Assembly: GCF_900105075.1 (NCBI RefSeq) | Contig: NZ_FNSK01000005.1 | Span: forward strand, 182,223-246,222 | From: Rhodobacter sp. 24-YEA-8 | GTDB taxonomy: Bacteria > Pseudomonadota > Alphaproteobacteria > Rhodobacterales > Rhodobacteraceae | DNA length: 64,000 bases | Reading direction: 5' to 3' | Translations under genes and position numbers: made by a program | Shown here: one piece after another, positions 1 to 64,000 of the stretch | Layout of the letters: every line of letters starts with the position of its first letter | How positions within the stretch are numbered: position 1 is the stretch's first letter | The notes under the pieces: model-generated | Seen by the model: only the letters and a program-made list of their open reading frames with translations | The model's database searches: none | Told to the model about the DNA's origin: nothing

Positions 1-513
1 CAATATGACACATTGCGCCAGGAAGTGGCCGGGCTGGCCGGGCAGATCAATGGCATGCACAGCCGGCTTGACTGGATGCCGGTGCGCTATGTGAACCGCG
101 CCTTCGGCCAGCAGACGCTGGCGGGGCTTTACCGGATCGCCAGGATCGGGCTGGTCACGCCACTGCGCGACGGCATGAATCTGGTGGCCAAGGAATATGT
201 CGCGGCTCAGGATCCCGAGGATCCGGGCACCCTCATCCTGTCCCGCTTCGCCGGGGCCGCCGCCGAATTGCGGGACGGCGCGCTGCTGGTGAACCCCTAT
301 GACGAAGAAACCATAACGCGCGCCATTGCGCAGGCGGTTACGATGACCCGCGACGAGCGCAAGGCGCGCCACGCCGCCATGACGGCGGTTCTGGCAGAGC
401 ATGATGTCTTTGCCTGGTGCCGGAACTATATGGCGCAGCTCGGGGATGTCCGCCCGGTTCTCGCCTCTGGCACCGAAGCCGGGCGCCGCGCGCCGGGTCA
501 GACTGTTGTCTGA
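1..513 (+). CDS. otsA: Trehalose-6-phosphate synthase, 3' part
   Basis: This is the end of a GT20-family trehalose-6-phosphate synthase; the 5' part lies left of the window. The cytoplasmic enzyme joins UDP-glucose to glucose-6-phosphate, the first step to the osmoprotectant trehalose. The visible 170 residues contain the donor-binding signature TPLRDGMNLVAKEYVAAQ (from about visible residue 53), then LSRFAGAAAEL and LLVNPYDEE, all in the usual GT20 order. The protein ends in a short polar tail after the family core. Trehalose synthesis is a common target of the alphaproteobacterial general stress response, which fits the stress genes that follow, but its promoter is not in the window. Identification is firm; only the fragment can be judged. 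Confidence 0.93.
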   Translation, partial: QYDTLRQEVAGLAGQINGMHSRLDWMPVRYVNRAFGQQTLAGLYRIARIGLVTPLRDGMNLVAKEYVAAQDPEDPGTLILSRFAGAAAELRDGALLVNPYDEETITRAIAQAVTMTRDERKARHAAMTAVLAEHDVFAWCRNYMAQLGDVRPVLASGTEAGRRAPGQTVV

Positions 514-518
514 CCCGG
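493..518. terminator. Perfect hairpin between convergent genes
   Basis: Arms 493-503 and 508-518 are perfectly complementary (11 bp) with a 4-base TGTT loop. The otsA stop codon sits in the right arm. No T-run follows, so the terminator role is inferred from its place between otsA (+) and the leftward gene that ends at 568. Confidence 0.55.
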
Positions 519-567
519 ATGCCAGTTGCCGACAGGCCCGCCACAGTCGCGCGACGGGGGCAGACCC

Positions 568-810
568 TTATGTCGCGCGGCGGATAAAACCTGCGACAGG
601 CCAGGTCCAGCCGATCTCGCGTGACCGGTTCGGGCGCAGCCAGATCCAGTTCAGAAGGCCTGCCGGAACGCCAAGCAGCAGCCCGGCCAGGGCCGCAATG
701 ACAAAGGTCGCCGCATCATAATAGCCAAGCGCGAGGCCCGCGATCACCACCGTTCCGGCGATGCAGGCCGCCCAGAGATGGACGAGCAGAAGGCGCAGCC
801 AGGGAAACAT
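568..810 (-). CDS. Small two-helix membrane protein
   Basis: An 80-residue protein with two hydrophobic segments (about residues 7-28 and 33-56) and a basic, tryptophan-rich C-terminal tail. I do not recognise a named family. The start is supported by AAAGGAG 8 bases before the ATG. It is the last of three leftward genes (1961-1695, 1641-862, 810-568) separated by about 50 bases each, so it may be transcribed from the stress-type promoter at 2014-2038. It may be an inner-membrane stress or envelope protein, but nothing in the sequence fixes a function. Confidence 0.6.
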   Translation of the reverse strand: MFPWLRLLLVHLWAACIAGTVVIAGLALGYYDAATFVIAALAGLLLGVPAGLLNWIWLRPNRSREIGWTWPVAGFIRRAT

Positions 811-861
811 CCTCTTCTCCTTTCATATCAGGTTCAGGGCACCCCACAAAGGATGCCGGTT

Positions 862-1641
862 TCACCCGCCGCTTTGCCGGCGCAGTTCGCGCAGCTGGTC
901 GGCGGTGATATAGCCGCTGGCCCGCAGCCCTTCGTCGCGCTGCCAGGTCGCGATGGCATTGCGGCTGTTCTGACCCAGAACACCATCGGTGCCCCGCGTG
1001 TTATAGCCAAGTGCCGTCAGGCGGCGCTGAAGATCGCGGCGTTCCGGGACCGTCAGCCCGAGGAGGCGCTCCTCTGCCCGGTCATCCATGGCGACAGTGT
1101 TTTCCGGCGGCGATACCGTTCCGGCCTGATCGCGAAGCTGGCGGACCTGGCGGTCGGTCACATAACCGCTGGCGGCCACGCCGTTTGCCGTTTGCCAGCG
1201 CCGTATGGCGTCGCGGGTCTTGCTCCCCCAGAGACCATCCGCCACCCCGGCATCATAGCCAAGCGAGGTCAGCTGGCTCTGGATCTGGCGCCGCTGATCG
1301 CGGCTCAGCGCGAGCGCCGCTTCTGCATTGCTGGCACTGTCGGTAGGCGCGGGTGCGGGCAGGGGCTTCGGGTCAACAGGGCGGACCACGCCGCCAAGCC
1401 GCGCGATTTCGCGTTCCGCTTCGGCACGGGAAAGGCCATTCGGGAAGCGTTGCAGATAGGCACGCCAGCCGTTCAGCGTTCCGGTCTGCCGCGCCTCGGC
1501 GCCGGCCTGGCGGTCAAGCTCCTGTACCAGCAGGCCCTGTGCAACGCCCGAAATGATACCTTCGAGATCCCCCTGCGCCCGTGCCGGAGACTGCACCCCG
1601 AGACAGACGAAAATCGCAAGAGCAGAGACTGACTTCCTCAT
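862..1641 (-). CDS. Secreted protein with two peptidoglycan-binding repeats
   Basis: A 259-residue exported protein. Residues 1-22 form a signal peptide ending SPARA, with likely cleavage before QGDLE. After a region rich in Ala, Arg and Pro come two copies of the three-helix peptidoglycan-binding domain (PG_binding_1). Each copy begins with the pattern seen in QSQLTSLGYDAGVADGLWG and QRRLTALGYNTRGTDGVLG and is followed by a TRDAIRRWQ or SRNAIATWQ block. No catalytic domain is visible, so it probably binds the cell wall without cutting it. The chosen start has AAAGGAGG 6-7 bases upstream; a start 20 codons earlier would lack both a ribosome site and a clean signal peptide. It sits between two small leftward genes and may share their promoter. 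Confidence 0.85.
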   Translation of the reverse strand: MRKSVSALAIFVCLGVQSPARAQGDLEGIISGVAQGLLVQELDRQAGAEARQTGTLNGWRAYLQRFPNGLSRAEAEREIARLGGVVRPVDPKPLPAPAPTDSASNAEAALALSRDQRRQIQSQLTSLGYDAGVADGLWGSKTRDAIRRWQTANGVAASGYVTDRQVRQLRDQAGTVSPPENTVAMDDRAEERLLGLTVPERRDLQRRLTALGYNTRGTDGVLGQNSRNAIATWQRDEGLRASGYITADQLRELRRQSGG

Positions 1642-1694
1642 AGTGTTCCTCCTTTGGTCAGGCGCTGTGCGCCCTGTCATGGCACAAGACCGCC

Positions 1695-1961
1695 TCAGCA
1701 CAGGAAAGGCCCTGATGCGGCGGTGGCGGACCGGGCCTGCAAGGCGCCTGCCCCGCTGTCCTGAGAAGAGGCGACCGGCCCCTCGGGCCGATCTGGCGCG
1801 GGAATGGGGTCTCCGACTTCGGGGAGTTGCGGGATATCCGGGCCGCGGCGGCCCGGTCTCGGGTCCTGCACCGGCGTATCGGCCGGATCCTGCGGTACAT
1901 CCGGGCCTGCGGGCGGGGCCGGCGTGACCGGCAGATCGGGATCTTCGCCTCCATGTGGCAT
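1695..1961 (-). CDS. Small proline-rich protein
   Basis: An 88-residue protein, about one quarter proline, with many Asp and Gly residues and no hydrophobic core, so it is probably disordered. No family is recognised. The ATG follows GGAGGG at normal spacing, and a strong EcfG-type promoter (2014-2038) points straight at it with about 50 bases between. The overlapping reading frame on the same strand (1658-2239) has no such start. Its promoter suggests a stress-induced product. It could still be a spurious frame in GC-rich DNA, but the promoter plus ribosome site make expression likely. Confidence 0.6.
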   Translation of the reverse strand: MPHGGEDPDLPVTPAPPAGPDVPQDPADTPVQDPRPGRRGPDIPQLPEVGDPIPAPDRPEGPVASSQDSGAGALQARSATAASGPFLC

Positions 1962-2013
1962 CGTAAACCCTCCGTCTGATGTGAGGCCGGAATGGTGTCC
2001 GGCACAGGAAGCA

Positions 2014-2038
2014 AACCCGCTGCTGCAGGCTCTGTTCC
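2014..2038 (-). promoter_or_regulatory. EcfG-type promoter for the leftward genes
   Basis: Reading leftward, the -35 GGAAC is at 2038-2034 and the -10 GGTT at 2017-2014, with a 16-base spacer. This matches the general-stress (EcfG) promoter pattern GGAAC-N16/17-cGTT. The start codon at 1961 is about 50 bases downstream. Confidence 0.7.
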
Positions 2039-2127
2039 GTCTCGATCTGTCATGCAGCGCTTTTTCGCCTCCCGGGTGCGGCGGAGCTTAAAAAGTGGGG
2101 CGGTACCTCGCGGGGCGGGATCACTTC

Positions 2128-2152
2128 GGAACAAATCGCAGTCCAAAAGGTT
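2128..2152 (+). promoter_or_regulatory. EcfG-type promoter for the stress protein at 2238
   Basis: GGAAC at 2128-2132, 16-base spacer, GGTT at 2149-2152. It lies 86 bases before the start codon at 2238 and is divergent from the promoter at 2014-2038. Confidence 0.75.
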
Positions 2153-2237
2153 TCTTCCCCTCATGCGCCGCCTTTGTCGCCTGGACAGGCAAGGGCGGGC
2201 CGCCAGCAGACCACCTGTCCGGAAGGGGGAGAATGAC

Positions 2238-2795
2238 ATGCCCGTAATGACCCGGCTTTACCAGGATCACGCCGCCGCAATGCGCGCCGTTGAACAGATC
2301 GAGGCGCTGGCTTTGCCCTCGGTCGAGCCGTCGATCCTTGGCGGGGATGCCCTCAGGGAATATCGCGATATGCGGATCGAACGGGATCCGGTCACGGGCG
2401 AAAAGACCCGGATCCCCGAACCCGCCCCTGCAACAGCGGCGGGTGGGGCGCTCGGCGCGGCGGTGGGTGGCAGTGCGGGCCTTCTCGCAGGGCTTGGGTT
2501 TATCGTCATCCCCGGCCTTGGCCCGGTCGCCGCCGGCGGGTGGCTGGTCACTGCACTGACGGGCGCGGCGGGTGGCGCGCTGGCCGGCGCCTCTTTCGGG
2601 GCACTGGTCGATCTTGGCATCCAGGAAGAGGATGCGGATCTCTACACCGAGACGTTCCGGCGAGGCGGCGTCGCTGTCGCCGTGCGTTTCCCGGAGGCTT
2701 ATCGGGGCGAGGTAGAAGCGGTGCTGGCGCAGACCGATGCCAGTTCTCTGCCCGATTTACGCCGCGCGCAACAGGCCGGAACCCCGCCTCGCTGA
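2238..2795 (+). CDS. General stress protein, YflT/17M-like with glycine zipper
   Basis: A 185-residue protein with an N-terminal domain like Bacillus YflT/general stress protein 17M (MTRLYQDHAAAMRAVEQIEA), a Gly/Ala-rich hydrophobic middle (about residues 67-125) of glycine-zipper type, and a C-terminal segment resembling the N-terminal fold again (VAVAVRFPEAYRGEVEAVL). The glycine-rich part may insert in or associate with membranes; the biochemical role of the family is not established. The start is set by GGGGGAG before ATG 2238; the frame is open further upstream but lacks a ribosome site there. An EcfG-type promoter precedes it. A paralogue with the same layout lies at 9662-10255, also under a stress promoter. 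Confidence 0.85.
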   Translation: MPVMTRLYQDHAAAMRAVEQIEALALPSVEPSILGGDALREYRDMRIERDPVTGEKTRIPEPAPATAAGGALGAAVGGSAGLLAGLGFIVIPGLGPVAAGGWLVTALTGAAGGALAGASFGALVDLGIQEEDADLYTETFRRGGVAVAVRFPEAYRGEVEAVLAQTDASSLPDLRRAQQAGTPPR

Positions 2796-2882
2796 CCGTT
2801 CCGGGCGCGAGGGGAAAACCATCTGCCGGATTGCGAATTACATTGCCGCGCCGCCACAGAGATATTTCAGGAGAACGCTTTC

Positions 2883-3617
2883 ATGGACAGAACAGGACTG
2901 CCAGACCCGGTTCCCTGGTGCGGCCCTGCGCCAGACCCGGCCGCGCTGCTGAGCAGCTGGAATTTTCACCCGGGCCTTCTGACGGCATTGCTGGCGGCCC
3001 TGATCTTCGGCCTTTTCCGCGCTCAGGGCCGGGGCGTCTTTCTGATGGCATGGGGCGCTCTTGTCATTGCGTTCGTCTCGCCGCTTTGCGCCATGACCAC
3101 TGCCCTTTTCAGCGCCAGATCCCTCCATCATCTGTTACTCGTGAGCCTTGCCGCGCCGATGCTCGCGCTTTGCCTGCCCCTGCGCTGGTCGCGCGCGCCG
3201 GTCGCGTTTTTCCTGACCGCCGGCGCATTGGTTCTCTGGCATATTCCTGCGGTCTACAGCGCGGCTTGGGACAGCGCCGGGATTTACTGGTTGCTGCAAT
3301 TCGCCCTGTTGCTGCCCGCCTGGGCCTTCTGGTCCTCTGCTTTTTTCCCGGCGGATCGCGACGCGGGCGCGGTTCTGGTCAATGCGGCGCTGACCGGCGC
3401 GCTTGCGGGGGTAATGGGGCTGATCGGGGCGGTACTGACCTTCTCGAACCGGCTTCTTTATACGGAACATATGGCGGCACCACTTGCCTGGGGGATCGAG
3501 CCGCTTGCCGATCAGCAAACTGCCGGGCTGATCATGTGGGTGCCGGGGCTGCTGCCGCTGGCACTGGTCGCCGCCGTCATGTTCAGACGCGCCTGGCGCG
3601 TGGGGCAGGCCGCATGA
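2883..3617 (+). CDS. CtaG-like cytochrome oxidase assembly protein
   Basis: A 244-residue polytopic membrane protein of the Caa3_CtaG family (six or seven hydrophobic segments). Conserved family features are visible: WNFHPGLL near the N-terminus, HHLLLVSLAAPMLAL in the middle, LWHIPAVYSAAW, and a C-terminal GLIMWVPGLLPLAL block. In Bacillus this family is required for assembly of the caa3 oxidase, probably by copper handling. Here it precedes an oxidase on the same strand, so it is likely the assembly factor for that enzyme. AGGAG lies 10 bases before the ATG. Its stop overlaps the next start (ATGA at 3614), indicating translational coupling. Confidence 0.85.
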   Translation: MDRTGLPDPVPWCGPAPDPAALLSSWNFHPGLLTALLAALIFGLFRAQGRGVFLMAWGALVIAFVSPLCAMTTALFSARSLHHLLLVSLAAPMLALCLPLRWSRAPVAFFLTAGALVLWHIPAVYSAAWDSAGIYWLLQFALLLPAWAFWSSAFFPADRDAGAVLVNAALTGALAGVMGLIGAVLTFSNRLLYTEHMAAPLAWGIEPLADQQTAGLIMWVPGLLPLALVAAVMFRRAWRVGQAA

Positions 3618-4096
3618 TTACCGCCCTGAAATTCCTGCATGTCGCAGGACTCGCCTGCTGGTGCGCGAGCCTGATCGCGCTGCCGCTGCTGATGAAAACC
3701 CATGGCCGCGCCCGGAACCAGCGCCAATATGTGCATTTCCGGCTTGTCACCCATATCGGCTATATCGCCTTCGCAACGCCCGCCGCGCTGGTGACCATCA
3801 TTGCAGGCACCGCGCTGATCTTTGCCGCGCAGGTTTTCGCGCCATGGCTGCTGGTGAAACTGGCTTTCGTGGCCGCAATGGTGCTGGTGCATGTCTGGTT
3901 CGGCCACCTCATCCAGCGCTCGGGCGAAGAGAAGCGCAGCCACTGGCAGGCCGCGCCGCTTGCAGGGCTGCTGCTGGTCCTGCCGCTGATCGCGATTGTG
4001 CTGGCGCTGGTTCTCGGCAAGCCAGACCTCACGCCGCTCAGCGGGTTGATCCCGGATCAGTTCCTCGCACCACGCGGAGGAGGGGGCGCATCATGA
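3614..4096 (+). CDS. CopD/HemJ-like four-helix membrane protein
   Basis: A 160-residue membrane protein with four hydrophobic segments. The N-terminal KFLHVAGLACWCASL places a histidine in helix 1, and LLVKLAFVAAMVLVHVWFG carries a lysine and a histidine in helix 3. This pattern is shared by CopD copper-uptake proteins and the HemJ-type protoporphyrinogen oxidases. Because it is coupled to the CtaG gene and sits just before an oxidase, a role in copper or heme supply to that oxidase is the simplest inference. The distinction between CopD and HemJ cannot be made from sequence reading alone. Its 3' end overlaps the convergent DUF2231 gene by 40 bases. Confidence 0.75.
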   Translation: MITALKFLHVAGLACWCASLIALPLLMKTHGRARNQRQYVHFRLVTHIGYIAFATPAALVTIIAGTALIFAAQVFAPWLLVKLAFVAAMVLVHVWFGHLIQRSGEEKRSHWQAAPLAGLLLVLPLIAIVLALVLGKPDLTPLSGLIPDQFLAPRGGGGAS

Positions 4097-4599
4097 TCGC
4101 TCTGCGTTCCCAGCCCGTAGTCGAACACGAGCTTGCCGCCATGCCAGCCGGTCATCGCAGTCATCCCGGTCGCAAGCAGCGATGCAAGAAAACCCCAGGG
4201 CAGTACCGCGCCCACGGGGTCTGCAAGCCGCATCCCCCAATTCGCGCCGAGCACCGACAGGAGCATCACCGCGAGGATGAAATGCGTCCAGCTGGCGGCG
4301 CGGATACGGATACCCGGCACCAGCAACAATTCGGCAGTGCCCGCCAGTCCGGCAAGGATACCCATCCCGAAACCAACGCCTGCCGCCCAGAGCGCCGCGC
4401 GCGGCCAGAAGAGATCCCCCGTCCACCAGTAAAGCGCATCTGCGCCCAGCGTGCTGACGCAAAGCGCGATGGGGAAGGCCACCAGCATGGCATGGATCGG
4501 GTGGCCCGCAACGGCGATCTTCGACTCGGTGCGGTGAAAGCTCCGATGCTCATGGATCGGGTCGCGGAGCCTGCGGCGGGGTCGTCTGGCCTGGGTCAT
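4057..4599 (-). CDS. DUF2231 membrane protein
   Basis: A 180-residue protein with a basic, arginine-rich N-terminus and four transmembrane segments. HPIHAMLVAFPIAL is the DUF2231 signature (a conserved His-Pro-x-His before helix 1), followed by WPRAALWAAGVG and TGMTAMTGWHGGKLVFDYG at the C-terminal end. The function of DUF2231 is unknown; its histidines suggest heme or metal binding. AGAGGAGGA lies about 10 bases before ATG 4599. It is read against the respiratory genes on either side, and an EcfG-type promoter at 4631-4655 points at it, so it is probably a stress-induced insertion in the oxidase cluster and not an oxidase subunit. Confidence 0.82.
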   Translation of the reverse strand: MTQARRPRRRLRDPIHEHRSFHRTESKIAVAGHPIHAMLVAFPIALCVSTLGADALYWWTGDLFWPRAALWAAGVGFGMGILAGLAGTAELLLVPGIRIRAASWTHFILAVMLLSVLGANWGMRLADPVGAVLPWGFLASLLATGMTAMTGWHGGKLVFDYGLGTQSDHDAPPPPRGARN

Positions 4600-5346
4600 C
4601 TGCGTCTGTCCTCCTCTGCGGCTGTTGGAAAACCAGCGGCGGCGCTGATGGTTCCGGCGCTGGCCGGATGTGGCGGGCCGCTCTCGACCCTTTCCCCCCA
4701 GGGGCCTGCGGCCGCTGATATCGCGGCCCTCTGGTGGGCGATGCTCACGGGCGCCACGCTGATCACGCTTCTGGTGCTGGTGCTGGTCTGGCGCGGCTTT
4801 GCGCGCCAGGGCATCCGCCCGCCCGCAGAAAGCTTCTGGATCAGGGGGATGGGGCTTGGCTTCAGCTTTGCCGTTCTGATCGCGGTGGTCGGCGCAGGCA
4901 TCTGGGTGGGCGAGCGGATCCAGGCCCGCCCCGGTGCGGATGTTGTCCGTGTCGAAGCCATAGCGCGACAATGGAACTGGCGCTTTAACCAGCCCGGCCC
5001 GGATGGGGTGATGATCGGGACAGAGGGTCGCCTTTACATCCCCGCAGGAACGCCGATTGATGTCGTGATCCGCTCGGACGACGTGATCCACGCCTTCTGG
5101 GTGCCCCAGCTGGCGGGCAAGATGGACGCCCTGCCCGGCCGCGACAATCTTCTGCGGATCGAGGCCTCAGCGCCCGGCCTCTACCACGGCGCTTCCGCCG
5201 AATTCTCGGGCATCGGCTATGCCGGGATGCGGTTTGAAGTGCTGGCCTATGATCCGGCCCGCCCGCCCGATTTCAGCGATCTTTCAGGCACCTCCGGCCC
5301 GGCGGATCGGGCAGAGCCTGCCGCCCACCAGGAGGGCACTCCATGA
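4552..5346 (+). CDS. Heme-copper oxidase subunit II without CuA site
   Basis: A subunit II protein with a lipoprotein-type signal (LAGC), two membrane helices and a periplasmic cupredoxin domain. The first CuA histidine is present (DVIHAFWVP), but the usual C-x3-C-x3-H core reads GASAEFSGIGYAGM: both cysteines are serines and the second histidine is tyrosine. Without CuA the enzyme is unlikely to take electrons from cytochrome c; like E. coli CyoA it probably serves a quinol oxidase. The start is uncertain. ATG 4552 gives a 40-residue leader that overlaps the divergent gene by 48 bases; ATG 4648 would leave too short a signal. The stop overlaps the next gene (ATGA). Confidence 0.85.
   Translation: MDRVAEPAAGSSGLGHLRLSSSAAVGKPAAALMVPALAGCGGPLSTLSPQGPAAADIAALWWAMLTGATLITLLVLVLVWRGFARQGIRPPAESFWIRGMGLGFSFAVLIAVVGAGIWVGERIQARPGADVVRVEAIARQWNWRFNQPGPDGVMIGTEGRLYIPAGTPIDVVIRSDDVIHAFWVPQLAGKMDALPGRDNLLRIEASAPGLYHGASAEFSGIGYAGMRFEVLAYDPARPPDFSDLSGTSGPADRAEPAAHQEGTP
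4631..4655 (-). promoter_or_regulatory. EcfG-type promoter for the DUF2231 gene
   Basis: Reading leftward, GGAAC at 4655-4651, 16-base spacer, GGTT at 4634-4631. Transcription would begin about 25 bases before ATG 4599. The site lies inside the signal-peptide codons of the oppositely read oxidase subunit II. Confidence 0.65.
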
Positions 5347-7820
5347 CCGAACTCCCCCCGGGCCTTGCCGCCAACCCGCCGTGGCGCGCCTTGCACCTGC
5401 ACCGCGAGCTGGACCAGATCTGGGGTCGCCCGGCGGGTCTGCGCGGCGTCCTGACCTCGGTCAACCACAGCGAGCTGGGGCTGCGGTTCATGCTGGCCTC
5501 TTTCGTGTTCTTTGCCATTGCAGGCTGTCTCGCCATGCTGATCCGGGCGCAGCTGGCAACACCCGGCGGCGCGTTTCTCGACACAGCACTTTATAACCAG
5601 TTCTTCACCATGCATGGCAGCCTGATGATGTTCCTCTTTGCCATTCCGATGCTGGAAGGGCTGGGGATGTATCTGCTGCCCAAAATGCTCGGGTCGCGCG
5701 ACCTTGCTTTCCCGCGCCTCTCGGCGCTTGGCTGGTGGTGCTATCTCTTCGGGGGTCTGATCATTCTTTCCGCGCTGGTCGCGGGTGTCGCGCCGGATGG
5801 CGGCTGGTTCATGTATACGCCTTTGTCGTCAAAGACCTACAGCCCGGGGATCAATGCCGATGTCTGGCTGCTGGGGGTGACCTTTGTCGAAATCTCGGCG
5901 CTGGCCGCAGCGGTTGAGATCACGGTCACTATCCTCAGAATGCGCGCGCCGGGGATGAAGCTCACGGAAATGCCGCTCTTCGCCTGGTATATGCTGGGGA
6001 CCAGCGCAATGATGCTGGTGGGCTTTCCGCCGCTGATCCTCGGCTCGGTGCTGCTCGAGATCGAGCGCGCCTTTGACTGGCCGTTTTTCGATGTGACGCG
6101 CGGCGGTGACCCTTTGCTCTGGCAGCACCTCTTCTGGCTTTTCGGGCATCCGGAGGTCTATATCATCTTTCTCCCCGCCGCCGGCGCAATCTCGACGATC
6201 CTGCCGGTGATGTGCCGCACAAAGATCATGGGTTATGGCGCCATCGTTGCTGCCGTGCTGGGGCTGGTCTTCCTCTCCTTTGGCCTCTGGGTGCATCACA
6301 TGTTCACAGTGGGCATTCCCCATATGGCGCTGGCGTTCTTCTCGGCGGCCTCGGCGCTGGTGGCGGTGCCGACCGCGGTGCAGATCTTCGCCTGGATCGG
6401 CACGATGTGGCAGGGAAGACCGCAGATGCGGCTGCCGATGCTGCATCTGATGGGGTTCTTCTCGACCTTTGTGATGGGCGGGCTGACCGGCGTGATGCTG
6501 GCGATCGTGCCCTTCAACTGGCAGGCGCATGACACGGCTTTCGTCACCGCCCATCTGCATTATGTGCTGATCGGCGGGTTTGTTTTCCCGATGATGGCGG
6601 CGGCGGTCTACTGGATGCCACTTTTCACCGGGCGCGCGGCGGTGCGTGGTCTGGGGCCTGCGGCTTTCTGGCTGATCCTGATCGGCTTTCACGGCACGTT
6701 CTTCATCATGCATCTGACAGGTCTGCTGGGAATGCCGCGCCGGATCGATGTCTATCCCGACAACCCGGAATGGATCTGGCCCAATCTCGTCAGTTCCTTC
6801 TTCGGCTTTGTGATGGCGGCGGGCTTTGCGCTTTTCGCGCTGGATCTGGTGTTGCAGACGCTGTTCGGCACGAAGGCACGGCGCGATCCCTGGACCGCCG
6901 GTACACTTGAATGGGCGATGCCGATGCCCGCCCCCAGCTACAATATCGCCTCGCTGCCGCTGCCCGGCCAGAGCGCGTTGCAGCTGGCGCGCGGTGAAGG
7001 GCTGCTGCCCGGAGCACCCCGCGCGCGGCGCGAGACGCTGGTGGTCGATGCGATCAGCGGCGCGCCGCGTCATATCGCTGTACTGCCGGGGAATTCCGCG
7101 CTGCCGATTGTGACCGCGGCCGTGATCGGCTGCTTTGTCCTGACGATGCTGTTCGGGCTCTATCTTTTGGCGCCTCTTGGTCTTGTGGCCATCGCGGCAA
7201 TCATCTGGCAGTGGCACCGTTTCATGGGCAGCCCCCGGGATGAGGCGCTGATCAGTCTCGCGCCGGGGCTGAGTCTCCCCGTCAACGCCATGATCCCCGA
7301 CGGGCTGGCGCGGACCGGGCTCACCTGTCTCCTGATCGCGAATGGCACTTTCTTTACCTGCTTTCTCTTCGCAGTCGGGTTCCTCTCGGTCATTGCCCCT
7401 GGCTGGCCCGCACCGCCCTCTGGCATCGCGACCCCTCTCACTGCCGCGCTGACTGCCGTGCTGATCCTGATCCTGATCGCAGCCTCCGGGCTGGCGCGTT
7501 TCCGCCTTGCAGCCGGGGTGCCTATCGCCTTGCCGCTTTTGCTGCTGGGGCTTGGGGCAATCGGCGGTCTGGCATTGCAGCTTGATGATCCGACGCATCA
7601 CGCCCGCGACGCACTGCGCGCGGCCGGGCTTGGCTATGTCGCGCTGCATTGCGCGGTTTCCGCGCTTTTTGCCGGGTTGTGCCTCACGCAACGCCGGGAT
7701 GGCAGGATCGCGCCGGCCCGCCTTTCGGCCTGGCCGATCTGGCGCGCCTGGCAGGATTTCACACTTGCGACCACGCTGATCCTCACGCTTCTCATCACCG
7801 GGCAGGAGATAGTCACATGA
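5343..7820 (+). CDS. Fused heme-copper oxidase subunits I and III
   Basis: An 825-residue polytopic protein. Residues 1 to about 550 are subunit I: heme a ligand in TMHGSLMMFLF, CuB His with cross-linked Tyr in FGHPEVYII, CuB pair in VHHMF, and heme a3 and a ligands in TAHLHYVLIGG. The D-channel Asp (SRDLAFPR) and the GHPEV Glu of A1-type oxidases are present. The K-channel position reads PTAVQIF, so the usual Lys is Gln. The last 275 residues add about seven helices in the place of subunit III, a fusion known in some oxidases. With the CuA-less subunit II before it (4-base overlap) it probably forms a proton-pumping quinol oxidase. Confidence 0.92.
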   Translation: MTELPPGLAANPPWRALHLHRELDQIWGRPAGLRGVLTSVNHSELGLRFMLASFVFFAIAGCLAMLIRAQLATPGGAFLDTALYNQFFTMHGSLMMFLFAIPMLEGLGMYLLPKMLGSRDLAFPRLSALGWWCYLFGGLIILSALVAGVAPDGGWFMYTPLSSKTYSPGINADVWLLGVTFVEISALAAAVEITVTILRMRAPGMKLTEMPLFAWYMLGTSAMMLVGFPPLILGSVLLEIERAFDWPFFDVTRGGDPLLWQHLFWLFGHPEVYIIFLPAAGAISTILPVMCRTKIMGYGAIVAAVLGLVFLSFGLWVHHMFTVGIPHMALAFFSAASALVAVPTAVQIFAWIGTMWQGRPQMRLPMLHLMGFFSTFVMGGLTGVMLAIVPFNWQAHDTAFVTAHLHYVLIGGFVFPMMAAAVYWMPLFTGRAAVRGLGPAAFWLILIGFHGTFFIMHLTGLLGMPRRIDVYPDNPEWIWPNLVSSFFGFVMAAGFALFALDLVLQTLFGTKARRDPWTAGTLEWAMPMPAPSYNIASLPLPGQSALQLARGEGLLPGAPRARRETLVVDAISGAPRHIAVLPGNSALPIVTAAVIGCFVLTMLFGLYLLAPLGLVAIAAIIWQWHRFMGSPRDEALISLAPGLSLPVNAMIPDGLARTGLTCLLIANGTFFTCFLFAVGFLSVIAPGWPAPPSGIATPLTAALTAVLILILIAASGLARFRLAAGVPIALPLLLLGLGAIGGLALQLDDPTHHARDALRAAGLGYVALHCAVSALFAGLCLTQRRDGRIAPARLSAWPIWRAWQDFTLATTLILTLLITGQEIVT

Positions 7821-8134
7821 GCTGGCCCCTGCGCGCCCTGTTTGGCCCGACCCTCTGGGCCATAGGCTTTTGCGCAATCTACGCGGCGCATGGGATCGGC
7901 TGCGCGCGCGGCTGGCCCGGGCGCCCTGCCCTTGTCGGCGATCTGCATCATTTCACGCTGATATCGCTTTGGCTGATATGCGTCGCGGCGGCGGGTGTGA
8001 TCCTCTGGTGTTCCCCGCGCGGCAGCGACATTCCCGACCGACTGATCCGCGCTGGCGGCTGGATCGGTCTGATGGCAACATTACTCACCCTTTTCCCTGT
8101 CCTCGGACTGACGACCTGCGGCACCGGGCCATAA
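7817..8134 (+). CDS. Small membrane protein of the oxidase operon
   Basis: A 105-residue protein with three hydrophobic segments (about residues 8-27, 43-63 and 80-98) and four cysteines. Its ATG overlaps the stop of the oxidase gene (ATGA), so it is translated with it. No family is recognised. Position and size suggest an accessory or subunit IV-like component of the oxidase, which is an inference from context only. Confidence 0.75.
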   Translation: MSWPLRALFGPTLWAIGFCAIYAAHGIGCARGWPGRPALVGDLHHFTLISLWLICVAAAGVILWCSPRGSDIPDRLIRAGGWIGLMATLLTLFPVLGLTTCGTGP

Positions 8135-8184
8135 TACGGCCAGAGACTACCGGCCCCTGCCCTCAAAAGGAGATCACCCCGCCC

Positions 8185-9465
8185 ATGACAAGCCAGCAAC
8201 CGCCTCACCTCGTCGTCATCGGCGCCGGTTTTGCCGGGCTGCAAACCGTGCAGGCACTGAAAGGCGCCGGCCTGCGCATCACCCTGATCGACCAGCGCAA
8301 CCACCACCTTTTTCAGCCGCTGCTCTATCAGGTGGCGACCACCATCCTTGCCCCATCCGAAATCGCCTGGCCGATCCGAAGCCTGATGGAGCACCGGCCG
8401 GATGTGACAACCCTGATGGCACGGGTGCGCGGCATCGATCCCGACCGGCGCCAGGTGATCACCGATGACGGGGCGCAGATCAGCTATGACATGCTGGTCA
8501 TCGCCACCGGGGCGACGCATGCCTATTTCGGCCATCCGGAATGGGAGCCGAATGCGCCCGGGCTGAAGACGATCGAAGATGCGACCCGGATCCGCAACCG
8601 CATCCTCCTGGCCTTTGAACGGGCCGAGACCGAACCCGATCCCGCGCAGCGCGAGGCGCTGCTGACCTTCGGCGTCATCGGTGGTGGCCCGACCGGGGTC
8701 GAATTGGCGGGAATGCTGGCCGACCTCGCCCGCAACATGATCCGGGGTGAGTTTCGCAATATTGACACCAGCCAGACGCGCGTCCTGCTGATCGAGGCGA
8801 GCAAGCGCATTCTCCCCTCCTTTCCCGAGGATCTCTCTGCCTATGCCGCCCGGGCGCTGGAGCGGCGGGGGGTAGACCTGCGCTTTGGCACCCCGGTCAC
8901 AGATTGCACCGAAGACGGCGTTCAGATCGGGGATGAATTCCTGCCCTGCCGCACCCTGATCTGGGCGGCGGGTGTTGCCGCATCGCCTGCGGCAGACTGG
9001 CTGGGGGTGGAGGGGGATAAAGCGGGGCGCGTGCGGGTGCAGTCGGATCTGACAGTCGCGGGCCGCCCCGAGATCTTTGTGATCGGTGACACCGCAGCGG
9101 TGGTGCAGGAAAATGGCGATCCGGTGCCGGGCATCGCGCCCGCGGCAAAGCAGCAGGGCAGCCATGTCGCCGGTATCATCCGGGCAAGGCTGAAGGGCGG
9201 GGCAACCCCCGCGCCATTCCACTATCGCCACCAAGGAGATCTCGCGACCATCGGGAAACGCGCCGCTGTCGTGAAGATCGGGCGGCTGAGCCTTAAGGGG
9301 GCCTTGGCGTGGTGGATCTGGGGGATCGCCCATATCTTCTTTCTGATCGGCACCCGCAGCCGGGCATCTGTGGCCTGGAACTGGCTCTGGACCTATCTGC
9401 GCGGCCAGAACAGCGGCCGCCTGATCGCACATCCGAAACCCGGCGATGAGCCTGCCATCGACTGA
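8185..9465 (+). CDS. ndh: Type II NADH:quinone oxidoreductase
   Basis: A 426-residue single-subunit, non-pumping NADH dehydrogenase that passes electrons from NADH to quinone at the inner face of the membrane. The FAD-binding motif GAGFAGLQT is near residue 13, the NADH-binding GGGPTGVELAG near residue 168, and the second FAD contact VIGDTAAV near residue 297. A C-terminal hydrophobic anchor (WWIWGIAHIFFLIG) fits bacterial NDH-2 enzymes. AAAAGGAG lies 12 bases before ATG 8185. It follows the oxidase operon by 50 bases on the same strand; paired with a quinol oxidase it would give a short NADH-to-oxygen chain with little proton pumping. Confidence 0.93.
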   Translation: MTSQQPPHLVVIGAGFAGLQTVQALKGAGLRITLIDQRNHHLFQPLLYQVATTILAPSEIAWPIRSLMEHRPDVTTLMARVRGIDPDRRQVITDDGAQISYDMLVIATGATHAYFGHPEWEPNAPGLKTIEDATRIRNRILLAFERAETEPDPAQREALLTFGVIGGGPTGVELAGMLADLARNMIRGEFRNIDTSQTRVLLIEASKRILPSFPEDLSAYAARALERRGVDLRFGTPVTDCTEDGVQIGDEFLPCRTLIWAAGVAASPAADWLGVEGDKAGRVRVQSDLTVAGRPEIFVIGDTAAVVQENGDPVPGIAPAAKQQGSHVAGIIRARLKGGATPAPFHYRHQGDLATIGKRAAVVKIGRLSLKGALAWWIWGIAHIFFLIGTRSRASVAWNWLWTYLRGQNSGRLIAHPKPGDEPAID

Positions 9466-9611
9466 TAGTTTCGCATCTGGTGGGGGCAATCCGGAAAGAA
9501 AGCGCGGCTGATAAGCAGACGGCATATAGGCCGGTCAGGCCCCGCCAGCCGCGCCGCCGCAGGGCAATATCGGATTGGTTATACCTGGACACCCGGCACC
9601 AACCGCAGTGG

Positions 9612-9646
9612 CAAAAAGACCCGCACCCTTGTCACAAGGGTGCGGG
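9612..9646 (-). terminator. Intrinsic terminator of the stress-protein operon
   Basis: Arms 9620-9631 and 9635-9646 form a perfect 12-bp stem with a 3-base loop. Reading leftward it is followed by TCTTTTTG. It ends transcripts coming from the gene at 10255-9662. Confidence 0.9.
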
Positions 9647-9661
9647 AAACGGCGGGACCGG

Positions 9662-10255
9662 TTACAGAGGCGGAAAGCGCGACGGATCATGTTCCCGCAG
9701 ACGCGCCTGGCGCTCGGCCTCGGCCTCATCATAGCGCCAGCCCCCGACCTCGAAACGCGAGCGCAGATCGCCGATGCCGACCTCGGGGACCTTGGCAAGC
9801 GCTGCGGTCACTTCTGCACGGCGCTCTTCGGGGAAGCGGACAGTCAGGGCGACATTGCCGCGCTGCATTGCCTCGTGAAAGACCGGGGCATCGGCCTCAC
9901 TGATACCGATATCCGCCAGGGCGCCAATCGTGCCCCCGACGGCCGCGCCACCAGCCGCACCCACGGCTGTCGCCGCAAGCCAGCCCGCTGCAACCAGCGG
10001 GCCGATGCCTGGAATGGCGAGCATCCCGAGGCCGGCCAGCAATCCGGCACCACCACCCGCAACGGCACCAATCCCCGCGCCGGTTGCGGTCCCCGACAAG
10101 TCCCTGGGGGCGGCGTCGACCGACCCGTAGTGCTCACGCACCCGATCATTGCCCAGGATCGAGACCTCGACATCGCTCCAGCCAAGCGAGTCAAGGCTCG
10201 CCCGGGCACGCTCTGCCGTGTTGATATCTTCATAAACTCTTGTGAGAACAGCCAT
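9662..10255 (-). CDS. General stress protein, YflT/17M-like with glycine zipper
   Basis: A 197-residue paralogue of the protein at 2238-2795: N-terminal TRVYEDINTAERARASLDSL, a Gly/Ala-rich hydrophobic stretch (about residues 57-120), then VALTVRFPEERRAEVTAAL and an added charged tail rich in Arg and Glu. The role of this family is not established beyond its stress induction in other bacteria. AAGGAG precedes the ATG. It follows the EF-hand gene by 29 bases and is probably cotranscribed from the EcfG-type promoter at 10887-10911, ending at the terminator 9612-9646. Confidence 0.87.
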   Translation of the reverse strand: MAVLTRVYEDINTAERARASLDSLGWSDVEVSILGNDRVREHYGSVDAAPRDLSGTATGAGIGAVAGGGAGLLAGLGMLAIPGIGPLVAAGWLAATAVGAAGGAAVGGTIGALADIGISEADAPVFHEAMQRGNVALTVRFPEERRAEVTAALAKVPEVGIGDLRSRFEVGGWRYDEAEAERQARLREHDPSRFPPL

Positions 10256-10284
10256 TTTATAGCTCCTTCTGTCGGGTTACAGTT

Positions 10285-10812
10285 TTATTGGGCGGCAGGC
10301 GTGGTGACGACATTGCCCCTGTAGTCGATGGCCACGGCCACCGCGTCAGTGCCGACCTTGCCAGTGCCGCGCCAGATACCCTGGTCGTCGAGGGCAAGCG
10401 CCGAGACATCGGTGACATTCCAGGCGATGGCGCGCTGCCTTGCCTGTGCCTCGGTGAAACTGTTCGCACCTTCCAGCGGGGCGCCGGCTTCGGGCGTATG
10501 TTGTGACCAGCTGTCCGCTGCGCAGATGGCCAGAAACTGGTCACGGGTCAGCCCATCGGGTCCGATTGTCACGCCGTCAATGCCGGCGCGGGCGAAGTCA
10601 CGTTCGGATTCCGACTGGCTGATAAAGCCGTCCCCATTGATATCAAAAAGGCGGTGCTGCTCTTCGCAGTCAGCAGTCGCGAGGCCCTGCGTGGTCTGTT
10701 CCTGCTGATCCGGAGAGATATCCGGCATTCCGGGAATTTCTTCCTGTGCCATCATGGCGGATGGTGCCGCCAGCGCGGCGATGATCAGGACTGCATAAGC
10801 TTGGCGTTTCAT
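10285..10812 (-). CDS. Secreted EF-hand protein
   Basis: A 175-residue exported protein. Residues 1-22 are a signal peptide ending SAMMA. One full EF-hand calcium loop is visible at residues 57-68 (DINGDGFISQSE), and a second, weaker one may lie in the GPDGLTRDQF region. The C-terminal part resembles small periplasmic repeat domains with the pattern DQGIWRGTGKVGTDAVAVAI, but I do not recognise a named family. AGGAGGA precedes ATG 10812; the frame is open upstream without a ribosome site. It is the first gene of a two-gene unit with the stress protein that follows, under an EcfG-type promoter. A calcium-dependent envelope role is plausible but inferred. Confidence 0.82.
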   Translation of the reverse strand: MKRQAYAVLIIAALAAPSAMMAQEEIPGMPDISPDQQEQTTQGLATADCEEQHRLFDINGDGFISQSESERDFARAGIDGVTIGPDGLTRDQFLAICAADSWSQHTPEAGAPLEGANSFTEAQARQRAIAWNVTDVSALALDDQGIWRGTGKVGTDAVAVAIDYRGNVVTTPAAQ

Positions 10813-10886
10813 TTCGTCCTCCTCGGTGAGCGGCCACTTTTCTGGGTCCGGATCTGCCGGAACCGCTGCGACCAGGTGGCTGCATG

Positions 10887-10911
10887 AACCCCCCACCGCA
10901 AAGAATGTTCC
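10887..10911 (-). promoter_or_regulatory. EcfG-type promoter for the EF-hand operon
   Basis: Reading leftward, GGAAC at 10911-10907, 16-base spacer, GGTT at 10890-10887. It lies 75 bases before ATG 10812. Confidence 0.75.
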
Positions 10912-10955
10912 CGGTTGCGGCATCCCGCGCCCATGCAATTCCCCGCCAGTTCTGT

Positions 10956-10981
10956 GGAACAATCCGGCGACATTCCCGGTT
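10956..10981 (+). promoter_or_regulatory. Possible EcfG-type promoter with 17-base spacer
   Basis: GGAAC at 10956-10960, 17-base spacer, GGTT at 10978-10981. It points right, toward the small frame at 11043 and, 430 bases on, nepR. It is weaker support than the 16-base sites. Confidence 0.4.
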
Positions 10982-11042
10982 TGATCAGCCTGGCTTTGAT
11001 CGCGGGGCGGGAGGCGCATCCGCATTGCGAGGAGCAGATGAG

Positions 11043-11201
11043 ATGGGAAATGGCGGGGAAAACGGGGCGATGAAATATGCCTGTCGGAACCTCCGGATCT
11101 TTGAGGGCCGATGCGACGGGCTGGCGGGGCCTGACGATATCGCCGCCACTGTCCTCAAATTCGGGTTGAGGCGGGCAATGTCACGGCTGCGGTCAGCGTG
11201 A
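11043..11201 (+). CDS. Possible small protein
   Basis: A 52-codon frame whose ATG follows GAGGAG at about 9 bases. The product is mildly basic with no hydrophobic segment and no recognised family. It lies 60 bases downstream of the possible promoter at 10956-10981. With no homology this may be chance; it is listed because start, ribosome site and promoter are in the right order. Confidence 0.25.
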   Translation: MGNGGENGAMKYACRNLRIFEGRCDGLAGPDDIAATVLKFGLRRAMSRLRSA

Positions 11202-11408
11202 GAGCTCTCACCGCGAAGAGGCGGCAGAAAGCACTGTGACCGCAATTCCACGGCCGCCAACGCGGTATCTGGTAGCTTTATCGCCCGAGGGGTCTCTCCG
11301 TTGTATCGCAATGGTCCCACAGAGGTCAGGCAGGTGCTTTATTCAGGCTGTTATAAATGGTGGAACCGGGTAAACTGACTGTCGAGGCTTGCATGCTGGA
11401 TTGTGACG

Positions 11409-11630
11409 ATGAGTAACTCTGTAATTCCGTTCCCTGGCTCCGATCCGGAGCGGATTTCCGAAGAGGAAGACCCGATACGGGCCGCACGCCAGGAACTGCT
11501 GTCAGCGGTTATGGCTCAGCCGGTTCCGGATCGGCTGAATGCGCTCGCTGCCGAAGTCGGCAGGGCGCTTGACCAGCGTTCAGCGGACCTCTCTTCCGGT
11601 CAGGGTACAGCAACAGACGATACCGCCTGA
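11409..11630 (+). CDS. nepR: Anti-sigma factor NepR
   Basis: A 73-residue protein with the NepR core: a helix ending in RQELLSAVMAQ, the diagnostic PVPDRLNAL turn, and a second short helix (AAEVGRALDQ). NepR holds the sigma factor EcfG inactive; when stress triggers phosphorylation of PhyR, the sigma-like part of PhyR takes NepR away and EcfG is freed. Flanking residues are acidic and probably disordered, as is usual. The gene lies directly before ecfG on the same strand, the standard order. ATG 11409 is chosen; a GTG two codons earlier is possible. The ribosome site is weak. No clear EcfG promoter precedes it. Confidence 0.88.
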   Translation: MSNSVIPFPGSDPERISEEEDPIRAARQELLSAVMAQPVPDRLNALAAEVGRALDQRSADLSSGQGTATDDTA

Positions 11631-11668
11631 GCAAAACGGCGGATTGTCGCCGCGCGCTGAGGTTCCCG

Positions 11669-11693
11669 GGAACTTAACTCTCCCGGTCCCGTT
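11669..11693 (+). promoter_or_regulatory. EcfG promoter between nepR and ecfG
   Basis: GGAAC at 11669-11673, 16-base spacer, CGTT at 11690-11693: a full match to the EcfG promoter type. Transcription would start near 11700, giving a leader of about 25 bases to ATG 11726. This implies ecfG activates itself separately from nepR. Confidence 0.85.
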
Positions 11694-11725
11694 TCCCTTT
11701 CATGCAGAAGAATAGGGAGACGATC

Positions 11726-12265
11726 ATGACCATCTCGAAGCAGACACGACCGCAGGACGGAGCAGCTTCGGAGAATGTGGTCGAAATGATCCCGTTTCTC
11801 CGCATCTATGCGCGCAACCTGACACGCGGCGGGCCACAGGCCGATGACCTCGTCCAGGAAACGCTTGTGAAGGCGCTTGCAAATATTGACCGCTTTCAGC
11901 CAGGCACCAATCTTCGGGCCTGGCTTTTTACGATCATGCGCAACAGCTTTCTGACCGGCATCATGAAAAGAACCCGCGAGCCGGTTGGCGGTCAGGACTG
12001 TGTCTCAGGCCAGGTGATATCTTTTCCCGTACATGACGCACATATTGCCTGCAGCCGGGTGATGCAGGCGATCCGGCGGCTGCCGTCGCAGTACCGGGAA
12101 GCCCTGGTACTCGTCTTTCTGGTGGGCGAGAGCTATCAGGATGTGGCGCGGATCTGCGATTGCGCCGTCGGCACCGTGAAAAGCCGGATCAGCCGCGGCC
12201 GGCAAATGCTGATGGATGATCTGCAGATGACTGAGTTGCGCGACCTGATCGCCGTCAACTACTAG
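11726..12265 (+). CDS. ecfG: General stress sigma factor EcfG (ECF15-type)
   Basis: A 179-residue ECF sigma factor. Region 2 runs from about residue 22 to 90 with ADDLVQETLVKAL and NLRAWLFTIMRNSFL; region 4 covers about 115-170 with LPSQYREALVLVFLVGESYQ and the helix-turn-helix VGTVKSRISRGRQML. It directs RNA polymerase to GGAAC...GTT promoters. The pairing with nepR marks it as EcfG rather than another ECF type. I chose ATG 11726 because GGGAG precedes it and because the promoter at 11669-11693 would start RNA only at about 11700; the ATG at 11702 would then have no leader. Ten motif-type promoters in this window are its likely targets. Confidence 0.93.
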   Translation: MTISKQTRPQDGAASENVVEMIPFLRIYARNLTRGGPQADDLVQETLVKALANIDRFQPGTNLRAWLFTIMRNSFLTGIMKRTREPVGGQDCVSGQVISFPVHDAHIACSRVMQAIRRLPSQYREALVLVFLVGESYQDVARICDCAVGTVKSRISRGRQMLMDDLQMTELRDLIAVNY

Positions 12266-12285
12266 GCCTGCAATCATAAACTGCC

Positions 12286-12318
12286 GGCGGGCCGGTCCTC
12301 TGCGAAACGCTGCCCGCC
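12286..12318. terminator. Possible hairpin after ecfG
   Basis: Arms 12286-12292 and 12312-12318 (GGCGGGC/GCCCGCC) with a 19-base loop, 20 bases past the ecfG stop. No T-run follows. Weak support. Confidence 0.3.
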
Positions 12319-12358
12319 AGGTCAAGGATCCTGCGACATTGGGGGCAGTCGGATCGGG

Positions 12359-12383
12359 AACCGACTTGCGACGGCGATGTTCC
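12359..12383 (-). promoter_or_regulatory. EcfG-type promoter pointing at the 3' end of ecfG
   Basis: Reading leftward, GGAAC at 12383-12379, 16-base spacer, GGTT at 12362-12359. A transcript from here would run antisense to ecfG. The same stretch read rightward also has GGAAC (12357-12361) with TGTT 16 bases on, so chance symmetry is possible. Confidence 0.45.
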
Positions 12384-12415
12384 GGATCGAACTGCTCTTC
12401 GGCGCTGTCCGCAGA

Positions 12416-14005
12416 TCAGATTGGCAATGAGATCGTGCAGAGGATCCCGTCCGGACCGGTCCGGAAGGTGGTGGCCGCATCAAGCTGATAGGGCAATGCG
12501 CGCTCTATCAGTTCGCGCCCCTGCCCCCAGGCAGGTTCGGCCCCGGGCATAGAGACACCCGTTTCACGCCACAGGATATGCAACCGTGATGGGGCGTTCC
12601 CCTCGATCCGCCAGCCAATATGCAGATGTCCCGCCGCCGATCCCAAAGCACCGTGCTGCACCGCATTGGTGGCAAGTTCATGCAGGGCCATGGCCAGCAA
12701 CTGCACTGCGGAAGGCCTCAGTGACACATCTAAGGGGCCTTCAAGGCTCACGCTTTTGCCAGAATCCGCGCCGACAGCCGAAAGCGCGGCCTGCACCAGC
12801 GCGTCGAAACCGAGGCCTGAATTCCCGTCGAGATCCGAGAGAAGGCCCTGTACCCGCGCGAGCATCTCGAGTCGGTCCCGGAAACGCCGCCCGAAATCCT
12901 CCAGATCGCGCGCAGATTTCAGGGTGCGCTGTGAAACCTGACGCACCACGGAAAGCAGGTTGCGTGTCCTGTGCTGAAGTTCCCCGACCAGCGCCCGCTG
13001 CTGTTCCTGCAGGCTGAGCAATTCGTTTATATCTGTCGAGGTCCCCAGCCATTCAATGATCTTCCCGTCGCAGTCGCGCACAGCGGTGGCGCGCGTCCGA
13101 AACCAGCGCCATCCCCCCTCCGTGGCATCCATCAGCCGGAAATCAGCTGCAAAGCCCTGCGTTTCCGTTGCGCCTGTGGCAGCGGCCCAGGCTTTCCGCA
13201 GAGCATCCAGATCGTCGGGATGCGCCTGTATCTGCCAGCCCTCGCCCAGAGCGCTTTCCAGAGGCTGACCGGTACAGGTGGTCCATTGCGGGCAGACCCA
13301 GGTCCATAAGCCGCGCGGATCGGCACGCCAGAACAGCTGTGGCAACCCTTCCATCAGGCTGTGCAGCCGCGCCGCGCTGTCTTGCCGCGCGCGTTCGGCT
13401 TTGCGGAGGCCCGCCTTGGGCAGGCCCGCAAGACTGCCGATACAGCGGTCGATTTCAGCGGCGATACGGTCTGGTGTGTCGCGGATGTCAGGAAAGCCCG
13501 GATCCCATTCCCCGATTGTCAGACCGCCGCAGTCCTGCACGGCCCTCAGCCCGACTATGCCCTCGGCATGCAGCCCATTGAGCAGGACAGCGACCGCATG
13601 ACGCCCCCCAGCCCGCGCGATGGAAGCGAACAATGTGTCGACGGCCCCGGTCGTCTCACCTGCCGGGGGATCGCGCACAGACAGGTGATCGGCCTCAAGT
13701 GTCAGCAGGTGGTCAGGGCCGGCGATGTAAACATGCTCTGGCAAAAGGCGCGCGCCGTCTTCGGCCATAGCGACCTTCAGGGAGGTGACAGCCGCAGCCC
13801 GGGCAAGGATATCGGCACAGAATTTGCGGTCTTCGCCGCCAATCGCAACCAGGTAAGCGCCACCATGACCAGGCTTTATCGCGGCGAGGACAGCCAGAAA
13901 CGAGGCGAGTGAGATCGCGGAGATTCCGATGCCAATTACTGCCGTAACCTCGGGGGGAAGATCTGCGGGATCCTTCGTCGGATCAGGAAAGGAAGCATCG
14001 TTCAT
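12416..14005 (-). CDS. HWE histidine kinase with degenerate CheB-like domain and PAS
   Basis: A 529-residue sensor kinase. Residues 20-195 resemble the CheB methylesterase fold (VIGIGISAIS at the catalytic serine loop, HVYIAGPDHLL, VAVLLNGLHAEGIVGLRAV), but the family's catalytic His (usually in a QH pair) is missing at LVAIGG and the catalytic Asp of the GxxxDG motif is Glu. A PAS domain follows (about 215-325), then the HWE kinase core: H-box GELQHRTRNLLSVV, N-box HELATNAVQHGAL, and WRETG. Such kinases often phosphorylate PhyR or single-domain receivers in the general stress response. It lies 84 bases after the receiver gene at 14653-14090 on the same strand and is convergent to ecfG, so a role upstream of EcfG is likely. 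Confidence 0.87.
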   Translation of the reverse strand: MNDASFPDPTKDPADLPPEVTAVIGIGISAISLASFLAVLAAIKPGHGGAYLVAIGGEDRKFCADILARAAAVTSLKVAMAEDGARLLPEHVYIAGPDHLLTLEADHLSVRDPPAGETTGAVDTLFASIARAGGRHAVAVLLNGLHAEGIVGLRAVQDCGGLTIGEWDPGFPDIRDTPDRIAAEIDRCIGSLAGLPKAGLRKAERARQDSAARLHSLMEGLPQLFWRADPRGLWTWVCPQWTTCTGQPLESALGEGWQIQAHPDDLDALRKAWAAATGATETQGFAADFRLMDATEGGWRWFRTRATAVRDCDGKIIEWLGTSTDINELLSLQEQQRALVGELQHRTRNLLSVVRQVSQRTLKSARDLEDFGRRFRDRLEMLARVQGLLSDLDGNSGLGFDALVQAALSAVGADSGKSVSLEGPLDVSLRPSAVQLLAMALHELATNAVQHGALGSAAGHLHIGWRIEGNAPSRLHILWRETGVSMPGAEPAWGQGRELIERALPYQLDAATTFRTGPDGILCTISLPI

Positions 14006-14089
14006 CGGATATCCCGGGCGTCTCGCGCAGAGGGCTGCAACAACTCTCCGAGGCAGCGGCAGCTGATCCCGGTTCCTGCCGCACTCCCG

Positions 14090-14653
14090 TCATTGCAGGA
14101 ACTCACGGCCTCGCTCTGCCAGAACACGTTCCATCAGCCGTTGCAGCCATTTTTCCAGTGGAGGCAGCGTTGCCAGGCTGTGATGTTCCCGCAAGGCGAG
14201 CCTCAAAGTCGCCTCGACCAGCCGGTCTGCGGCCATCGCGTCGGAAAGCATCAGCCGCGCCGAGAGCCTGAGCCTCGGCAGAAGGGCGATCAGCGTCTGC
14301 GTATGGATCTGGCTTTGCAAAAGCGCCACAGCCTTGCTGGCTTCATGTGGTTTGGGCAGGCGCGCGATATGGGCGAACCGTCGCGGGATTCTGGCAATTT
14401 CATGTGCCGAGTAAAACACGAAGGGAATGGCTGCGCCCATCAAAAGATCGGCCAGCGGATAGACCTTCTGTCCCCGCAAATTGACATCCAGCACCGCAAG
14501 ATCGGTGTCCCCGACATAATCCGTGGCCTCGATGATTGATGGAAACGGCCCAAGCACCCTGGCCTTTGCCGCCCGGAAATGATCAGCGAGTTCGGAGGCG
14601 ACATAGTAGTCATCCTCGACGATCATGATTGTGCGGCCAGAAAGGTTTTGCAT
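14090..14653 (-). CDS. Receiver protein with C-terminal sigma-region-2-like domain
   Basis: A 187-residue response regulator. Residues 7-115 are a complete receiver (acidic E13-D14-D15, acceptor D56 in VLDVNLRG, S82, K101). Residues 121-181 align with sigma region 2: PRLRLSARLML, then ADRLVEATLRLAL and LEKWLQRLMERVL, against EcfG's PFLRIYARNLT, ADDLVQETLVKAL and LRAWLFTIMRNSF. Canonical PhyR has the sigma-like part first and the receiver last, with both sigma 2 and 4 parts; here the order is reversed and no sigma 4 part is seen. It lies 1.8 kb from nepR-ecfG in a kinase-receiver group. It may be this organism's PhyR-like NepR antagonist, or a modulator. The ribosome site is weak. Confidence 0.8.
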   Translation of the reverse strand: MQNLSGRTIMIVEDDYYVASELADHFRAAKARVLGPFPSIIEATDYVGDTDLAVLDVNLRGQKVYPLADLLMGAAIPFVFYSAHEIARIPRRFAHIARLPKPHEASKAVALLQSQIHTQTLIALLPRLRLSARLMLSDAMAADRLVEATLRLALREHHSLATLPPLEKWLQRLMERVLAERGREFLQ

Positions 14654-14764
14654 GTCTTATCGGTCTCGCGGCTGGTTCAGCTGTTCAGATGCAGCGGGCC
14701 CGGCACGGATCGGACTATGCCTGCAGTATGACGCAAGATGAAATTGTCGCAACCTTCTCATAAT

Positions 14765-14797
14765 TCATAACATATTATACTTATCAATGTGTTATGA
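14765..14797. promoter_or_regulatory. Inverted repeat in AT-rich spacer
   Basis: TCATAACA (14765-14772) and TGTTATGA (14790-14797) are perfect inverted copies with a 17-base AT-rich spacer. The site is about 110 bases before the receiver gene at 14653 and could be an operator; no known regulator is assigned. Confidence 0.4.
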
Positions 14798-14859
14798 TCC
14801 ATGCGCGGCGAATCTGCGGATATCCGCCTGGCAAAGATCTGCCTGTCCTGCAAGACGGG

Positions 14860-15213
14860 TCAGAGATCCACTGGTTTTCTAAGACGGGGAATTTCGGCAT
14901 AGGCCGCCGGCAAAGAGGCTGTGTTATATCCGGTCATGAAAAGGAATGGGATCCCCGCAGCAATGAGGTGATCGGCCAGCGGAAATACCATCTCGCCCCT
15001 CAGATTGACGTCGAGCATGGCAAAATCCGGTTTTGCACCAGCGCACACACTGCTCAGTGCTTCGCTCAGCGTCGGAAAGGGGCCGATCACACAGGCCCCG
15101 CCCCGTTGCAGAAACTGTGCAAGATCAGTGGCCAGAAGATACTCATCCTCGACGACAAGGACAGATATTCCACTCAATGCAGGCAGAAGTGAGCTCAGAT
15201 CCGGGTTCCTCAT
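14860..15213 (-). CDS. Single-domain response regulator
   Basis: A 117-residue receiver with no output domain. Acidic pair E22-D23, acceptor D68 in MLDVNLRG, T94 in FMTGY and K113 are present. The PFLFMTGY segment resembles the FAT-GUY receivers (such as SdrG) that feed the general stress response in sphingomonads. The protein stops two or three residues after the conserved KP, so the last helix is missing or very short. AAGGAG before ATG 15213 sets the start; an upstream extension has no ribosome site. It is the first of three leftward signalling genes (15213-14860, 14653-14090, 14005-12416). Confidence 0.82.
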   Translation of the reverse strand: MRNPDLSSLLPALSGISVLVVEDEYLLATDLAQFLQRGGACVIGPFPTLSEALSSVCAGAKPDFAMLDVNLRGEMVFPLADHLIAAGIPFLFMTGYNTASLPAAYAEIPRLRKPVDL

Positions 15214-15283
15214 GGGATCATACTCCTTCGCTTTGCGTAAGACAGTAATCGCGTGAAGCCACACTCCAGGTCGCTCGCATGCG

Positions 15284-15308
15284 GGAACAAACCGCTGTTC
15301 TGATTGTT
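15284..15308 (+). promoter_or_regulatory. EcfG-type promoter upstream of the broken SDR gene
   Basis: GGAAC at 15284-15288, 16-base spacer, TGTT at 15305-15308, about 33 bases before ATG 15341. The first -10 base differs from the C or G seen at the other sites. Confidence 0.55.
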
Positions 15309-15340
15309 CACGCAGCAATCTCTAAAGCGGAGGATATGAC

Positions 15341-16039
15341 ATGCGCAATTCTTCTGACCAGACGGAACCGCCCACCATTATCGCCAACGCGCCGGGACAT
15401 GACAAAACCGGCGAGGGGACGGACAAGGGAAGCTGCCGAAATACTTCGATTTCCCGGGGCCAACCTCCCCGGAACAGGTTCAGGATCTGCCCGGCAGCTT
15501 CCGGATGATGCAGCCCCCGTCGGATCATGGTGAAGAAACCTGGATCGGCGCCGGTCGGCTTGAAGGTTTGGTAGCGGTGATCACTGGCGCCGAAAGCGGT
15601 ATCGGTCGGGCGGTTGCCATTGCCTATGCGCGCGAAGGGGCAGATGTCGTGCTGGCTGACCAGGGCGGCTGTGCAGCATATGCGGCGTGGCAGTTCCATC
15701 ATCAACACGGCCTCGATCAATGCCGATATGCCAGATCCGGCCCTGCTGGCCTACGCGACCACCAAAGGGGCTGTTCAGAATTTCACCGGCGGCCTGGCGC
15801 AATTGCTGGCGGAAAAGGGGATCCGGGTGAACTGCGTCGCCCCCGGCCCGGTCTGGACCCCGTTGATACCGGCCAGCATGTCCGCCGACAAAGTCTCCGG
15901 GTTCGGTGAAAACTACCCGATGAAGCGTCCGGCACAGCCGGTGGAGCTGGCCTCGGCCTATGTGATGCTGGCAGAACCGATGTCGAGCTATATCTCGGGC
16001 GCCACCCTGGCCGTGACTGGTGGCAGACCGCTGATCTGA
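15341..16039 (+). pseudogene. Broken SDR oxidoreductase (stress type)
   Basis: Remains of a short-chain dehydrogenase of the YghA/general-stress-39 type. ATG 15341 follows GGAGG but is in a different frame from the body, which reads on from about 15430 with FDFPGPTSPEQVQDLPG and the Rossmann motif TGAESGIGRAVAIAYAREG. At about 15660 the text jumps from VVLAD straight to TRAAVQHM in another frame; about 95 residues (roughly 280 bases) of the NAD-binding and catalytic middle are missing. The end is intact: INTASINA, catalytic YATTKG, SGATLAVTGG. At least one frameshift plus the deletion make it inactive. Its 3' end overlaps the convergent kinase gene by 52 bases. Confidence 0.85.
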
Positions 16040-17085
16040 TCTGCGGGCTCCAGCCCGATGGCGGAGGATCGCAGCGTGAAAACCACGCCTGCGGGGTCGA
16101 ATTTCAAAAGCGCCTCGCCCCGGAACTCATGACTGAGCGCGGCTTCGATCAGCTCCCGCCCGAAGCCGCTGGTTGCGGGCTCGATAACGGGGGGGCCACC
16201 AACTTCGCGCCAGACCAGCTCGAACTGGCCACGCCGCTGCGTCCATTCGATCAGCACGCGGCCCTTGTCATCCGACCAGGCCCCGTATTTCTGAGCATTG
16301 GTCGCCAGTTCTCCCAAAGCAAGGCTCAGCGCGAACACCTGGTCGGCCTCGATCATCACAGGCGGACCGCGCATGACAAGCCGGTTTTCAGGCAGACTGC
16401 CGGCAAGGGCATCGGCAATAAGCGTGCGGATGTCGAGCGTGCCATAGGCATCCGCAAGAAGCGCCCGCTGCGCCTGGTCAAGCTGACACAGCCGTCTGAC
16501 AGCGGCTTCCTTTGCTTCTTCGACCGATCTGGCCTGACGGAAGGTCAGCCGCACGATCGCAATGGCTTTCGCATAGGCATTCTTGATCCTGTGGCGCAAT
16601 TCCCCGTTCAGGATGCTGCTGCGGCGGGCGGTCATAACCTCGCCAGTCGTCTCGATAACGGTGTTCATGAACCCCGAAATCACGCCGTTCTCATCGGCGA
16701 CCGGGCTGTAGCAAAAGGTGAACCACCCGGTTTCATTGCCTTCTCCGCGTTCGATCTGCAGCTCATAATTGCGGATGAAGGTCGAATGCCCTTGCAGCGC
16801 CCGGTCCGCGATCGGCCCGATCTCGTGCCAGGCTTCGGCCCAGATCTTACTGAACGGCTGGCCAAGGCAGGGTGCCTTACGCCCGAGGATCGGCACAAAT
16901 GCATCATTGTAGATCGTGATCATTTCAGGTCCCCAGCACAGACATTTGGGGAAGTCGGATCGCAGGATCAGGTCAGATGTGATGCGCAGGGCGACCGGCC
17001 AGCCAGCCTGCGACCCGAGCGGCGTTATGCTCCAGTCAAATTCACGAACCTGGGCGTTCATGGCCCGATCAGTTTTGCTGTCCAT
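15988..17085 (-). CDS. PAS-HWE histidine kinase
   Basis: A 365-residue cytoplasmic kinase. The N-terminal 150 residues are a PAS-like sensor of the type common in HWE kinases (WSITPLGSQAGWP, CLCWGPEMITIYNDA, IWAEAWHEIGPI). The kinase core has the H-box GELRHRIKNAYAKAI, N-box LGELATNAQKYGAW and WREVGGP. No membrane segment is seen. A 25-residue tail follows the ATPase domain. The start could be ATG 17085 or the ATG eight codons later; neither has a good ribosome site. It is convergent with the broken SDR gene and near other stress signalling genes, so it may phosphorylate the local receivers. Confidence 0.85.
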   Translation of the reverse strand: MDSKTDRAMNAQVREFDWSITPLGSQAGWPVALRITSDLILRSDFPKCLCWGPEMITIYNDAFVPILGRKAPCLGQPFSKIWAEAWHEIGPIADRALQGHSTFIRNYELQIERGEGNETGWFTFCYSPVADENGVISGFMNTVIETTGEVMTARRSSILNGELRHRIKNAYAKAIAIVRLTFRQARSVEEAKEAAVRRLCQLDQAQRALLADAYGTLDIRTLIADALAGSLPENRLVMRGPPVMIEADQVFALSLALGELATNAQKYGAWSDDKGRVLIEWTQRRGQFELVWREVGGPPVIEPATSGFGRELIEAALSHEFRGEALLKFDPAGVVFTLRSSAIGLEPADQISGLPPVTARVAPEI

Positions 17086-17610
17086 AGAAGGAAACCCATG
17101 CCTGAATTCAGACGTTTAAGGCATCTGGTACCGGGATAGTTGTGGGCTTCCACAAATGAATCAAGACAAATCTGGTGCGGGGTCAGTCCGGATGGCACCG
17201 CTGCCGGGCTTTCCTCAGCCTCCGTTCCGCGCCGCAGGCGCTGTGCAACGGATTCCCCTTTGTTCCGGAGCTCCTGCGCGCAACTGACGCGGGGCCGTCC
17301 AAGCGAGGAGATTGTCAGTGTTTTCCGCAATGGTCAGCCGGGGCACAGCCCCTCCCCCCGCAGAACTTGCCCCAATCCTTACCCGGCAAGGGGCTCAGGG
17401 CTCCGAAGGTCAGGCTCCAGCATCCCGGCGCTTGAGAACATAAGCCGAAAATGCGACGACCACCTCCATGAGGGTCGCCGCAATCCGCTAGCCAGGCTCC
17501 CGGTGACGCTCCCGGTGCCTGGGTGATGCAGCGGATCTGCTTTGTGAGACACACTTCGCCTGTTGCACCCGGAGGTCCGACGGCGGCGGGCCTGGCCGGA
17601 GCGTCAGGCA
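17086..17610. other. Intergenic region, no gene seen
   Basis: Only a chance-looking 41-codon frame after GAGGAG near 17300 was noticed. No promoter of the GGAAC type, hairpin with T-run or family match was found. Confidence 0.4.
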
Positions 17611-17787
17611 TTATCCGTCAGGGTTAGGTATCGTCTTTGGATTTCGCGGCCCTGATTTGCCATCGCCCTGCCCCTCAGGCTCCGAGCGCTCATCCTCCAT
17701 ATCCGCGGGATATGTCTCATCATCCAGGACTGAAGGTTTGGCAGCGTCCCGGGGCACTTCGCCTTTGTGTCGTGTTTTGACAGGCAT
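17611..17787 (-). CDS. Small acidic hydrophilic protein
   Basis: A 58-residue protein, very rich in Asp, Glu, Lys and Pro, with no hydrophobic segment; it is probably disordered. GAGAGGAT precedes ATG 17787. No family is recognised. Small charged proteins of this kind are frequent among stress-induced genes, but no GGAAC-type promoter was found upstream. Expression is uncertain. Confidence 0.45.
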   Translation of the reverse strand: MPVKTRHKGEVPRDAAKPSVLDDETYPADMEDERSEPEGQGDGKSGPRNPKTIPNPDG

Positions 17788-18016
17788 CTTCGATCCTCTC
17801 ATCAGTGGTCGGTCTTATCTGAACACCTGGCGGCCCCTGTGGTTTCCCGCCGTCTGATTGCCAGGCGGATTCTGTCCTGCGCGCCGCTGTCCTGCGCGGG
17901 CTGGCCAGGCGCAAGGCGCGGCCACCCGATAGTGCAGCCCCGCCCGCGCTGCGTTTTTGCCGGCCCGGCGGGCAGCAGGTTGATCAGGTTGCGTTACAGC
18001 CAATTTCCTCAGCGCG

Positions 18017-18041
18017 GGAACATCACCGCCCGGCGCCGGTT
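18017..18041 (+). promoter_or_regulatory. EcfG-type promoter for the gene at 18074
   Basis: GGAAC at 18017-18021, 16-base spacer, GGTT at 18038-18041. The predicted start of RNA is about 25 bases before ATG 18074. Confidence 0.78.
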
Positions 18042-18073
18042 TGTCACGGAACCTGCACAGAAAGGAGAGCACC

Positions 18074-18388
18074 ATGTCTGCGCCAAATACCAACCTCGAA
18101 AAGCAGCGAAAGCGTCACTGGGCCCCTCTGCTGGGGATCGCCGCAGCCGCCCTGTTTGGCGTCCTGCTGATTGTCTATTGGGTCGGAGAAGAGGTCGTGG
18201 AAGCCGATCCGGACGCACCCGCCGGTCTTGATGCCGGAACCGTCAACGAACCCGCGCAGTCCACCATACCTGCCGAGGTGATCGAGCCCGGGGCCCAGCC
18301 CGGAGCGTCCGGGGGCACAGCAACGCCGCCCACCACCCGCGAAAGCCCGCCGGTGCCCAACGCGCCGCAGGAGCTGACACCCGGGTAG
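18074..18388 (+). CDS. Small single-helix membrane protein
   Basis: A 104-residue protein: a basic N-terminus (KQRKRHW), one hydrophobic helix (about residues 18-38), then an acidic and proline-rich tail of about 65 residues likely outside the membrane. No family is recognised. AAAGGAGAG precedes ATG 18074, and an EcfG-type promoter lies directly upstream, so it is almost certainly expressed under general stress. The tail is low complexity and probably disordered. Confidence 0.75.
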   Translation: MSAPNTNLEKQRKRHWAPLLGIAAAALFGVLLIVYWVGEEVVEADPDAPAGLDAGTVNEPAQSTIPAEVIEPGAQPGASGGTATPPTTRESPPVPNAPQELTPG

Positions 18389-18818
18389 ACGAGGCCCAGA
18401 TATTTGCCGGAGGCGTTGGTGAGGCCAGTCTTGCAGTCGCGACAAGCGCGGCCCTTAAATTATGCAGTTTCCGGTGGGACTTCCGGAATGGGCTCTGCCG
18501 GTCTTCCTGCCTGTCCGGCCCCTGCAGGACGGCGGGAAAACATCGACAGACCGTATTTTCGCAACGCCCTGCGGCCCGCCTTGCAACGGGCCGCTCCAAA
18601 TTTTCGTCATGTCTTTCCAGAAAAGGGGGCCGCCGGTCAGGCCAGAGCCCGGTTGCGGCAAGACTGGCGGCAGAGACCCTGCGGGACTGGCCCGGTCCGG
18701 ATGGTGGTCGGGATGGCCAGGGATATGCCCGGTGCGGAACAGCGGGCTTTGCGGTGGGGCGGTCCTGTCGTTTCCTCGCCTGGAACCGGGCGTGGGGCGG
18801 TTTGCTCAGAAATAATCC
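18389..18818. other. Intergenic region, no gene seen
   Basis: No credible coding frame or RNA gene was found in these 430 bases; several long frames in GC-rich sequence lack ribosome sites and family matches. Confidence 0.4.
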
Positions 18819-18843
18819 GGAACAGTGCTGCCGCGAACGCGTT
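18819..18843 (+). promoter_or_regulatory. EcfG promoter for the ExoD-like gene
   Basis: GGAAC at 18819-18823, 16-base spacer, CGTT at 18840-18843, 37 bases before ATG 18880. Full match to the consensus. Confidence 0.82.
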
Positions 18844-18879
18844 TTACGACTCCCTGCATGGCAAAGGACCGGCAAGGAT

Positions 18880-19470
18880 ATGGATGACCGCAAGGACGTT
18901 CTGAGTGCAGTGCTTGATCAGCTGGACGAGATTGGCGCGACCGGTACGGTCAGCATCGGCGCGGTGGCCGAGGCGATCGGCGCGCGGTCTTTCGCGACGC
19001 TGATGCTGATCTTTGCGCTGATTGCAGTTTCTCCGGCCAGTATCGTGCCCGGTGTGACGACGGTGGTCGCGCTGGTCGAGTTTCTGCTTGTGGCGCAGAT
19101 GATTGCCGGCAGACGTCATATCTGGTTGCCCGATCTGCTTTCCGACCGGGAAATTCCGGGCGAACGCCTGCGGTCCGCCGTTTTATGGCTGCGCAGGCCG
19201 ATTGCGGTCGTGGACCAGATCCTGCAGCCCAGGCTGAGCTTTCTGACAGAAAAGCCCTGTCTCTATATCTGGCTCTTCCTGATCCTCGCGCTCACTCTCG
19301 TCATGCCCTTCATGGAACTGGTGCCGGGCACCGGCACCGTTGCCTCTGGTCTGATTGCCCTCGTGGCTGCGGCTGTTCTGACCCGGGACGGCGCCTTGCT
19401 GATACTGGCAGGTCTGTGCCTTGGCGCCCTGGTCTGGATGGTGCGTTTGCTTGGTGAGGCCCTGTTCTGA
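18880..19470 (+). CDS. ExoD-family membrane protein
   Basis: A 196-residue protein of the ExoD family, first known from rhizobial exopolysaccharide production and alkali tolerance; its molecular role is not settled. The N-terminal helix pair (VSIGAVAEAIGARSFATLML) is typical, followed by four or five hydrophobic segments, including the conserved SPASIVPGVTTVVALVEFLL and MPFMELVPGTG blocks. The ATG at 18880 fits the family start; the frame is open upstream but passes through the promoter. It has its own EcfG promoter, so it is part of the predicted stress regulon. Confidence 0.85.
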   Translation: MDDRKDVLSAVLDQLDEIGATGTVSIGAVAEAIGARSFATLMLIFALIAVSPASIVPGVTTVVALVEFLLVAQMIAGRRHIWLPDLLSDREIPGERLRSAVLWLRRPIAVVDQILQPRLSFLTEKPCLYIWLFLILALTLVMPFMELVPGTGTVASGLIALVAAAVLTRDGALLILAGLCLGALVWMVRLLGEALF

Positions 19471-19504
19471 GTGCGCCGTTCTTTGTCTGACCCACCCTCT
19501 GCGG

Positions 19505-19529
19505 GGAACAATTCCCGCGTCTGGGCGTT
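19505..19529 (+). promoter_or_regulatory. EcfG promoter for a candidate small RNA
   Basis: GGAAC at 19505-19509, 16-base spacer, CGTT at 19526-19529. No protein start follows; an intrinsic terminator lies about 60-85 bases downstream. Confidence 0.75.
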
Positions 19530-19535
19530 ACCCCG

Positions 19536-19620
19536 TGCGGGACCATAGCTGAAGCAAGGCTCCATTCAGATATGTACCGTTAAAAACGTTAAGGCGCCTG
19601 CACTTGCAGGCGCCTTTTCT
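19536..19620 (+). ncRNA. Candidate stress-induced small RNA
   Basis: The stretch between a full-match EcfG promoter and a strong intrinsic terminator is about 85 bases and has no ribosome site or frame of note. RNA would start near 19536 and end in the T-run at about 19620. The transcript would have an unstructured 5' part and a terminator hairpin, a common layout for Hfq-bound small RNAs. The exact 5' end is inferred from the promoter. Confidence 0.55.
19591..19620 (+). terminator. Strong intrinsic terminator
   Basis: Arms 19591-19601 and 19606-19616 form a perfect 11-bp stem with a 4-base ACTT loop, followed by TTCT after the paired TT. It can end both ExoD transcripts and the candidate small RNA. 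Confidence 0.9.
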
Positions 19621-20059
19621 CTGGCCGCTTTCTTTGGCGGCGCCAGGCCGCGAAGACTGGTCCGTGCAGATGCTCTGGCAGGTCTTGCATCTTCTCTTTC
19701 GTGCGGGCGGTTTTGCCGTGCCCCCTGCCATTCCCGTCCCGCATCAGGCTCAGCTGATCGGGACTGATCCGCAAGGGCCTCGATCCGGTTGCAATACACC
19801 CGCCGATATAACCCCGGAATAGACCAAGATCTATGCCTGAGGGCCGGGAAACAGCCCGCTGCCATGAATGGTCGCCGGCACATTGTGACTGCATCGGCAG
19901 TCTGCTGCCGCCCGGCGCGGCAAGAACCGGGGATTTTCGCCGCAACCAGGGGCGTGCGGGAACAAATGAGCGGGGCTCAGGATTGGATGTCGCTGCACAG
20001 GAGCGCCCAATGTCACCTTGCAGCTTCCGCAATAATTTCGCCTTGAATGAGGAGAGGTG
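19621..20059. other. Intergenic region before the MgtC-like gene
   Basis: No gene seen. It contains an imperfect EcfG-type site at 19959-19983 and otherwise GC-rich sequence without a convincing frame. Confidence 0.4.
19959..19983 (+). promoter_or_regulatory. Imperfect EcfG-type promoter
   Basis: GGAAC at 19959-19963, 16-base spacer, GGAT at 19980-19983, one base off the GTT core. It is 77 bases before ATG 20060. Confidence 0.35.
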
Positions 20060-20581
20060 ATGGAGAGCATAGTCAGCCTTGTAAGTAACGAGTTCCGCGA
20101 CCCTTTCGAAGCTGTCAGCGCCGAAGCAGCTTTGGTGCGCCTGCTGTTCGCCGCGCTGCTGGGCGCAGCAATTGGCCTGGAGCGCGAGCTTCACGCCAGT
20201 GCAGCAGGGCTCCGGACCCATATTATTGTCTCGATGGCGGCCTGCCTGTTCACCCTGATCGCAGCCGAGATCATGGCGCAGGAATTCACCGGAGCCACGC
20301 GGTTGCAGACTGACCCGTTGCGCCTGATCGAGGCGGTCACCGCCGGAGTGGCTTTCCTCGCCGCAGGCTCGATCATTACCTCGGGCGGCAAGGTCACCGG
20401 GCTGACGACCGGCGCAGGTATGTGGATGGCCGGAGCCATCGGCCTCGCCTGTGGCAGTGGCCTCCTGCCGCTTGCCATCATGGCGACGGTGCTCTCGATC
20501 CTGGTGCTGTGGGTGCTCGGGCGCGTGTCGCGCCGCATTGCGCGAAGCTGTGAAGCCAGCACCGCGGACGAAAATCACTGA
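20060..20581 (+). CDS. MgtC/SapB-family membrane protein
   Basis: A 173-residue membrane protein with four or five hydrophobic segments. The family signature AALLGAAIGLERELHASAAGLRTH is split across helix 1 and its loop, and TAGVAFLAAGSIIT and GLTTGAGMWMAGAIGLACG follow as in other MgtC/SapB proteins. MgtC proteins are linked to growth at low magnesium and to inhibition of F-type ATP synthase in pathogens; the job of this shorter form is unknown. GGAGAGG precedes ATG 20060. It is followed by two small genes on the same strand with short spacing, making a likely operon. Confidence 0.85.
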   Translation: MESIVSLVSNEFRDPFEAVSAEAALVRLLFAALLGAAIGLERELHASAAGLRTHIIVSMAACLFTLIAAEIMAQEFTGATRLQTDPLRLIEAVTAGVAFLAAGSIITSGGKVTGLTTGAGMWMAGAIGLACGSGLLPLAIMATVLSILVLWVLGRVSRRIARSCEASTADENH

Positions 20582-20597
20582 CGGGAAGGAGGCAAAG

Positions 20598-20789
20598 ATG
20601 CCCGCAAAATCGAAAGCTCAACAAAAGGCGGCCGGGGCTGCCCTGTCGGCAAAACGGGGGGAAACGGCGCGCAAGGATCTGGTTGGCGCGTCAAAGGAAA
20701 TGTTTGACAGCATGACCGAGGCCGAGCTGGAAGAACTCGCCTCCACCCCGCATGACGGCTTGCCGGACAGGGTGGAGGATGACCCATGA
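20598..20789 (+). CDS. DUF3008 small protein
   Basis: A 63-residue, lysine- and alanine-rich protein matching the DUF3008 pattern (MPAKSKAQQKAAGAALSAKR, then GASKEMFDSMTEAELEELA). The family is widespread in proteobacteria and of unknown function; its composition suggests a soluble, partly disordered protein. GAAGGAGG precedes ATG 20598. It lies 16 bases after the MgtC-like gene and its stop overlaps the next start. Confidence 0.85.
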   Translation: MPAKSKAQQKAAGAALSAKRGETARKDLVGASKEMFDSMTEAELEELASTPHDGLPDRVEDDP

Positions 20790-21070
20790 TGACCCCTTTG
20801 CAGCCCGCTGAAATCACCCGCGCCCTTTTGGTCGGCAAACAGGTTTTCGCCTCACGAAACGAAGCCGTCGGCTCAGTCAGCGATGTTCTCGGCTCCGGCA
20901 AGTCCGCGGTAATATTTGTGGAGCTCGGCGGGCTCTTTTGCGCCGGTGGCAAAACCATTGAACTGGCCGCGACCGACATGCGGATTGGCCGGGAGGAAAA
21001 CGGAGCAATCATGCTCGAGACGCGACTGACACTCCACGACCTGGAGATGTTGCCCGAAATAAAGCTCTGA
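20786..21070 (+). CDS. Small PRC-barrel-like protein
   Basis: A 94-residue protein with a single PRC-barrel-like fold: LLVGKQVFASRNEAVGSVSD, a central beta region, and the closing LTLHDLEMLPE block. PRC barrels serve in RNA processing factors and photosynthetic reaction centres, and in many small proteins of unknown role. The start ATGATG overlaps the DUF3008 stop, so the two are cotranslated. The gene ends 22 bases from the convergent bioR. Confidence 0.7.
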   Translation: MMTPLQPAEITRALLVGKQVFASRNEAVGSVSDVLGSGKSAVIFVELGGLFCAGGKTIELAATDMRIGREENGAIMLETRLTLHDLEMLPEIKL

Positions 21071-21092
21071 GCCGTGGGCCAGGCCGGGGCGA

Positions 21093-21755
21093 TCAGTTCA
21101 GGCGGTTCAGGTGACGTTCGAGAATGGCTGAGGCAGCTTTGGTGTCATGGCGGCGGATGGCGACCATGATACCATAATGATCATTGTCGACGCGCGGTTT
21201 CCACCGTTTGCTGTAATGGACAAGGATATAACGCGCCGCCAGATTTTGCATGCTCTCGACCGCTTCCAACAGCCGGGGCATCTCGCAGGCCTCATAGATC
21301 TTCATATGGAAGGCGCGGTTAAGCTCTTCCCAGTCAAAGATATTCTGCGCCTGGTCACAGGCCTGGCGCAGGGCATCGGCCTCGCGCACCTGGCCGGGGG
21401 TGAGATTGGGCACGGAATGCAGCAAGGTCAGCGGCTCGAGCGCCAGCCGCATCAGCTTCAGCTCCCTTTGGGCCATCGGATCAAGCGGTGCAACCTGCAT
21501 GCCCCTGTTGTGCTGTGAAACGACCAGGCCGCGCGCGACAAGTTTCAGCAGCGCCTCACGCACGGGGACATGGCTGGTTCCGAATTCAGCGGCGAGGTAA
21601 TCCTGTCGAAGCTTTTCACCCGCCATCAGTTCACCGCGGATGATGCGTCTTGCCAGTTCATCCGCGATCAGCTGTGGCGTTGGGACGGCTGGCATGACGT
21701 CGATCAACCTTGGTGGACGGAGGGAAAGAGCGTGGCGGGCGCCGTTAAGGGCCAT
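21093..21755 (-). CDS. bioR: GntR-family biotin regulator BioR
   Basis: A 220-residue GntR/FadR-type repressor. The N-terminal winged helix contains PQLIADELARRIIRG and FGTSHVPVREALLKL; the C-terminal all-helical FCD domain begins near residue 90 and keeps HMKIYEACEMPRLLEA with its metal-binding histidines. It is placed as BioR because its ATG directly follows the stop of bioC in the same operon and because BioR-like boxes lie before bioB. In alphaproteobacteria BioR represses biotin genes in place of BirA. ATG 21755 abuts the bioC stop (translational coupling); an ATG 20 codons later (21695) could also serve. Family is certain, the BioR name likely. Confidence 0.82.
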   Translation of the reverse strand: MALNGARHALSLRPPRLIDVMPAVPTPQLIADELARRIIRGELMAGEKLRQDYLAAEFGTSHVPVREALLKLVARGLVVSQHNRGMQVAPLDPMAQRELKLMRLALEPLTLLHSVPNLTPGQVREADALRQACDQAQNIFDWEELNRAFHMKIYEACEMPRLLEAVESMQNLAARYILVHYSKRWKPRVDNDHYGIMVAIRRHDTKAASAILERHLNRLN

Positions 21756-22487
21756 CTATGATCTGCGCGCAATACAATAAGACGGGCGATAGGTCAAAGT
21801 GGGCGGCCCTGCCGCGTTGATCTCTCGCATCAGGCCGCGCAGCCGACCGGGCGAAAGCCGCCCTGCGGCAAAGCCGTTCACGCCGCTGGCGCGCAGATGC
21901 GCAAAAAGATCTTCGGCGCTTTCGAACTGCAGAGTGATGGTCTCGTCGCGCAAGACAAGACCCTCCATCCCGGCGGGCAGGGCATCACATATGCCGGCAG
22001 CGTTCAGATAGGAGGGCGCGCCCCGGGGCAGACCCCAGCCGGAAAATTCGGGGAAATTGTCAGGGCCAAAGCCTGACAGCGCCAACAGGCCTGTGGGGCG
22101 CAGGGCCCGCACCGCTTTGGCCAGCAAGCCACGCGGATCGGCGATCCATTGCAGCATCGAGGCGCTGGCGAGCAGATCCAGATCGCGCGGGAAATCACAG
22201 GCGGCGGCGTCTCCGGGCAGAGGATATACGCGCCCCTGCCCCGGCCAGGCCAGCTGCGGCAGCGGGGCGACAAGATCGTTCAGCCAGATATCCCCGGAGT
22301 TCAGGCGGGCAAGTTGCCGTGTCAGAAGGCCGGTGCCATGGCCAAGCTCCAGCACCCTGCGGGCAGTGCTGATATGGGAGAAGATACCTTCGGCCAGGCC
22401 TACGGCAATCCGGGCCTGCGCCAGCGCCGCCCCCTCATAACTGTGATGGTGGCGGGAGAATTCCGCCGCGATCCGCGCCATCATCAT
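21756..22487 (-). CDS. bioC: Malonyl-ACP O-methyltransferase
   Basis: A 243-residue SAM-dependent methyltransferase. The SAM site is RRVLELGHGTGLLTRQLA (residues about 43-60), and ASASMLQWIADPRGLL and LLALSGFGPDNFPE are typical of BioC. It masks malonyl-ACP as a methyl ester so that fatty-acid synthesis can build the pimeloyl chain of biotin. The start is in ATGATGATG overlapping the bioG stop; any of the three ATGs could be used. Together with bioG downstream of bioA it completes the pathway to pimeloyl-ACP. Confidence 0.9.
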   Translation of the reverse strand: MMMARIAAEFSRHHHSYEGAALAQARIAVGLAEGIFSHISTARRVLELGHGTGLLTRQLARLNSGDIWLNDLVAPLPQLAWPGQGRVYPLPGDAAACDFPRDLDLLASASMLQWIADPRGLLAKAVRALRPTGLLALSGFGPDNFPEFSGWGLPRGAPSYLNAAGICDALPAGMEGLVLRDETITLQFESAEDLFAHLRASGVNGFAAGRLSPGRLRGLMREINAAGPPTLTYRPSYCIARRS

Positions 22488-23077
22488 CTGATCTCGCTCC
22501 AGGCCCGCCAGAGGGGAAAGGGATTATGGCCGCAGTCGAGCCAGGTGATCTCCCGGGCCGGCCAGCCCTCAGCCATCCGGCGTTGTGGAAAGATACGGTC
22601 GCGCCGTCCGGCGATGATATGGGTGAATGCGGCGGCGGGCGCTGCGTCGCGCAGGGCAAGATTTTGCAATTCCTGCGCGAGGGCGCCGGGCTCGGTCTGT
22701 TCCGGCAGGTCGGCCCCGGCGCGACGGGCGAAGCGCTGCAGGCTCTCTGCGGTCAGCGACGCTGCCGTGGCGTCATAGGTTTGGGGGCCGATGGCCGCGC
22801 GCGGATCGGGCGCGCCGCAGATGGCTGTGGCCCGCGCCGGTGCCAGATGGTCCAGATGGCGCGCGGCGACAGCCACGCCCATCGACCAGGCAATCACATG
22901 CAACCGGCGATAGGGGCGCAACAGCAGCCCGGGCAGGGTTTCATCGCGGTAATCGTCCAGAACCAGGACATCATCACCGCCATGCAGATGGTGAACAGCG
23001 CCTGCGCCGACGGCCCAGCCCCCATAAAACAGGATCAGATCTTCGCTGCCGGATCTTTGCAGCCATTGCGCCCGCAT
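22484..23077 (-). CDS. bioG: Pimeloyl-ACP methyl ester carboxylesterase BioG
   Basis: A 197-residue alpha/beta hydrolase of the BioG (DUF452) type. The nucleophile serine is in IAWSMGVAVA, the acid in GRRDRIFP and the catalytic histidine in DCGHNPFP. It removes the methyl ester from pimeloyl-ACP methyl ester, ending the chain-building stage begun by BioC. It replaces the unrelated BioH of E. coli. Its ATG overlaps the bioA stop (TGATG), and its stop overlaps bioC. Confidence 0.9.
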   Translation of the reverse strand: MRAQWLQRSGSEDLILFYGGWAVGAGAVHHLHGGDDVLVLDDYRDETLPGLLLRPYRRLHVIAWSMGVAVAARHLDHLAPARATAICGAPDPRAAIGPQTYDATAASLTAESLQRFARRAGADLPEQTEPGALAQELQNLALRDAAPAAAFTHIIAGRRDRIFPQRRMAEGWPAREITWLDCGHNPFPLWRAWSEIR

Positions 23078-24345
23078 CAGAGCCCCTTTGCGATGGCAAG
23101 CATTGCCGCGCTGACCTGCGTCAGCTCGTCCGGGCCGATCGTCAGCGGCGGCATGGCATAGAGCAGCTTGCCGAAGGGCCGCAGCCAGACGCCGGTTTCG
23201 GCGCAGAAACGGTGCACCTTGTCCATCGGCAGGGGCGTTTTCATCTCGATCACCCCGATTGCGCCCAGAACGCGCAGCCCGGCCACCGAAGGCAGCCCGG
23301 CAGCGGGTGCGAGGTCACGCTGCAACTGCGCGCCGATATCGCGGGCCCGGGCGCTCCAGTCCGCGCTTTGCCACAGACCCATGGCGGCGGCGGCAACGGC
23401 GCAGGCCAGCGGATTGGCCATAAAGGTCGGGCCATGCATCAATATGCCCGCCTCACAGGCGAGATCGCGCGTGGCTGTGGTGGCGGCAAGGCTCATCATG
23501 CCGCCGGTCAGCGCCTTGCCGAGGCACATGATATCGGGCCTGACCCCCGCCAGATCGGCCGCAAAGGGCGCACCGGTGCGGCTGAACCCGGTCGCGATTT
23601 CATCGAAGATCAGCAGAACCGCATGACGGTCACAGATCGCCCGCAGGCCCCTGAGATAGGCGGGATGATAGAAATACATTCCCCCTGCGCCCTGGACGAC
23701 AGGTTCGATGATGAAGGCCGCAATCTCTGCGTCATGGCGGGACAGCAGCGCCTCAACCTCGCCCAGGCCGTTCAGCGCCGGGTCCTCGGGCCAGTCGGCG
23801 CCATAGGACACCGGCGGGCGGGCGGCGAAGTGCTGCGGCGCAATGGCACGGCCGAAATGGCTGTGCATGCCGGTCTCTGGATCGCAAAGGCTCATCGCCT
23901 TCCATGTGTCACCATGATAGCCGCCGCGCACGGTCGCCAGGGCAGTGCGCCTGCGATGGCCACGCGCGATCTGGACCTGAATGGCCAGTTTCACCGCCAC
24001 CTCAACCGCGACTGAGCCACTGTCGGCATAGAAGATCCGGTCGAGCCCCTCCGGCAGTACAGCTGTCAGCCGGCGACTGAGGTCGATGGCCGGCTGATGG
24101 GTCAGCCCGCCGAACATGACATGCGGCAGCTGCGCCGCCTGGTCCTGCAGCGCTTTGACCAGCGAGGGCGGCGCATGGCCAAAGGCCGCGCACCACCAGG
24201 AGGACATGGCGTCGATCATCCGCCGGCCATCATCGAGCGTCAGCCAGATACCCTCGGCCCGCCTGATCCTGTGCTGCGGCGCCGGATGCGCAATCGAACT
24301 GTAGGGATGCCAGATATGGCTGCGGTCAAAGGCCAGATCCTCCAT
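23077..24345 (-). CDS. bioA: Adenosylmethionine-8-amino-7-oxononanoate aminotransferase
   Basis: A 422-residue class III PLP aminotransferase that converts KAPA to DAPA with SAM as amino donor. The BioA start HIWHPYSS, the SSWWCAAFGHAPPSLVKAL block, LIFDEIATGFSRTG with the PLP-contacting Asp, and the lysine in CLGKALTGGMM are all visible. The substrate-specific WHPYSS motif separates it from other class III enzymes. ATG 24345 overlaps the bioD stop; the longer frame upstream has no ribosome site. Confidence 0.95.
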   Translation of the reverse strand: MEDLAFDRSHIWHPYSSIAHPAPQHRIRRAEGIWLTLDDGRRMIDAMSSWWCAAFGHAPPSLVKALQDQAAQLPHVMFGGLTHQPAIDLSRRLTAVLPEGLDRIFYADSGSVAVEVAVKLAIQVQIARGHRRRTALATVRGGYHGDTWKAMSLCDPETGMHSHFGRAIAPQHFAARPPVSYGADWPEDPALNGLGEVEALLSRHDAEIAAFIIEPVVQGAGGMYFYHPAYLRGLRAICDRHAVLLIFDEIATGFSRTGAPFAADLAGVRPDIMCLGKALTGGMMSLAATTATRDLACEAGILMHGPTFMANPLACAVAAAAMGLWQSADWSARARDIGAQLQRDLAPAAGLPSVAGLRVLGAIGVIEMKTPLPMDKVHRFCAETGVWLRPFGKLLYAMPPLTIGPDELTQVSAAMLAIAKGL

Positions 24346-24962
24346 CACAGCGCAGCCTTGATGGTCGCCAGGTCGATAGCCGGAAAGGCCTGTTCCAGCG
24401 CGCTGCGGGTGACATTCGTGAGGCGCGGCAGGCGACCAAGGGCTGGCAGGGCGGCGATCCGGCAGATGCTGTGCTGGCTGTCCTGCATTTCCTCGCCGAT
24501 AAAGACGATGCCCAGCAGCGGCACGCGGCGCGCGCGCAGGGCTTCGATCGTCAGCAGGCTGTGATTGATCGTGCCAAGTGCGGTCCGAGCCACCACGATG
24601 ACCGGGGCCTGCCATTTCGCCATCTGATCGGCGTAAAGGAAGCTGCCATCCAGGGGCACCAGCGCGCCCCCCGCCCCCTCGACCACCAGCGGGCCGTCGA
24701 CCGGGGGCAGCGGCATCGCCGTGATCCTGATCCCCTCGCGCGCCGCCGCATGATGCGGCGAAGCCGGAAGCTTCAGCCGATATGTCTCGGGCAGGGTGGG
24801 GCGGCCGGTCAGGCGGGCGACGGTCTCGCTGTCGGTCTCTTCGTCAAGCCCGGCCTGGACGGGTTTCCAATAGCTTGCCTGCAAAGCCAGCGTCAGCCCG
24901 GCGCTGAACACGGTCTTGCCGATCCCGGTATCTGTGCCGGTAATGATGATGGCAGAACTCAT
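24345..24962 (-). CDS. bioD: Dethiobiotin synthetase
   Basis: A 205-residue ATP-dependent carboxylase that closes the ureido ring of dethiobiotin. The P-loop GTDTGIGKT (residues 8-16), KPVQAGLDEETDSE, and VVEGAGGALVPL fit BioD. It is slightly shorter than the E. coli enzyme but shows no missing motif. It overlaps bioF by 4 bases and bioA by 1, as in a tightly coupled operon. Confidence 0.95.
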   Translation of the reverse strand: MSSAIIITGTDTGIGKTVFSAGLTLALQASYWKPVQAGLDEETDSETVARLTGRPTLPETYRLKLPASPHHAAAREGIRITAMPLPPVDGPLVVEGAGGALVPLDGSFLYADQMAKWQAPVIVVARTALGTINHSLLTIEALRARRVPLLGIVFIGEEMQDSQHSICRIAALPALGRLPRLTNVTRSALEQAFPAIDLATIKAAL

Positions 24963-26092
24963 GTCGGATACCCTGTTTTCATCCCCGCGATGGCCGCGAA
25001 AAGCGCATCGATATCCGTGACCTGCAGCCCACCGGTGATCGAGATGCGCAGACGCGCAGAGCCTTTCGCGACAGTGGGCGGCCGGATAGCGCGCAGATCG
25101 AACCCCGCCTCGCGCAGGTCATGCGCGGCCCTGAGCGCCGCATGATCCTGACCTATGATCAGAGGGAGGATCTGGCTGCGGCCGAGCTTAAGCCCCACGC
25201 TACTGGCGGCGCGATGGGCATGAAGGCGCAGGTCTTTGGCATGTCTGATCAGTGCGGGCCGTGTCTGCAACAGCAAAAGCGCCGCACGTACCGCCGCCGC
25301 AACCAGCGGCGAAGGGGCGGTGGCATAGATGAAGGGGCGCGCGCGGTTGATCAGTGTCTCGGTCACGATGCGCCCGGCGCAGATCAGCGCGCCACCGGCC
25401 CCGAGCGCCTTGCCGCAGGTATGGACCACAATCGATGCAATATCGCCCGGCACATCGGCAAGCCCGCGCCCCATCGGCCCGTAAAGCCCGGTGGCATGGG
25501 CTTCATCCAGGACCAGTACGGCATCGTAAGCCCGCGCCAGTGCGATGAAATCGGCCAGTGGCGCGAAATCCCCATCCATCGAACAGAGCGTCTCAAGCGC
25601 GATCCAGATCCGCCCGCGACCGCCATTGACGCGCCAGTCGCGGATCTGATCCTCTGCATGCTGCGCGTCGTTATGGCGGAATTCCAGGCTTTGCGCCGGG
25701 CCGAGCCGCATCCCCTCATGCACACTGGCATGGATCCTTGCATCATAAAGCACCAGATCATCTGCCATCGGCAGGGCCGAGAAGATCGCCTGATTGGCCT
25801 GAAAGCCACCGCCCATGAACAGAGAGGATTCGGTGCCGAAGAAATCGGCGGCTTCGGCCTCCAGCGCCGCAAATTCCGGATCATTGCCGCGCAGCAGCCG
25901 CGATCCGCCCGACCCCACCGGCACACCGCGGGCGATGGCCGCCTGCACCGCATCGGCGAGGACGGCGGATGCGCTCAGGCCCAGATAATCATTCGAGGCA
26001 AAGTCACGCCCCAGTGCCGGCAACAGCGCGCGGGCGCGCCCTCGCGCTGCGGTGACCGCAAGCCGTTCGGCATGTCGGGGAAAAAGGCTCAC
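24959..26092 (-). CDS. bioF: 8-amino-7-oxononanoate synthase
   Basis: A 377-residue PLP enzyme of the alpha-oxoamine synthase family that joins pimeloyl thioester and alanine to [13 protein letters not shown] near the N-terminus, [25 protein letters not shown] and the PLP lysine in [12 protein letters not shown] are present. I chose GTG 26092 because it overlaps the bioB stop as GTGA; a TTG five codons earlier is less likely. It is the second gene of the biotin operon. Confidence 0.94.
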
Positions 26093-27036
26093 GCCGCCGC
26101 CCCACAAGTACGCAGTTCTTCGGCGCGCAGGCCGAGCCTTGCGAAAAGCTGCGCGTCTTTGCTGTCGCCGGGATTATCCGCTGTCAGCAGCGTATCGCCG
26201 ACAAAGATCGAATTGGCACCGGCAAAAAAGCACATCGCCTGCAGCTCATCCGACATCGCGCTGCGTCCCGCCGAAAGCCGGACATAGGATTTCGGCGCCA
26301 GAATACGCATGGTGGCAATCGTGCGCACCATCTCGATCGGATCAAGCGGCGCCACATCTGCCAGGGGTGTGTCTGCCATTGGCATCAACATGTTGATCGG
26401 GATGGATTTTGGCGGCTCGGGCAGATCGGCCAGGGTCTGGATCATCGAGATCCGGTCCTCAGGGCTCTCTCCCATGCCGATGATCCCGCCGGAACAGACA
26501 TTGATCCCCGCCATGCGGACGCGTTCCAGCGTCTCCAGCCGGTCGGCAAAGCTGCGGGTGGTGATGATCGAGGGGTAAAAGCTCTCGGAGGTGTCGATAT
26601 TATGGTTGTAATAATCAAGCCCCGCCGCCCTGAGCTGAACCACCTGGTCATCATCCAGCATCCCCAGCGTCATGCAGGTCTCAAGCCCGAGGGCCTTCAC
26701 CCCCTCGACCATGGCGATGACCGCCGGCATGTCGCGCGCTTTCGGTGAGCGCCACCCGGCCCCCATGCAATAGCGCGTCGCCCCCGCGTCTTTGGCCTTT
26801 TTAGCCTCGGCCAGGACCTTCTGCACCTCCATCATTTTCGAGGCGCTGAGTTTTGATCCGTTGCGCGCCGATTGCGCACAATAGGCGCAGTCTTCCGGGC
26901 AGCCGCCGGTTTTGATCGACAGGAGTTTCGCGCATTGGATGCGGTTCGGGTCGAAATTTTCCCGATGCACGCTCTGGGCGCGGAACAGCAGATCCATCAG
27001 GGGCAGATTATAGACAGGGCTCGCACGCATTTGCAT
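26089..27036 (-). CDS. bioB: Biotin synthase
   Basis: A 315-residue radical-SAM enzyme that inserts sulfur into dethiobiotin. The cluster motif [13 protein letters not shown] (CxxxCxxC) is at residues 44-56, NHNIDTS and the second-cluster arginine region SAGRSAM are conserved, and the family ending [10 protein letters not shown] is intact. It is the promoter-proximal gene of a leftward operon bioB-F-D-A-G-C-R. An AT-rich gap with BioR-like boxes precedes it, so repression by BioR when biotin is plentiful is expected. Confidence 0.96.
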
Positions 27037-27101
27037 CGGGGTCCTCCGGCAGGGCTGCGATCAAGCAGACAGGGAACCGGGCGCGCGCTCAATTTGCAAA
27101 G

Positions 27102-27111
27102 TTATCTATTA
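27102..27111 (-). promoter_or_regulatory. BioR-like box upstream of bioB
   Basis: TTATCTATTA differs by one base from the BioR consensus TTATCTATAA. It lies 66 bases before the bioB start, in a good place to block transcription. Confidence 0.6.
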
Positions 27112-27151
27112 TTCGATCCAGATCTGAATTTAAATTAATATTTAAAATCAA

Positions 27152-27211
27152 ATATCTATATTAAAAATCGCACCTGGAACGAGCGGCAGGGGCATTCCGG
27201 TTTGTCTATAA
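27152..27211. promoter_or_regulatory. Further partial BioR-like boxes in an AT-rich island
   Basis: ATATCTATAT (27152-27161, two mismatches) and TTGTCTATAA (27202-27211, one mismatch) resemble the same box. The stretch 27095-27225 is far more AT-rich than its surroundings. Some matches may be due to composition alone. Confidence 0.35.
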
Positions 27212-27283
27212 TATATTATCTGCATCCCGTGTTTCTGGGGCGCTGCAAACCGCACCATCATCCGATCCGCCGATGCCGCATCC

Positions 27284-29980
27284 TCACTGTGCCGGCGCCA
27301 CGCAGAAACTGCGGGTCGAGATCGGGTTGTGCCAGCAGCGCCCCGTCGCTTCGGTCACCGGACCATCGGTTCTGACCTCGTTCAGGCGCCAGATGCCGTC
27401 CTGGACATAGGTCACGCTGCGATCCCCGTCCGGCCAGACATAGACGTTCAGCGCGACCTGCTCCCGCAGCTTCTGCATCTCTGCCGAAGCCTGCCAGAAG
27501 ATAAAGCCATGACAGGGTTTGTCCGAGATCACCTCGCCGCTCACAGCTCTGACCTGACAGGTGAACGGGTCAGAGGGCAGATCGCCCGCACTCCATTCCT
27601 CCAAAAGCTGCGTATTGGCGGCGCAGGCCTGCGCAATATTGTCCATGCAGCCCATGTCAAAGGCGCGCGAGGCCTCTGACAGCACCAACGGCGGCGGCGG
27701 ATCTTCTTCCTCTGCGGAAGATGCGAAGGCGAGCGGCACGGGCAGTGTCTCGCCCCGGCGCACGCTGTCAGTCAGCATCCCGCCATAGATCAGGCAGGCC
27801 GCCCCATCGGTGGTGTCGACTCGGTGATGAAAGCAGCCGCGCTGATAAGCGGCCAGGGCAAGCGCAGGATCAGTGGGCGGGACTGCCCCATCGGCAAGCA
27901 GATCCCCGGCCAGCCTGCACCCATAGGGCGCGACCGAAGCGTCAGCGCTGTTGCAGGTGAACCGGGCCCATCGCAGGGCGTCGGGCAAACGCGTCTGATC
28001 CGCCAGCGCCAGCTTTGCCGCATCATAGCAGGCCGGGCTGTCCTGATCATTTCCGCTGGCCATCAGCGCCTCGCAGGCCATCGACCGGATATAGAGTGCG
28101 CCTTCCCCGTCATCGCGCTCTGCCATGGCATCCGCAAGCTGGCTGCAGGTATTGGCGGCCCGCGCCATATCGCGTGCATCCCGGCAGCCCATGCGCAGGG
28201 TCACAAGCCAGGCCTCTGGATCGTCGCGGGCGGGAATGGTCACGCCCTGGGTTTCATATCCGACCTTAGCGTAAAGGCCCGCCAGCGGCGCGCAGCCCTT
28301 GATATTGCTGCGCGAACAGGCCTCTTTCAGCATCGCTTCGACCGTATCCAGACCGTCCGCGGCCTCCAGCGCCGCATAGACATACAGCGCCTGACTGCAA
28401 TCCTGCGAGGACCCATCCTCGGGGGACAGGCAGGATAGGGCAAGGGCATCATATCGGGTGCGCAAGGCCGGACGGGCCTCGGAGAGTGTCACGTCCATGG
28501 CCCCGCCAAGGCTTTCGCAGATGCTGTCCTTGTTTTCCTGAGCGTCACAGAGCGCAATCGCGCGGGCGGCCGCGGCCTGCCGCTCGGACACCCGCCAGAA
28601 ATCGGGCAGCTTTGACAGGGTGGCGCAGGCCGCGGGATCGCCGGCTGCGCAGCCTTCAGTCAGGAAGGCACTGGCCCGGGTCACACGCGCCGGACCCCGC
28701 GCATCGGGATCGCCATAGGTCAGGAAATCGCGGTAAAGATAGTAGGCTGATTTGCAGCTGCGCTGATTTGGATCGCGGGGGCCCTGGGTGCATATGCCCG
28801 CCTCGATGCCCGCCAGCGCGAACCGTTCGTCCGGGGTCAGATCCGCCGCGCCCCGTGCCACTGTCACCGCGCGAAAGCCCTCTTCCAGCCCCTCGCAAAT
28901 CCAGCCGATCCCTTGCTGGCAGGCGGTCAGATTGGCCGCGAAATTCGATGCCGCCTCGACGAGGGACGGGCTGCGATCTGCCGCCGTGTTCCGCGCCAGC
29001 AGGATACAGCCCACGCGGTCCTGCGCATCGCAAAGAAGCTTCGACAGCTCCGCCGTCACGCGATCCTCCGCAGTGACCCCGCCCGGCAGCGCCTGATCCT
29101 GCGCAAGCTCTGTCGTATTGTCCTGCCGGTTGATCGCCAGCCGACACCCTTCCAGGTCACTGGCCATACAGCCCAACAGAGCATAGCGTGTGACCACGGC
29201 GGGCCCACGGCCCGGCCCTTCCGGCGCATCATAGATCAGGCCGGCAAATGCGGTGCAGGCCGTGCCGAGGCCCAGATCGCAGGCCTGTTTCATCCCCGCA
29301 GGATCCCCGGCCAGACGGGCTTCGGCCAGCAAGGCCGCAGCCTCCTGCGCTCCGCCCGGCCCTGCTTCGACAAATCCGGCATCATCCCGGACCAGCGCCG
29401 CGCTGAAACCGGCACCGGAGACACAGGAACTGCCCTCTGGCAGCCGATCGGAAAGGCGGATTGTCCTTTCGCTGGCCCCGGTGCTCAGAAGACCCAATAC
29501 CAGCGCATAGCCTCCCGCCTGCAGCCGATAACCGGACGCAGAGGGGCCAAAGGCAGGCAGGGAGGCCGCGAGATCGTTCAGCTCAGACAGCGTATCGGCA
29601 TGGCCCGCAACTAGATGGCAGGTGTTCGGCGGAGCGAGATAGATCCGGTCGCGGCTGTCACTTGCAGTCGTCGGCGGGCAGAAATGCGTGACCCCGGCAA
29701 TCTCCAGATAGCCCACTGCCCGCTCCAGCCCCTTTCCGGTCGCGTAATCCACAGCGAACCATGCGGCACCATCCGGGCCGAAGGTCACGTCGCGTAAAGT
29801 GACCGCTTCGCCCGCCGCCAGTTCGCGTGCTGCCGACCCGGCAGGTGCCGCGTAAATCGGTTGGGCAGCGCAGATATGGCGGGTTTCCAGCGGCTGATGG
29901 GGCAAAGGTTCCTGCGCCAGGGCCGGAGAGCAGACCCCGGACGCAAGCAAAGCAAGGGCGGGCAAGGTGATCCTGATCAT
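27284..29980 (-). CDS. Large secreted cysteine-rich Sel1-like repeat protein
   Basis: An 898-residue exported protein with a signal peptide (residues 1-22, ending SPALA) and a short SH3-like N-terminal domain (about 30-100). The rest is a chain of irregular alpha-helical repeats with paired cysteines, as in QACDLGLGTACTAF, GCAAGDPAACATL, ACSRSNIKGCAPL and GCMDNIAQACAA. This resembles the cysteine-rich Sel1-like repeat proteins of Helicobacter (Hcp), where each repeat holds a disulfide. It probably acts in the periplasm as a binding or assembly scaffold; no enzyme motif is seen. ATG 29980 is chosen over a TTG one codon earlier. It stands alone, with no evident operon partner. Confidence 0.78.
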   Translation of the reverse strand: MIRITLPALALLASGVCSPALAQEPLPHQPLETRHICAAQPIYAAPAGSAARELAAGEAVTLRDVTFGPDGAAWFAVDYATGKGLERAVGYLEIAGVTHFCPPTTASDSRDRIYLAPPNTCHLVAGHADTLSELNDLAASLPAFGPSASGYRLQAGGYALVLGLLSTGASERTIRLSDRLPEGSSCVSGAGFSAALVRDDAGFVEAGPGGAQEAAALLAEARLAGDPAGMKQACDLGLGTACTAFAGLIYDAPEGPGRGPAVVTRYALLGCMASDLEGCRLAINRQDNTTELAQDQALPGGVTAEDRVTAELSKLLCDAQDRVGCILLARNTAADRSPSLVEAASNFAANLTACQQGIGWICEGLEEGFRAVTVARGAADLTPDERFALAGIEAGICTQGPRDPNQRSCKSAYYLYRDFLTYGDPDARGPARVTRASAFLTEGCAAGDPAACATLSKLPDFWRVSERQAAAARAIALCDAQENKDSICESLGGAMDVTLSEARPALRTRYDALALSCLSPEDGSSQDCSQALYVYAALEAADGLDTVEAMLKEACSRSNIKGCAPLAGLYAKVGYETQGVTIPARDDPEAWLVTLRMGCRDARDMARAANTCSQLADAMAERDDGEGALYIRSMACEALMASGNDQDSPACYDAAKLALADQTRLPDALRWARFTCNSADASVAPYGCRLAGDLLADGAVPPTDPALALAAYQRGCFHHRVDTTDGAACLIYGGMLTDSVRRGETLPVPLAFASSAEEEDPPPPLVLSEASRAFDMGCMDNIAQACAANTQLLEEWSAGDLPSDPFTCQVRAVSGEVISDKPCHGFIFWQASAEMQKLREQVALNVYVWPDGDRSVTYVQDGIWRLNEVRTDGPVTEATGRCWHNPISTRSFCVAPAQ

Positions 29981-30187
29981 CAAAACTCACAAATGGTGAC
30001 GTCCCGGGCCACGATCACAGGCCGGCTGCCGATGCTGGGCAGGATGGACCGGAAGGAGGCCGGTTCCAAGCAGGGACGCAATGCATCCGGCGTGATCCTG
30101 CCGAGAGACACGGGATGCGCCCGGCCCAAATCCGGGAGTGACTGTTCCGGCAGAACATCTGTGCTACAGGGCGTGGAAACATACCAA

Positions 30188-30556
30188 ATGGACTGCGTCA
30201 TGCGGAAACTTCTTCTTGTTATCATTGGCCTCGCATTGCTGGGCTTTGGCGGTTATCGGCAATTTGCCGGTGCAGGCGTCAGCGCGGCAGACCAGGCACG
30301 CTGCGAAGCGCAGGTCCGCGCGCAAAGCGGTGACGATGCCGAGGCCCTGGCGCTTTTGCTGCCCAAATGCGGCGATGCCGGCATGGTGGCGATGATGGAT
30401 GCCCAGGCATCGGGCGATGATGCCCAGGCGGCAGCACGCCGGATCTCGCAGGCCAATCAGGGCGACCTGACGGCGCATCTCGTTGACTGGGCGATGATCG
30501 GCGCGGGCCTTGTCGCATTGGCGGCTGCTGCGGCCATGAACCGCCGCCGCGCATGA
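30188..30556 (+). CDS. Small membrane protein with two helices
   Basis: A 122-residue protein: an N-terminal helix that may be a signal anchor (LLLVIIGLALLGFGGY), a polar middle with two cysteines and alanine-rich helices, and a C-terminal helix (about 95-115) followed by an arginine tail. No family is recognised. ATG 30188 or ATG 30200 could be the start; neither has a strong ribosome site. It lies 14 bases before the next gene on the same strand. Confidence 0.6.
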   Translation: MDCVMRKLLLVIIGLALLGFGGYRQFAGAGVSAADQARCEAQVRAQSGDDAEALALLLPKCGDAGMVAMMDAQASGDDAQAAARRISQANQGDLTAHLVDWAMIGAGLVALAAAAAMNRRRA

Positions 30557-30569
30557 TCCGGGTGCCGGG

Positions 30570-30866
30570 GTGAAGACCTCACGCCGGATTTGGCTGCTGA
30601 TCCTGATGGTCGTCATCGGGATCTCACCACTCGCTTCGGTTGCCCTGGCCGGGCTGATTGCGGACTGGAACGGCTGCGCCCTGCATGAGGGCTTTGCCCA
30701 GCCCTGTATCCTGTTGGGAACCGATATCGGCGGCGTGCTTTACACGATGGCCGTCATGGGCTGGCTGATGCTGATTTCGCTTTTCTTTCTTGGAGGCGGA
30801 TTGCTCGGGCTGGCATGGGAGGGCGTCTTGCTGATCGCCCGGAGGATTTCGGGGCGCCTGAGATAA
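30570..30866 (+). CDS. Small two-helix membrane protein
   Basis: A 98-residue protein with an N-terminal helix (about 7-29) and a second one (about 54-85), basic ends and two cysteines between. No family is recognised. It begins with GTG 30570 close behind the previous gene, so the two are probably cotranscribed. The function is unknown. Confidence 0.6.
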   Translation: MKTSRRIWLLILMVVIGISPLASVALAGLIADWNGCALHEGFAQPCILLGTDIGGVLYTMAVMGWLMLISLFFLGGGLLGLAWEGVLLIARRISGRLR

Positions 30867-30957
30867 TCGGCGCAGCGCCTGCTTCGACGCCGGAGTCATC
30901 GCCTTCTTGCCTCAACGCCAGCGAGGATGGCGTTCACGAATACGGGACTATTCAGTG

Positions 30958-33246
30958 TTATTGCCGCTTGCCGAAGCCAGTTAGCGCCGAGACCGGCAGA
31001 TTGATCTCGATGGTCAGGCCATCCTGAGTGGATGACCGCACCGCGTGACCCCGAAGCTGCCCTTCGACGATCGAATTGAACAGTTTCGAGCCAAAGCCTG
31101 TGCCCTTGTCAGTCGAGGCAGGTAAATGCGTCACTTCCACCCAGCGAATGCTGAAGCGATCTTCGATCTGGCAGAGTTCGACACGGAGCAGGCCCTGGCT
31201 GTCCTTGAGGGCCCCATATTTGACGGCATTCGTCCCCAGCTCATGGAATATGAGAGCGATCGCGGTCATGGCTGACGGGTCGAGCGGCAGATCATCGCCA
31301 GTGATCGTAATGTGATCGTCCCCTTTATCGTAAGGCGCGAGAAGTCGACGCAACAGTTCCGCTATCGTGGCTGCTGTTCCGTCCTGCTTGTGCCTGATAA
31401 GGCCATGGGCATCGTGGAGCGCTCTCAGTCGGCCCCGAAGTGATTCCGTCACCGCCTTCACGTCAGAGCCGTCGCGGGCCGTGAGGCTGACCAGGCCATT
31501 CACAAGTGCGAACAGGTTGCCGATCCGGTGGTCCAGTTCCCGGGCGATGATCTCACGCTCGGCTTCCAGTTGTTTGACGGCATCGATATCCGTGGAGGTT
31601 CCATACCAGCGCGTGATCGCGCCTTCGGCGTTCCGAAGCGGTTTGGCAAGAACCTTAAGCCAGCGATAGCTGCCGTCATGATACCGGAAGCGATAATCGA
31701 TCGCGTAGGTTTCCCCTGTCATAAGGCAGGCTTTCCAGGTAGCATCGACCCGCGCCTTGTCTTCAGGGTGAACCAGGCTTTTCCAGGTTTCTGCCGTGAT
31801 CTCTTCCGGGGCGATGCCGGTAAATTCAGTCCACCGGCAATTGAAGTAGTCGTGCCGCCCATCGGCGTCCGTGCTCCAGACGATCTGAGGGATGGACTCG
31901 CTCACGATATTGAAACGTTTGTTGCTTTGCTCAAGTGTCTCGACGGCGTCTGTTAACTCGGTGATATCGATCAGGATGCCGCTCAGATGGGACGCCGCGC
32001 CTTGCCCGTCACGCGCCACTTTGCCAAAGGCTGCAACCCATCGGTTTTCACCTGTGGGCGTCGCAATCCTGTAGCGGCAGTGATAGTCAGAGCCGGTCGC
32101 GATCGCGCCACCGAGAGCATCGAGGACCCGCTCTCGGTCATCCGGGTGAAGGATCTGCGAAAGTCTCTCAAGGGGAATGCCGGTCCCGGCCTGCGCCTCA
32201 ATTCCGAAACGTTCCAGGAACGTGCCTTCCACGCTGAGATCCCGCCGCGCCAGGTTCAGGTCCCATGTGGCGATGATCCCTCCGGCCTCGAGGGCAATGT
32301 CGACGCGTTGTCGGGCAAGCAAGAGCTTGCTGATCAGGTCATCGCGATTGCGCATCACGATAGACAATGTGATCGGCGCCAATGCGACCATGAAGGCCGC
32401 CAATCGCATGGAAACAATCGCATGCTCGTCATAGACGCCTTCGGCACCGTGAAGATAGGTCGCGCATATGACGGTCAGCAACCAGCAGCTGAACAGGAAA
32501 GCGAGGGCGGAAGCAGTGAAGACGGAATAAGCCAGGCCGCACCATAAAAGCGCCGGCAGAGCAAGTGCGAAGGCGCCTGGCCCTCCCACAACCATCGCCA
32601 GGGCGCAGGATGCTGCCAGAGCCAGGACAGGAACAGCTGCAAGCGCGCCCGGTACCAGGTTTAACGACCTGATATTTGCGCCCAGGCTACGAGGCGCCGG
32701 CGCGGAGAGTATGACCGGCAACAAGGCGATATAGTTGACGAGTTCCGTCGTGAACCAGAATGTCCCCGCATTGGCAGCACCGAGCCTCAGCACGACAGGG
32801 TCGGCAATGGCGCCGACAAGTCCCGCAGCTGCGGCAGCCGACACCGAGACCAGGACAATATACAGTGCGGATGCCGGCTCCCGCATCAGCAGCGCATTCC
32901 TGGGAAGATAGCGGCAGACAAGGCAGGCGGTACCGACGCCGCACAGATTTGCGGTATTGAGCAGTAAGGCCTGTGCAAGGCTGGTGCCCGCGATCAGGTC
33001 TGCAGCCATATAGGCCATCGCCGCCAACAGCCACACAGAGGGACGGCGCGTATCGGGCAGGCGAATGAGCAATCCAAGCATGACCGCATTTGCGGGCCAT
33101 ATCATCGCAAGATACCCGACCGGTCTTGTCAGAATGCCCAATGTACATGCGGCAAACACCGCGAGACCGATGACGAGCGCATTCGGTGGAAGAGCCGGGA
33201 CGAGTTTGAACCATCTCGACGATGCACTGCGTTCTACGGAGGCCAT
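30958..33246 (-). CDS. MASE1-PAS-PAS-HWE membrane histidine kinase
   Basis: A 762-residue sensor kinase. About 8-10 hydrophobic segments in the first 290 residues form a MASE1-type sensor (PANAVMLGLLIRLP, FWFTTELVNYIALLP). Two PAS domains follow (about 320-430 and 440-560), the second with PQIVWSTDADGRHDYFNCRW, then the kinase core with H-box ARELDHRIGNLFALV, N-box FHELGTNAVKYGAL and WVEVTH. The ligand of MASE1 is unknown. The start at 33246 is preferred because GCGAGAGA precedes it; the frame runs 27 codons further upstream without a ribosome site. It has no receiver partner next to it and may feed the stress pathway at 11-15 kb. Confidence 0.87.
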   Translation of the reverse strand: MASVERSASSRWFKLVPALPPNALVIGLAVFAACTLGILTRPVGYLAMIWPANAVMLGLLIRLPDTRRPSVWLLAAMAYMAADLIAGTSLAQALLLNTANLCGVGTACLVCRYLPRNALLMREPASALYIVLVSVSAAAAAGLVGAIADPVVLRLGAANAGTFWFTTELVNYIALLPVILSAPAPRSLGANIRSLNLVPGALAAVPVLALAASCALAMVVGGPGAFALALPALLWCGLAYSVFTASALAFLFSCWLLTVICATYLHGAEGVYDEHAIVSMRLAAFMVALAPITLSIVMRNRDDLISKLLLARQRVDIALEAGGIIATWDLNLARRDLSVEGTFLERFGIEAQAGTGIPLERLSQILHPDDRERVLDALGGAIATGSDYHCRYRIATPTGENRWVAAFGKVARDGQGAASHLSGILIDITELTDAVETLEQSNKRFNIVSESIPQIVWSTDADGRHDYFNCRWTEFTGIAPEEITAETWKSLVHPEDKARVDATWKACLMTGETYAIDYRFRYHDGSYRWLKVLAKPLRNAEGAITRWYGTSTDIDAVKQLEAEREIIARELDHRIGNLFALVNGLVSLTARDGSDVKAVTESLRGRLRALHDAHGLIRHKQDGTAATIAELLRRLLAPYDKGDDHITITGDDLPLDPSAMTAIALIFHELGTNAVKYGALKDSQGLLRVELCQIEDRFSIRWVEVTHLPASTDKGTGFGSKLFNSIVEGQLRGHAVRSSTQDGLTIEINLPVSALTGFGKRQ

Positions 33247-33573
33247 CAGAGTCTCTCGCCGACAGGTCAATGCGACAAGGTAGCTTATCACCCCTGCATA
33301 GTCACCTGTGTTCTTCGCCGGAGCCAAAGAGGCATTTTTGCGAAGGTCGGCTGTTGGGCGGATTTACTCCTTTCCCCGTTGTACTCCAGACCACGCGGTG
33401 GATCCCGGCAGTGCCGAGCGCATTAAGGCGGTTCATCTGGAGCAAGTGAGGCAATGCGTTCCCCCAAACGCCTTGAGGCAGCTCAGCCTGACCCCGATCC
33501 CACTTCGGGCGTGATTTCAGGACCAGCGCTTCCAGGCTCATCACCTTAACTGCCGACCGATTTGCGCAGACGA
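33247..33573. other. Intergenic region, no gene seen
   Basis: It lies between the kinase start and the end of the phosphotransferase gene. No credible frame, hairpin or promoter motif was found. Confidence 0.45.
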
Positions 33574-34512
33574 TTACAGCCTGCGCAACTGTTCTTTCCA
33601 GGCCGGATCGCTGGTGATCTGCTGAAAGCGCATCAGCTTCCACACCCCATATTTATAGAAATCGAAATCCAGCGCCGAGACTTTCAGCTGCACCATCGAC
33701 CAGGCTGCCCATTTCACATCGGCCAGCGCCTTATGAACGGTGACCCGCGCCACGATCTCGGGTGTTACCCGGCCGAAATACTCTTCGATCAGCTCGGCCT
33801 CGACCTCGGGCGTATAGAACATCTCGCCGAACCAGATGCCCAGATCATAGCAACGATCATTCATCGAGGCATATTCATAATCGATCAGCATGATCGAGCC
33901 ATCCGCGCCGATCATGAAATTTCCCGGCATCGGATCGTTGAACGAGGGCACAAGATCAAGGCCCGAGGCCTGCATCGCATCGCGCGCCATCTTTGTGTTC
34001 AGCGCGATCCATTCGGCATGGCGTGGCACCGGCGCGCCGAGTTCCGCCATCTGCACATGATGCTCGTCGATCATGTCGAAGACCGTCTTGGTCAGCCCGA
34101 GCGCGGGCAGTGCATGCATCTGGCGATAGGCCGCAATCGCCGCCGCGCGATTGGCGGGATTGCCGAAATCGGCATGGGTCGAGGGGCGCCGGTCGGGGAT
34201 GAAATCATTGATCTCCACTCCCTGATGCGCCAGATCCTCGTAGATCTTCGGACCAAGCCCGGCGGCTGCGGCCTTGCGCGAGGCATCCATCGCCGCAACA
34301 CGGTCGATGAACATCTCGGTGCCGTTGCCGGGGATTTTCACGAACCAGTCACGGCTGGTACAGGCCGATTGCACCCGCCAGTTCGAATTCGAAATCCCGC
34401 CCGAGACCGGTGCATAGCGGGCGCCTTCCCCGAACAGCGCCCTCGCATCCAGCATTGCCGCTTCGATATCGCGCTCGGCCTGGCTCTCTGCGCTCCCCAC
34501 TGCTTTCATCAT
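33574..34512 (-). CDS. Choline-kinase-like phosphotransferase
   Basis: A 312-residue protein of the choline/ethanolamine kinase and aminoglycoside phosphotransferase superfamily. The nucleotide-binding lysine region is DWFVKIPGNGTEMFI, the catalytic loop FNDPMPGNFMI keeps Asp and Asn, and the metal-binding motif is LIDYEYASMNDRCYDLG, close to that of choline kinases. It transfers phosphate from ATP to a small hydroxyl compound; the substrate is unknown. Its ATG overlaps the stop of the similar gene before it (34509-35450), and both end an operon for ABC import and amide hydrolysis. Confidence 0.85.
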   Translation of the reverse strand: MMKAVGSAESQAERDIEAAMLDARALFGEGARYAPVSGGISNSNWRVQSACTSRDWFVKIPGNGTEMFIDRVAAMDASRKAAAAGLGPKIYEDLAHQGVEINDFIPDRRPSTHADFGNPANRAAAIAAYRQMHALPALGLTKTVFDMIDEHHVQMAELGAPVPRHAEWIALNTKMARDAMQASGLDLVPSFNDPMPGNFMIGADGSIMLIDYEYASMNDRCYDLGIWFGEMFYTPEVEAELIEEYFGRVTPEIVARVTVHKALADVKWAAWSMVQLKVSALDFDFYKYGVWKLMRFQQITSDPAWKEQLRRL

Positions 34513-35450
34513 GCCCGACCCTCCGCGACCCGGATTTTTTCCTCGAAACCGGGGTGATGCAGCCCAAGCCGCGCCCGCATCAGGCGCCATTCGCCGAATT
34601 TCAGCCATTCCAGCGATTTGCGCACCGAGACCTGCCCGAAGATCCGGCAGAAGATGGCCTGGATCATGTCATCGACCACCGACCAGAGCCGCGCCCGGGC
34701 AAAGCCCGCCTCATCGCCGCCATACCCGCGGAATGTCGCCTGCATATCCCGCTCGAACTCGTGCATCTCAGCCAGGACCGCGCCCAGATCATACATCGGG
34801 TCATTGAGGCCCGCCCGGTCGAAATCGACCAGCAGCGCGGCCTGATCCGGCCCGATCATGAGGTTGGAGACCGTGCTTTCATTGCGGCACAGCGCCAGCG
34901 GCGCTGCCTCCAGCACCGGGCGGGCGGCATTCAGAAGCGACATGATCCAGCCAAGATCCGCAGGGAGGGAAACGCCCGACCGGCCTGCCTCAGCAATCAG
35001 CGCCTCAAGCCGTGCGAAAGGCTCGAACCGCGCAACATTGGCGGGGGCCTCATGCAGCCGCCGCAGCGCCTGCATGGTGTTCTTGCGAAAATCCGCGTCA
35101 AGGCAGTCGGACAGTCGCGCCTCGCGCCAGCCAGGACCGGCCGCCGCGAAGAGGATCGCCCCTGCCTCCGGATCGGACCAGAGAACCCGGGGCGCGACCC
35201 CGGCCTCGCCGGCCGTCTTGGCCGCCGCGAAACCGGTCGGCAGGTCAAGGAAATCCCGGATCTCGGGATGGATGATCTTCAGAAACCGGCTTTCGCCATC
35301 AGGCAGATCGAGGAAAACCGCCGCGCTTTCCAGCCCCCGACAGGAGGGCGAAGCCAGCGCCGCCGGGCCAGGCCGCGCCTGCGCGCCGTCCAGCCCCGGC
35401 GCGGCGGCAATCACCCGCCCGACATCGGCATCCGTGACAATCTGACTCAT
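34509..35450 (-). CDS. Choline-kinase-like protein with altered catalytic loop
   Basis: A 313-residue relative of its downstream neighbour. The Lys region (SRFLKIIHPEIRDFL) and metal motif (LVDFDRAGLNDPMYDLG) are kept, but the catalytic loop usually reading CHNDLxxxN is CRNESTVSN: His is Arg and the catalytic Asp is Glu. It may be weakly active, use another mechanism, or be a regulatory partner of the intact kinase. It lies 9 bases after the M20 hydrolase and overlaps the second kinase by 4 bases, so the two are made together. Confidence 0.8.
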   Translation of the reverse strand: MSQIVTDADVGRVIAAAPGLDGAQARPGPAALASPSCRGLESAAVFLDLPDGESRFLKIIHPEIRDFLDLPTGFAAAKTAGEAGVAPRVLWSDPEAGAILFAAAGPGWREARLSDCLDADFRKNTMQALRRLHEAPANVARFEPFARLEALIAEAGRSGVSLPADLGWIMSLLNAARPVLEAAPLALCRNESTVSNLMIGPDQAALLVDFDRAGLNDPMYDLGAVLAEMHEFERDMQATFRGYGGDEAGFARARLWSVVDDMIQAIFCRIFGQVSVRKSLEWLKFGEWRLMRARLGLHHPGFEEKIRVAEGRA

Positions 35451-35459
35451 GCGTCCCCC

Positions 35460-36746
35460 TCAGGAATTGATCGTGACGGCGAGGTCGAGGTCACCACGGG
35501 CGGCGTCGATCCGGCGGATCATCCCGACAAGAACATCGCCGCCCTTCGCCAGATCCTCCGGGCTGGTATATTCGTTGTAACGGTGAATCACGCCATCGAC
35601 CGAGGGCACCACGAAGACAATCGACGGAATCCGGCGCTGGATCGTCACGGCATCATGGCCACCGACCGTATCAAGTTCGATGCGCCCGTAGCCGTTTTCG
35701 TCGGCGCCCATTTCGACCAGCTTCACCAGCCGTTTGTCGAAACGCCCGGCGATGCGGCGGTCAATCGAGACGATCTCGCCGGCCACGCCCGCCTTTGCCA
35801 TCAGCCCGGGCAGCGCCGCTTTCAGCCCTGCTTCCGACCAGTCGAGCATCGCCTGTTCCGGCGACCGCAATTCGCAGAACATGATCACTTTTTCAGGAAT
35901 GATATTGGCGGAGTTCGGGGAAATATCGAGCCGCGCGCAGGAACTGTACAGCGTGTCCGGTGCGGTATCGGCGAGATGCTTCAGTTCAGCCATGATATAG
36001 GCCGCACCGAGCAGCGCATCCTTGCGGTCGGCCATTTTGGTCGGGCCGGTATGTGCCTGCTCGCCGGTCACCTCGATCTTCACCTTCAGCGCGCCCCAGT
36101 GGCGGGCGAAGGGGGCGATATGTTTGCCGGCCTTTTCCAGCTCGGCATCGCCTTCGATATGAACTTCGAGATAGGCGACCGGCTCGGGCGCGGTATCGGT
36201 GCCCGCATAGCCCACGCGTTTGAGTTCATCGCCCACCGATTTGCCATCGCGGTCCTGGCGGGCCAGCGCGAAGTCGAGGGTATATTCGCCCGAGAAGACC
36301 GACGATCCGAGCAGGCTCGGGGTAAAGCGCGCGCCTTCCTCATTCATCCAGTCGGCGACGCAGAAATTGCATTGCGGCTTTGTACCGGTCTCTGTGCACC
36401 AGGCACGGTAGCTTTCGATTGCCGCCAGTGCTGCCATCACGCCGTAGGCGCCATCGAACCGCCCGCCGAGCGGCTGGCTGTCGATATGTGAGCCGATCAT
36501 CACCAGGGGCGCGTCTTCGCCGGCGAGGTCGATCTGGCCGAAGAGATTGCCGATGGCATCGACCTTTACCGTATAGCCGCGCGCGGCCATCTCGGATTTG
36601 AACCAGTTGCGGGCTGCCGCATGAGCATCGGTCAGCGCCGGGCGGTCGACGCCCCCCATCGGCGTTGCTCCGAATTCCGAGATCTTGTCCATCAGCCGGT
36701 TCAGAAGACCTGCGTCGATTTTGCTTGGGACTGTGGTGTCAGGCAT
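35460..36746 (-). CDS. M20-family carbamoylase/amidase (hydantoinase type)
   Basis: A 428-residue metal-dependent hydrolase of the N-carbamoyl-L-amino-acid hydrolase/beta-ureidopropionase group. Metal ligands are visible: H87 in GSHIDSQPLGG, D98 in RFDGAYG, E136-E137 in MNEEGARF, then HIEGDAELE and the final His in GVIHRYNEYTSPEDL. It hydrolyses a carbamoyl or amide bond on an amino acid-like compound. ATG 36746 overlaps the ABC ATPase by 8 bases. Its place in an ABC importer operon suggests it acts on the imported substrate; the exact substrate is not readable from the sequence. Confidence 0.9.
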   Translation of the reverse strand: MPDTTVPSKIDAGLLNRLMDKISEFGATPMGGVDRPALTDAHAAARNWFKSEMAARGYTVKVDAIGNLFGQIDLAGEDAPLVMIGSHIDSQPLGGRFDGAYGVMAALAAIESYRAWCTETGTKPQCNFCVADWMNEEGARFTPSLLGSSVFSGEYTLDFALARQDRDGKSVGDELKRVGYAGTDTAPEPVAYLEVHIEGDAELEKAGKHIAPFARHWGALKVKIEVTGEQAHTGPTKMADRKDALLGAAYIMAELKHLADTAPDTLYSSCARLDISPNSANIIPEKVIMFCELRSPEQAMLDWSEAGLKAALPGLMAKAGVAGEIVSIDRRIAGRFDKRLVKLVEMGADENGYGRIELDTVGGHDAVTIQRRIPSIVFVVPSVDGVIHRYNEYTSPEDLAKGGDVLVGMIRRIDAARGDLDLAVTINS

Positions 36747-38580
36747 AGGTCTTCTCCGAAGCGGCTGAAGCCGGGGTCTGGTCATTCAGGAAACAGGCCG
36801 CCAATGCCCGCCCGCCGCGATCCGTCAGGCCGGGATTTTCCTGGCGGCAACGGTCAAAGGCATGCGGACAGCGGCTGGCAAAGGCACAGCCGGGCGGCAG
36901 GTCGATGGGAGACGGGGGCTCGCCTTCAAGGAGGCAATCCTCGGGGCGATAGCGCCTTGTCTCCAGCGTCGGCGCGGCAGACAGCAGCGCGCGGCTATAG
37001 GGGTGGCCGGGGTCAAAGAACAGCCGCTCATTCGGCGCTACCTCGACCACTTCGCCCAGATACATCACCGCGATCCGCGAACAGACGCGGCGCACCATCG
37101 TCAGGTCATGCGAGATGAAGATATAGGTGAACCCGTGCTGGGCCTGGAGGCGTTCGAACAGATCCAGCAACTTGCCCTGTTCGGTCTGATCAAGCGCCGA
37201 AAGCGTCTCGTCCATGATCAGAAGCTTCGGCTCCAGGATCATAGCGCGGGCCACGTTCAGACGCTGGCGCTGGCCTGCCGAGAGCCCGCCGGTCAGGTGG
37301 TTGTAGTAGCTGTCGGGCAGCCCGACCTCGTTCATCACCGCCCGCGCGCGGTCGCGGCGTTCAGTGGCCGATCCGATGCCGTGGATTTTCAGCGGCTCTT
37401 CCAGGATCTTGCCGATCGGCCATTGCGGCGGCAGCGATCCGTAGGGGTCCTGCAGCACCAGCTGGAATTTCTTGCGCATTCCCCGCAGCGTGGCGGCGCT
37501 GGCCGCGCCCACATCCTCGCCGTCAAAGATGATCTGGCCATGATCCGGGCGTTCCAGCCCGGTCAGAAGCCGCATCAGCGAGGATTTGCCGCAACCGGAT
37601 TCACCCACGACCCCGAAGTTGTCGCCCTGAAAGACATCGAAAGACACGTTCCGGACGGCCTGAACCACAGAAAGCCCGGCCTCGCCGCGACGGCGGATCT
37701 TATAGGCTTTCGCGACATCGCGGATCGAAAGGACCGGCACCGGAGCATCGCGTTCTTCCCCCGGCGCGCGGGTGCTTTCATCCCAGAGCTTCGGCAGTTC
37801 CTGGATCAGTTTGGCGGTATAGGCGCTTTTCGGGTCTTCGATCAGCGCGCGGGGCGGCTGCATCTCGGCTACTTTGCCGGCATTGAGCACCATAACCCGG
37901 TCAGAGGCATCGCAGGCCACCGGCAGCGACGAGCAGATGAACAGCACGGCCGTCGAGAATTGCGCATTCAGGTCGCGCATCAGTTTCAGGATCTGCGCCG
38001 CCACCGTCACGTCAAGCGGCTGGGTGATATTGTCGGCGATCAGCAAAGCCGGGTCCGAGATCAGCGCATCGACGATCATCGCGCGCTGCATCATGCCGCC
38101 GGAATACTGGAACGGATATTCTTCGAACCGCTTATGGGCAGATGGAATCCGCACCGCATTCAGCAGCTGGATCGCCTTTTTCTTTGCCTCTGTCGCCGAA
38201 ATATCGGGCCTGACCGCGCGGAGTTTCTCCACCAGCTGCGCGCCAACGGTCATCGTCGGGTCCAGGGCACCGGCGGGGTTGCCGCCGACATAGGCAATCT
38301 CGCGTCCCGCCAGCCTGCGCGCAAGACCGGGGTTCTTCACCAGATCATCGCCGCGAAAGCGGATCTCGCCGCCGGTGATCCGCAGGGGATCCGACAGCCA
38401 GCTGGCAATCGCGCGGGCCAGCACGGTTTTGCCCGACCCGCTTTCGCCGATGACCGACAGGATCTCGCGCGGGTGGATCTCAAAGGAAATAGCCGAAAGG
38501 ATCTCGCGCTCTCCGGCGGCAACGGTCAGGTTCGAGACCTGAAGGACCGGAGCAGATTTCATCGCCTCTTCCATCTTCAT
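36739..38580 (-). CDS. Fused double ATPase of a peptide-type ABC importer
   Basis: A 613-residue protein with two ABC domains of the DppD and DppF kind in one chain. Domain 2 (about 275-560) is canonical: GESGCGKS, Q-loop VLQDPYGSL, LSAGQRQR, LLIMDETLSALD, FISHDL, and a C-terminal zinc-cysteine type tail (CAFASRCPHAFDRC). Domain 1 (about 8-260) keeps Walker A (GESGSGKT) and YSGGMMQR but has AYVGGNP at the Q-loop, LLIADNITQPLD (Asn for the catalytic Glu) and FICSSL (Ser for the H-loop His). So only one of the two sites is likely to hydrolyse ATP well. It overlaps both neighbours by 4-8 bases. Confidence 0.9.
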   Translation of the reverse strand: MKMEEAMKSAPVLQVSNLTVAAGEREILSAISFEIHPREILSVIGESGSGKTVLARAIASWLSDPLRITGGEIRFRGDDLVKNPGLARRLAGREIAYVGGNPAGALDPTMTVGAQLVEKLRAVRPDISATEAKKKAIQLLNAVRIPSAHKRFEEYPFQYSGGMMQRAMIVDALISDPALLIADNITQPLDVTVAAQILKLMRDLNAQFSTAVLFICSSLPVACDASDRVMVLNAGKVAEMQPPRALIEDPKSAYTAKLIQELPKLWDESTRAPGEERDAPVPVLSIRDVAKAYKIRRRGEAGLSVVQAVRNVSFDVFQGDNFGVVGESGCGKSSLMRLLTGLERPDHGQIIFDGEDVGAASAATLRGMRKKFQLVLQDPYGSLPPQWPIGKILEEPLKIHGIGSATERRDRARAVMNEVGLPDSYYNHLTGGLSAGQRQRLNVARAMILEPKLLIMDETLSALDQTEQGKLLDLFERLQAQHGFTYIFISHDLTMVRRVCSRIAVMYLGEVVEVAPNERLFFDPGHPYSRALLSAAPTLETRRYRPEDCLLEGEPPSPIDLPPGCAFASRCPHAFDRCRQENPGLTDRGGRALAACFLNDQTPASAASEKTYA

Positions 38581-39485
38581 GCCCCCCCGTAGATCTTGTT
38601 GCGGGCACGCTCCAGTGCGGCGCCCATCAGGTTGATACTGGTCAGCGTGATCACAAGGAAAACGCCGGGCATGGTGGCGATCCACCAGGCGTTCATGATG
38701 TATTTACGCCCGTCGGAGATGATATTGCCAAAGGTAGGCGTCGGTGGCTGTACCCCAAGGCCGATAAAGCCCAGCACCGATTCAAAGATCATCATCCGCG
38801 CGATATCCAGCACCGCAACAAATGCCATCGGCGGCAAGAGAAGCGGCAGGATGAGAAGAAACATGATCCGAAGGTTTGTCGCGCCCAGCACCATGGCGCC
38901 GCGCACATATTCCTTTTTCGCTTCCGCCATCACGGTCGAGCGCATCACCCGTGCATAGACCGGCCAGCCCGCCAGCCCGAGGACAAGGATGATCGAGGGA
39001 ATGGTTGGTCGCGAGACGCCCAGAATGGTGATTGCCAGAATGATCATCGGGATCGCCAGCTGCGCATCTGTGAGCCGCATCAGCACCATATCCACGCGGC
39101 CACCATAATAGCCGGCAAAGAGCCCGATCAACGCGCCGACGATCAGCATCAGAACCGTTGTTGCGACGCCGATCAGCAGCGAATAGCGCAGCCCGGTCAG
39201 CGAGCGTGACAGCATGTCGCGCCCCAGCTGATCGGTGCCGAGCGGGTGTTTCCATGTCCAGCCTTCCCCAAGGAACAAGGGCGGGATCAGTTTCTCGCGC
39301 ACCGAGAGCTTCGTCGGGTCCAGCCCGCTGAGTTCGGGGTAAAGCGCGGCGGCCAGCACCAGAAGGACGAAGACCATCAGCCCGATGCGGAACTCGATCG
39401 AGGCGAAGGCCTCGCGCCAGATCCGCGAGGATACGGTCTGAGCGGCGGCGACGCGGGCGGCGGGGTCAAGTGTTGTGACGCTCAT
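38577..39485 (-). CDS. ABC permease, DppC type
   Basis: A 302-residue inner-membrane permease with an N-terminal helix near residue 35, the OppC signature WKHPLGTDQLGRDMLSR, and five core helices. The coupling motif EYVRGAMVLGATNLRIMFLLILP contacts the ATPase. It is coupled to the DppB-type gene by TGATG and to the ATPase gene by ATGA. Substrate range cannot be read from the permease. Confidence 0.92.
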   Translation of the reverse strand: MSVTTLDPAARVAAAQTVSSRIWREAFASIEFRIGLMVFVLLVLAAALYPELSGLDPTKLSVREKLIPPLFLGEGWTWKHPLGTDQLGRDMLSRSLTGLRYSLLIGVATTVLMLIVGALIGLFAGYYGGRVDMVLMRLTDAQLAIPMIILAITILGVSRPTIPSIILVLGLAGWPVYARVMRSTVMAEAKKEYVRGAMVLGATNLRIMFLLILPLLLPPMAFVAVLDIARMMIFESVLGFIGLGVQPPTPTFGNIISDGRKYIMNAWWIATMPGVFLVITLTSINLMGAALERARNKIYGGA

Positions 39486-40465
39486 CAGTAATCCAGCCTC
39501 GGGTCGATGGCGGTCGCAGCAAGGTCGACCACGATATTGATCAGGACGAAGGCGGCAGCGGTGATGATCGCGATGCCCTGGATCAGCGGGAAGTCACGCT
39601 GCATCACCGCGTTGATCGTCAGAAGGCCAAGGCCGGGGTAATCAAAGATGAACTCGATCACCAGAACGCCACCCAAGAGCATCGAAAACTGCACGCCGAG
39701 CAGATTCAAAAGCGGCACCGCAGCGTTTTTCAGCGCGTGGCGGAACACGATCTGGTTGCGCGACAGCCCCCGGACCCGGGCGATGTCGATGAAGTTCTGT
39801 GCCATCACCCCCGCGACCGAGACCGTCAGCGTGCGGATCAGGAAGGGCGCGATCTCGATGGCCAGCACGAAGGCCGGCAGGATCGTATAGGCGAAGTTGT
39901 GATAGCCGATAGAGGGCACCAGCTGCCATTTCACGGAGACCACCAGCGCCAGCACGATGCCGAGCCAGAAATTCGGCAGGCTGACGAAAAGCGATGAAAG
40001 GTAAAGCGCCATCCGGTCAGGCCATCTGCCCGGGTAAAGCCCGCCTGCCACGCCAATCGGCAGCGCGATGATCAGCGCGAAAACCATCGCAAGCAGTGCA
40101 AGCTGGATCGTCATCGGCGCGGTCTGGGCGATCAGGTCCAGCACCCTTGCCCGTTCTCCCCGGGTCGAGTCGTCAAAACTCGCCCCCCCCACCGCCGCAC
40201 CCGAGGCGGGACGGACAAAGCTCTGTCCGAAATCGCCCTGGAACACCCCGGTGATATAGCGCGTGAATTGCACCGGGATCGGGTCGCGCAGACCCATCTC
40301 GGTCGCGATCTCCTCAATCAGCGCCTCGGGGGCCATGCCGCCCGCCATGAGGCGCACCGGATCGCCGGGCACCACGCGCAAAAGCGTGAAGATCAGCGCC
40401 GATACGAGAAAGACAATCACGACGCCTTGCAAAAGGCGGCGCACAAGGAACCTAAGGATGAACAT
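39485..40465 (-). CDS. ABC permease, DppB type
   Basis: A 326-residue inner-membrane permease. Features of the family: RRLLQGVVIVFLVSALIFTL at the N-terminus, a periplasmic loop with FGQSFVRP, and the coupling motif DIARVRGLSRNQIVFRHAL. It lies 79 bases after the binding-protein gene and overlaps the second permease by 1 base. A Gly/Ala-rich insert near residues 85-105 (GAAVGGASFDDSTRGER) is longer than usual. Confidence 0.92.
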   Translation of the reverse strand: MFILRFLVRRLLQGVVIVFLVSALIFTLLRVVPGDPVRLMAGGMAPEALIEEIATEMGLRDPIPVQFTRYITGVFQGDFGQSFVRPASGAAVGGASFDDSTRGERARVLDLIAQTAPMTIQLALLAMVFALIIALPIGVAGGLYPGRWPDRMALYLSSLFVSLPNFWLGIVLALVVSVKWQLVPSIGYHNFAYTILPAFVLAIEIAPFLIRTLTVSVAGVMAQNFIDIARVRGLSRNQIVFRHALKNAAVPLLNLLGVQFSMLLGGVLVIEFIFDYPGLGLLTINAVMQRDFPLIQGIAIITAAAFVLINIVVDLAATAIDPRLDY

Positions 40466-40544
40466 TCAAACCCCGGACGTTCTGGCAGAAAGTGTTGCTG
40501 GATGGGCTGGCAGAGAGCGCGGGCGCCCTCTGCCAGAGGCTTTG

Positions 40545-42122
40545 TCAGCCGAAGGTGCCTTGGGACGCGTCAATCTGCCCGTCGGGATACATGATCAGCC
40601 CCGAGAGGTTCTCGCGCATCCCGTGCATCAGCACTGAGGTGAACAAGGACAGCGCCGGAACCTTGTCGGCCAGCATCGGCATCAGATTGGTCTGAAGCGA
40701 GGTCTTGCGTGCTTCGAGGGAAGGCGAATTGCGTTCCTCATCCAGCGCCGCGTCAATCTCGGCATCTTCGATACCGCAGATCCGTTTCGACGAGGAATGG
40801 AAATGCGAGCGCAGCACCAGATCCGGCTCAGGCGAACCCGTGGACCAGCCGCAATCGACCATATGGCCCGGACCACCGCCCGGCCGGTCATAGAGACGCT
40901 CATTCCAGGCCGCGACTTCCATCACATTGAGCGTGACCTTGAAGCCCTGTTCCTGCATCAGCGCGGTGATGACCTCGCCATATTCCTTGGTTTTCGGGTA
41001 GAAGCCGGTCGAGGTGATATATTCCAGCTCCGGCAGGCCCTCGCCATTCGGATAGCCGGCCTCGGCCAGCAGGCGCTGGCATTCCTCGGGGTTGTATTCC
41101 GGGTAGTTTTCAAGGTCGATATAGCCGAATTTGATCGGCGAGACAAAGTTTGCCGAGGCGTGACCGGCCGAGCCCATCACTTCCAGGATCAGTTCACGGT
41201 CGATAGCGTGGCAGGCGGCTTTGCGCACCAGCGGATTGTCGAAAGGCGCTTTCGAGCAGCGGAACCAGAGATATTTGTTCTCGACCGAGACCTGGCGCTT
41301 GATGACGATGCCGTCCTCAGCTTCCAGCGTTTCGGCCTGTTCGGGCTCCAGGCGTTCGATGATATCGGCCTGGCCGGACATCAGCGAAAGCATCCGCGTG
41401 GTGCCGTCGCCGACAAACGAGAAATTGACGCCCGGCACGGTCGGCGCGCCTTTGAAATAGCCCGGGAAGGCCTCCATCACGGTGTCATTGCCGCGCTGTT
41501 CGACGAATTTGAACGGTCCGGTGCCGTTCAGACGCTGCGACAGCGGGCCCGAGGGGCCGCCCGCCACGTCATCCGCCGCGAGGATCGGCAGATAGGAGGC
41601 GAGGAAGATGAACAAAGACGCGCCGTAGCCGCCTTTCGAAGTGTCGATCACGACGGTGAAATCATCCGGCGTGGTGACTTCGAACGTGTCGGTCGCACCC
41701 GGATAGACCTGCTTCGGACGGTCCAGCCCCGAACCATATTCCAGCGTCGCTTTCACGTCTTTCGCGGTAAAGGGCTTGCCGTCATGGAAGGTCACGCCTT
41801 CGCGGAGTTTGATCTCCAGCGTATGGGCGTCGATTTCCCTGATCTCGGTCGCGAGTTCATAAACCACTTCATCGGGCTTTTCCGGCGTCATCGGCGCGCG
41901 GGTCAGATAGCCCATCACGAAGCCTTCGATATTGGTCTGCGACAGCGTGGTATGCGCGGTCGGATCCCAGTTGCCGGTGATGTTCTCGGCCGAAAGGAAG
42001 GTGATGGGTTTTGTCGTCTGGGCCATGGCCGGGCCAAACAGGAAATTCGTATTGATCTGCGGCATGGCGGCAAGCGCGCCAAATCCCGCTGAATAGTTCA
42101 TAAACTTCCGTCTGCTGATCAT
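40545..42122 (-). CDS. Periplasmic solute-binding protein of the ABC importer (family 5)
   Basis: A 525-residue SBP_bac_5 protein. The N-terminus MISRRKFMNYSAGFGAL has twin arginines, so export may be by Tat, ending near GPAMA. The core has the family patterns LEIKLREGVTFHDGKPFTA, LNGTGPFKF and VRKAACHAIDRELI. It captures the substrate, by family usually a peptide but sometimes a sugar, opine or nickel complex. GGAGAG before ATG 42122 fixes the start over an ATG four codons earlier. It is separated from the phosphatase gene before it by 106 bases. Confidence 0.92.
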   Translation of the reverse strand: MISRRKFMNYSAGFGALAAMPQINTNFLFGPAMAQTTKPITFLSAENITGNWDPTAHTTLSQTNIEGFVMGYLTRAPMTPEKPDEVVYELATEIREIDAHTLEIKLREGVTFHDGKPFTAKDVKATLEYGSGLDRPKQVYPGATDTFEVTTPDDFTVVIDTSKGGYGASLFIFLASYLPILAADDVAGGPSGPLSQRLNGTGPFKFVEQRGNDTVMEAFPGYFKGAPTVPGVNFSFVGDGTTRMLSLMSGQADIIERLEPEQAETLEAEDGIVIKRQVSVENKYLWFRCSKAPFDNPLVRKAACHAIDRELILEVMGSAGHASANFVSPIKFGYIDLENYPEYNPEECQRLLAEAGYPNGEGLPELEYITSTGFYPKTKEYGEVITALMQEQGFKVTLNVMEVAAWNERLYDRPGGGPGHMVDCGWSTGSPEPDLVLRSHFHSSSKRICGIEDAEIDAALDEERNSPSLEARKTSLQTNLMPMLADKVPALSLFTSVLMHGMRENLSGLIMYPDGQIDASQGTFG

Positions 42123-42228
42123 TTTTCTCTCCATGTTGGATGCCCGGTGCCAATTTCTGGCTTTTCCGGGCTTTGGTTATTTGTCGCCGCATGATGATTT
42201 GGCCCCATGCGTGCGGGGTTTTTCTGTA

Positions 42229-43038
42229 TCAGCCAGGGTGCTCCGGCGCTTGTCCCGACAGATGGCGCAACACTTCGGCATGCAGCTCTGGCGTGGCCGA
42301 GGCGACGACATCACCGGCAGATTGCAAGGTGAGCGGGCGGCCGTCCCAGTCGGTGATCACGCCCCCGGCGCCTTCAACCACAGCGACCAGCGGCAGATAG
42401 TCGAAAGGTTGTAGCCCGGTTTCGATGACGAGATCGCAATGCCCCGAGGCCAGCAGCCCGTAATTGTAGCAGTCACCCCCATAGCGGGTCAGCCGGCCCT
42501 TCGCACTGACCGCGTCAAAGGCGGGTTTCGAGCGGTCAGGGAAGGCGAACGGGTTGGTCGTATAAATCCAGGCATCGGCGATTGTCTTGCAGGCGCGCGT
42601 CTGACAGGGCACCCCGTTGAAGGTGCTGGGCTGGCCCGCATAACCCTGCCAGCGTTCGCCGATCGCCGGCATGTCGATCTGACCCAGCACCGGAACGCCG
42701 TCTTCCAGAAGCGCAATCAGGCAGCCGTAAAGCGGATGGCCGGTCACAAAGCTCTTGGTGCCGTCAATCGGATCCACCACCCAGATGCGACGGCTGTCGA
42801 GATTGCTCGGTGCTTCTTCCTCGCCGAAGATCCCGTCTTCGGGGAATCTTTCCGCGATCATGCGGCGCAGCATGGCTTCGGTCGCGCGGTCAGCGATGGT
42901 GACCGGCGACTTGTCTTCCTTGTCCTCGACCTCGATCGGGCGACGGAACCAGGACAGGGTAATTTCCTTCGCAGCCTCAGCTGCCTGCGTCAGGAAACGC
43001 AGGTCATTACCGGGATCTGATTTGGAATCTCGTGGCAT
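42229..43038 (-). CDS. Inositol-monophosphatase-family phosphatase (HisN-like)
   Basis: A 269-residue magnesium-dependent phosphatase. Motif 1 (WVVDPIDGTKSFVTGHPLYG) and the preceding Glu region GIFGEEEAP, plus motif 2 EGAGGVITDWDGRPLT, are intact. Similar proteins act as histidinol phosphatases or on inositol and other sugar phosphates. It is the first gene after the divergent DeoR regulator and on the same strand as the importer, so its substrate is probably tied to that cassette; the kinases at the other end might form the compound it cleaves. ATG 43038 is preferred over a GTG three codons earlier. Confidence 0.88.
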   Translation of the reverse strand: MPRDSKSDPGNDLRFLTQAAEAAKEITLSWFRRPIEVEDKEDKSPVTIADRATEAMLRRMIAERFPEDGIFGEEEAPSNLDSRRIWVVDPIDGTKSFVTGHPLYGCLIALLEDGVPVLGQIDMPAIGERWQGYAGQPSTFNGVPCQTRACKTIADAWIYTTNPFAFPDRSKPAFDAVSAKGRLTRYGGDCYNYGLLASGHCDLVIETGLQPFDYLPLVAVVEGAGGVITDWDGRPLTLQSAGDVVASATPELHAEVLRHLSGQAPEHPG

Positions 43039-43060
43039 TTGTTGCACCTGCGAGGCATTT

Positions 43061-43090
43061 CTTCGGCAAATTAGTAGAGATTCGCCGAAG
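43061..43090. promoter_or_regulatory. Inverted repeat, possible DeoR operator
   Basis: CTTCGGC (43061-43067) and GCCGAAG (43084-43090) are perfect inverted copies with a 16-base AT-rich spacer. It lies in the 247-base gap between divergent deoR and the phosphatase gene, 23 bases before the latter. A related ATTAGT sequence occurs in the spacer and again just after. Confidence 0.4.
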
Positions 43091-43285
43091 CGCGCAACAA
43101 AATTAGTTTGTCAGCCGCGAAAAAATGTGGATTCACTTGCGATATTGAGCAAATTGCGTGCGGTCACGCGACAGATTGATGAAGATACTGGACCAAACCG
43201 ACGCATTTTAGAGTGGATTGCCACATGGATTTGGTTTTGTGTGGAATTTCTGTGGCTTTAAAGCCAGTGAAGAATGAGGTGACAC

Positions 43286-44059
43286 ATGTGGTCGCATGAG
43301 CGGCAGGCGCAGATCCTCGGTCAGCTGACCGCCCGGCAGAAGGTTTCGACCGGCGAGCTCGCGGAACAATTCGATGTCTCGCGCGAGACGATCCGGCGCG
43401 ATCTTCTGGAAATGGAGGAAAGCGGGCTTCTGAACCGCGTCCATGGCGGGGCGACCCTGGCGCGATCCGGGATCGAACCCGAGCCGGCCTATGAAATGCG
43501 CCGCGCCGAGAATGTGGCCCAGAAAATCGCCATCGGGCGCAAGGCCCTGACCCTGGTCCCCGAAGGATCGACGCTCTTCATTGACACCGGCACCACCACC
43601 ATCGCTTTCGCGCGCGAACTGGCCGCGCGGGGCAATATCCGCGTGATCACCAATTCCTTCGAGATTGCCCGCATCATGTCTTCGGGGCGAGAATGCGATA
43701 TCCTTCTGCTTGGGGGGCGGCCGCATCGCGATGTGCCAGCGACCTATGGCGAGATGACCCTGTCGCAGATCGACCGCTTCCTTGCCGATTTCGCTGTCAT
43801 CTCGCCGGTGGGCCTGCATGCCGACCGCGGCGTCACTGATTACGAGCTGCATGAGGCCGAGGTCGCCCGGGCGATGATGCGTCGCGCCCAGTCGAATATT
43901 CTGCTTTGCGATTCCGGAAAAATCGGCGCGGAAAGCCGGGTCTCGATCTGTCGCCTTGAGGAGATCAACCATCTGGTCACCGATCCTCATCCACGCGGTG
44001 CCAGTCTGACCCTGACACGCGGCACTGTGCATTTTTGCGAGGTTACGACAGGCAGTTGA
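43286..44059 (+). CDS. DeoR/GlpR-family transcription regulator
   Basis: A 257-residue repressor: an N-terminal DeoR helix-turn-helix (RQAQILGQLTARQKVS, FDVSRETIRRDLLEMEESG, NRVHGGA) and a C-terminal sugar-phosphate-sensing domain (LFIDTGTTTIAFARELA, LLLGGRPH). This family usually binds a phosphorylated sugar or related compound. GAGGTG precedes the ATG. It is divergent from the importer/phosphatase/kinase genes and most likely controls them; a phosphorylated effector fits the presence of kinases and a phosphatase in the cassette. Confidence 0.9.
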   Translation: MWSHERQAQILGQLTARQKVSTGELAEQFDVSRETIRRDLLEMEESGLLNRVHGGATLARSGIEPEPAYEMRRAENVAQKIAIGRKALTLVPEGSTLFIDTGTTTIAFARELAARGNIRVITNSFEIARIMSSGRECDILLLGGRPHRDVPATYGEMTLSQIDRFLADFAVISPVGLHADRGVTDYELHEAEVARAMMRRAQSNILLCDSGKIGAESRVSICRLEEINHLVTDPHPRGASLTLTRGTVHFCEVTTGS

Positions 44060-44204
44060 CCCCCCGATGGCTTGCAGGAACCCGGCCGCACCTGGCCATT
44101 CGCCCTGCCCGGCACGAGAAAGACTGCTGCCCCTACCGTCGATCGGCGGCGGGGCAGAGATCGAGGCGGAAAACACGCAGGCCTGGTACGCAGCGCGTGC
44201 GCGT

Positions 44205-45434
44205 TCAGGCACCGTCACGAATTGGCAATCTTCTGAAATCACTCCCCGAAGGTGACTGAAACACAGAGAGGCCGAACTCTGGCAGGACGCCGTAAAGGTG
44301 GTCGAAAATATCCGACTGTATGCCCTCATAGGCCACCCAGGCGATGGTGTTCGTAAAGCAATAGATCTCGAACGGCAGCCCGTCGGCCTCGGGGGGAAGC
44401 TGACGCACGATCATCGTCATATCCTGACGAAGCTGCGAATGCGCTTTGAGATAACTTTCCACATAGGCACGGAAGGTGCCGATATTGGTCAGTTGGCGGC
44501 GGTTAGAGCTGATTTCATCGGGCTCAAGCACCGCGTTCCAGTCCGACAGTTCACGGGTTTTGCGCTCGATATAGCTTCTGATGGGCTTCATCTGCTGCAG
44601 TCGAAGCAACTCGTCATCCGAAAGATATCGGATGGTATTCTGATCGATGTAGAGCGAGCGCTTGATCCTGCGCCCGCCTGTTTCCTGCATCCCGCGCCAG
44701 TTCTTGAAGGGCTGGGTTACGAGATTCCGGATCGGAACCGTCGTGATCGTCTTGTCCCAGTTCTGGACTTTTACGGTATGGAGCGCGATCTCGATCACAT
44801 CGCCATCGGCATTCTGGGCCGGCATTTCCACCCAGTCACCAACCTTGACCATGTCGGTCGAGCTGATCTGAACCGATGCGACCAGCGACAGAAGCGTATC
44901 CTGAAAAACGAGGATCAGAACGGCGGTCAGCGCACCAAGCCCGGAGAGAAGAATCAGGGGTGAGCGGTCGATGACAGCCGCAACCATCAGAATCGCCGCA
45001 ATGCCATAGACGAGAATTGTGGCTACCTGAACATAGCCCTTTATGGATCTGCCATTGCCCGCAGAACGCCGGTTCCAGATGGTGTGGAACAGCCCGAGCG
45101 CGGCCGAGATGGCCATCGCAAAAACCAGGATATTGAACGCGTTCGCGACGTTTCGGACGATTGTGGCGATGGCAAAGGGCAAGCCCGGCACCTGCATGAT
45201 ACCGGCAGAAATCACCAGGGCAGGCGCGGCATTGGCGATCCTTGCGATCACCCCGGACCGTACAACCTCGGGTCCCTGAATATATTGAACACCTTCGATC
45301 AGGCGGTGAAGAAGTTTCACCAGCACGGCCTTTGTAACGATGTTCACCAGGATTGCGGCAAGGATCAGCGCACTGAGCCAGAAAAGGGTTTCGACCCAGG
45401 GAGTATCGACCGCGAAGGCCCAGAGGTTATGCAT
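44205..45434 (-). CDS. MscS-family mechanosensitive channel (YbdG-like)
   Basis: A 409-residue channel with four or five helices, the pore helix GALTAVLILVFQDTLLSLVA (residues about 167-186), and the cytoplasmic beta domain with VGDWVEMPAQNADGDVIEI and NWDKTITTVPIRNLV. The large C-terminal part (about 260-409) follows the YbdG type. It releases solutes on membrane stretch during osmotic downshift. It is convergent with deoR and stands alone. Confidence 0.88.
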   Translation of the reverse strand: MHNLWAFAVDTPWVETLFWLSALILAAILVNIVTKAVLVKLLHRLIEGVQYIQGPEVVRSGVIARIANAAPALVISAGIMQVPGLPFAIATIVRNVANAFNILVFAMAISAALGLFHTIWNRRSAGNGRSIKGYVQVATILVYGIAAILMVAAVIDRSPLILLSGLGALTAVLILVFQDTLLSLVASVQISSTDMVKVGDWVEMPAQNADGDVIEIALHTVKVQNWDKTITTVPIRNLVTQPFKNWRGMQETGGRRIKRSLYIDQNTIRYLSDDELLRLQQMKPIRSYIERKTRELSDWNAVLEPDEISSNRRQLTNIGTFRAYVESYLKAHSQLRQDMTMIVRQLPPEADGLPFEIYCFTNTIAWVAYEGIQSDIFDHLYGVLPEFGLSVFQSPSGSDFRRLPIRDGA

Positions 45435-45666
45435 AGTCTTGGTCTCTCATCTGCCGGTTTTGCCTGCGAAAGGGTGACCCTGCCTTTTGCCCTCTCAGGC
45501 GCCTCGGGGCAATGTCACGACCGGCCAGTCTGTCGGCATCGTGATCACTATTCCATGCGGGATCGTGGGCTTACGCAAAGTAAAGGGCCAGGTCCGGACC
45601 TCTTCCTCCTGCCTTTCCAAGGGCCATGACCATGTTGCACGCACCCGGTAACCTGCAGGGTGGGGA
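45435..45666. other. Intergenic region upstream of the MscS fragment
   Basis: Nothing firm. The frame that carries the fragment at 45667 is closed by TAA at 45649, so the fragment's missing N-terminal part is not encoded directly upstream. Confidence 0.4.
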
Positions 45667-45954
45667 TTGCAGGAGGACTGCCCTGCCCCGAAGGCGCGCA
45701 ACGAAGCCCCCGCCCCTCCTGTTGCGCAGGCGAAGGCGTTGATCACACAGGTTCTGGCAGGGGCGGAAACCATCGCCACAGGCAATCCGCCTGGCGTCCG
45801 GGTCGTACCACTTGGCATCCCCTGTCGGGTAAAATACTGGGTGTCGCAGCAGGATCGTGAGATGGCCTGCGGTAACGACCTGTTCGGCCGGATCGACGCG
45901 GCCTTGCGCGAAAATGGCGTCAGCCTGAAGCCATGGGGGAATGTTCTGGCGTAA
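45667..45954 (+). pseudogene. Possible MscS C-terminal fragment
   Basis: A 95-codon frame beginning with TTG. Its second half (VRVVPLGIPCRVKYWVSQQD, then NDLFGRIDAALRENGVSL) resembles the cytoplasmic end of MscS-type channels, where a beta strand is followed by a helix and a short proline-containing end. No membrane part precedes it, and an in-frame stop lies just upstream, so it would be a remnant of a second channel gene beside the intact one at 44205. It could also be an unrelated small protein. Confidence 0.35.
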
Positions 45955-46000
45955 GATCCCGCCAGGCCCCCACCATCCGACCAGAACGGAGACCGACAAG

Positions 46001-46750
46001 ATGCCGAAAGCCGTAACCGCCCGGATCGACAAATTGCTCTCCTCCATGGGCTATGGATCGCGCAGCGAGATAGGCCGGCTGGCGCGCGCCGGGCGGATCA
46101 CGCTGGATGGGGCAAAACCCGTCGATGTGACAAGCCGCATCACGGTTGACGCGGATCTGCCGGCACGCCTGAGTGTCGACGATGCGCCGCTTGATCCCGT
46201 GGCTGGGATGGTGATCCTGATGAACAAGCCCGCCGGCGTGACCTGCTCGCACAGCGAAGCGGGGCCCCTGGTCTACGGCCTGCTGCCGCCGCGCTGGCGG
46301 CAGCGTGATCCGGTCCTCTCGACGGTCGGCCGGCTTGACAAAGAAACCTCGGGTCTCCTGCTCCTGACCGACGATGGCGCTCTTCTGCATCGGATCATCA
46401 GCCCGCGACGCAAGGTCAGCAAGACCTATCGCGCCACCCTTGCCCGACCGCTGAACGGCGACGAGGCAGCGCTGTTTGCCTCTGGCGATCTGATGCTGAA
46501 AGGCGAGACAAAGCCGCTGGACCCCGCTGTTCTGGACATCCTGTCGCCGACCGAAGCCCTGCTCACGATCACGGAGGGGCGATACCATCAGGTGCGCCGC
46601 ATGTTCGCGGCCTGTGGCAATCATGTCGAGGCGCTGCATCGTGAGCGCCTGGGGCAGCTGCGCCTGCCTGAGGATCTGGAGGCCGGTGCCTGGAGGCTGC
46701 TCGGGGAGGAAGATCAGCAGCGGGTCTTTCTGCAGGATGGTCCCGGCTGA
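46001..46750 (+). CDS. RsuA/RluE-family pseudouridine synthase
   Basis: A 249-residue rRNA pseudouridine synthase. An S4 RNA-binding domain comes first (ARIDKLLSSMGYGSRSEIGR), then the catalytic domain with VILMNKPAGVTCS, the catalytic Asp in GRLDKETSGLLLLT, and the closing EGRYHQVRRMFAACGN. This layout fits RsuA (16S rRNA position 516) best, with RluE/RluF as alternatives. ACGGAGAC precedes ATG 46001. It stands alone between short gaps. Confidence 0.9.
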   Translation: MPKAVTARIDKLLSSMGYGSRSEIGRLARAGRITLDGAKPVDVTSRITVDADLPARLSVDDAPLDPVAGMVILMNKPAGVTCSHSEAGPLVYGLLPPRWRQRDPVLSTVGRLDKETSGLLLLTDDGALLHRIISPRRKVSKTYRATLARPLNGDEAALFASGDLMLKGETKPLDPAVLDILSPTEALLTITEGRYHQVRRMFAACGNHVEALHRERLGQLRLPEDLEAGAWRLLGEEDQQRVFLQDGPG

Positions 46751-47074
46751 AACCGGGTCGCACAGGTTTCGACCCGAAAGGTGCATTGGCTGCCTGGCGT
46801 ATTCCCATAATCTGAAGATCAGCCCATTTCTGTGCAGGGCTGCGGTATGCAGGTCCGGGAGCGTCATACAGACGTTGTCACGGCTCGAGGGGGGGCGCGC
46901 ATCGCGCGCCACAGTCAGACCGATCACAGGGCGGGCATTCGATCCCTGATCAACGCAACTCCAGGCAACCGGAACCGGAAATAAGCGGTGAAGCGTTGCT
47001 CCGAAGGTTTTCGCGCTTACCCAACGGCTCCAAAGGCTCTATGCACCCTCATCTTACATATCCGGGGTCCGGTC
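46751..47074. other. Intergenic region, no gene seen
   Basis: No credible frame. A GGAAC...CGTT pair at 46971-46997 has an 18-base spacer and was not accepted as an EcfG promoter. Confidence 0.45.
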
Positions 47075-47620
47075 ATGGCGCAGAATGCCACCATCTACAA
47101 AGTCGAGCTGTCCGTGGCCGATATGGATCGCCACTATTACGAAACCCACAAGCTGACCGTTGCAAAACACCCTTCCGAGACGGATGAGCGGCTGATGGTG
47201 CGACTTCTTGCCTTCGCCCTCAACGCCGAAGCCGAGCTGGAGATGACCAGGGGCCTCTCAACGGATGACGAGCCGGACATCTGGCAAAAGAGCCTCAGCG
47301 GCGATCTTGAACTATGGGTCGCACTGGGCCTGCCCAGCGAGAAGGTCATTCGCCAGTCCTGCAGCAAATCCAAAAAGGTCACCGTCTACGCCTATGGCGG
47401 CAGGCAGGCCGAGATCTGGTGGGATAAAATCAAGGGCAGTTCCGCGCGCTTCGACAATCTGCAGGTGATCAACCTGACACAGGAAGACACGGCCGGGCTG
47501 GCGAAGGAGGCAAATCGCTCGATGAAGCTGCAGGTCAATATCCAGGATGGCGACGTGATGGTCAGCGTCGATGGCAGCGTTCTCTATGTCAGTCCGACAA
47601 AATGGAAGGCTGCTGCTTAA
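47075..47620 (+). CDS. YaeQ-family protein
   Basis: A 181-residue protein that fits YaeQ along its whole length: IYKVELSVADMDRHYYETHKLT at the start (here split by one residue from the usual form), HPSETDERLMVRLLAFAL, and the closing LYVSPTKW. YaeQ has a nuclease-like fold related to the PD-(D/E)xK group and was once linked to hemolysin expression; its function is open. ATG 47075 matches the family start; the frame continues upstream without support. No operon partners. Confidence 0.9.
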   Translation: MAQNATIYKVELSVADMDRHYYETHKLTVAKHPSETDERLMVRLLAFALNAEAELEMTRGLSTDDEPDIWQKSLSGDLELWVALGLPSEKVIRQSCSKSKKVTVYAYGGRQAEIWWDKIKGSSARFDNLQVINLTQEDTAGLAKEANRSMKLQVNIQDGDVMVSVDGSVLYVSPTKWKAAA

Positions 47621-48090
47621 CGGGCCTCTGATCGCGATGTGACCGGTGGCAGCCATAATCGGCGTCGGGTTGCGTTTAGACGCAGTCAACGCGGCCTGGT
47701 GCGATCGATACGGGCTTCGCGGAACCGGCGGGCTGCCAGAACGGGCAGCCAGAGCGGCCTGACTGAATTCACAGCCTGCGCGATCCCCCCGCGAGACATC
47801 GGCATCCCCGAATGCAAAGTTTTTCAATTCGGACTGTTGCGACAGGCGCGCGAGATTTTCGACGCTGCACCCGCAGGCTCGGGAAACGGACGGAGAAAAT
47901 GGCGTCCGCTGTTGCAGGTGGTCGTATTTTGGTCGGTCAGTTCCTCTGTGATGCCCAAAAAAGGCAGAACCCATACCTGTGGCCTGGCTGAGGCAGGACA
48001 CCGGCCCATGTACCCGACACTCTGTCACGGACACAGGCGGCAGACAGTCCACGGGAGAGGCAGCAAGGCAATCAACTCTCTGGGGGGAAC
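47621..48090. other. Intergenic region, no gene seen
   Basis: A long frame crosses these 470 bases, but without ribosome site or family match. No promoter of the GGAAC type or T-run hairpin was noticed. Confidence 0.4.
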
Positions 48091-49401
48091 ATGGCTTCTC
48101 AAACTGAAACGGGCGGGCCTGGCCTGATGCGGCTGGATGAGGCGCCCATGCGGCCTGTCCATATCCTTGCGGCGGCGGCAGTTCTTGGGGGCGCAGCGCT
48201 TGACGGCTATGTGCTGGGGGTTGTCGGACCGGCCCTGGCACTTGCGAAACAGGAGATGGAGCTTTCCGCCCTGGGCCAGGGGCTGATTGCGGCGAGTGCC
48301 CTGATCGGCGTCTTTATCGGCGGACTGTTCTTTGGCAATCTGGCCGACCGCTTCGGCCGCAGGCCGGTATTCTCCTGGAACCTGCTGGCTTTCGTCCTGC
48401 TCTCGGTTTTGCAGCTTTTCGTGCAGGAGGTCTGGCAACTGGTGCTCTTGCGCCTTGCGCTTGGTCTGGCGGTCGGGGTGGAATATGCGGTCGGCACCTC
48501 GGTTCTTGCCGAATTCTCGCGCCGCAAAGGGCGCGGCGTGTTGCTGGGCAGCTTTGCGGTGGGCTGGCAGGTCGGTTTCACCATCGCCTTTGTCTATGGC
48601 AATCTGATCTATTCCGGCGACAACTGGCGGCTGTTGCTGGCAACCAGCGCGATTCCGGCCCTTATGGTGTTTTTGTTGCGCATAGGCCTGCCGGAAACAC
48701 CGATGTGGCTGAAGGCCCGCGGCCGCGACGCCGAGGCTCAGGCTGTGGTCGAACGCCATTTCGGCAAGGGCTTTGCGATCCCCGATGTGGAGCTGAAGCT
48801 CATCCAGCCCTCGGCGCGTGACTTGCTGAAAGGGCCGAATGTCCGCCAGCATCTCTATTCCGGCCTGTTCTGGTTCTGCCAGGTGGGGCCGTTCTTCGCG
48901 ATCTTCACCTTTATCGGGCCGGTGTTCGACTCGCTCGGGATCGAGGATCAGACCACGGTCGATATCTGGCTGAACCTCGTGCAGATCCTGGGGGCGGTTT
49001 TCGGCCTCTTCCTGATCGCCTGGCTCAGCCGCCGACATTTCGTCATTTCCACCTTCGCGGTGATGTTCGTGACGCTGCTGGCGATCGGTCTGTTCCCGCA
49101 GGCGCCGATCTGGGTGATTGTCGGCCTTTTCGCGATCTATATGTTTGTCGCGCCTGCGGCCAATAACATTCAATACGTCTATCCCGCCGAGATTTTCGAC
49201 ACGCATCTGCGCTCGACCGGGGTTGGGTTCTCGGCGGCTTTCTCGCGGATCTCGGCGGCAGCGGCGGTCTATCTCCTGCCCTATGCGCTTGAGACCCTCG
49301 GCGCATCGGCGGCGCTGATGATCATGGCGGGCCTCCCGCTTCTGGGGCTGGTGATGTCCATCCTCTGGGCCCCCGAGACGAAGAGAAAAGCCCTGCTCTG
49401 A
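48091..49401 (+). CDS. MFS transporter, sugar-porter type
   Basis: A 436-residue carrier with twelve hydrophobic segments. The loop motif GNLADRFGRRPVFSW between helices 2 and 3, RLALGLAVGVEYAVG in helix 4, LPETPMWLKARGR before the central loop, and PAEIFDTHLRSTGVGFS in the second half mark the SP/aromatic-acid group of the major facilitator superfamily. It probably couples import of a small organic compound to protons; the substrate is not readable. A GGGGGG run precedes the ATG. A hairpin follows at 49418-49441. Confidence 0.88.
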   Translation: MASQTETGGPGLMRLDEAPMRPVHILAAAAVLGGAALDGYVLGVVGPALALAKQEMELSALGQGLIAASALIGVFIGGLFFGNLADRFGRRPVFSWNLLAFVLLSVLQLFVQEVWQLVLLRLALGLAVGVEYAVGTSVLAEFSRRKGRGVLLGSFAVGWQVGFTIAFVYGNLIYSGDNWRLLLATSAIPALMVFLLRIGLPETPMWLKARGRDAEAQAVVERHFGKGFAIPDVELKLIQPSARDLLKGPNVRQHLYSGLFWFCQVGPFFAIFTFIGPVFDSLGIEDQTTVDIWLNLVQILGAVFGLFLIAWLSRRHFVISTFAVMFVTLLAIGLFPQAPIWVIVGLFAIYMFVAPAANNIQYVYPAEIFDTHLRSTGVGFSAAFSRISAAAAVYLLPYALETLGASAALMIMAGLPLLGLVMSILWAPETKRKALL

Positions 49402-49417
49402 GCGTGGCAGTCCTTGC

Positions 49418-49441
49418 GGCCCGGGCCGAGCTGCCCGGGCC
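49418..49441 (+). terminator. Hairpin after the MFS gene
   Basis: Arms 49418-49426 and 49433-49441 form a perfect 9-bp GC stem with a 6-base loop, 17 bases past the MFS stop. C-rich sequence, not a T-run, follows, so it is a moderate terminator call. Confidence 0.5.
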
Positions 49442-49721
49442 CCTCCCTCTCAGGGAATCTGCCCGATCATTCTGACGAGGAACGGCATTCAGCGCGCGTT
49501 GCCGTTGTGGAACAGGCACATGAACAGGCCCCTGCGCTTTCACGGCGCACGCAATGCGCAGCCGCTCATCCAACAGGCCATCACTATCCTTGCGCCCGGG
49601 GCTGGCTTTTCAGGGCCTGTCAGCCTACTCCCATAGCGTGATCGTCTGTTATTATGAACCCGCTAAGGAATAATCATGTAACTATGGCGCTGCCGGATCA
49701 GGTTGCTGGGGGGAGAGCAGG
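49442..49721. other. Intergenic region before the hybrid kinase
   Basis: No gene seen. The part at 49630-49690 is richer in A and T and probably holds the promoter of the signalling operon, but no consensus was identified. Confidence 0.4.
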
Positions 49722-52700
49722 ATGAAGACTGACAGCAAAGAGTATCTCAACGTTCTCGGTCTGGTCGCCGTCGTGGCGATTATGCTGGCCAGCTTCGTCG
49801 CCGATCTGAATATCCCGCTGGGCCATGCGGTCTGGCTGGGCTATCTTCTGGCGCTGGCAGTCAGCTTCTCACTGCGGTTCCTCTGGCTGCCCTCGGCGAT
49901 CGCGGTGGCGGGCATAGTGATGCTGATCCTGGGCTATGTGCTGGATGAGCGCGAAAACAACGTCGCAATCGCGCTTTCGAACCGCAGTCTTGCCTCGGCC
50001 TCGCTGGTCTTTCTGGCCGTTGCCGGGACGTTCATGGTGCGAAACCGTCTGCGCATCGCGGCCGAGGACTGGCGCAAGAGCATCGAGATGGCGCTGGCGA
50101 AAGCGCTCGAGGGCGATCTGAGCCGGGTGCAGATCGGCGAGAATACGCTGCGGCTGGTCTCCGGGGCGCTTGGGGCGCGGGCGGCGGTCCTGTGGGAAAA
50201 GCAGCAGGACAGCCTGATCCCCGTCGCCTCCTGGGGAACAGCCAACACGGCCGAGGCTCTGCATGAAGGCCAGCCCGGTCGGCAGGCCGGCCATCTGCGC
50301 CGGGCATTGCAGGGTAATGAAACCGTGGTGCTTAAGGCACCGGGAGAGGCGGCGCTTGACTGGGGGTCGGGGCTGATGCGGGGCCGGTCCGCCTGTTCGG
50401 TGATCGTGCCCACCCGCGAAAATGGCGTGGTCAACGGGGTGATCGAGATCGGCCTAGACCGCGAGCCGACCGATGCCGAACGGCAGCTGATCGAAAGCCT
50501 TGGCGACAAGGCCGGGGTCGAGTTGCGCTCGGCTTTGTACCGCGAGGAAGTGCAGCAGCTGCTGGATGAGACCCGCCAGCAATCCGAGGAATTGCGCAGC
50601 CATTCCGAGCGGCTGGCCGACACCAATGCCGAGCTTGAGGAACAGACCGAGGCGCTCAAGCGCAGCGAAGGACTGCTGCGCGATCAGCAGGCGGCGCTGG
50701 AAGAACAGAACGCCCAGCTTGAGCAGCAGACTGCCGAGATGGAAGAGCAGCGCGACACCCTGGCGGCCTCCGGGCGCAAGCTGGCCGAACAGGCCGAGGA
50801 ACTGGCCCGCGAAAGCCGCTACAAATCCGAATTCGTCGCCAATATGTCGCATGAGCTGCGCACGCCGCTGAATGCGCTTTTGATCATGGCGCGGCTGCTC
50901 AGCGAAAACCGTGGTGGCAATCTGACGGGCGAACAGGTCCGCTGGGCCGAAACGGTGGAAAGCTCGGGCAAGGATCTGCTGCGCCTGATCAATGACATCC
51001 TGGATCTGGCCCGGATCGAAGCCGGCAAGGTGGCGATCTCGCCCGAGCCCAGCGATCCGCGCGAGATTGTGCAGCGCATCACGCGCGCCTTCACCTTCGC
51101 GGCGTCGGAAAAAGGTCTGAAGCTTGAAACCGAGATTGCCGGGGATATTCCCGGCATCATCACCGACCCTGCGCGGGTCGAGCAGATTCTGCGCAATTTC
51201 GTCGGAAATGCGCTGAAATTCACCGATCACGGCGCGGTCACGCTGTCGCTGACGCGTGAGGGCGAGGGCGTGCGCTTCCGGGTGAAGGATACCGGTATCG
51301 GCATCGATCCCGAACAGCACAAGGCTGTATTCGAGGCGTTCCGCCAGGCGGATGGCTCGATCTCGCGCCGCTTTGGTGGCACCGGACTTGGCCTTGCGAT
51401 CTCGCGCGATCTCGCCGCCCTTCTGGAAGGGCAGATCACGCTGGAAAGTGCGCCCGGCAAGGGAAGTGTCTTCTCACTCTCGCTGCCGAAAACCCTGAAA
51501 GAGATCGATGAACTGCCGCCTGCAGAGCTGCGGCCCGGACTGAAGCCCGCCGCCCCGCGCGCCGCAGAAACGCAGCCCATACCCAAGCGCGGTCCGGGCC
51601 AGATCATCGACCTGAGTGACGATCGCGGCGAGCTGGGCGAGGAGGACCGCAGCCTGCTGATCGTCGAGGATGATCCCGCCTTTGCCCGTATCCTGCTTGA
51701 TCTTGCGCATGAGCGCGGCTTTCGCGCGATTGTGGTCAGCAGTGCCGATGATGCGGTCCGGGCTGCGCAGACCTATTTGCCGGTGGGCGTGATCCTGGAT
51801 ATGGGCCTGCCCGATCATTCCGGCCTGACGGTGCTGGACCGCCTGAAACGCGCGCCCGCGACCCGGCATATTCCGGTCCATGTCGTCTCGGCCGCCGATC
51901 ACACCCGCGATGCCATGGCGAAGGGCGCGGTGAATTACCTGATGAAGCCGGTGGCACGCGAATCCCTGATCGAGGCGCTCGACAGTATCGAATTCCAGGC
52001 CAACAGCCGGATCCGCCGCCTGCTGGTGGTCGAGGATGATCCCGCGCAGCTGTCTGGGATCAAGGCGCTTCTCGGCTCGGATGCGGTCGAGGTCACCGGT
52101 GCCGCGACAACCGCCGCCGCACTGGCAGCCTGCCGCAACAAAACCTTCGACTGTATCGTGCTGGATATGAACCTGCCCGACGGGACGGGGTTCGATCTTC
52201 TCGAACAGCTGAGCCAGGACGAGACCGCCTCTTTCCCGCCGGTGATCGTCTATACGGCACGCGCCCTCTCCGAAGCTGAGGAGCAGCGCCTGCGCCGTCA
52301 TTCGCAGTCGATCATCGTCAAAGGTGCAAAATCGCCCGAGAGGCTGATCGATGAGGTGACGCTGTTCCTGCATCAGGTGGTCTCGGATCTGCCGCAGCGT
52401 CAGCGCGAGATGCTGGCGGCCTCGCTGAACCGCGATGCGGAACTGGACGGGCGCCGCATTCTTGTGGTCGAGGATGATGTCCGCAATATCTACGCCCTGA
52501 CCGGGGTGCTGGAGCCGCATGGCGTCGATATCCGCATCGCCCGCAATGGCCGCGAGGCGCTGGATATGCTGGGCCGGGTGACGGATGGCGCCGAGCCACC
52601 GGTCGATCTGGTGCTGATGGATGTGATGATGCCCGAGATGGACGGGCTGACCGCGACCAAAGAGATCCGGCGCATTTCGAAATGGCGGGCCCTGCCGATC

Positions 52701-52832
52701 ATCATGCTGACGGCGAAAGCCATGGCCGATGATCAGGCCAAATGCCTTGCCGCCGGGGCGAATGACTACCTCGCCAAACCGCTGGATGTTGACAAGCTTC
52801 TGTCGCTGATCCGGGTCTGGATGCCGAAATGA
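49722..52832 (+). CDS. Hybrid histidine kinase with GAF, coiled coil and three receivers
   Basis: A 1036-residue membrane kinase. Three or four helices span residues 10-110; a GAF domain follows (about 130-280), then a long Glu/Gln-rich coiled coil (about 285-380). The HisKA site is FVANMSHELRTPLNAL (His near 377), with HATPase motifs GNALKFTDHG, DTGIGIDPEQ and GGTGLGLAIS. Three receivers come after: LLIVEDDPAFA (from about 644), LLVVEDDPAQL (766) and ILVVEDDVRNI (910), each with its acceptor Asp (ILDMGLPD, VLDMNLPDG, LMDVMMPEMDG). It starts a three-gene operon with CheR (ATGA overlap) and a receiver-HWE kinase. Confidence 0.93.
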   Translation: MKTDSKEYLNVLGLVAVVAIMLASFVADLNIPLGHAVWLGYLLALAVSFSLRFLWLPSAIAVAGIVMLILGYVLDERENNVAIALSNRSLASASLVFLAVAGTFMVRNRLRIAAEDWRKSIEMALAKALEGDLSRVQIGENTLRLVSGALGARAAVLWEKQQDSLIPVASWGTANTAEALHEGQPGRQAGHLRRALQGNETVVLKAPGEAALDWGSGLMRGRSACSVIVPTRENGVVNGVIEIGLDREPTDAERQLIESLGDKAGVELRSALYREEVQQLLDETRQQSEELRSHSERLADTNAELEEQTEALKRSEGLLRDQQAALEEQNAQLEQQTAEMEEQRDTLAASGRKLAEQAEELARESRYKSEFVANMSHELRTPLNALLIMARLLSENRGGNLTGEQVRWAETVESSGKDLLRLINDILDLARIEAGKVAISPEPSDPREIVQRITRAFTFAASEKGLKLETEIAGDIPGIITDPARVEQILRNFVGNALKFTDHGAVTLSLTREGEGVRFRVKDTGIGIDPEQHKAVFEAFRQADGSISRRFGGTGLGLAISRDLAALLEGQITLESAPGKGSVFSLSLPKTLKEIDELPPAELRPGLKPAAPRAAETQPIPKRGPGQIIDLSDDRGELGEEDRSLLIVEDDPAFARILLDLAHERGFRAIVVSSADDAVRAAQTYLPVGVILDMGLPDHSGLTVLDRLKRAPATRHIPVHVVSAADHTRDAMAKGAVNYLMKPVARESLIEALDSIEFQANSRIRRLLVVEDDPAQLSGIKALLGSDAVEVTGAATTAAALAACRNKTFDCIVLDMNLPDGTGFDLLEQLSQDETASFPPVIVYTARALSEAEEQRLRRHSQSIIVKGAKSPERLIDEVTLFLHQVVSDLPQRQREMLAASLNRDAELDGRRILVVEDDVRNIYALTGVLEPHGVDIRIARNGREALDMLGRVTDGAEPPVDLVLMDVMMPEMDGLTATKEIRRISKWRALPIIMLTAKAMADDQAKCLAAGANDYLAKPLDVDKLLSLIRVWMPK

Positions 52833-53689
52833 CGACCCCGGTTTCAGTCAGCGACAAAATCAGTGACATTGAAACGGATCTGTTTCTCGAGGCGCTCCGG
52901 CGGCGCTATCACTATGATTTCAGCGCTTACGCCCGTTCATCGCTTGTGCGGCGGGTGGAGGTGGCGCGGACCCGCCTCGGCTGTGACAGCATTTCGGCGA
53001 TGCAGGCGCGGGTGCTGCGCGAGCCGGAGCTGTTGCATGACGTGATTGACGCCATGACGGTCCAGGTCAGCGATCTGTTCCGCGATCCGGGCTATTACCT
53101 CGCCCTGCGCCAGAAGGTTATCCCGCATCTGCACACCTTCCCCTCGCTGAAGGTCTGGGTGCCGGGCTGCGCCAATGGCGAGGAGCTCTATTCGCTGGCC
53201 ATTCTCTTCGCCGAAGAGGGTCTGCTGGATCGAACCATGTTCTACGCGACCGAAATCAACCGCCGCGCGCTCAGCAAGGCCTCGGCCGGGATCTATGACA
53301 CCGGACGCGTGCCAAAGTTCAGCGAGAATTACCGCGCGGCCGGCGGCAAGACGACGCTTTCCGACTATTACACCGCAGCCTATCGCGGCGCGGCATTCCA
53401 CCGTCATCTGCGCCAGCGCACGCTGTTTTCCGAACATGACCTCGCGACCGATCAGGTATTTTCCGAAATGCATCTGATCTCGTGCCGCAATGTGCTGATC
53501 TATTTCGACGAAACCCTCCAGAACCGCGTTCTGGGGCTTTTCGCGGAATCGCTGGTGCGTGGTGGCTTCCTTGGCCTTGGTTCGCATGAGACATTGCGGT
53601 TCTCGAAGATCAAACCTGCTTTCAGCGCCCATGACGAGGGTGAGCGCATCTGGCGCCGCACGAATATCGAAAAGATTGAAAATGCCTAA
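52829..53689 (+). CDS. CheR-type methyltransferase
   Basis: A 286-residue SAM-dependent methyltransferase of the CheR family, which methylates glutamates of chemoreceptors. The N-terminal helical domain holds YDFSAYARSSLVRRVEVAR; the SAM site is VWVPGCANGEELYSLAILF, with DLITCRN-like LISCRNVLIYFDE later. No receptor or CheB gene is nearby, and the gene is locked between two kinases by 4- and 8-base overlaps, so its target is probably one of these signalling proteins rather than a flagellar receptor. That is inference from context. Confidence 0.9.
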   Translation: MTTPVSVSDKISDIETDLFLEALRRRYHYDFSAYARSSLVRRVEVARTRLGCDSISAMQARVLREPELLHDVIDAMTVQVSDLFRDPGYYLALRQKVIPHLHTFPSLKVWVPGCANGEELYSLAILFAEEGLLDRTMFYATEINRRALSKASAGIYDTGRVPKFSENYRAAGGKTTLSDYYTAAYRGAAFHRHLRQRTLFSEHDLATDQVFSEMHLISCRNVLIYFDETLQNRVLGLFAESLVRGGFLGLGSHETLRFSKIKPAFSAHDEGERIWRRTNIEKIENA

Positions 53690-55514
53690 TAAAGCCATCC
53701 GTTTCCTGCTGGTTGACGATCTCCCCGAGAACCTTCTCGCGCTGGAGACGCTGCTGCGCCGCGACGGGCTGGAAATCCACCAGGCGCGCTCGGCCACCGA
53801 GGCGCTGGAGCTGATGCTGCATTATGACTTCCGTCTGGCCTTTGTTGATGTCCAGATGCCCGGCACCAATGGCTATGAACTGGCCGAACTGATGCGCGGC
53901 AGCGCGCGGACGCGAGAGATCCCGATCATCTTCGTCACCGCAGCCGATCACAATGAGATCCGTCACTTCCAGGGCTATGAGGCCGGCGGGATTGACTATA
54001 TTTACAAGCCGATTGACCCGATCATCCTGCGCTCGAAAGCCGAGGTTTTCTACCGGCTGGCCCAACAGACCATCAACCTCGAGCGCCAGCGCGACGAGCT
54101 GCGCGAAAGCGCCCAGGCACGCGATCTTGCGATTGCCACGCTGCGGGCCCATGCCGACAACTCGCCGCTTGGTGTGATCGAATGCGATGCCAGCCTGAAC
54201 CTGCTTGGCTGGTCGGGCGGTGCGGAACGGATTTTCGGCATCGGTGCGGGCCAGGTGCTGGGCCGCGATCTGGGCGAGGCCGGCTGTTTCCGGCCCGAGA
54301 CCCTGGCGCAGTTCAGTGACTGGATCGCAAATGCCGGAACGGTTGCGAGACACAGTGCCGAGGCCGTCGCCACCGGCGCGAAGGGCGAGATCAACTGCGA
54401 AATTTATGGTTCGGTGGTGATCGACCCGGCAACCGGCAGCCCTTCGCTTTCCCTGCAGGTGCTCGAAACAACCGAGCGTCATCAATCCGAAAAGGTCCGC
54501 GCCCTCCTGGTCGGAGAACTGAACCACAGGATCAAGAACACGCTGGCCAATGTGCAGGCGATCATGCGCCAGACGCTGCGCACCTCGACCACCCTGCCAG
54601 AGTTCAATCTGCGGTTTTCAGGCCGGCTCCAGGCGCTGGCCCGCGCGCATTCCATTCTGTCAGATGTCACCTGGTCCAAAGCGTCTTTGGGCCAGCTGGT
54701 GAGGGACCAGATCGAAGCCGGTACCCTCGACCGCGATTTCATCGACGTCAGCGGGCCCGATGTGGCCCTGTCGCCGGAAGTGACGCTGCGCCTCGCGCTG
54801 ATCCTGCATGAGCTGGGGACCAATGCGGCAAAATATGGTGCCCTTTCGCAGGCTTCAGGTCGGGCACTGGGGCGGGTGAACCTGTCCTGGACCATTGATG
54901 CCGAAGGGCTGAGCCTGACCTGGCAGGAAACCGGCGGCCCCCCGGTCAGCACGCCCACAAGGCGTGGCTTCGGCTCCGATCTGATCCAGAACGGTGTCGG
55001 CGATGGCCGGGTCGAGGTTGACTGGAACAGGGCCGGGGTGATCTGGCGGATCATGATCCATTCCGGCTTTGGGTTTGACGGTGCGCAGCGCAGCTCTGAG
55101 ACCAGGGCCGACCGGCCGGGCGTGCCGCAGCGCGATGGCATCAAAGACAGCCGGGTCCTGCTGGTCGAGGATGAGCCGCTGATCTCGATGGAGCTTTCCG
55201 ACATGCTCGAGGATGCCGGTGCCCGGGTCGTGAAGATCGCGGCCAGTCTTGACGAGGCGATAGTCGCGGCGCGCACGCTGGATTTCGACGTCGCACTGCT
55301 GGACGGCAATCTGCGCGGCGCGCCGGTGGATGTGGTTGCCCATACCCTGCGGCTGCGCGGCGTGCCGTTCTGTTTCATCAGCGGCTACAGCCGGGATCAA
55401 CTGCCGCGTGACTTTCAGGACGCCCCCTTGCTGACCAAGCCGGTGGATCAGGACAAGCTGCTGGAGATCGTGCTTAAACTGCAGACCGGCGAAAGCAGGC
55501 GCGCAGCAGGCTGA
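53682..55514 (+). CDS. Receiver-PAS-HWE kinase-receiver protein
   Basis: A 610-residue cytoplasmic protein. Receiver 1 (residues 6-125) has DD in LLVDDLPEN, acceptor in FVDVQMPG and lysine in YIYKPID. A coiled linker and PAS domain follow (about 155-265), then the HWE core: H-box GELNHRIKNTLANVQ, N-box LHELGTNAAKYGAL, WQETGGPP. Receiver 2 (about 488-600) has LLVEDEPLIS, acceptor in LLDGNLRGA, FISGY and LLTKPVD, like the FAT-GUY type. Its ATG overlaps cheR by 8 bases. It is likely a relay that takes phosphate from the hybrid kinase and passes it to other receivers. Confidence 0.92.
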   Translation: MPNKAIRFLLVDDLPENLLALETLLRRDGLEIHQARSATEALELMLHYDFRLAFVDVQMPGTNGYELAELMRGSARTREIPIIFVTAADHNEIRHFQGYEAGGIDYIYKPIDPIILRSKAEVFYRLAQQTINLERQRDELRESAQARDLAIATLRAHADNSPLGVIECDASLNLLGWSGGAERIFGIGAGQVLGRDLGEAGCFRPETLAQFSDWIANAGTVARHSAEAVATGAKGEINCEIYGSVVIDPATGSPSLSLQVLETTERHQSEKVRALLVGELNHRIKNTLANVQAIMRQTLRTSTTLPEFNLRFSGRLQALARAHSILSDVTWSKASLGQLVRDQIEAGTLDRDFIDVSGPDVALSPEVTLRLALILHELGTNAAKYGALSQASGRALGRVNLSWTIDAEGLSLTWQETGGPPVSTPTRRGFGSDLIQNGVGDGRVEVDWNRAGVIWRIMIHSGFGFDGAQRSSETRADRPGVPQRDGIKDSRVLLVEDEPLISMELSDMLEDAGARVVKIAASLDEAIVAARTLDFDVALLDGNLRGAPVDVVAHTLRLRGVPFCFISGYSRDQLPRDFQDAPLLTKPVDQDKLLEIVLKLQTGESRRAAG

Positions 55515-55840
55515 GAATAACGGCCTTGCCTGGCGACACCTGCCAGAAGCGGCGCCGAAATGCGATCGCTTCCTTGGCGCAACCATGCAAGTTGCGGCGA
55601 CCGACTTCGCCCTCTGCCGGCCCATTCCTTCAGGTGATCCGCAGATCTTTTGCCTTGCCAGACTGCAAACCGCCGGTGACTATCGGCACAAACCGTGCAT
55701 GACTGACGCATCCCCGCGCCATGAGGCACAGTTTGTTGTGACGGCGCATTTCGACACGCCCGAAAGCGAGACCGGCAGGTCAAAAGGTCCGGACCTGTCT
55801 TGCTTTATGTGACGCATGGCTATGTGAGTGCAGGTGACAA
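55515..55840. other. Intergenic region, no gene seen
   Basis: No credible frame, hairpin or promoter motif was recognised in these 326 bases. Confidence 0.45.
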
Positions 55841-57718
55841 ATGTCGGAAACACCACCTCTGACTGAAAGCGCATCCTCCTCGGTCGGAAGGATCACGCTG
55901 CCCCGCATGGCGACCATCGTCGCCGTCGCCGCCGTCCTTTATGTGGCCCAGGATGTCTTCCTGCCCATCGCAGTCGCGATGCTGATCGCCTTCGCGCTGT
56001 CGCCGCTGGTTTCGGGGGCGCGCAGGATGGGCCTGCCGATGCTGACCTCTGTCCTGCTGGCCACGGCACTTGCCTTCTTCGTGATCGGCCTGTTCAGCCT
56101 TGTTGTCTTTTATCAGCTGGCGGACCTCGCGGTTAAGCTGCCGAGCTTCCAGGCAAATATCATCAGCAAGCTTGATGCAATCCAGAGCGCCTCGGGCGAG
56201 GCCAGCCTGATGTCGCGCCTGATGGAGATGGCGGCCTCGATCAACTCTGAAATAAGTGGCGTCCTGCCGGGAGAAGGTGCCGCCACGGCCCAGCCCATGC
56301 CGGTGCAGGTGGTGCAGCCCAGCAACCCGCTTGAAATCCTGCAAAGCCTGGTGGTCCCGCTCGTCAGCCCCATCGCGACCACCGGCCTTGTGATCGTATT
56401 GGTGATCTTCATGCTGCTGGAGCGCGACAGGCTGCGTGACAGGTTCATCCGTCTGGTGGGCACTGCCGATCTGCACCGGACGACCCAGGTTCTCGAGGAA
56501 GCGGGCGGCCGGGTTGGCAGCTATCTTCTGATGCAATTGCTGGTCAATGCCATCTACGCGCTGCCGATCGGGATTGGCCTTTGGCTGATCGGAGTGCCGA
56601 ATGCCGCACTCTGGGGATTGTTGACGCTGGTGCTGCGCTTCGTCCCCTATATCGGCTCGGTTCTTGCGGCGGCCTTCCCGCTGTTTCTCGCCTTCGCTGT
56701 TTCCTCAGACTGGTCGGCGGTTCTCTACACCGCCGCGCTTTTTGCAGTCGTGGAACTCATCACCTCCAATATCATCGAACCTTGGCTCTACGGGGCCAAT
56801 ACCGGCGTGAGCTCACTGGCGATCATCGTCTCTGCCATCTTCTGGACGTTTCTCTGGGGGCCGCTAGGCCTTGTCCTGTCGACCCCGCTGACCGTGTGTC
56901 TTGTTGTCCTTGGCCGTCACATCCCACAATTCGAGCTGTTCGATATCCTGTTCGGAGATGAGCCGGTCCTGGCAAGTCACCAGAGATTTTATCAGCGTTT
57001 GCTGTCAGGCGACCGTATCGAGGCGGCCTCGCGTGCGGAAGAATTGCTTGAGGATATGACCGCTGCCGAATTTCACCGTGATGTTGCGCTTCCGGCCCTG
57101 TTGATGGCCCAGGATGATCGCGACCGTGGTGTGCTCTCGCCCGGACAGGAAAGCAGGCTCGCCGGGGTCGGGATGGCGGTGGTGTCGGATATCGCGGCCC
57201 TGCTGGCCGAAGACTCCGGTGAAGCGCGGGCTGAGCCGCAGCTGCGCATCACCTGTCTGGGCGGGCGCTGGCCCATAGATGATGTCTCGGCGGCGATCCT
57301 TGCCCAATCCCTGCAGGAGGAAGGCGCCGAGGTCCGCCACAGATCCTATATGGATCTTACGCCCGGTGGGCTTGCGGCCCTTAACCTTACGGAAACCGAT
57401 TGTGTGATCCTGTGTTTCCTGGATTCGACGCCCACACGTGCGTCACTGCTGCATATCAGGCGGATCAAACGGCTGAGTGAGGGGCTGCGTCTTGGCATAG
57501 TGATCTGGCAGATGCCAAAGGATCTGATCCTTGAAGGGGCTGCGGGCCCGGCGCCGGTTGATCCCGCAAAGCTGGCCGAAGCCCGTTCTCTGGGCGCGGA
57601 TTTTGTTGAGACATCTCTGGAAGGTGCCGTGGAAGCAGCCCTGCAGGATGTGCCCGCATTGCCCCTACCGGAGACGCAACCCCGCAAACGCGCAAGCCGG
57701 CCCCGGTCTGCGGCCTGA
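55841..57718 (+). CDS. AI-2E-family membrane exporter with long C-terminal domain
   Basis: A 625-residue protein. The first 370 residues are an AI-2E (TqsA/PerM-type) transporter with about eight helices; conserved parts include YLLMQLLVNAIYALPIGIGL and PYIGSVLAAAFPLFLAF. The remaining 255 residues are soluble: a helical part (HRDVALPALLMAQDDRDRG) and an alpha/beta part (LRITCLGGRWPIDDVSAAIL, DCVILCFLDSTPTRASLL) that resembles cobalamin-binding-like or receiver-like folds. The extension is unusual; it may regulate transport. AGGTGACAA precedes the ATG. The substrate is unknown. Confidence 0.85.
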   Translation: MSETPPLTESASSSVGRITLPRMATIVAVAAVLYVAQDVFLPIAVAMLIAFALSPLVSGARRMGLPMLTSVLLATALAFFVIGLFSLVVFYQLADLAVKLPSFQANIISKLDAIQSASGEASLMSRLMEMAASINSEISGVLPGEGAATAQPMPVQVVQPSNPLEILQSLVVPLVSPIATTGLVIVLVIFMLLERDRLRDRFIRLVGTADLHRTTQVLEEAGGRVGSYLLMQLLVNAIYALPIGIGLWLIGVPNAALWGLLTLVLRFVPYIGSVLAAAFPLFLAFAVSSDWSAVLYTAALFAVVELITSNIIEPWLYGANTGVSSLAIIVSAIFWTFLWGPLGLVLSTPLTVCLVVLGRHIPQFELFDILFGDEPVLASHQRFYQRLLSGDRIEAASRAEELLEDMTAAEFHRDVALPALLMAQDDRDRGVLSPGQESRLAGVGMAVVSDIAALLAEDSGEARAEPQLRITCLGGRWPIDDVSAAILAQSLQEEGAEVRHRSYMDLTPGGLAALNLTETDCVILCFLDSTPTRASLLHIRRIKRLSEGLRLGIVIWQMPKDLILEGAAGPAPVDPAKLAEARSLGADFVETSLEGAVEAALQDVPALPLPETQPRKRASRPRSAA

Positions 57719-57957
57719 AAATCCGGCACCCGCCCATTCCCCGCCACGCCGCCACACCCGCAACCTGCCGCCGGATCTGCCTCATCGGGTCACCTCCAGT
57801 TTGCTTCTATGCTGTGGCGGCCGACCAGCGGTCATCCGATCAGTGATGAGGCGCCGGGCGATCTGTGCTACTTTCGCAGCTGGAGCAGGGTGGCGCCGCT
57901 ACGGGTGAGGGCCATGTATCCGCTGCGCCCTGATGATATGTCTTAAGGAGAAAACCG

Positions 57958-58353
57958 ATGGAAATATTCCGCGCCGGACAGGTGCCTTCGCGCAAAGGCC
58001 CCGCCGACTGGTTCAGCGGACAAGTCCGTATCGACACCCTGTTCAATCCCGCCGCGCCCGACCGCGTGCAGGGAGCGAGTGTGACATTCGAGCCCGGCGC
58101 CCGCACCGCCTGGCACACCCACCCGCTGGGTCAGACACTGATCGTCACGGCTGGCCTCGGCCGGGTGCAGCGAGATGGCGGCCCTGTCGAGGAAATCCGC
58201 CCCGGCGATGTCGTCTGGTTCGCCCCGGACGAACGCCACTGGCACGGCGCCGGCCCCACCACCGCCATGACCCATATAGCCCTTCAGGAAGTAAAGGATG
58301 GAAAGGTCGTCGACTGGCAGGAGCATGTAAGCGACGAAGAATACGGCGTCTGA
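57958..58353 (+). CDS. Cupin-domain protein
   Basis: A 131-residue single-domain cupin. Metal-binding residues are in [20 protein letters not shown] (two His and Gln), and the second motif is [17 protein letters not shown]. Such proteins are often carboxymuconolactone-decarboxylase-associated or quercetinase-like; the exact reaction is not readable. AAGGAG precedes the ATG. The alcohol dehydrogenase that follows after 108 bases on the same strand may be cotranscribed. Confidence 0.87.
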
Positions 58354-58461
58354 CCTGGCTGAAACGGGTATGATCGGAATCCGGGGCTGGCCCCTGCGGG
58401 TCGGGAATGCAGCTGACCACAGCGCGAACCGGGCCGGACCCACCACAAAAGGAGAGCTGAA

Positions 58462-59505
58462 ATGGTTGTGAAAGCCTATGGCACCCCGGCGGGCGATGCG
58501 CCACTGGCGCCCCTGAACATCATACGCCGCATGCCCGGCGCGCATGATGTGCAAATCGGGATCCTGTTCTGCGGCATCTGTCATTCCGACCTGCACCAGG
58601 CCCGGGGCGAATGGGCCGGAACCCTGTATCCCTGTGTTCCGGGTCACGAAATCGTCGGCCGCGTCACCTCGGTCGGCGCGCATGTCACGAGCCACAGGCC
58701 CGGTGATCTGGTCGGCGTCGGCTGTATCGTCGACAGCTGCCGGCATTGCTCCGAATGCAATGACGGGCTGGAGAATTACTGCGACGGCATGATCGGCACC
58801 TATAACGGGCCGACACCGGATGCCCCCGGCCATACCCTTGGCGGTTATTCGCCGGAGGTGGTGGTGCACGAGCGCTATGTGCTGAAAATCACGCATCCCG
58901 AGGATCAGCTGGCCGCCGTCGCCCCTCTTCTCTGCGCCGGGATCACCACCTGGTCGCCGCTGCGCCATTGGGGGACGGGCCCGGGCAAGAAGGTTGGCGT
59001 CGTCGGTATCGGGGGTCTTGGCCATATGGGGATCAAACTGGCCCATGCCATGGGCGCGCATGTGGTGGCCTTCACCACCTCAGAAGCAAAACAGACCGAT
59101 GCGCTGAAGCTCGGCGCGGATCAGGTGGTGGTATCACGCAACGCGGCCGAGATGGCTGCCCATGCCAAAAGCTTCGATCTGATCCTGAACACGGTGGCCG
59201 CGCCCCATGATCTGGACGCGTTCCTCGTGCTGTTGAAGCGTGACGGCACGATGACGCTGGTTGGCGCACCCGCCACACCGCACCCTATGCCCAATGTGTT
59301 CAATCTGATCATGCGTCGCCGCAGCCTCGCCGGGTCGATGATCGGTGGCATCCCGGAGACACAGGAGATGCTGGACTTCTGCGCGAAACACGGCGTCACC
59401 TCGGATATCGAAATGATCCGTGCCGACGAAATCGAGAGCGCTTACGAACGAATGCTGAAAGGCGACGTGAAATACCGCTTCGTCATGGATATCGGCACGA
59501 TGTGA
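58462..59505 (+). CDS. Zinc-dependent alcohol dehydrogenase (YahK/CAD type)
   Basis: A 347-residue medium-chain dehydrogenase. The catalytic zinc Cys and its motif are FCGICHSDLHQ; PGHEIVGRV holds the second ligand; structural zinc is bound by four cysteines in CRHCSECNDGLENYC. The nucleotide fold has GIGGLGHMGIKLAHAMG, and the residues after the second strand (TTSEAKQTD) suggest NADPH. It reduces aldehydes or oxidises alcohols, as YahK and cinnamyl alcohol dehydrogenases do. AAAGGAGAG precedes the ATG. It may help clear reactive aldehydes, which is inference. Confidence 0.92.
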   Translation: MVVKAYGTPAGDAPLAPLNIIRRMPGAHDVQIGILFCGICHSDLHQARGEWAGTLYPCVPGHEIVGRVTSVGAHVTSHRPGDLVGVGCIVDSCRHCSECNDGLENYCDGMIGTYNGPTPDAPGHTLGGYSPEVVVHERYVLKITHPEDQLAAVAPLLCAGITTWSPLRHWGTGPGKKVGVVGIGGLGHMGIKLAHAMGAHVVAFTTSEAKQTDALKLGADQVVVSRNAAEMAAHAKSFDLILNTVAAPHDLDAFLVLLKRDGTMTLVGAPATPHPMPNVFNLIMRRRSLAGSMIGGIPETQEMLDFCAKHGVTSDIEMIRADEIESAYERMLKGDVKYRFVMDIGTM

Positions 59506-60009
59506 TCCGGGGCAGGCGCTCCGGTGTGGCCGGGGCGCCTTGCTGGCTGCCGGAGAGGTGCACAGGCAGGTTCCAGCACCGACAGCAGATCTCGCGGAAG
59601 GCCAGGCGCAATGCGCCAGCTCGGACAGCCGCCCGATACCCGACCTCAGGTGGATCGCGCCGGCTTTCACCTCAATAGGTTTGCCACGATGCGGGTCGGC
59701 GCAACGCCGCCGCAACCCCTGGTCCATGGCGACCGGATTGAGGTGCCGGAGCCTGTCCGAACCGGGCCCTGTATGGCGGCACCAAATGGTATGTCCACAC
59801 TTTCATTGAGGATTTGCGGATAGAACCCGCGATAGGAGGCACCTCCGTTGGAATGCGTACGCTTTACAAGTGATATGGCATCGCGCCCGCGCGGATCACC
59901 AGCGTCGTGGCCTGTGTGTTTGATTTTCCGGCGGATACGATGGTGTGCGACTTCAGCATCTGTCCGGCAAACCAGCCCTGGTAAGAAAGGACGGATGTCG
60001 TGCAGTCTG
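59506..60009. other. Intergenic region, no gene seen
   Basis: Several short frames cross these 504 bases, none with a ribosome site or family match. The region lies between convergent genes. Confidence 0.4.
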
Positions 60010-61446
60010 TCAGCCCGGACCCTGATCTGACCCGGACATGGACCCCTCACTGGCTTTACGGTTAAAGGCCTCCAGCGCCGACAGCGCACGTTTGCGGCCC
60101 TGATCCAGAAGCGCGGCGCTGTCCGGCAGAGCCCGGTGCTCAGGCGTGTTCCAGGAAGCAGGCACAGTCTCACGATAAGCGCGTGCCCCCTCACCCGTCA
60201 GCCAGTGATCGCGGTACAGGCTCTTCGGGTCAAAACTTGCCGCCTGCTTTTCCGGGTTGAAGATGCGGAAAAACGGCGAGGCATCGGGCCCGCAGCCTGC
60301 AACCCATTGCCAGTTCATCGCATTCGCGGCCGGATCCCAGTCAGTCAGGCTGTCTTCAAAATGCGCCAGACCGATGCGCCAGTCGGTCAGCAGATGTTTC
60401 GTAAGCCAGCTTGCCACCACCATACGGACGCGGTTGTGCATCCGCCCGGTCACCCGCATTTCGCGCAGGCCCGCATCAACCAGTGCGATGCCGGTTTCGG
60501 CGCGGCTCCAGGCCAGGGAGGCGGGATTGGCGCCAAGCCAGGGAAAGCGCGCCCAGTCCGCACGCCAGGGGGTCTCGCCCATCTGCGGGAAGGCCAGCAG
60601 CAGATGCCAGGCAAATTCGCGCCAGAGAATTTCCGAAAGAAACTTCTCAACCCCGGGGGCGAGCGCGGGGTCGGTCTCGGCGCGCAGCGACGCCATGGCC
60701 CAGATGCGGCGCGGGCTGATCTCGCCGAGCGCGAGATGCTCTGACATACCCGAAGTGGCGTCGATATCGGGACGGTCGCGATGGGCCGGGTAATCTGGCA
60801 CATGGGCGATAAAATCACTGAGCCGGGCAAAGGCCGCCGCCTCGCCCGCAGGCAGGGCCTGTTCCGCCAGAACCGCCGCCCCGCGATACATATCCGGCGC
60901 GAGGGTCAGTTCCCCCGCCCGCAGAGCGCCGATGGCCGGCAGCGCGGAAATGATGGCGGGAGGAGGCAGCGGCCGGTCAGGCCCCGCCAGCCGCACGGCC
61001 CGGGCAAAGGGGGTATAGACGCGAAAGCTGCCCCCCGCACCGGTTTTCACCCGCCCGGGATGGATCAGCAGATGGCCTTCATGCAGATGCAGCCTGACAG
61101 GGCCTGACCCGACTGCCCGGCGCAGACCGTCCTGCGCGGTTTTGGTGGCGGCGGTCGGCCAGTCGTTCTGATGGATGGCGCCGGCCCCGATGCGGGCGGC
61201 AAGATCTGGAAGCAGATCGGCCGCCTCACCCTCCAGCACTGTGATCCGCTGGCCCGTCCGCACCTGCCATTCGGCATCGAAGCTGGCCAGGGCCCGCCCC
61301 AGCCGCCAGCGGCTGGCCGCGCCTTGCGCGCGCGTCGCAGTGTCGACCACAAAGACCGGCAGAACAGGTCCGTCCCTGACTGCCGCCGTCAGCGCGGCAT
61401 TGTCGTCAAAGCGGAAATCGCGGCACAGCCACAGGATTGAAGTCAT
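60010..61446 (-). CDS. phrB: Deoxyribodipyrimidine photolyase
   Basis: A 478-residue light-driven DNA repair flavoprotein. The N-terminal antenna domain starts with LWLCRDFRFDDNAAL; the FAD domain has MHNRVRMVVASWLTKHLL, and WDPAANAMNWQWVAGCGPDA followed by PFFRIFNP, as in class I CPD photolyases. The ATG at 61446 lies 1 base after the stop of the cyclopropane synthase gene, so it is the last gene of that operon. The longer upstream frame has no ribosome site. Light repair next to a lipid-modifying enzyme is typical of singlet-oxygen stress clusters. Confidence 0.93.
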   Translation of the reverse strand: MTSILWLCRDFRFDDNAALTAAVRDGPVLPVFVVDTATRAQGAASRWRLGRALASFDAEWQVRTGQRITVLEGEAADLLPDLAARIGAGAIHQNDWPTAATKTAQDGLRRAVGSGPVRLHLHEGHLLIHPGRVKTGAGGSFRVYTPFARAVRLAGPDRPLPPPAIISALPAIGALRAGELTLAPDMYRGAAVLAEQALPAGEAAAFARLSDFIAHVPDYPAHRDRPDIDATSGMSEHLALGEISPRRIWAMASLRAETDPALAPGVEKFLSEILWREFAWHLLLAFPQMGETPWRADWARFPWLGANPASLAWSRAETGIALVDAGLREMRVTGRMHNRVRMVVASWLTKHLLTDWRIGLAHFEDSLTDWDPAANAMNWQWVAGCGPDASPFFRIFNPEKQAASFDPKSLYRDHWLTGEGARAYRETVPASWNTPEHRALPDSAALLDQGRKRALSALEAFNRKASEGSMSGSDQGPG

Positions 61447-61447
61447 C

Positions 61448-62608
61448 TTATGCCGCCTGTGCCATTTGGCCGATATGGCCGAATTCGACCTGTACCACAT
61501 CAGAGCGCCCGGTCGCAAAGGTCGCGGCGCAGCTTTCCAGATAATAGCGCCAGCTGCGCAGGAAGGGCTCGTCATAGCCAAAGCGGCGGATGCGGGGGGC
61601 GGCCCCGGCCATGCGCGCAGCCCAGATCCGGCAGGTGCGGGCGTAATCCTGCCCGAAAGAGAAGCTCGCGCGCAGCTCCAGCCCGGCCCTGGCGCCCTGA
61701 TGGCGCAGGATCGCCGGGCTGGGCAGCATACCGCCCGGAAAGATATGCTGACGGATGAAATCCGAGCGTTTGCGATAGATCGAGAATTCGGCATCCGGCA
61801 CAGTTATCGCCTGCAAGACAGCCCGCCCGCCAGGGGCAAGGCGCGCCTTCAGCGTGGCGAAATAGGCGGGCCAATAGCGTTCGCCGACGGCCTCGATCAT
61901 CTCGACCGAGACGATATTGTCATATTGCCCGCCGGCATGGCGATAGTCCTGCAGCCGGATCTCGGCTCGCCCGTCAAGCCGTGCATCGGCATAGCCCTTT
62001 TGTGCGGGCGACAGCGTCAGCCCTGTGACATGGCGACCGGTCTCGGCCGCGCGTTCGGCAAACCCGCCCCAGCCGCAGCCGATCTCGAGAATGTGCTCAC
62101 CTGGGGCGAGCCGCGACAGGATACGGTCATTCTTGCGCGCCTGGGCGGTCTCCAGATCATCAGTGCCGTCGAACAGAGCCGAGGAATAGCTCATGCCCGG
62201 ATCAAGCCAGAGCTGGTAAAATTCATTCCCGACATCGTAATGCGCCCGGATATTGCGCGACGACCCCGAGAGAGAATTGGCCCGCAGCCGGTCGGTCAGG
62301 CGAAACCCGAGGGCGGCAAGCCAGCCCGGTTTGCCCTGGCCCTGCAGAAGATCGAAATTGCGGATGGCAAGGCTGAGAAGCGCTTCGAGATCCGGGCTGT
62401 CCCAATGGCCCGCGACATAGCTTTCGCCAAACCCAACATCGCCGCGCGTCGCCAGCGCCGCAAGCAGCGCCCAGTCGGTGATCCGGATCACGGCCTCGGG
62501 GCCTTCTGATCCGAAATGATGACAATGGCCCTCGGGGGTGCTCAGGCAAATGCGCCCGTGCCGGATACCCTCAAGCGAGGCGAGAAAGCGGGTCTGTAGC
62601 AGGCTCAT
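61448..62608 (-). CDS. Cyclopropane-fatty-acyl-phospholipid synthase family
   Basis: A 386-residue SAM-dependent enzyme of the CFA synthase family, which methylenates or methylates double bonds of membrane lipids. Key parts: SSRNIRAHYDVGNEFYQLWL, MSYSSALF, SAM site HILEIGCGWGGFAERAA, and SVEMIEAVGERYWPAYF. In Rhodobacter sphaeroides similar enzymes are members of the sigma-E/ChrR singlet-oxygen regulon, some acting in furan fatty acid synthesis. It overlaps the DUF1365 gene by 4 bases and abuts phrB. Confidence 0.9.
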   Translation of the reverse strand: MSLLQTRFLASLEGIRHGRICLSTPEGHCHHFGSEGPEAVIRITDWALLAALATRGDVGFGESYVAGHWDSPDLEALLSLAIRNFDLLQGQGKPGWLAALGFRLTDRLRANSLSGSSRNIRAHYDVGNEFYQLWLDPGMSYSSALFDGTDDLETAQARKNDRILSRLAPGEHILEIGCGWGGFAERAAETGRHVTGLTLSPAQKGYADARLDGRAEIRLQDYRHAGGQYDNIVSVEMIEAVGERYWPAYFATLKARLAPGGRAVLQAITVPDAEFSIYRKRSDFIRQHIFPGGMLPSPAILRHQGARAGLELRASFSFGQDYARTCRIWAARMAGAAPRIRRFGYDEPFLRSWRYYLESCAATFATGRSDVVQVEFGHIGQMAQAA

Positions 62609-63390
62609 CGGCTGATTTCCTCAGGGGGCGCAGGGGGCAGGCGGCGATAGGCGACGCCTTTGAGGCGCAGACGCAGGGCCTGCCAGTAGATCAGAGCCAG
62701 GACCCGCAGCGCGCCGCCGGGACGGCGAAAGGCCGCTGCCAGCAGGCCAGCCTGGCGCAGGGGCCGGGGAGCGGCATTGAGTGTGGCGATCAGCCCCTCT
62801 TCGCCATCAGTGTGGCGGATCAGGATGGCAAGCCGGGCCGGGGTCACGCGAAACCGGAACTCATAGCGCCCGGCCACATCCTGAAAGGGCGAGACGTGAA
62901 AGACCTTTTCGGTGGTCATGAGATCTTCCGGCCCGATCGGGGTAAACCCCTCATTGTGACAAAGATAAGAATGCCGCTGACCAAAGGTATTATTGACCTC
63001 GGCGATCACGGCCAGAAGGTCATCGCCGCGCAACACCATCCAGAAGCTGACCGGGTTGAACCAGAAGCCGAAAAACCGCGGTTGCACCATCAGCGCCAGG
63101 GTCATCGCGCCCTCGCGGCGCAGACCGGCCTGCCCCAGCACCTCCCAGGCCCAGGCAGCACCTTTGCCATTCCCCCTGGGGCCGCCGTGATCCATGGTGC
63201 AAAAGCTGAAAAGGCCCGCCCGTCCAAGGCGGAAAAGCCCGCGCGGGCGGGCCAGGTCGGGCACCAGCAGCAGATAATCGACCCGGTAGCGAAAGGCATG
63301 GCGCCTGGCACCGCGCCGCACATGGGTCACATCCGAGGTCAGGTGCAGCACCTCGCCTTGCGCCAGCTGCGTGAAAAGCCCGCCCGCCAT
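62605..63390 (-). CDS. DUF1365 protein
   Basis: A 261-residue protein of the DUF1365 family, almost always found between an FAD-dependent amine oxidase and a CFA-type synthase, as here. The family patterns HAFRYRVDYLLLVPDL, FGFWFNPVSFWMVL and ekVFHVSPFQDVAGRYEF are present. It is linked to modified fatty acid synthesis by context; its reaction is not established. A C-terminal helix (RVLALIYWQALRLRLKG) may associate with the membrane. ATG 63390 lies 3 bases after the stop of the oxidase gene. Confidence 0.9.
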   Translation of the reverse strand: MAGGLFTQLAQGEVLHLTSDVTHVRRGARRHAFRYRVDYLLLVPDLARPRGLFRLGRAGLFSFCTMDHGGPRGNGKGAAWAWEVLGQAGLRREGAMTLALMVQPRFFGFWFNPVSFWMVLRGDDLLAVIAEVNNTFGQRHSYLCHNEGFTPIGPEDLMTTEKVFHVSPFQDVAGRYEFRFRVTPARLAILIRHTDGEEGLIATLNAAPRPLRQAGLLAAAFRRPGGALRVLALIYWQALRLRLKGVAYRRLPPAPPEEISR

Positions 63391-63393
63391 TTC

Positions 63394-64000
63394 TCAGACC
63401 TTTGTGGGCAGCAGCTGCCGCGCGATGCGGACGGCGCTGGCAAAACCATCCTCATGGAAACCATTCCGCAGCCAGGCCCCGGCGAACCAGGTCTGCTGTG
63501 TGCCCTGCATGGCCCTGATCCTGGCCTGGGCATCGATGGCGGCCTGGTCGAAAACCGGGTGGCGGAAGGTGGTCTCGTCATAGATCCGTGCCGGATCTAA
63601 CGCGGCGCCCGGGTTAAGACTGACGAAAAGCGGATCGGTCTCGGGCAGGCATTGCAGGCGGTTCATCCAGTAGGTGACGCCGACCGCCTGCTCTGTCTGC
63701 GGCTCATCCGCGCGGTAAATCCAGGAACTCCAGCAGGCGCGGCGGTGTGGCATCACCACCGGATCGGCGTGCAGAACCGCACGATTGTCCTGGAACCGCA
63801 CCGCGCCGAGTGCAGACCTTTCCTCCTGTGACGGATCGGCGAGCAGGGCCAGCGCCTGATCGGCATGGCAGGCCAGGATCACATGATCAAAGCGCTCAGC
63901 CTCGCCCTGAGTCTGAACGGCGACCCCCAGAGGGCCGCGCGACACGGCGCGCACCTTTGTGGCCGGGCGCAGGTCCACAGCGCGCGCCTTCAGCGCGGCT
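63394..64000 (-). CDS. FAD-dependent amine oxidase family protein, 3' part
   Basis: The C-terminal 202 residues of a COG2907-type NAD/FAD-binding oxidoreductase; the N-terminal FAD-binding part lies right of the window. The visible section has HVILACHADQALALL, FQDNRAVLHADPVVMP, CWSSWIYRADEP, VTYWMNRLQ and the FAD-contacting end AGAWLRNGFHEDGFASA. It resembles proteins needed for furan or cyclopropane fatty acid changes in singlet-oxygen clusters. It is the first visible gene of the operon running to phrB. Confidence 0.9.
   Translation of the reverse strand, partial: AALKARAVDLRPATKVRAVSRGPLGVAVQTQGEAERFDHVILACHADQALALLADPSQEERSALGAVRFQDNRAVLHADPVVMPHRRACWSSWIYRADEPQTEQAVGVTYWMNRLQCLPETDPLFVSLNPGAALDPARIYDETTFRHPVFDQAAIDAQARIRAMQGTQQTWFAGAWLRNGFHEDGFASAVRIARQLLPTKV

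Follow-up and report, generated by a model that had tools for sequence, protein, structure and literature searches.

A 187-residue protein from Rhodobacter sp. 24-YEA-8, here called REC-σ2, joins a receiver domain to a C-terminal domain related to region 2 of EcfG-type sigma factors. We propose that it is probably a σ2 mimic under the control of phosphorylation, which would counteract a dedicated NepR-like protein and so free the accessory sigma factor EcfG2. Putative antagonism of NepR had been raised before in the initial annotation, and it is now better founded. In its source genome REC-σ2 is part of an accessory module that exists alongside a full canonical PhyR system; for a small number of other Alphaproteobacteria it may be the sole switch of this type.

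Results

A receiver followed by a sigma region 2 domain

The window (the whole stretch of 64,000 nucleotides that was analysed, G000:C5:182223-246222) comes from a genome of 5.0 Mb in 7 contigs, and its relevant features are collected in Table 1. The initial annotation had described a complete receiver with acceptor D56 and K101, followed at residues 118-187 by a sigma-2-like segment. This held: the reading frame is open as described, the receiver occupies residues 1-112 and precedes the σ2 domain, and among 58 aligned family members position 56 is D in 56 (absent in two) and position 101 is K in 55 (absent in three). The Pfam receiver match of the window protein alone was weak (PF00072, E 0.13), and 29 of the 58 members matched the Pfam receiver family at E<=0.01.

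When the family profile was compared with PDB receivers, it matched 2lpm, which we take to be Sma0114, with E 2.1e-20 and SdrG (5ieb) with E 1e-19, as against 4.5e-10 or worse for PhyR receivers. The profile of the receiver domain matched 14 single-domain receivers found near the family (SDRR) with E 9.1e-43, compared to 5.5e-12 for 31 PhyR receivers and 3.1e-14 for 15 unrelated receivers. Judged by these profiles the receiver is of the SdrG/Sma0114 type, and SdrG, MrrA and Sma0114 (the PFXFATG[G/Y] or FATGUY type) are its closest solved relatives by sequence. Those proteins are single-domain, whereas REC-σ2 adds a σ2 domain, and its motif in the window reads PFVFYSAH in place of the canonical PFXFATG[G/Y]. 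In the literature, PFXFATG[G/Y] is the motif definition for SdrG-type single-domain receivers, and such receivers take part in the general stress response with HWE/HisKA2 kinases (PMC5964349).

The C-terminal part is, on profile evidence, a true sigma-region-2 domain whose relation to sigma factors goes beyond chance across the family. The window protein alone matched PF22029 (PhyR_sigma2) over residues 123-174 with E 6.3e-4 and 20.2 bits, the Pfam cut-off being 27, and 54 of the 58 members matched it at E<=0.01 (best 1.1e-7). HHalign of 30 REC-σ2 C-terminal domains against 13 EcfG paralogues gave E 1.2e-14 (98.3%), compared to 2.2e-6 against PhyR, while three reversed profiles used as controls reached a probability of 0.2-1.1%. 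The EcfG (ECF15) proteins encoded near the family were the closest to this domain among the profiles tried. Residues 119-183 also matched PDB 5uxx_A, an EcfG-type RpoE solved with NepR (E 1.7e-4); the family profile matched 24 PDB sequences in all, and this was the sole sigma factor in that set. In the AF2 model (mean pLDDT 80.6) receiver and σ2 are joined through one long helix, the chain stops after the third σ2 helix, and the predicted fold of the C-terminal part agrees with σ2 domains (Foldseek, VIA-align). Pfam searches with the window protein (E<=1) and with the 58 members (E<=0.01) gave no σ4 family.

In EcfG paralogues the loop preceding the last σ2 helix contains FxPGT, and region 2.2 reads ADDLVQE. 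The REC-σ2 consensus differs from EcfG in both places, as the FxPGT loop is missing and region 2.2 reads AADRLVE (A-D-R-L-V-E-x). The latter motif is not universal, with distant copies reading TGDHLVA (L075, in the PhyR-less genome G050) or RADDLVA (L080). The σ70 residues D403, Q406 and E407 are presumably those that bind core polymerase; the equivalent positions are altered in most REC-σ2 members, with R in 57 of 58 at 144 and E in all 58 at 147. P126, R129, A141, A142, D143 and L145 are likewise invariant in 58/58. By its features REC-σ2 is not an EcfG sigma, the -10 recognition loop being missing and no σ4 having been found, and it is PhyR-like in that its σ2 domain has lost promoter and putative core determinants. 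Because the FxPGT loop is lost, the presumed core-binding positions are changed in most members and no σ4 was found, a mimic fits better than a sigma factor. The sigma-like domain of PhyR is likewise degenerate in sigma functions (PMC8103513).

Between the window copy and those of L082 and L074, the receiver had a dN/dS of about 0.08 and the sigma-2 part one of 0.26-0.30. By this measure both halves are under purifying selection, the receiver evolving more slowly than the σ2 part.

Table 1. Features of the accessory module in the window (positions are those of the window)
Feature	Position	Strand	Evidence
NepR-like gene (75 aa), putative anti-sigma partner	11403..11630	+	NepR-like HMM, HHalign
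EcfG-type promoter-like motif GGAAC-N16-CGTT ahead of ecfG2	11669..11693	+	motif scan
EcfG paralogue EcfG2	11702..12265	+	Pfam Sigma70_r2 and r4; PhyR_sigma2 56 bits
CheB-like/PAS/HWE histidine kinase (529 aa), directly downstream of REC-σ2, same strand	12416..14005	-	Pfam CheB_methylest, PAS_3, HWE_HK
REC-σ2 gene (187 aa, ATG start), receiver then σ2-like domain	14090..14653	-	ORF, family alignment n=58, AF2 model
σ2-like domain of REC-σ2, residues 118-187, three helices	14093..14302	-	PF22029, HHalign, 5uxx_A, AF2, Foldseek, VIA-align, conservation
Receiver domain of REC-σ2, residues 1-112	14318..14653	-	family profile and conserved D/K
K101 codon, within REC-σ2 receiver	14351-14353	-	
D56 codon, within REC-σ2 receiver	14486-14488	-	
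Perfect palindrome GCGGATATCCGC, in conserved non-coding block upstream of REC-σ2	14816..14827	.	
Single-domain receiver, ends at KP of β5 (ORF as listed; start uncertain)	14860..15318	-	
Second HWE kinase (365 aa)	15988..17085	-	Pfam HWE_HK

An accessory module beside a canonical PhyR system

The adjacent NepR, EcfG, HWE kinase and single-domain receiver named in the initial annotation are present as a module, but the "NepR" among them is divergent, reaching 13.1 bits against a Pfam NepR cut-off of 25.7. In the window and in L074, L082 and L083, this NepR-like gene is immediately followed by ecfG2 on the same strand. The start of ecfG2 may be the ATG at 11726 instead of the one tabulated, because the L074 copy, compared by eye, suggests so. 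The CheB-PAS-HWE kinase is proposed as the putative phosphate donor. It is far longer elsewhere than in the window (a 1182-aa paralogue in L074, a 1166-aa copy in L083), and that of G012 is broken into two frames of 213 and 472 aa. The second HWE kinase is kept in L074 and L083/L084 and lies in three frames in L082.

The palindrome upstream of REC-σ2 is kept in L074 and L082, has one change in L083, and is a possible candidate for a regulator site. The single-domain receiver stops right after β5 (RLRKPVDL or similar) in four loci, namely the window (minus strand), L074 10090-10392, L082 9314-9667 and L083 8203-8556, and receivers at five other loci extend about 20 residues beyond KP. Given this stop the protein should be without α5, and it possibly completes itself with a partner. 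The window holds 10 EcfG-type promoter motifs in 64 kb where 1.02 were expected, so that the region looks like a stress-regulon cluster; the motif scan gave no match directly upstream of REC-σ2.

No canonical PhyR was seen within the window, as had been annotated, and the rest of the genome proved to contain one, at G000:C1:1982670-1983455. It lies in a canonical locus on contig C1 with PhyR, NepR, EcfG and a putative sensor kinase, and because of this locus the suggestion that REC-σ2 replaces PhyR is not supported for the source genome. A second copy of the accessory module is found on contig C3, where REC-σ2 is 78% identical, and the same locus is present in a genome of the same genus (G001) and in Paracoccus sp. 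IB05 (L083, L084).

A proposed, divergent NepR-like partner

We regard as a new finding the divergent, putatively NepR-like ORF that is often found near REC-σ2 and is missed by Pfam. An HMM was built from 11 seed ORFs taken from a motif scan of the loci, and the window gene, which is not a seed, matched it with E 1.3e-16. Comparison of this family with canonical NepR by HHalign gave 94% and E 1.3e-7 (reversed control, 1.7%). The two share the E-x-V-P-D-R core, after which LxxLAxxLQxAL follows in the NepR-like ORFs; they differ in that the window copy falls under the Pfam cut-off.

The HMM found such an ORF in 22 of 33 REC-σ2 loci, 11 of them seeds and 11 not. In control searches, shuffled loci (7,346 ORFs) gave nothing above 6.5 bits, and other loci (169,780 bp, 1,262 ORFs) gave one match above 6.0 bits, the ORF at L052 2534-3031 (30.3 bits). 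This ORF lies beside a short receiver in a genome of the same genus (G007), and the NepR-like family may therefore be wider than REC-σ2. Held-out plasmid loci that had not entered the HMM, representing 6 of 14 candidate records (Tistrella, Ensifer, Mesorhizobium, Roseivivax, Paracoccus sp. AK26 and Sinorhizobium chiapasense), all had a NepR-like ORF (6/6, 15.8-33.2 bits). Public annotation of these records reads "response regulator (receiver protein)" or "hypothetical protein", the sixth record being unannotated there.

With a second HMM, a NepR-like ORF was found in 29 of 39 REC-σ2 loci (23 of these 29 had trained it); the ORF was within 200 bp of REC-σ2 in 10 loci, and the other 10 loci had none within the flanks examined. 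The same flanks contained ecfG in 18 of the 39 loci, leaving 21 without it, and an HWE-type kinase in 24. Parts of the module thus recur beside the relatives of REC-σ2, in keeping with the conservation that the initial annotation had put forward as a check. The genes can be very close: in Ensifer adhaerens an annotated small gene (5472-5948) and REC-σ2 (5950-6588) have one base between them, and in G050 the NepR-like ORF and REC-σ2 are 45 bases apart on one strand.

Distribution and genomes without PhyR

The family is patchy, with full-length matches in 3 of the 12 same-genus genomes searched. A pattern scan located at least 26 loci in named genomes of Rhodobacterales, Rhizobiales and unplaced genomes, and of an initial set of 30 carrier genomes all but one (29) had a full canonical PhyR. 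In G050 (99% complete) neither a canonical PhyR nor a NepR over the Pfam cut-off was found, the two strongest PhyR_sigma2 matches, on its contig C1, being sigma factors. This genome keeps together the NepR-like gene, REC-σ2, EcfG, a CheB-HWE kinase and a receiver. It also contains two more REC-σ2 C-terminal remnants, in frame within long unrelated frames (L076 5953-7464, L077 6462-8105), where the gene is apparently disrupted.

Surveying 387 genomes from the class brought to light at least two further carriers, G107 and G296, with a REC-σ2 similar to the one on Tistrella mobilis plasmid pTM2. Neither of these genomes, each 100% complete, yielded a canonical PhyR or a Pfam-level NepR. Altogether 3 of the 32 carriers tested lack both by these searches and keep the REC-σ2 and NepR-like pair, and in these three genomes (G050, G107, G296) it is plausible that REC-σ2 replaces PhyR. 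In the Tistrella-like genome G216, EcfG-type sigma genes are present and searches found no REC-σ2, PhyR or Pfam NepR, which indicates that an EcfG need not be accompanied by a switch of this kind. No NepR-like ORF was found within 3 kb of the EcfG-type genes in G296, G107 and G216 (L186-L188).

Discussion

Proposed mechanism

Like PhyR, REC-σ2 joins a receiver, with conserved phosphoacceptor D and K, to a sigma-like domain without promoter features, lies in a locus with a NepR-like gene, EcfG and an HWE kinase, and is a proposed partner switch. We suggest that an HWE kinase of the module would phosphorylate D56, and that the phosphorylated receiver, acting via the long helix of the predicted model, would expose or orient the σ2 face. 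This face, whose homology to region 2 of the neighbouring EcfG2 is seen at the profile level, would imitate that region and bind the divergent NepR-like protein encoded nearby. EcfG2, thereby freed, would transcribe stress genes. REC-σ2 would thus act like PhyR, with the opposite domain order and without σ4. Binding of the NepR-like protein by σ2 alone is the weakest step of this mechanism. In known complexes of this type the anti-sigma embraces both σ2 and σ4, as does CnrY, whose arrangement is superimposable on PhyR-NepR (PMC4598750), so a lone σ2 may bind weakly, or may contact no more than half of the NepR-like protein.

Alternative explanations

The initial annotation had called REC-σ2 a reversed PhyR-like regulator. 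The order is indeed reversed, since in PhyR σ2 and σ4 precede the receiver, but each half of REC-σ2 is closer to another family than to PhyR. Since the receiver resembles the SdrG/Sma0114 type and the σ2 domain resembles EcfG, each more than PhyR, we favour the reading that REC-σ2 looks like the product of joining an SdrG-type receiver to a region 2 of the EcfG type, separately from PhyR. That REC-σ2 is instead a PhyR with permuted domains and a lost σ4, sharing PhyR's origin and functioning as proposed above, would agree with AU tests in which one joint REC-σ2 and PhyR clade was not rejected (p 0.344 for σ2; p 0.429 for the receivers, with three rows mislabelled). Against it stand the profile comparisons of both domains and the free σ2 tree, in which REC-σ2 (33 rows), PhyR and canonical EcfG each fall into a supported group of their own, albeit on few columns and with long branches. 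We consider a permuted PhyR quite unlikely. It is possible, if somewhat short of probable, that Alphaproteobacteria evolved phosphorylation-controlled sigma mimicry on two separate occasions, in PhyR and in REC-σ2, the latter by joining an SdrG-type receiver to an EcfG-derived σ2. On the same reading REC-σ2, the NepR-like anti-sigma dedicated to it and an accessory EcfG would make up another, insulated partner switch, and in the PhyR-less lineages (G050 and the Tistrella-like G107 and G296) this would be the sole one.

The partner itself could be otherwise understood. Paralogues of NepR in M. extorquens have been proposed to tune the core switch through feedback, two of three co-precipitating with PhyR and none binding σEcfG in two-hybrid assays (PMC4814048). 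By analogy the NepR-like protein might bind the mimic as a decoy and not act as an anti-sigma, so that the two would form a feedback pair tuning the core PhyR-NepR-EcfG switch. The near-universal canonical PhyR of the carriers first tested and the limited share of loci with ecfG in the examined flanks are consistent with this, yet no canonical PhyR was found in three carriers (G050, G107 and G296), and the placement of the NepR-like gene directly ahead of ecfG2 in four loci also speaks against it; we think the decoy unlikely. Another target might be core RNA polymerase, bound by the σ2 face of a phospho-regulated co-sigma (like split SigO-RsoA) or sigma competitor. The σ2 fold and its helix 2 are retained and highly conserved, the distant copy L080 retains ADDLV, and split σ2/σ4 pairs exist (PMC8103513), but with the -10 loop gone and the residues equivalent to the presumed σ70 core contacts replaced at 144 and 147, core binding seems very unlikely. 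It would be just as surprising if the σ2 tail were a vestige, REC-σ2 in effect being an SdrG-like single-domain regulator or phosphate sink whose synteny reflects stress-cluster membership only. Receivers of the SdrG type do join the phosphate flow of the general stress response (PMC5964349), and the receiver is the slower-evolving half, but the invariant σ2 positions and the purifying selection on this part speak against a vestige.

Significance for multiple EcfG systems

Among alphaproteobacterial genomes that had been completed by 2013, about half had at least two EcfG copies, a prevalence that "has not satisfactorily been explained" (PMC3892343). Accessory EcfG proteins away from the core locus have been described in R. 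etli, C. crescentus (SigU) and Sphingomonas (PMC3892343, PMC4814048), and in two species no interaction between EcfG2 and NepR was seen (PMC3892343). The accessory EcfG of the window differs from such non-canonical EcfG2 paralogues in having a NepR-like gene and REC-σ2 beside it. In the open-access PMC literature, no receiver-first, σ2-last protein appeared by title or abstract start among the matches listed.

For part of the multiple EcfGs, the REC-σ2 module offers a testable answer, in which an accessory sigma factor would have its own anti-sigma and its own mimic. It is also a natural test of how little sigma suffices for mimicry, here σ2 alone, and of whether domain order matters. Its reversed domain order and its frequent nearness to a NepR-like gene hint that a familiar kind of stress switch may have been built a second time, independently.
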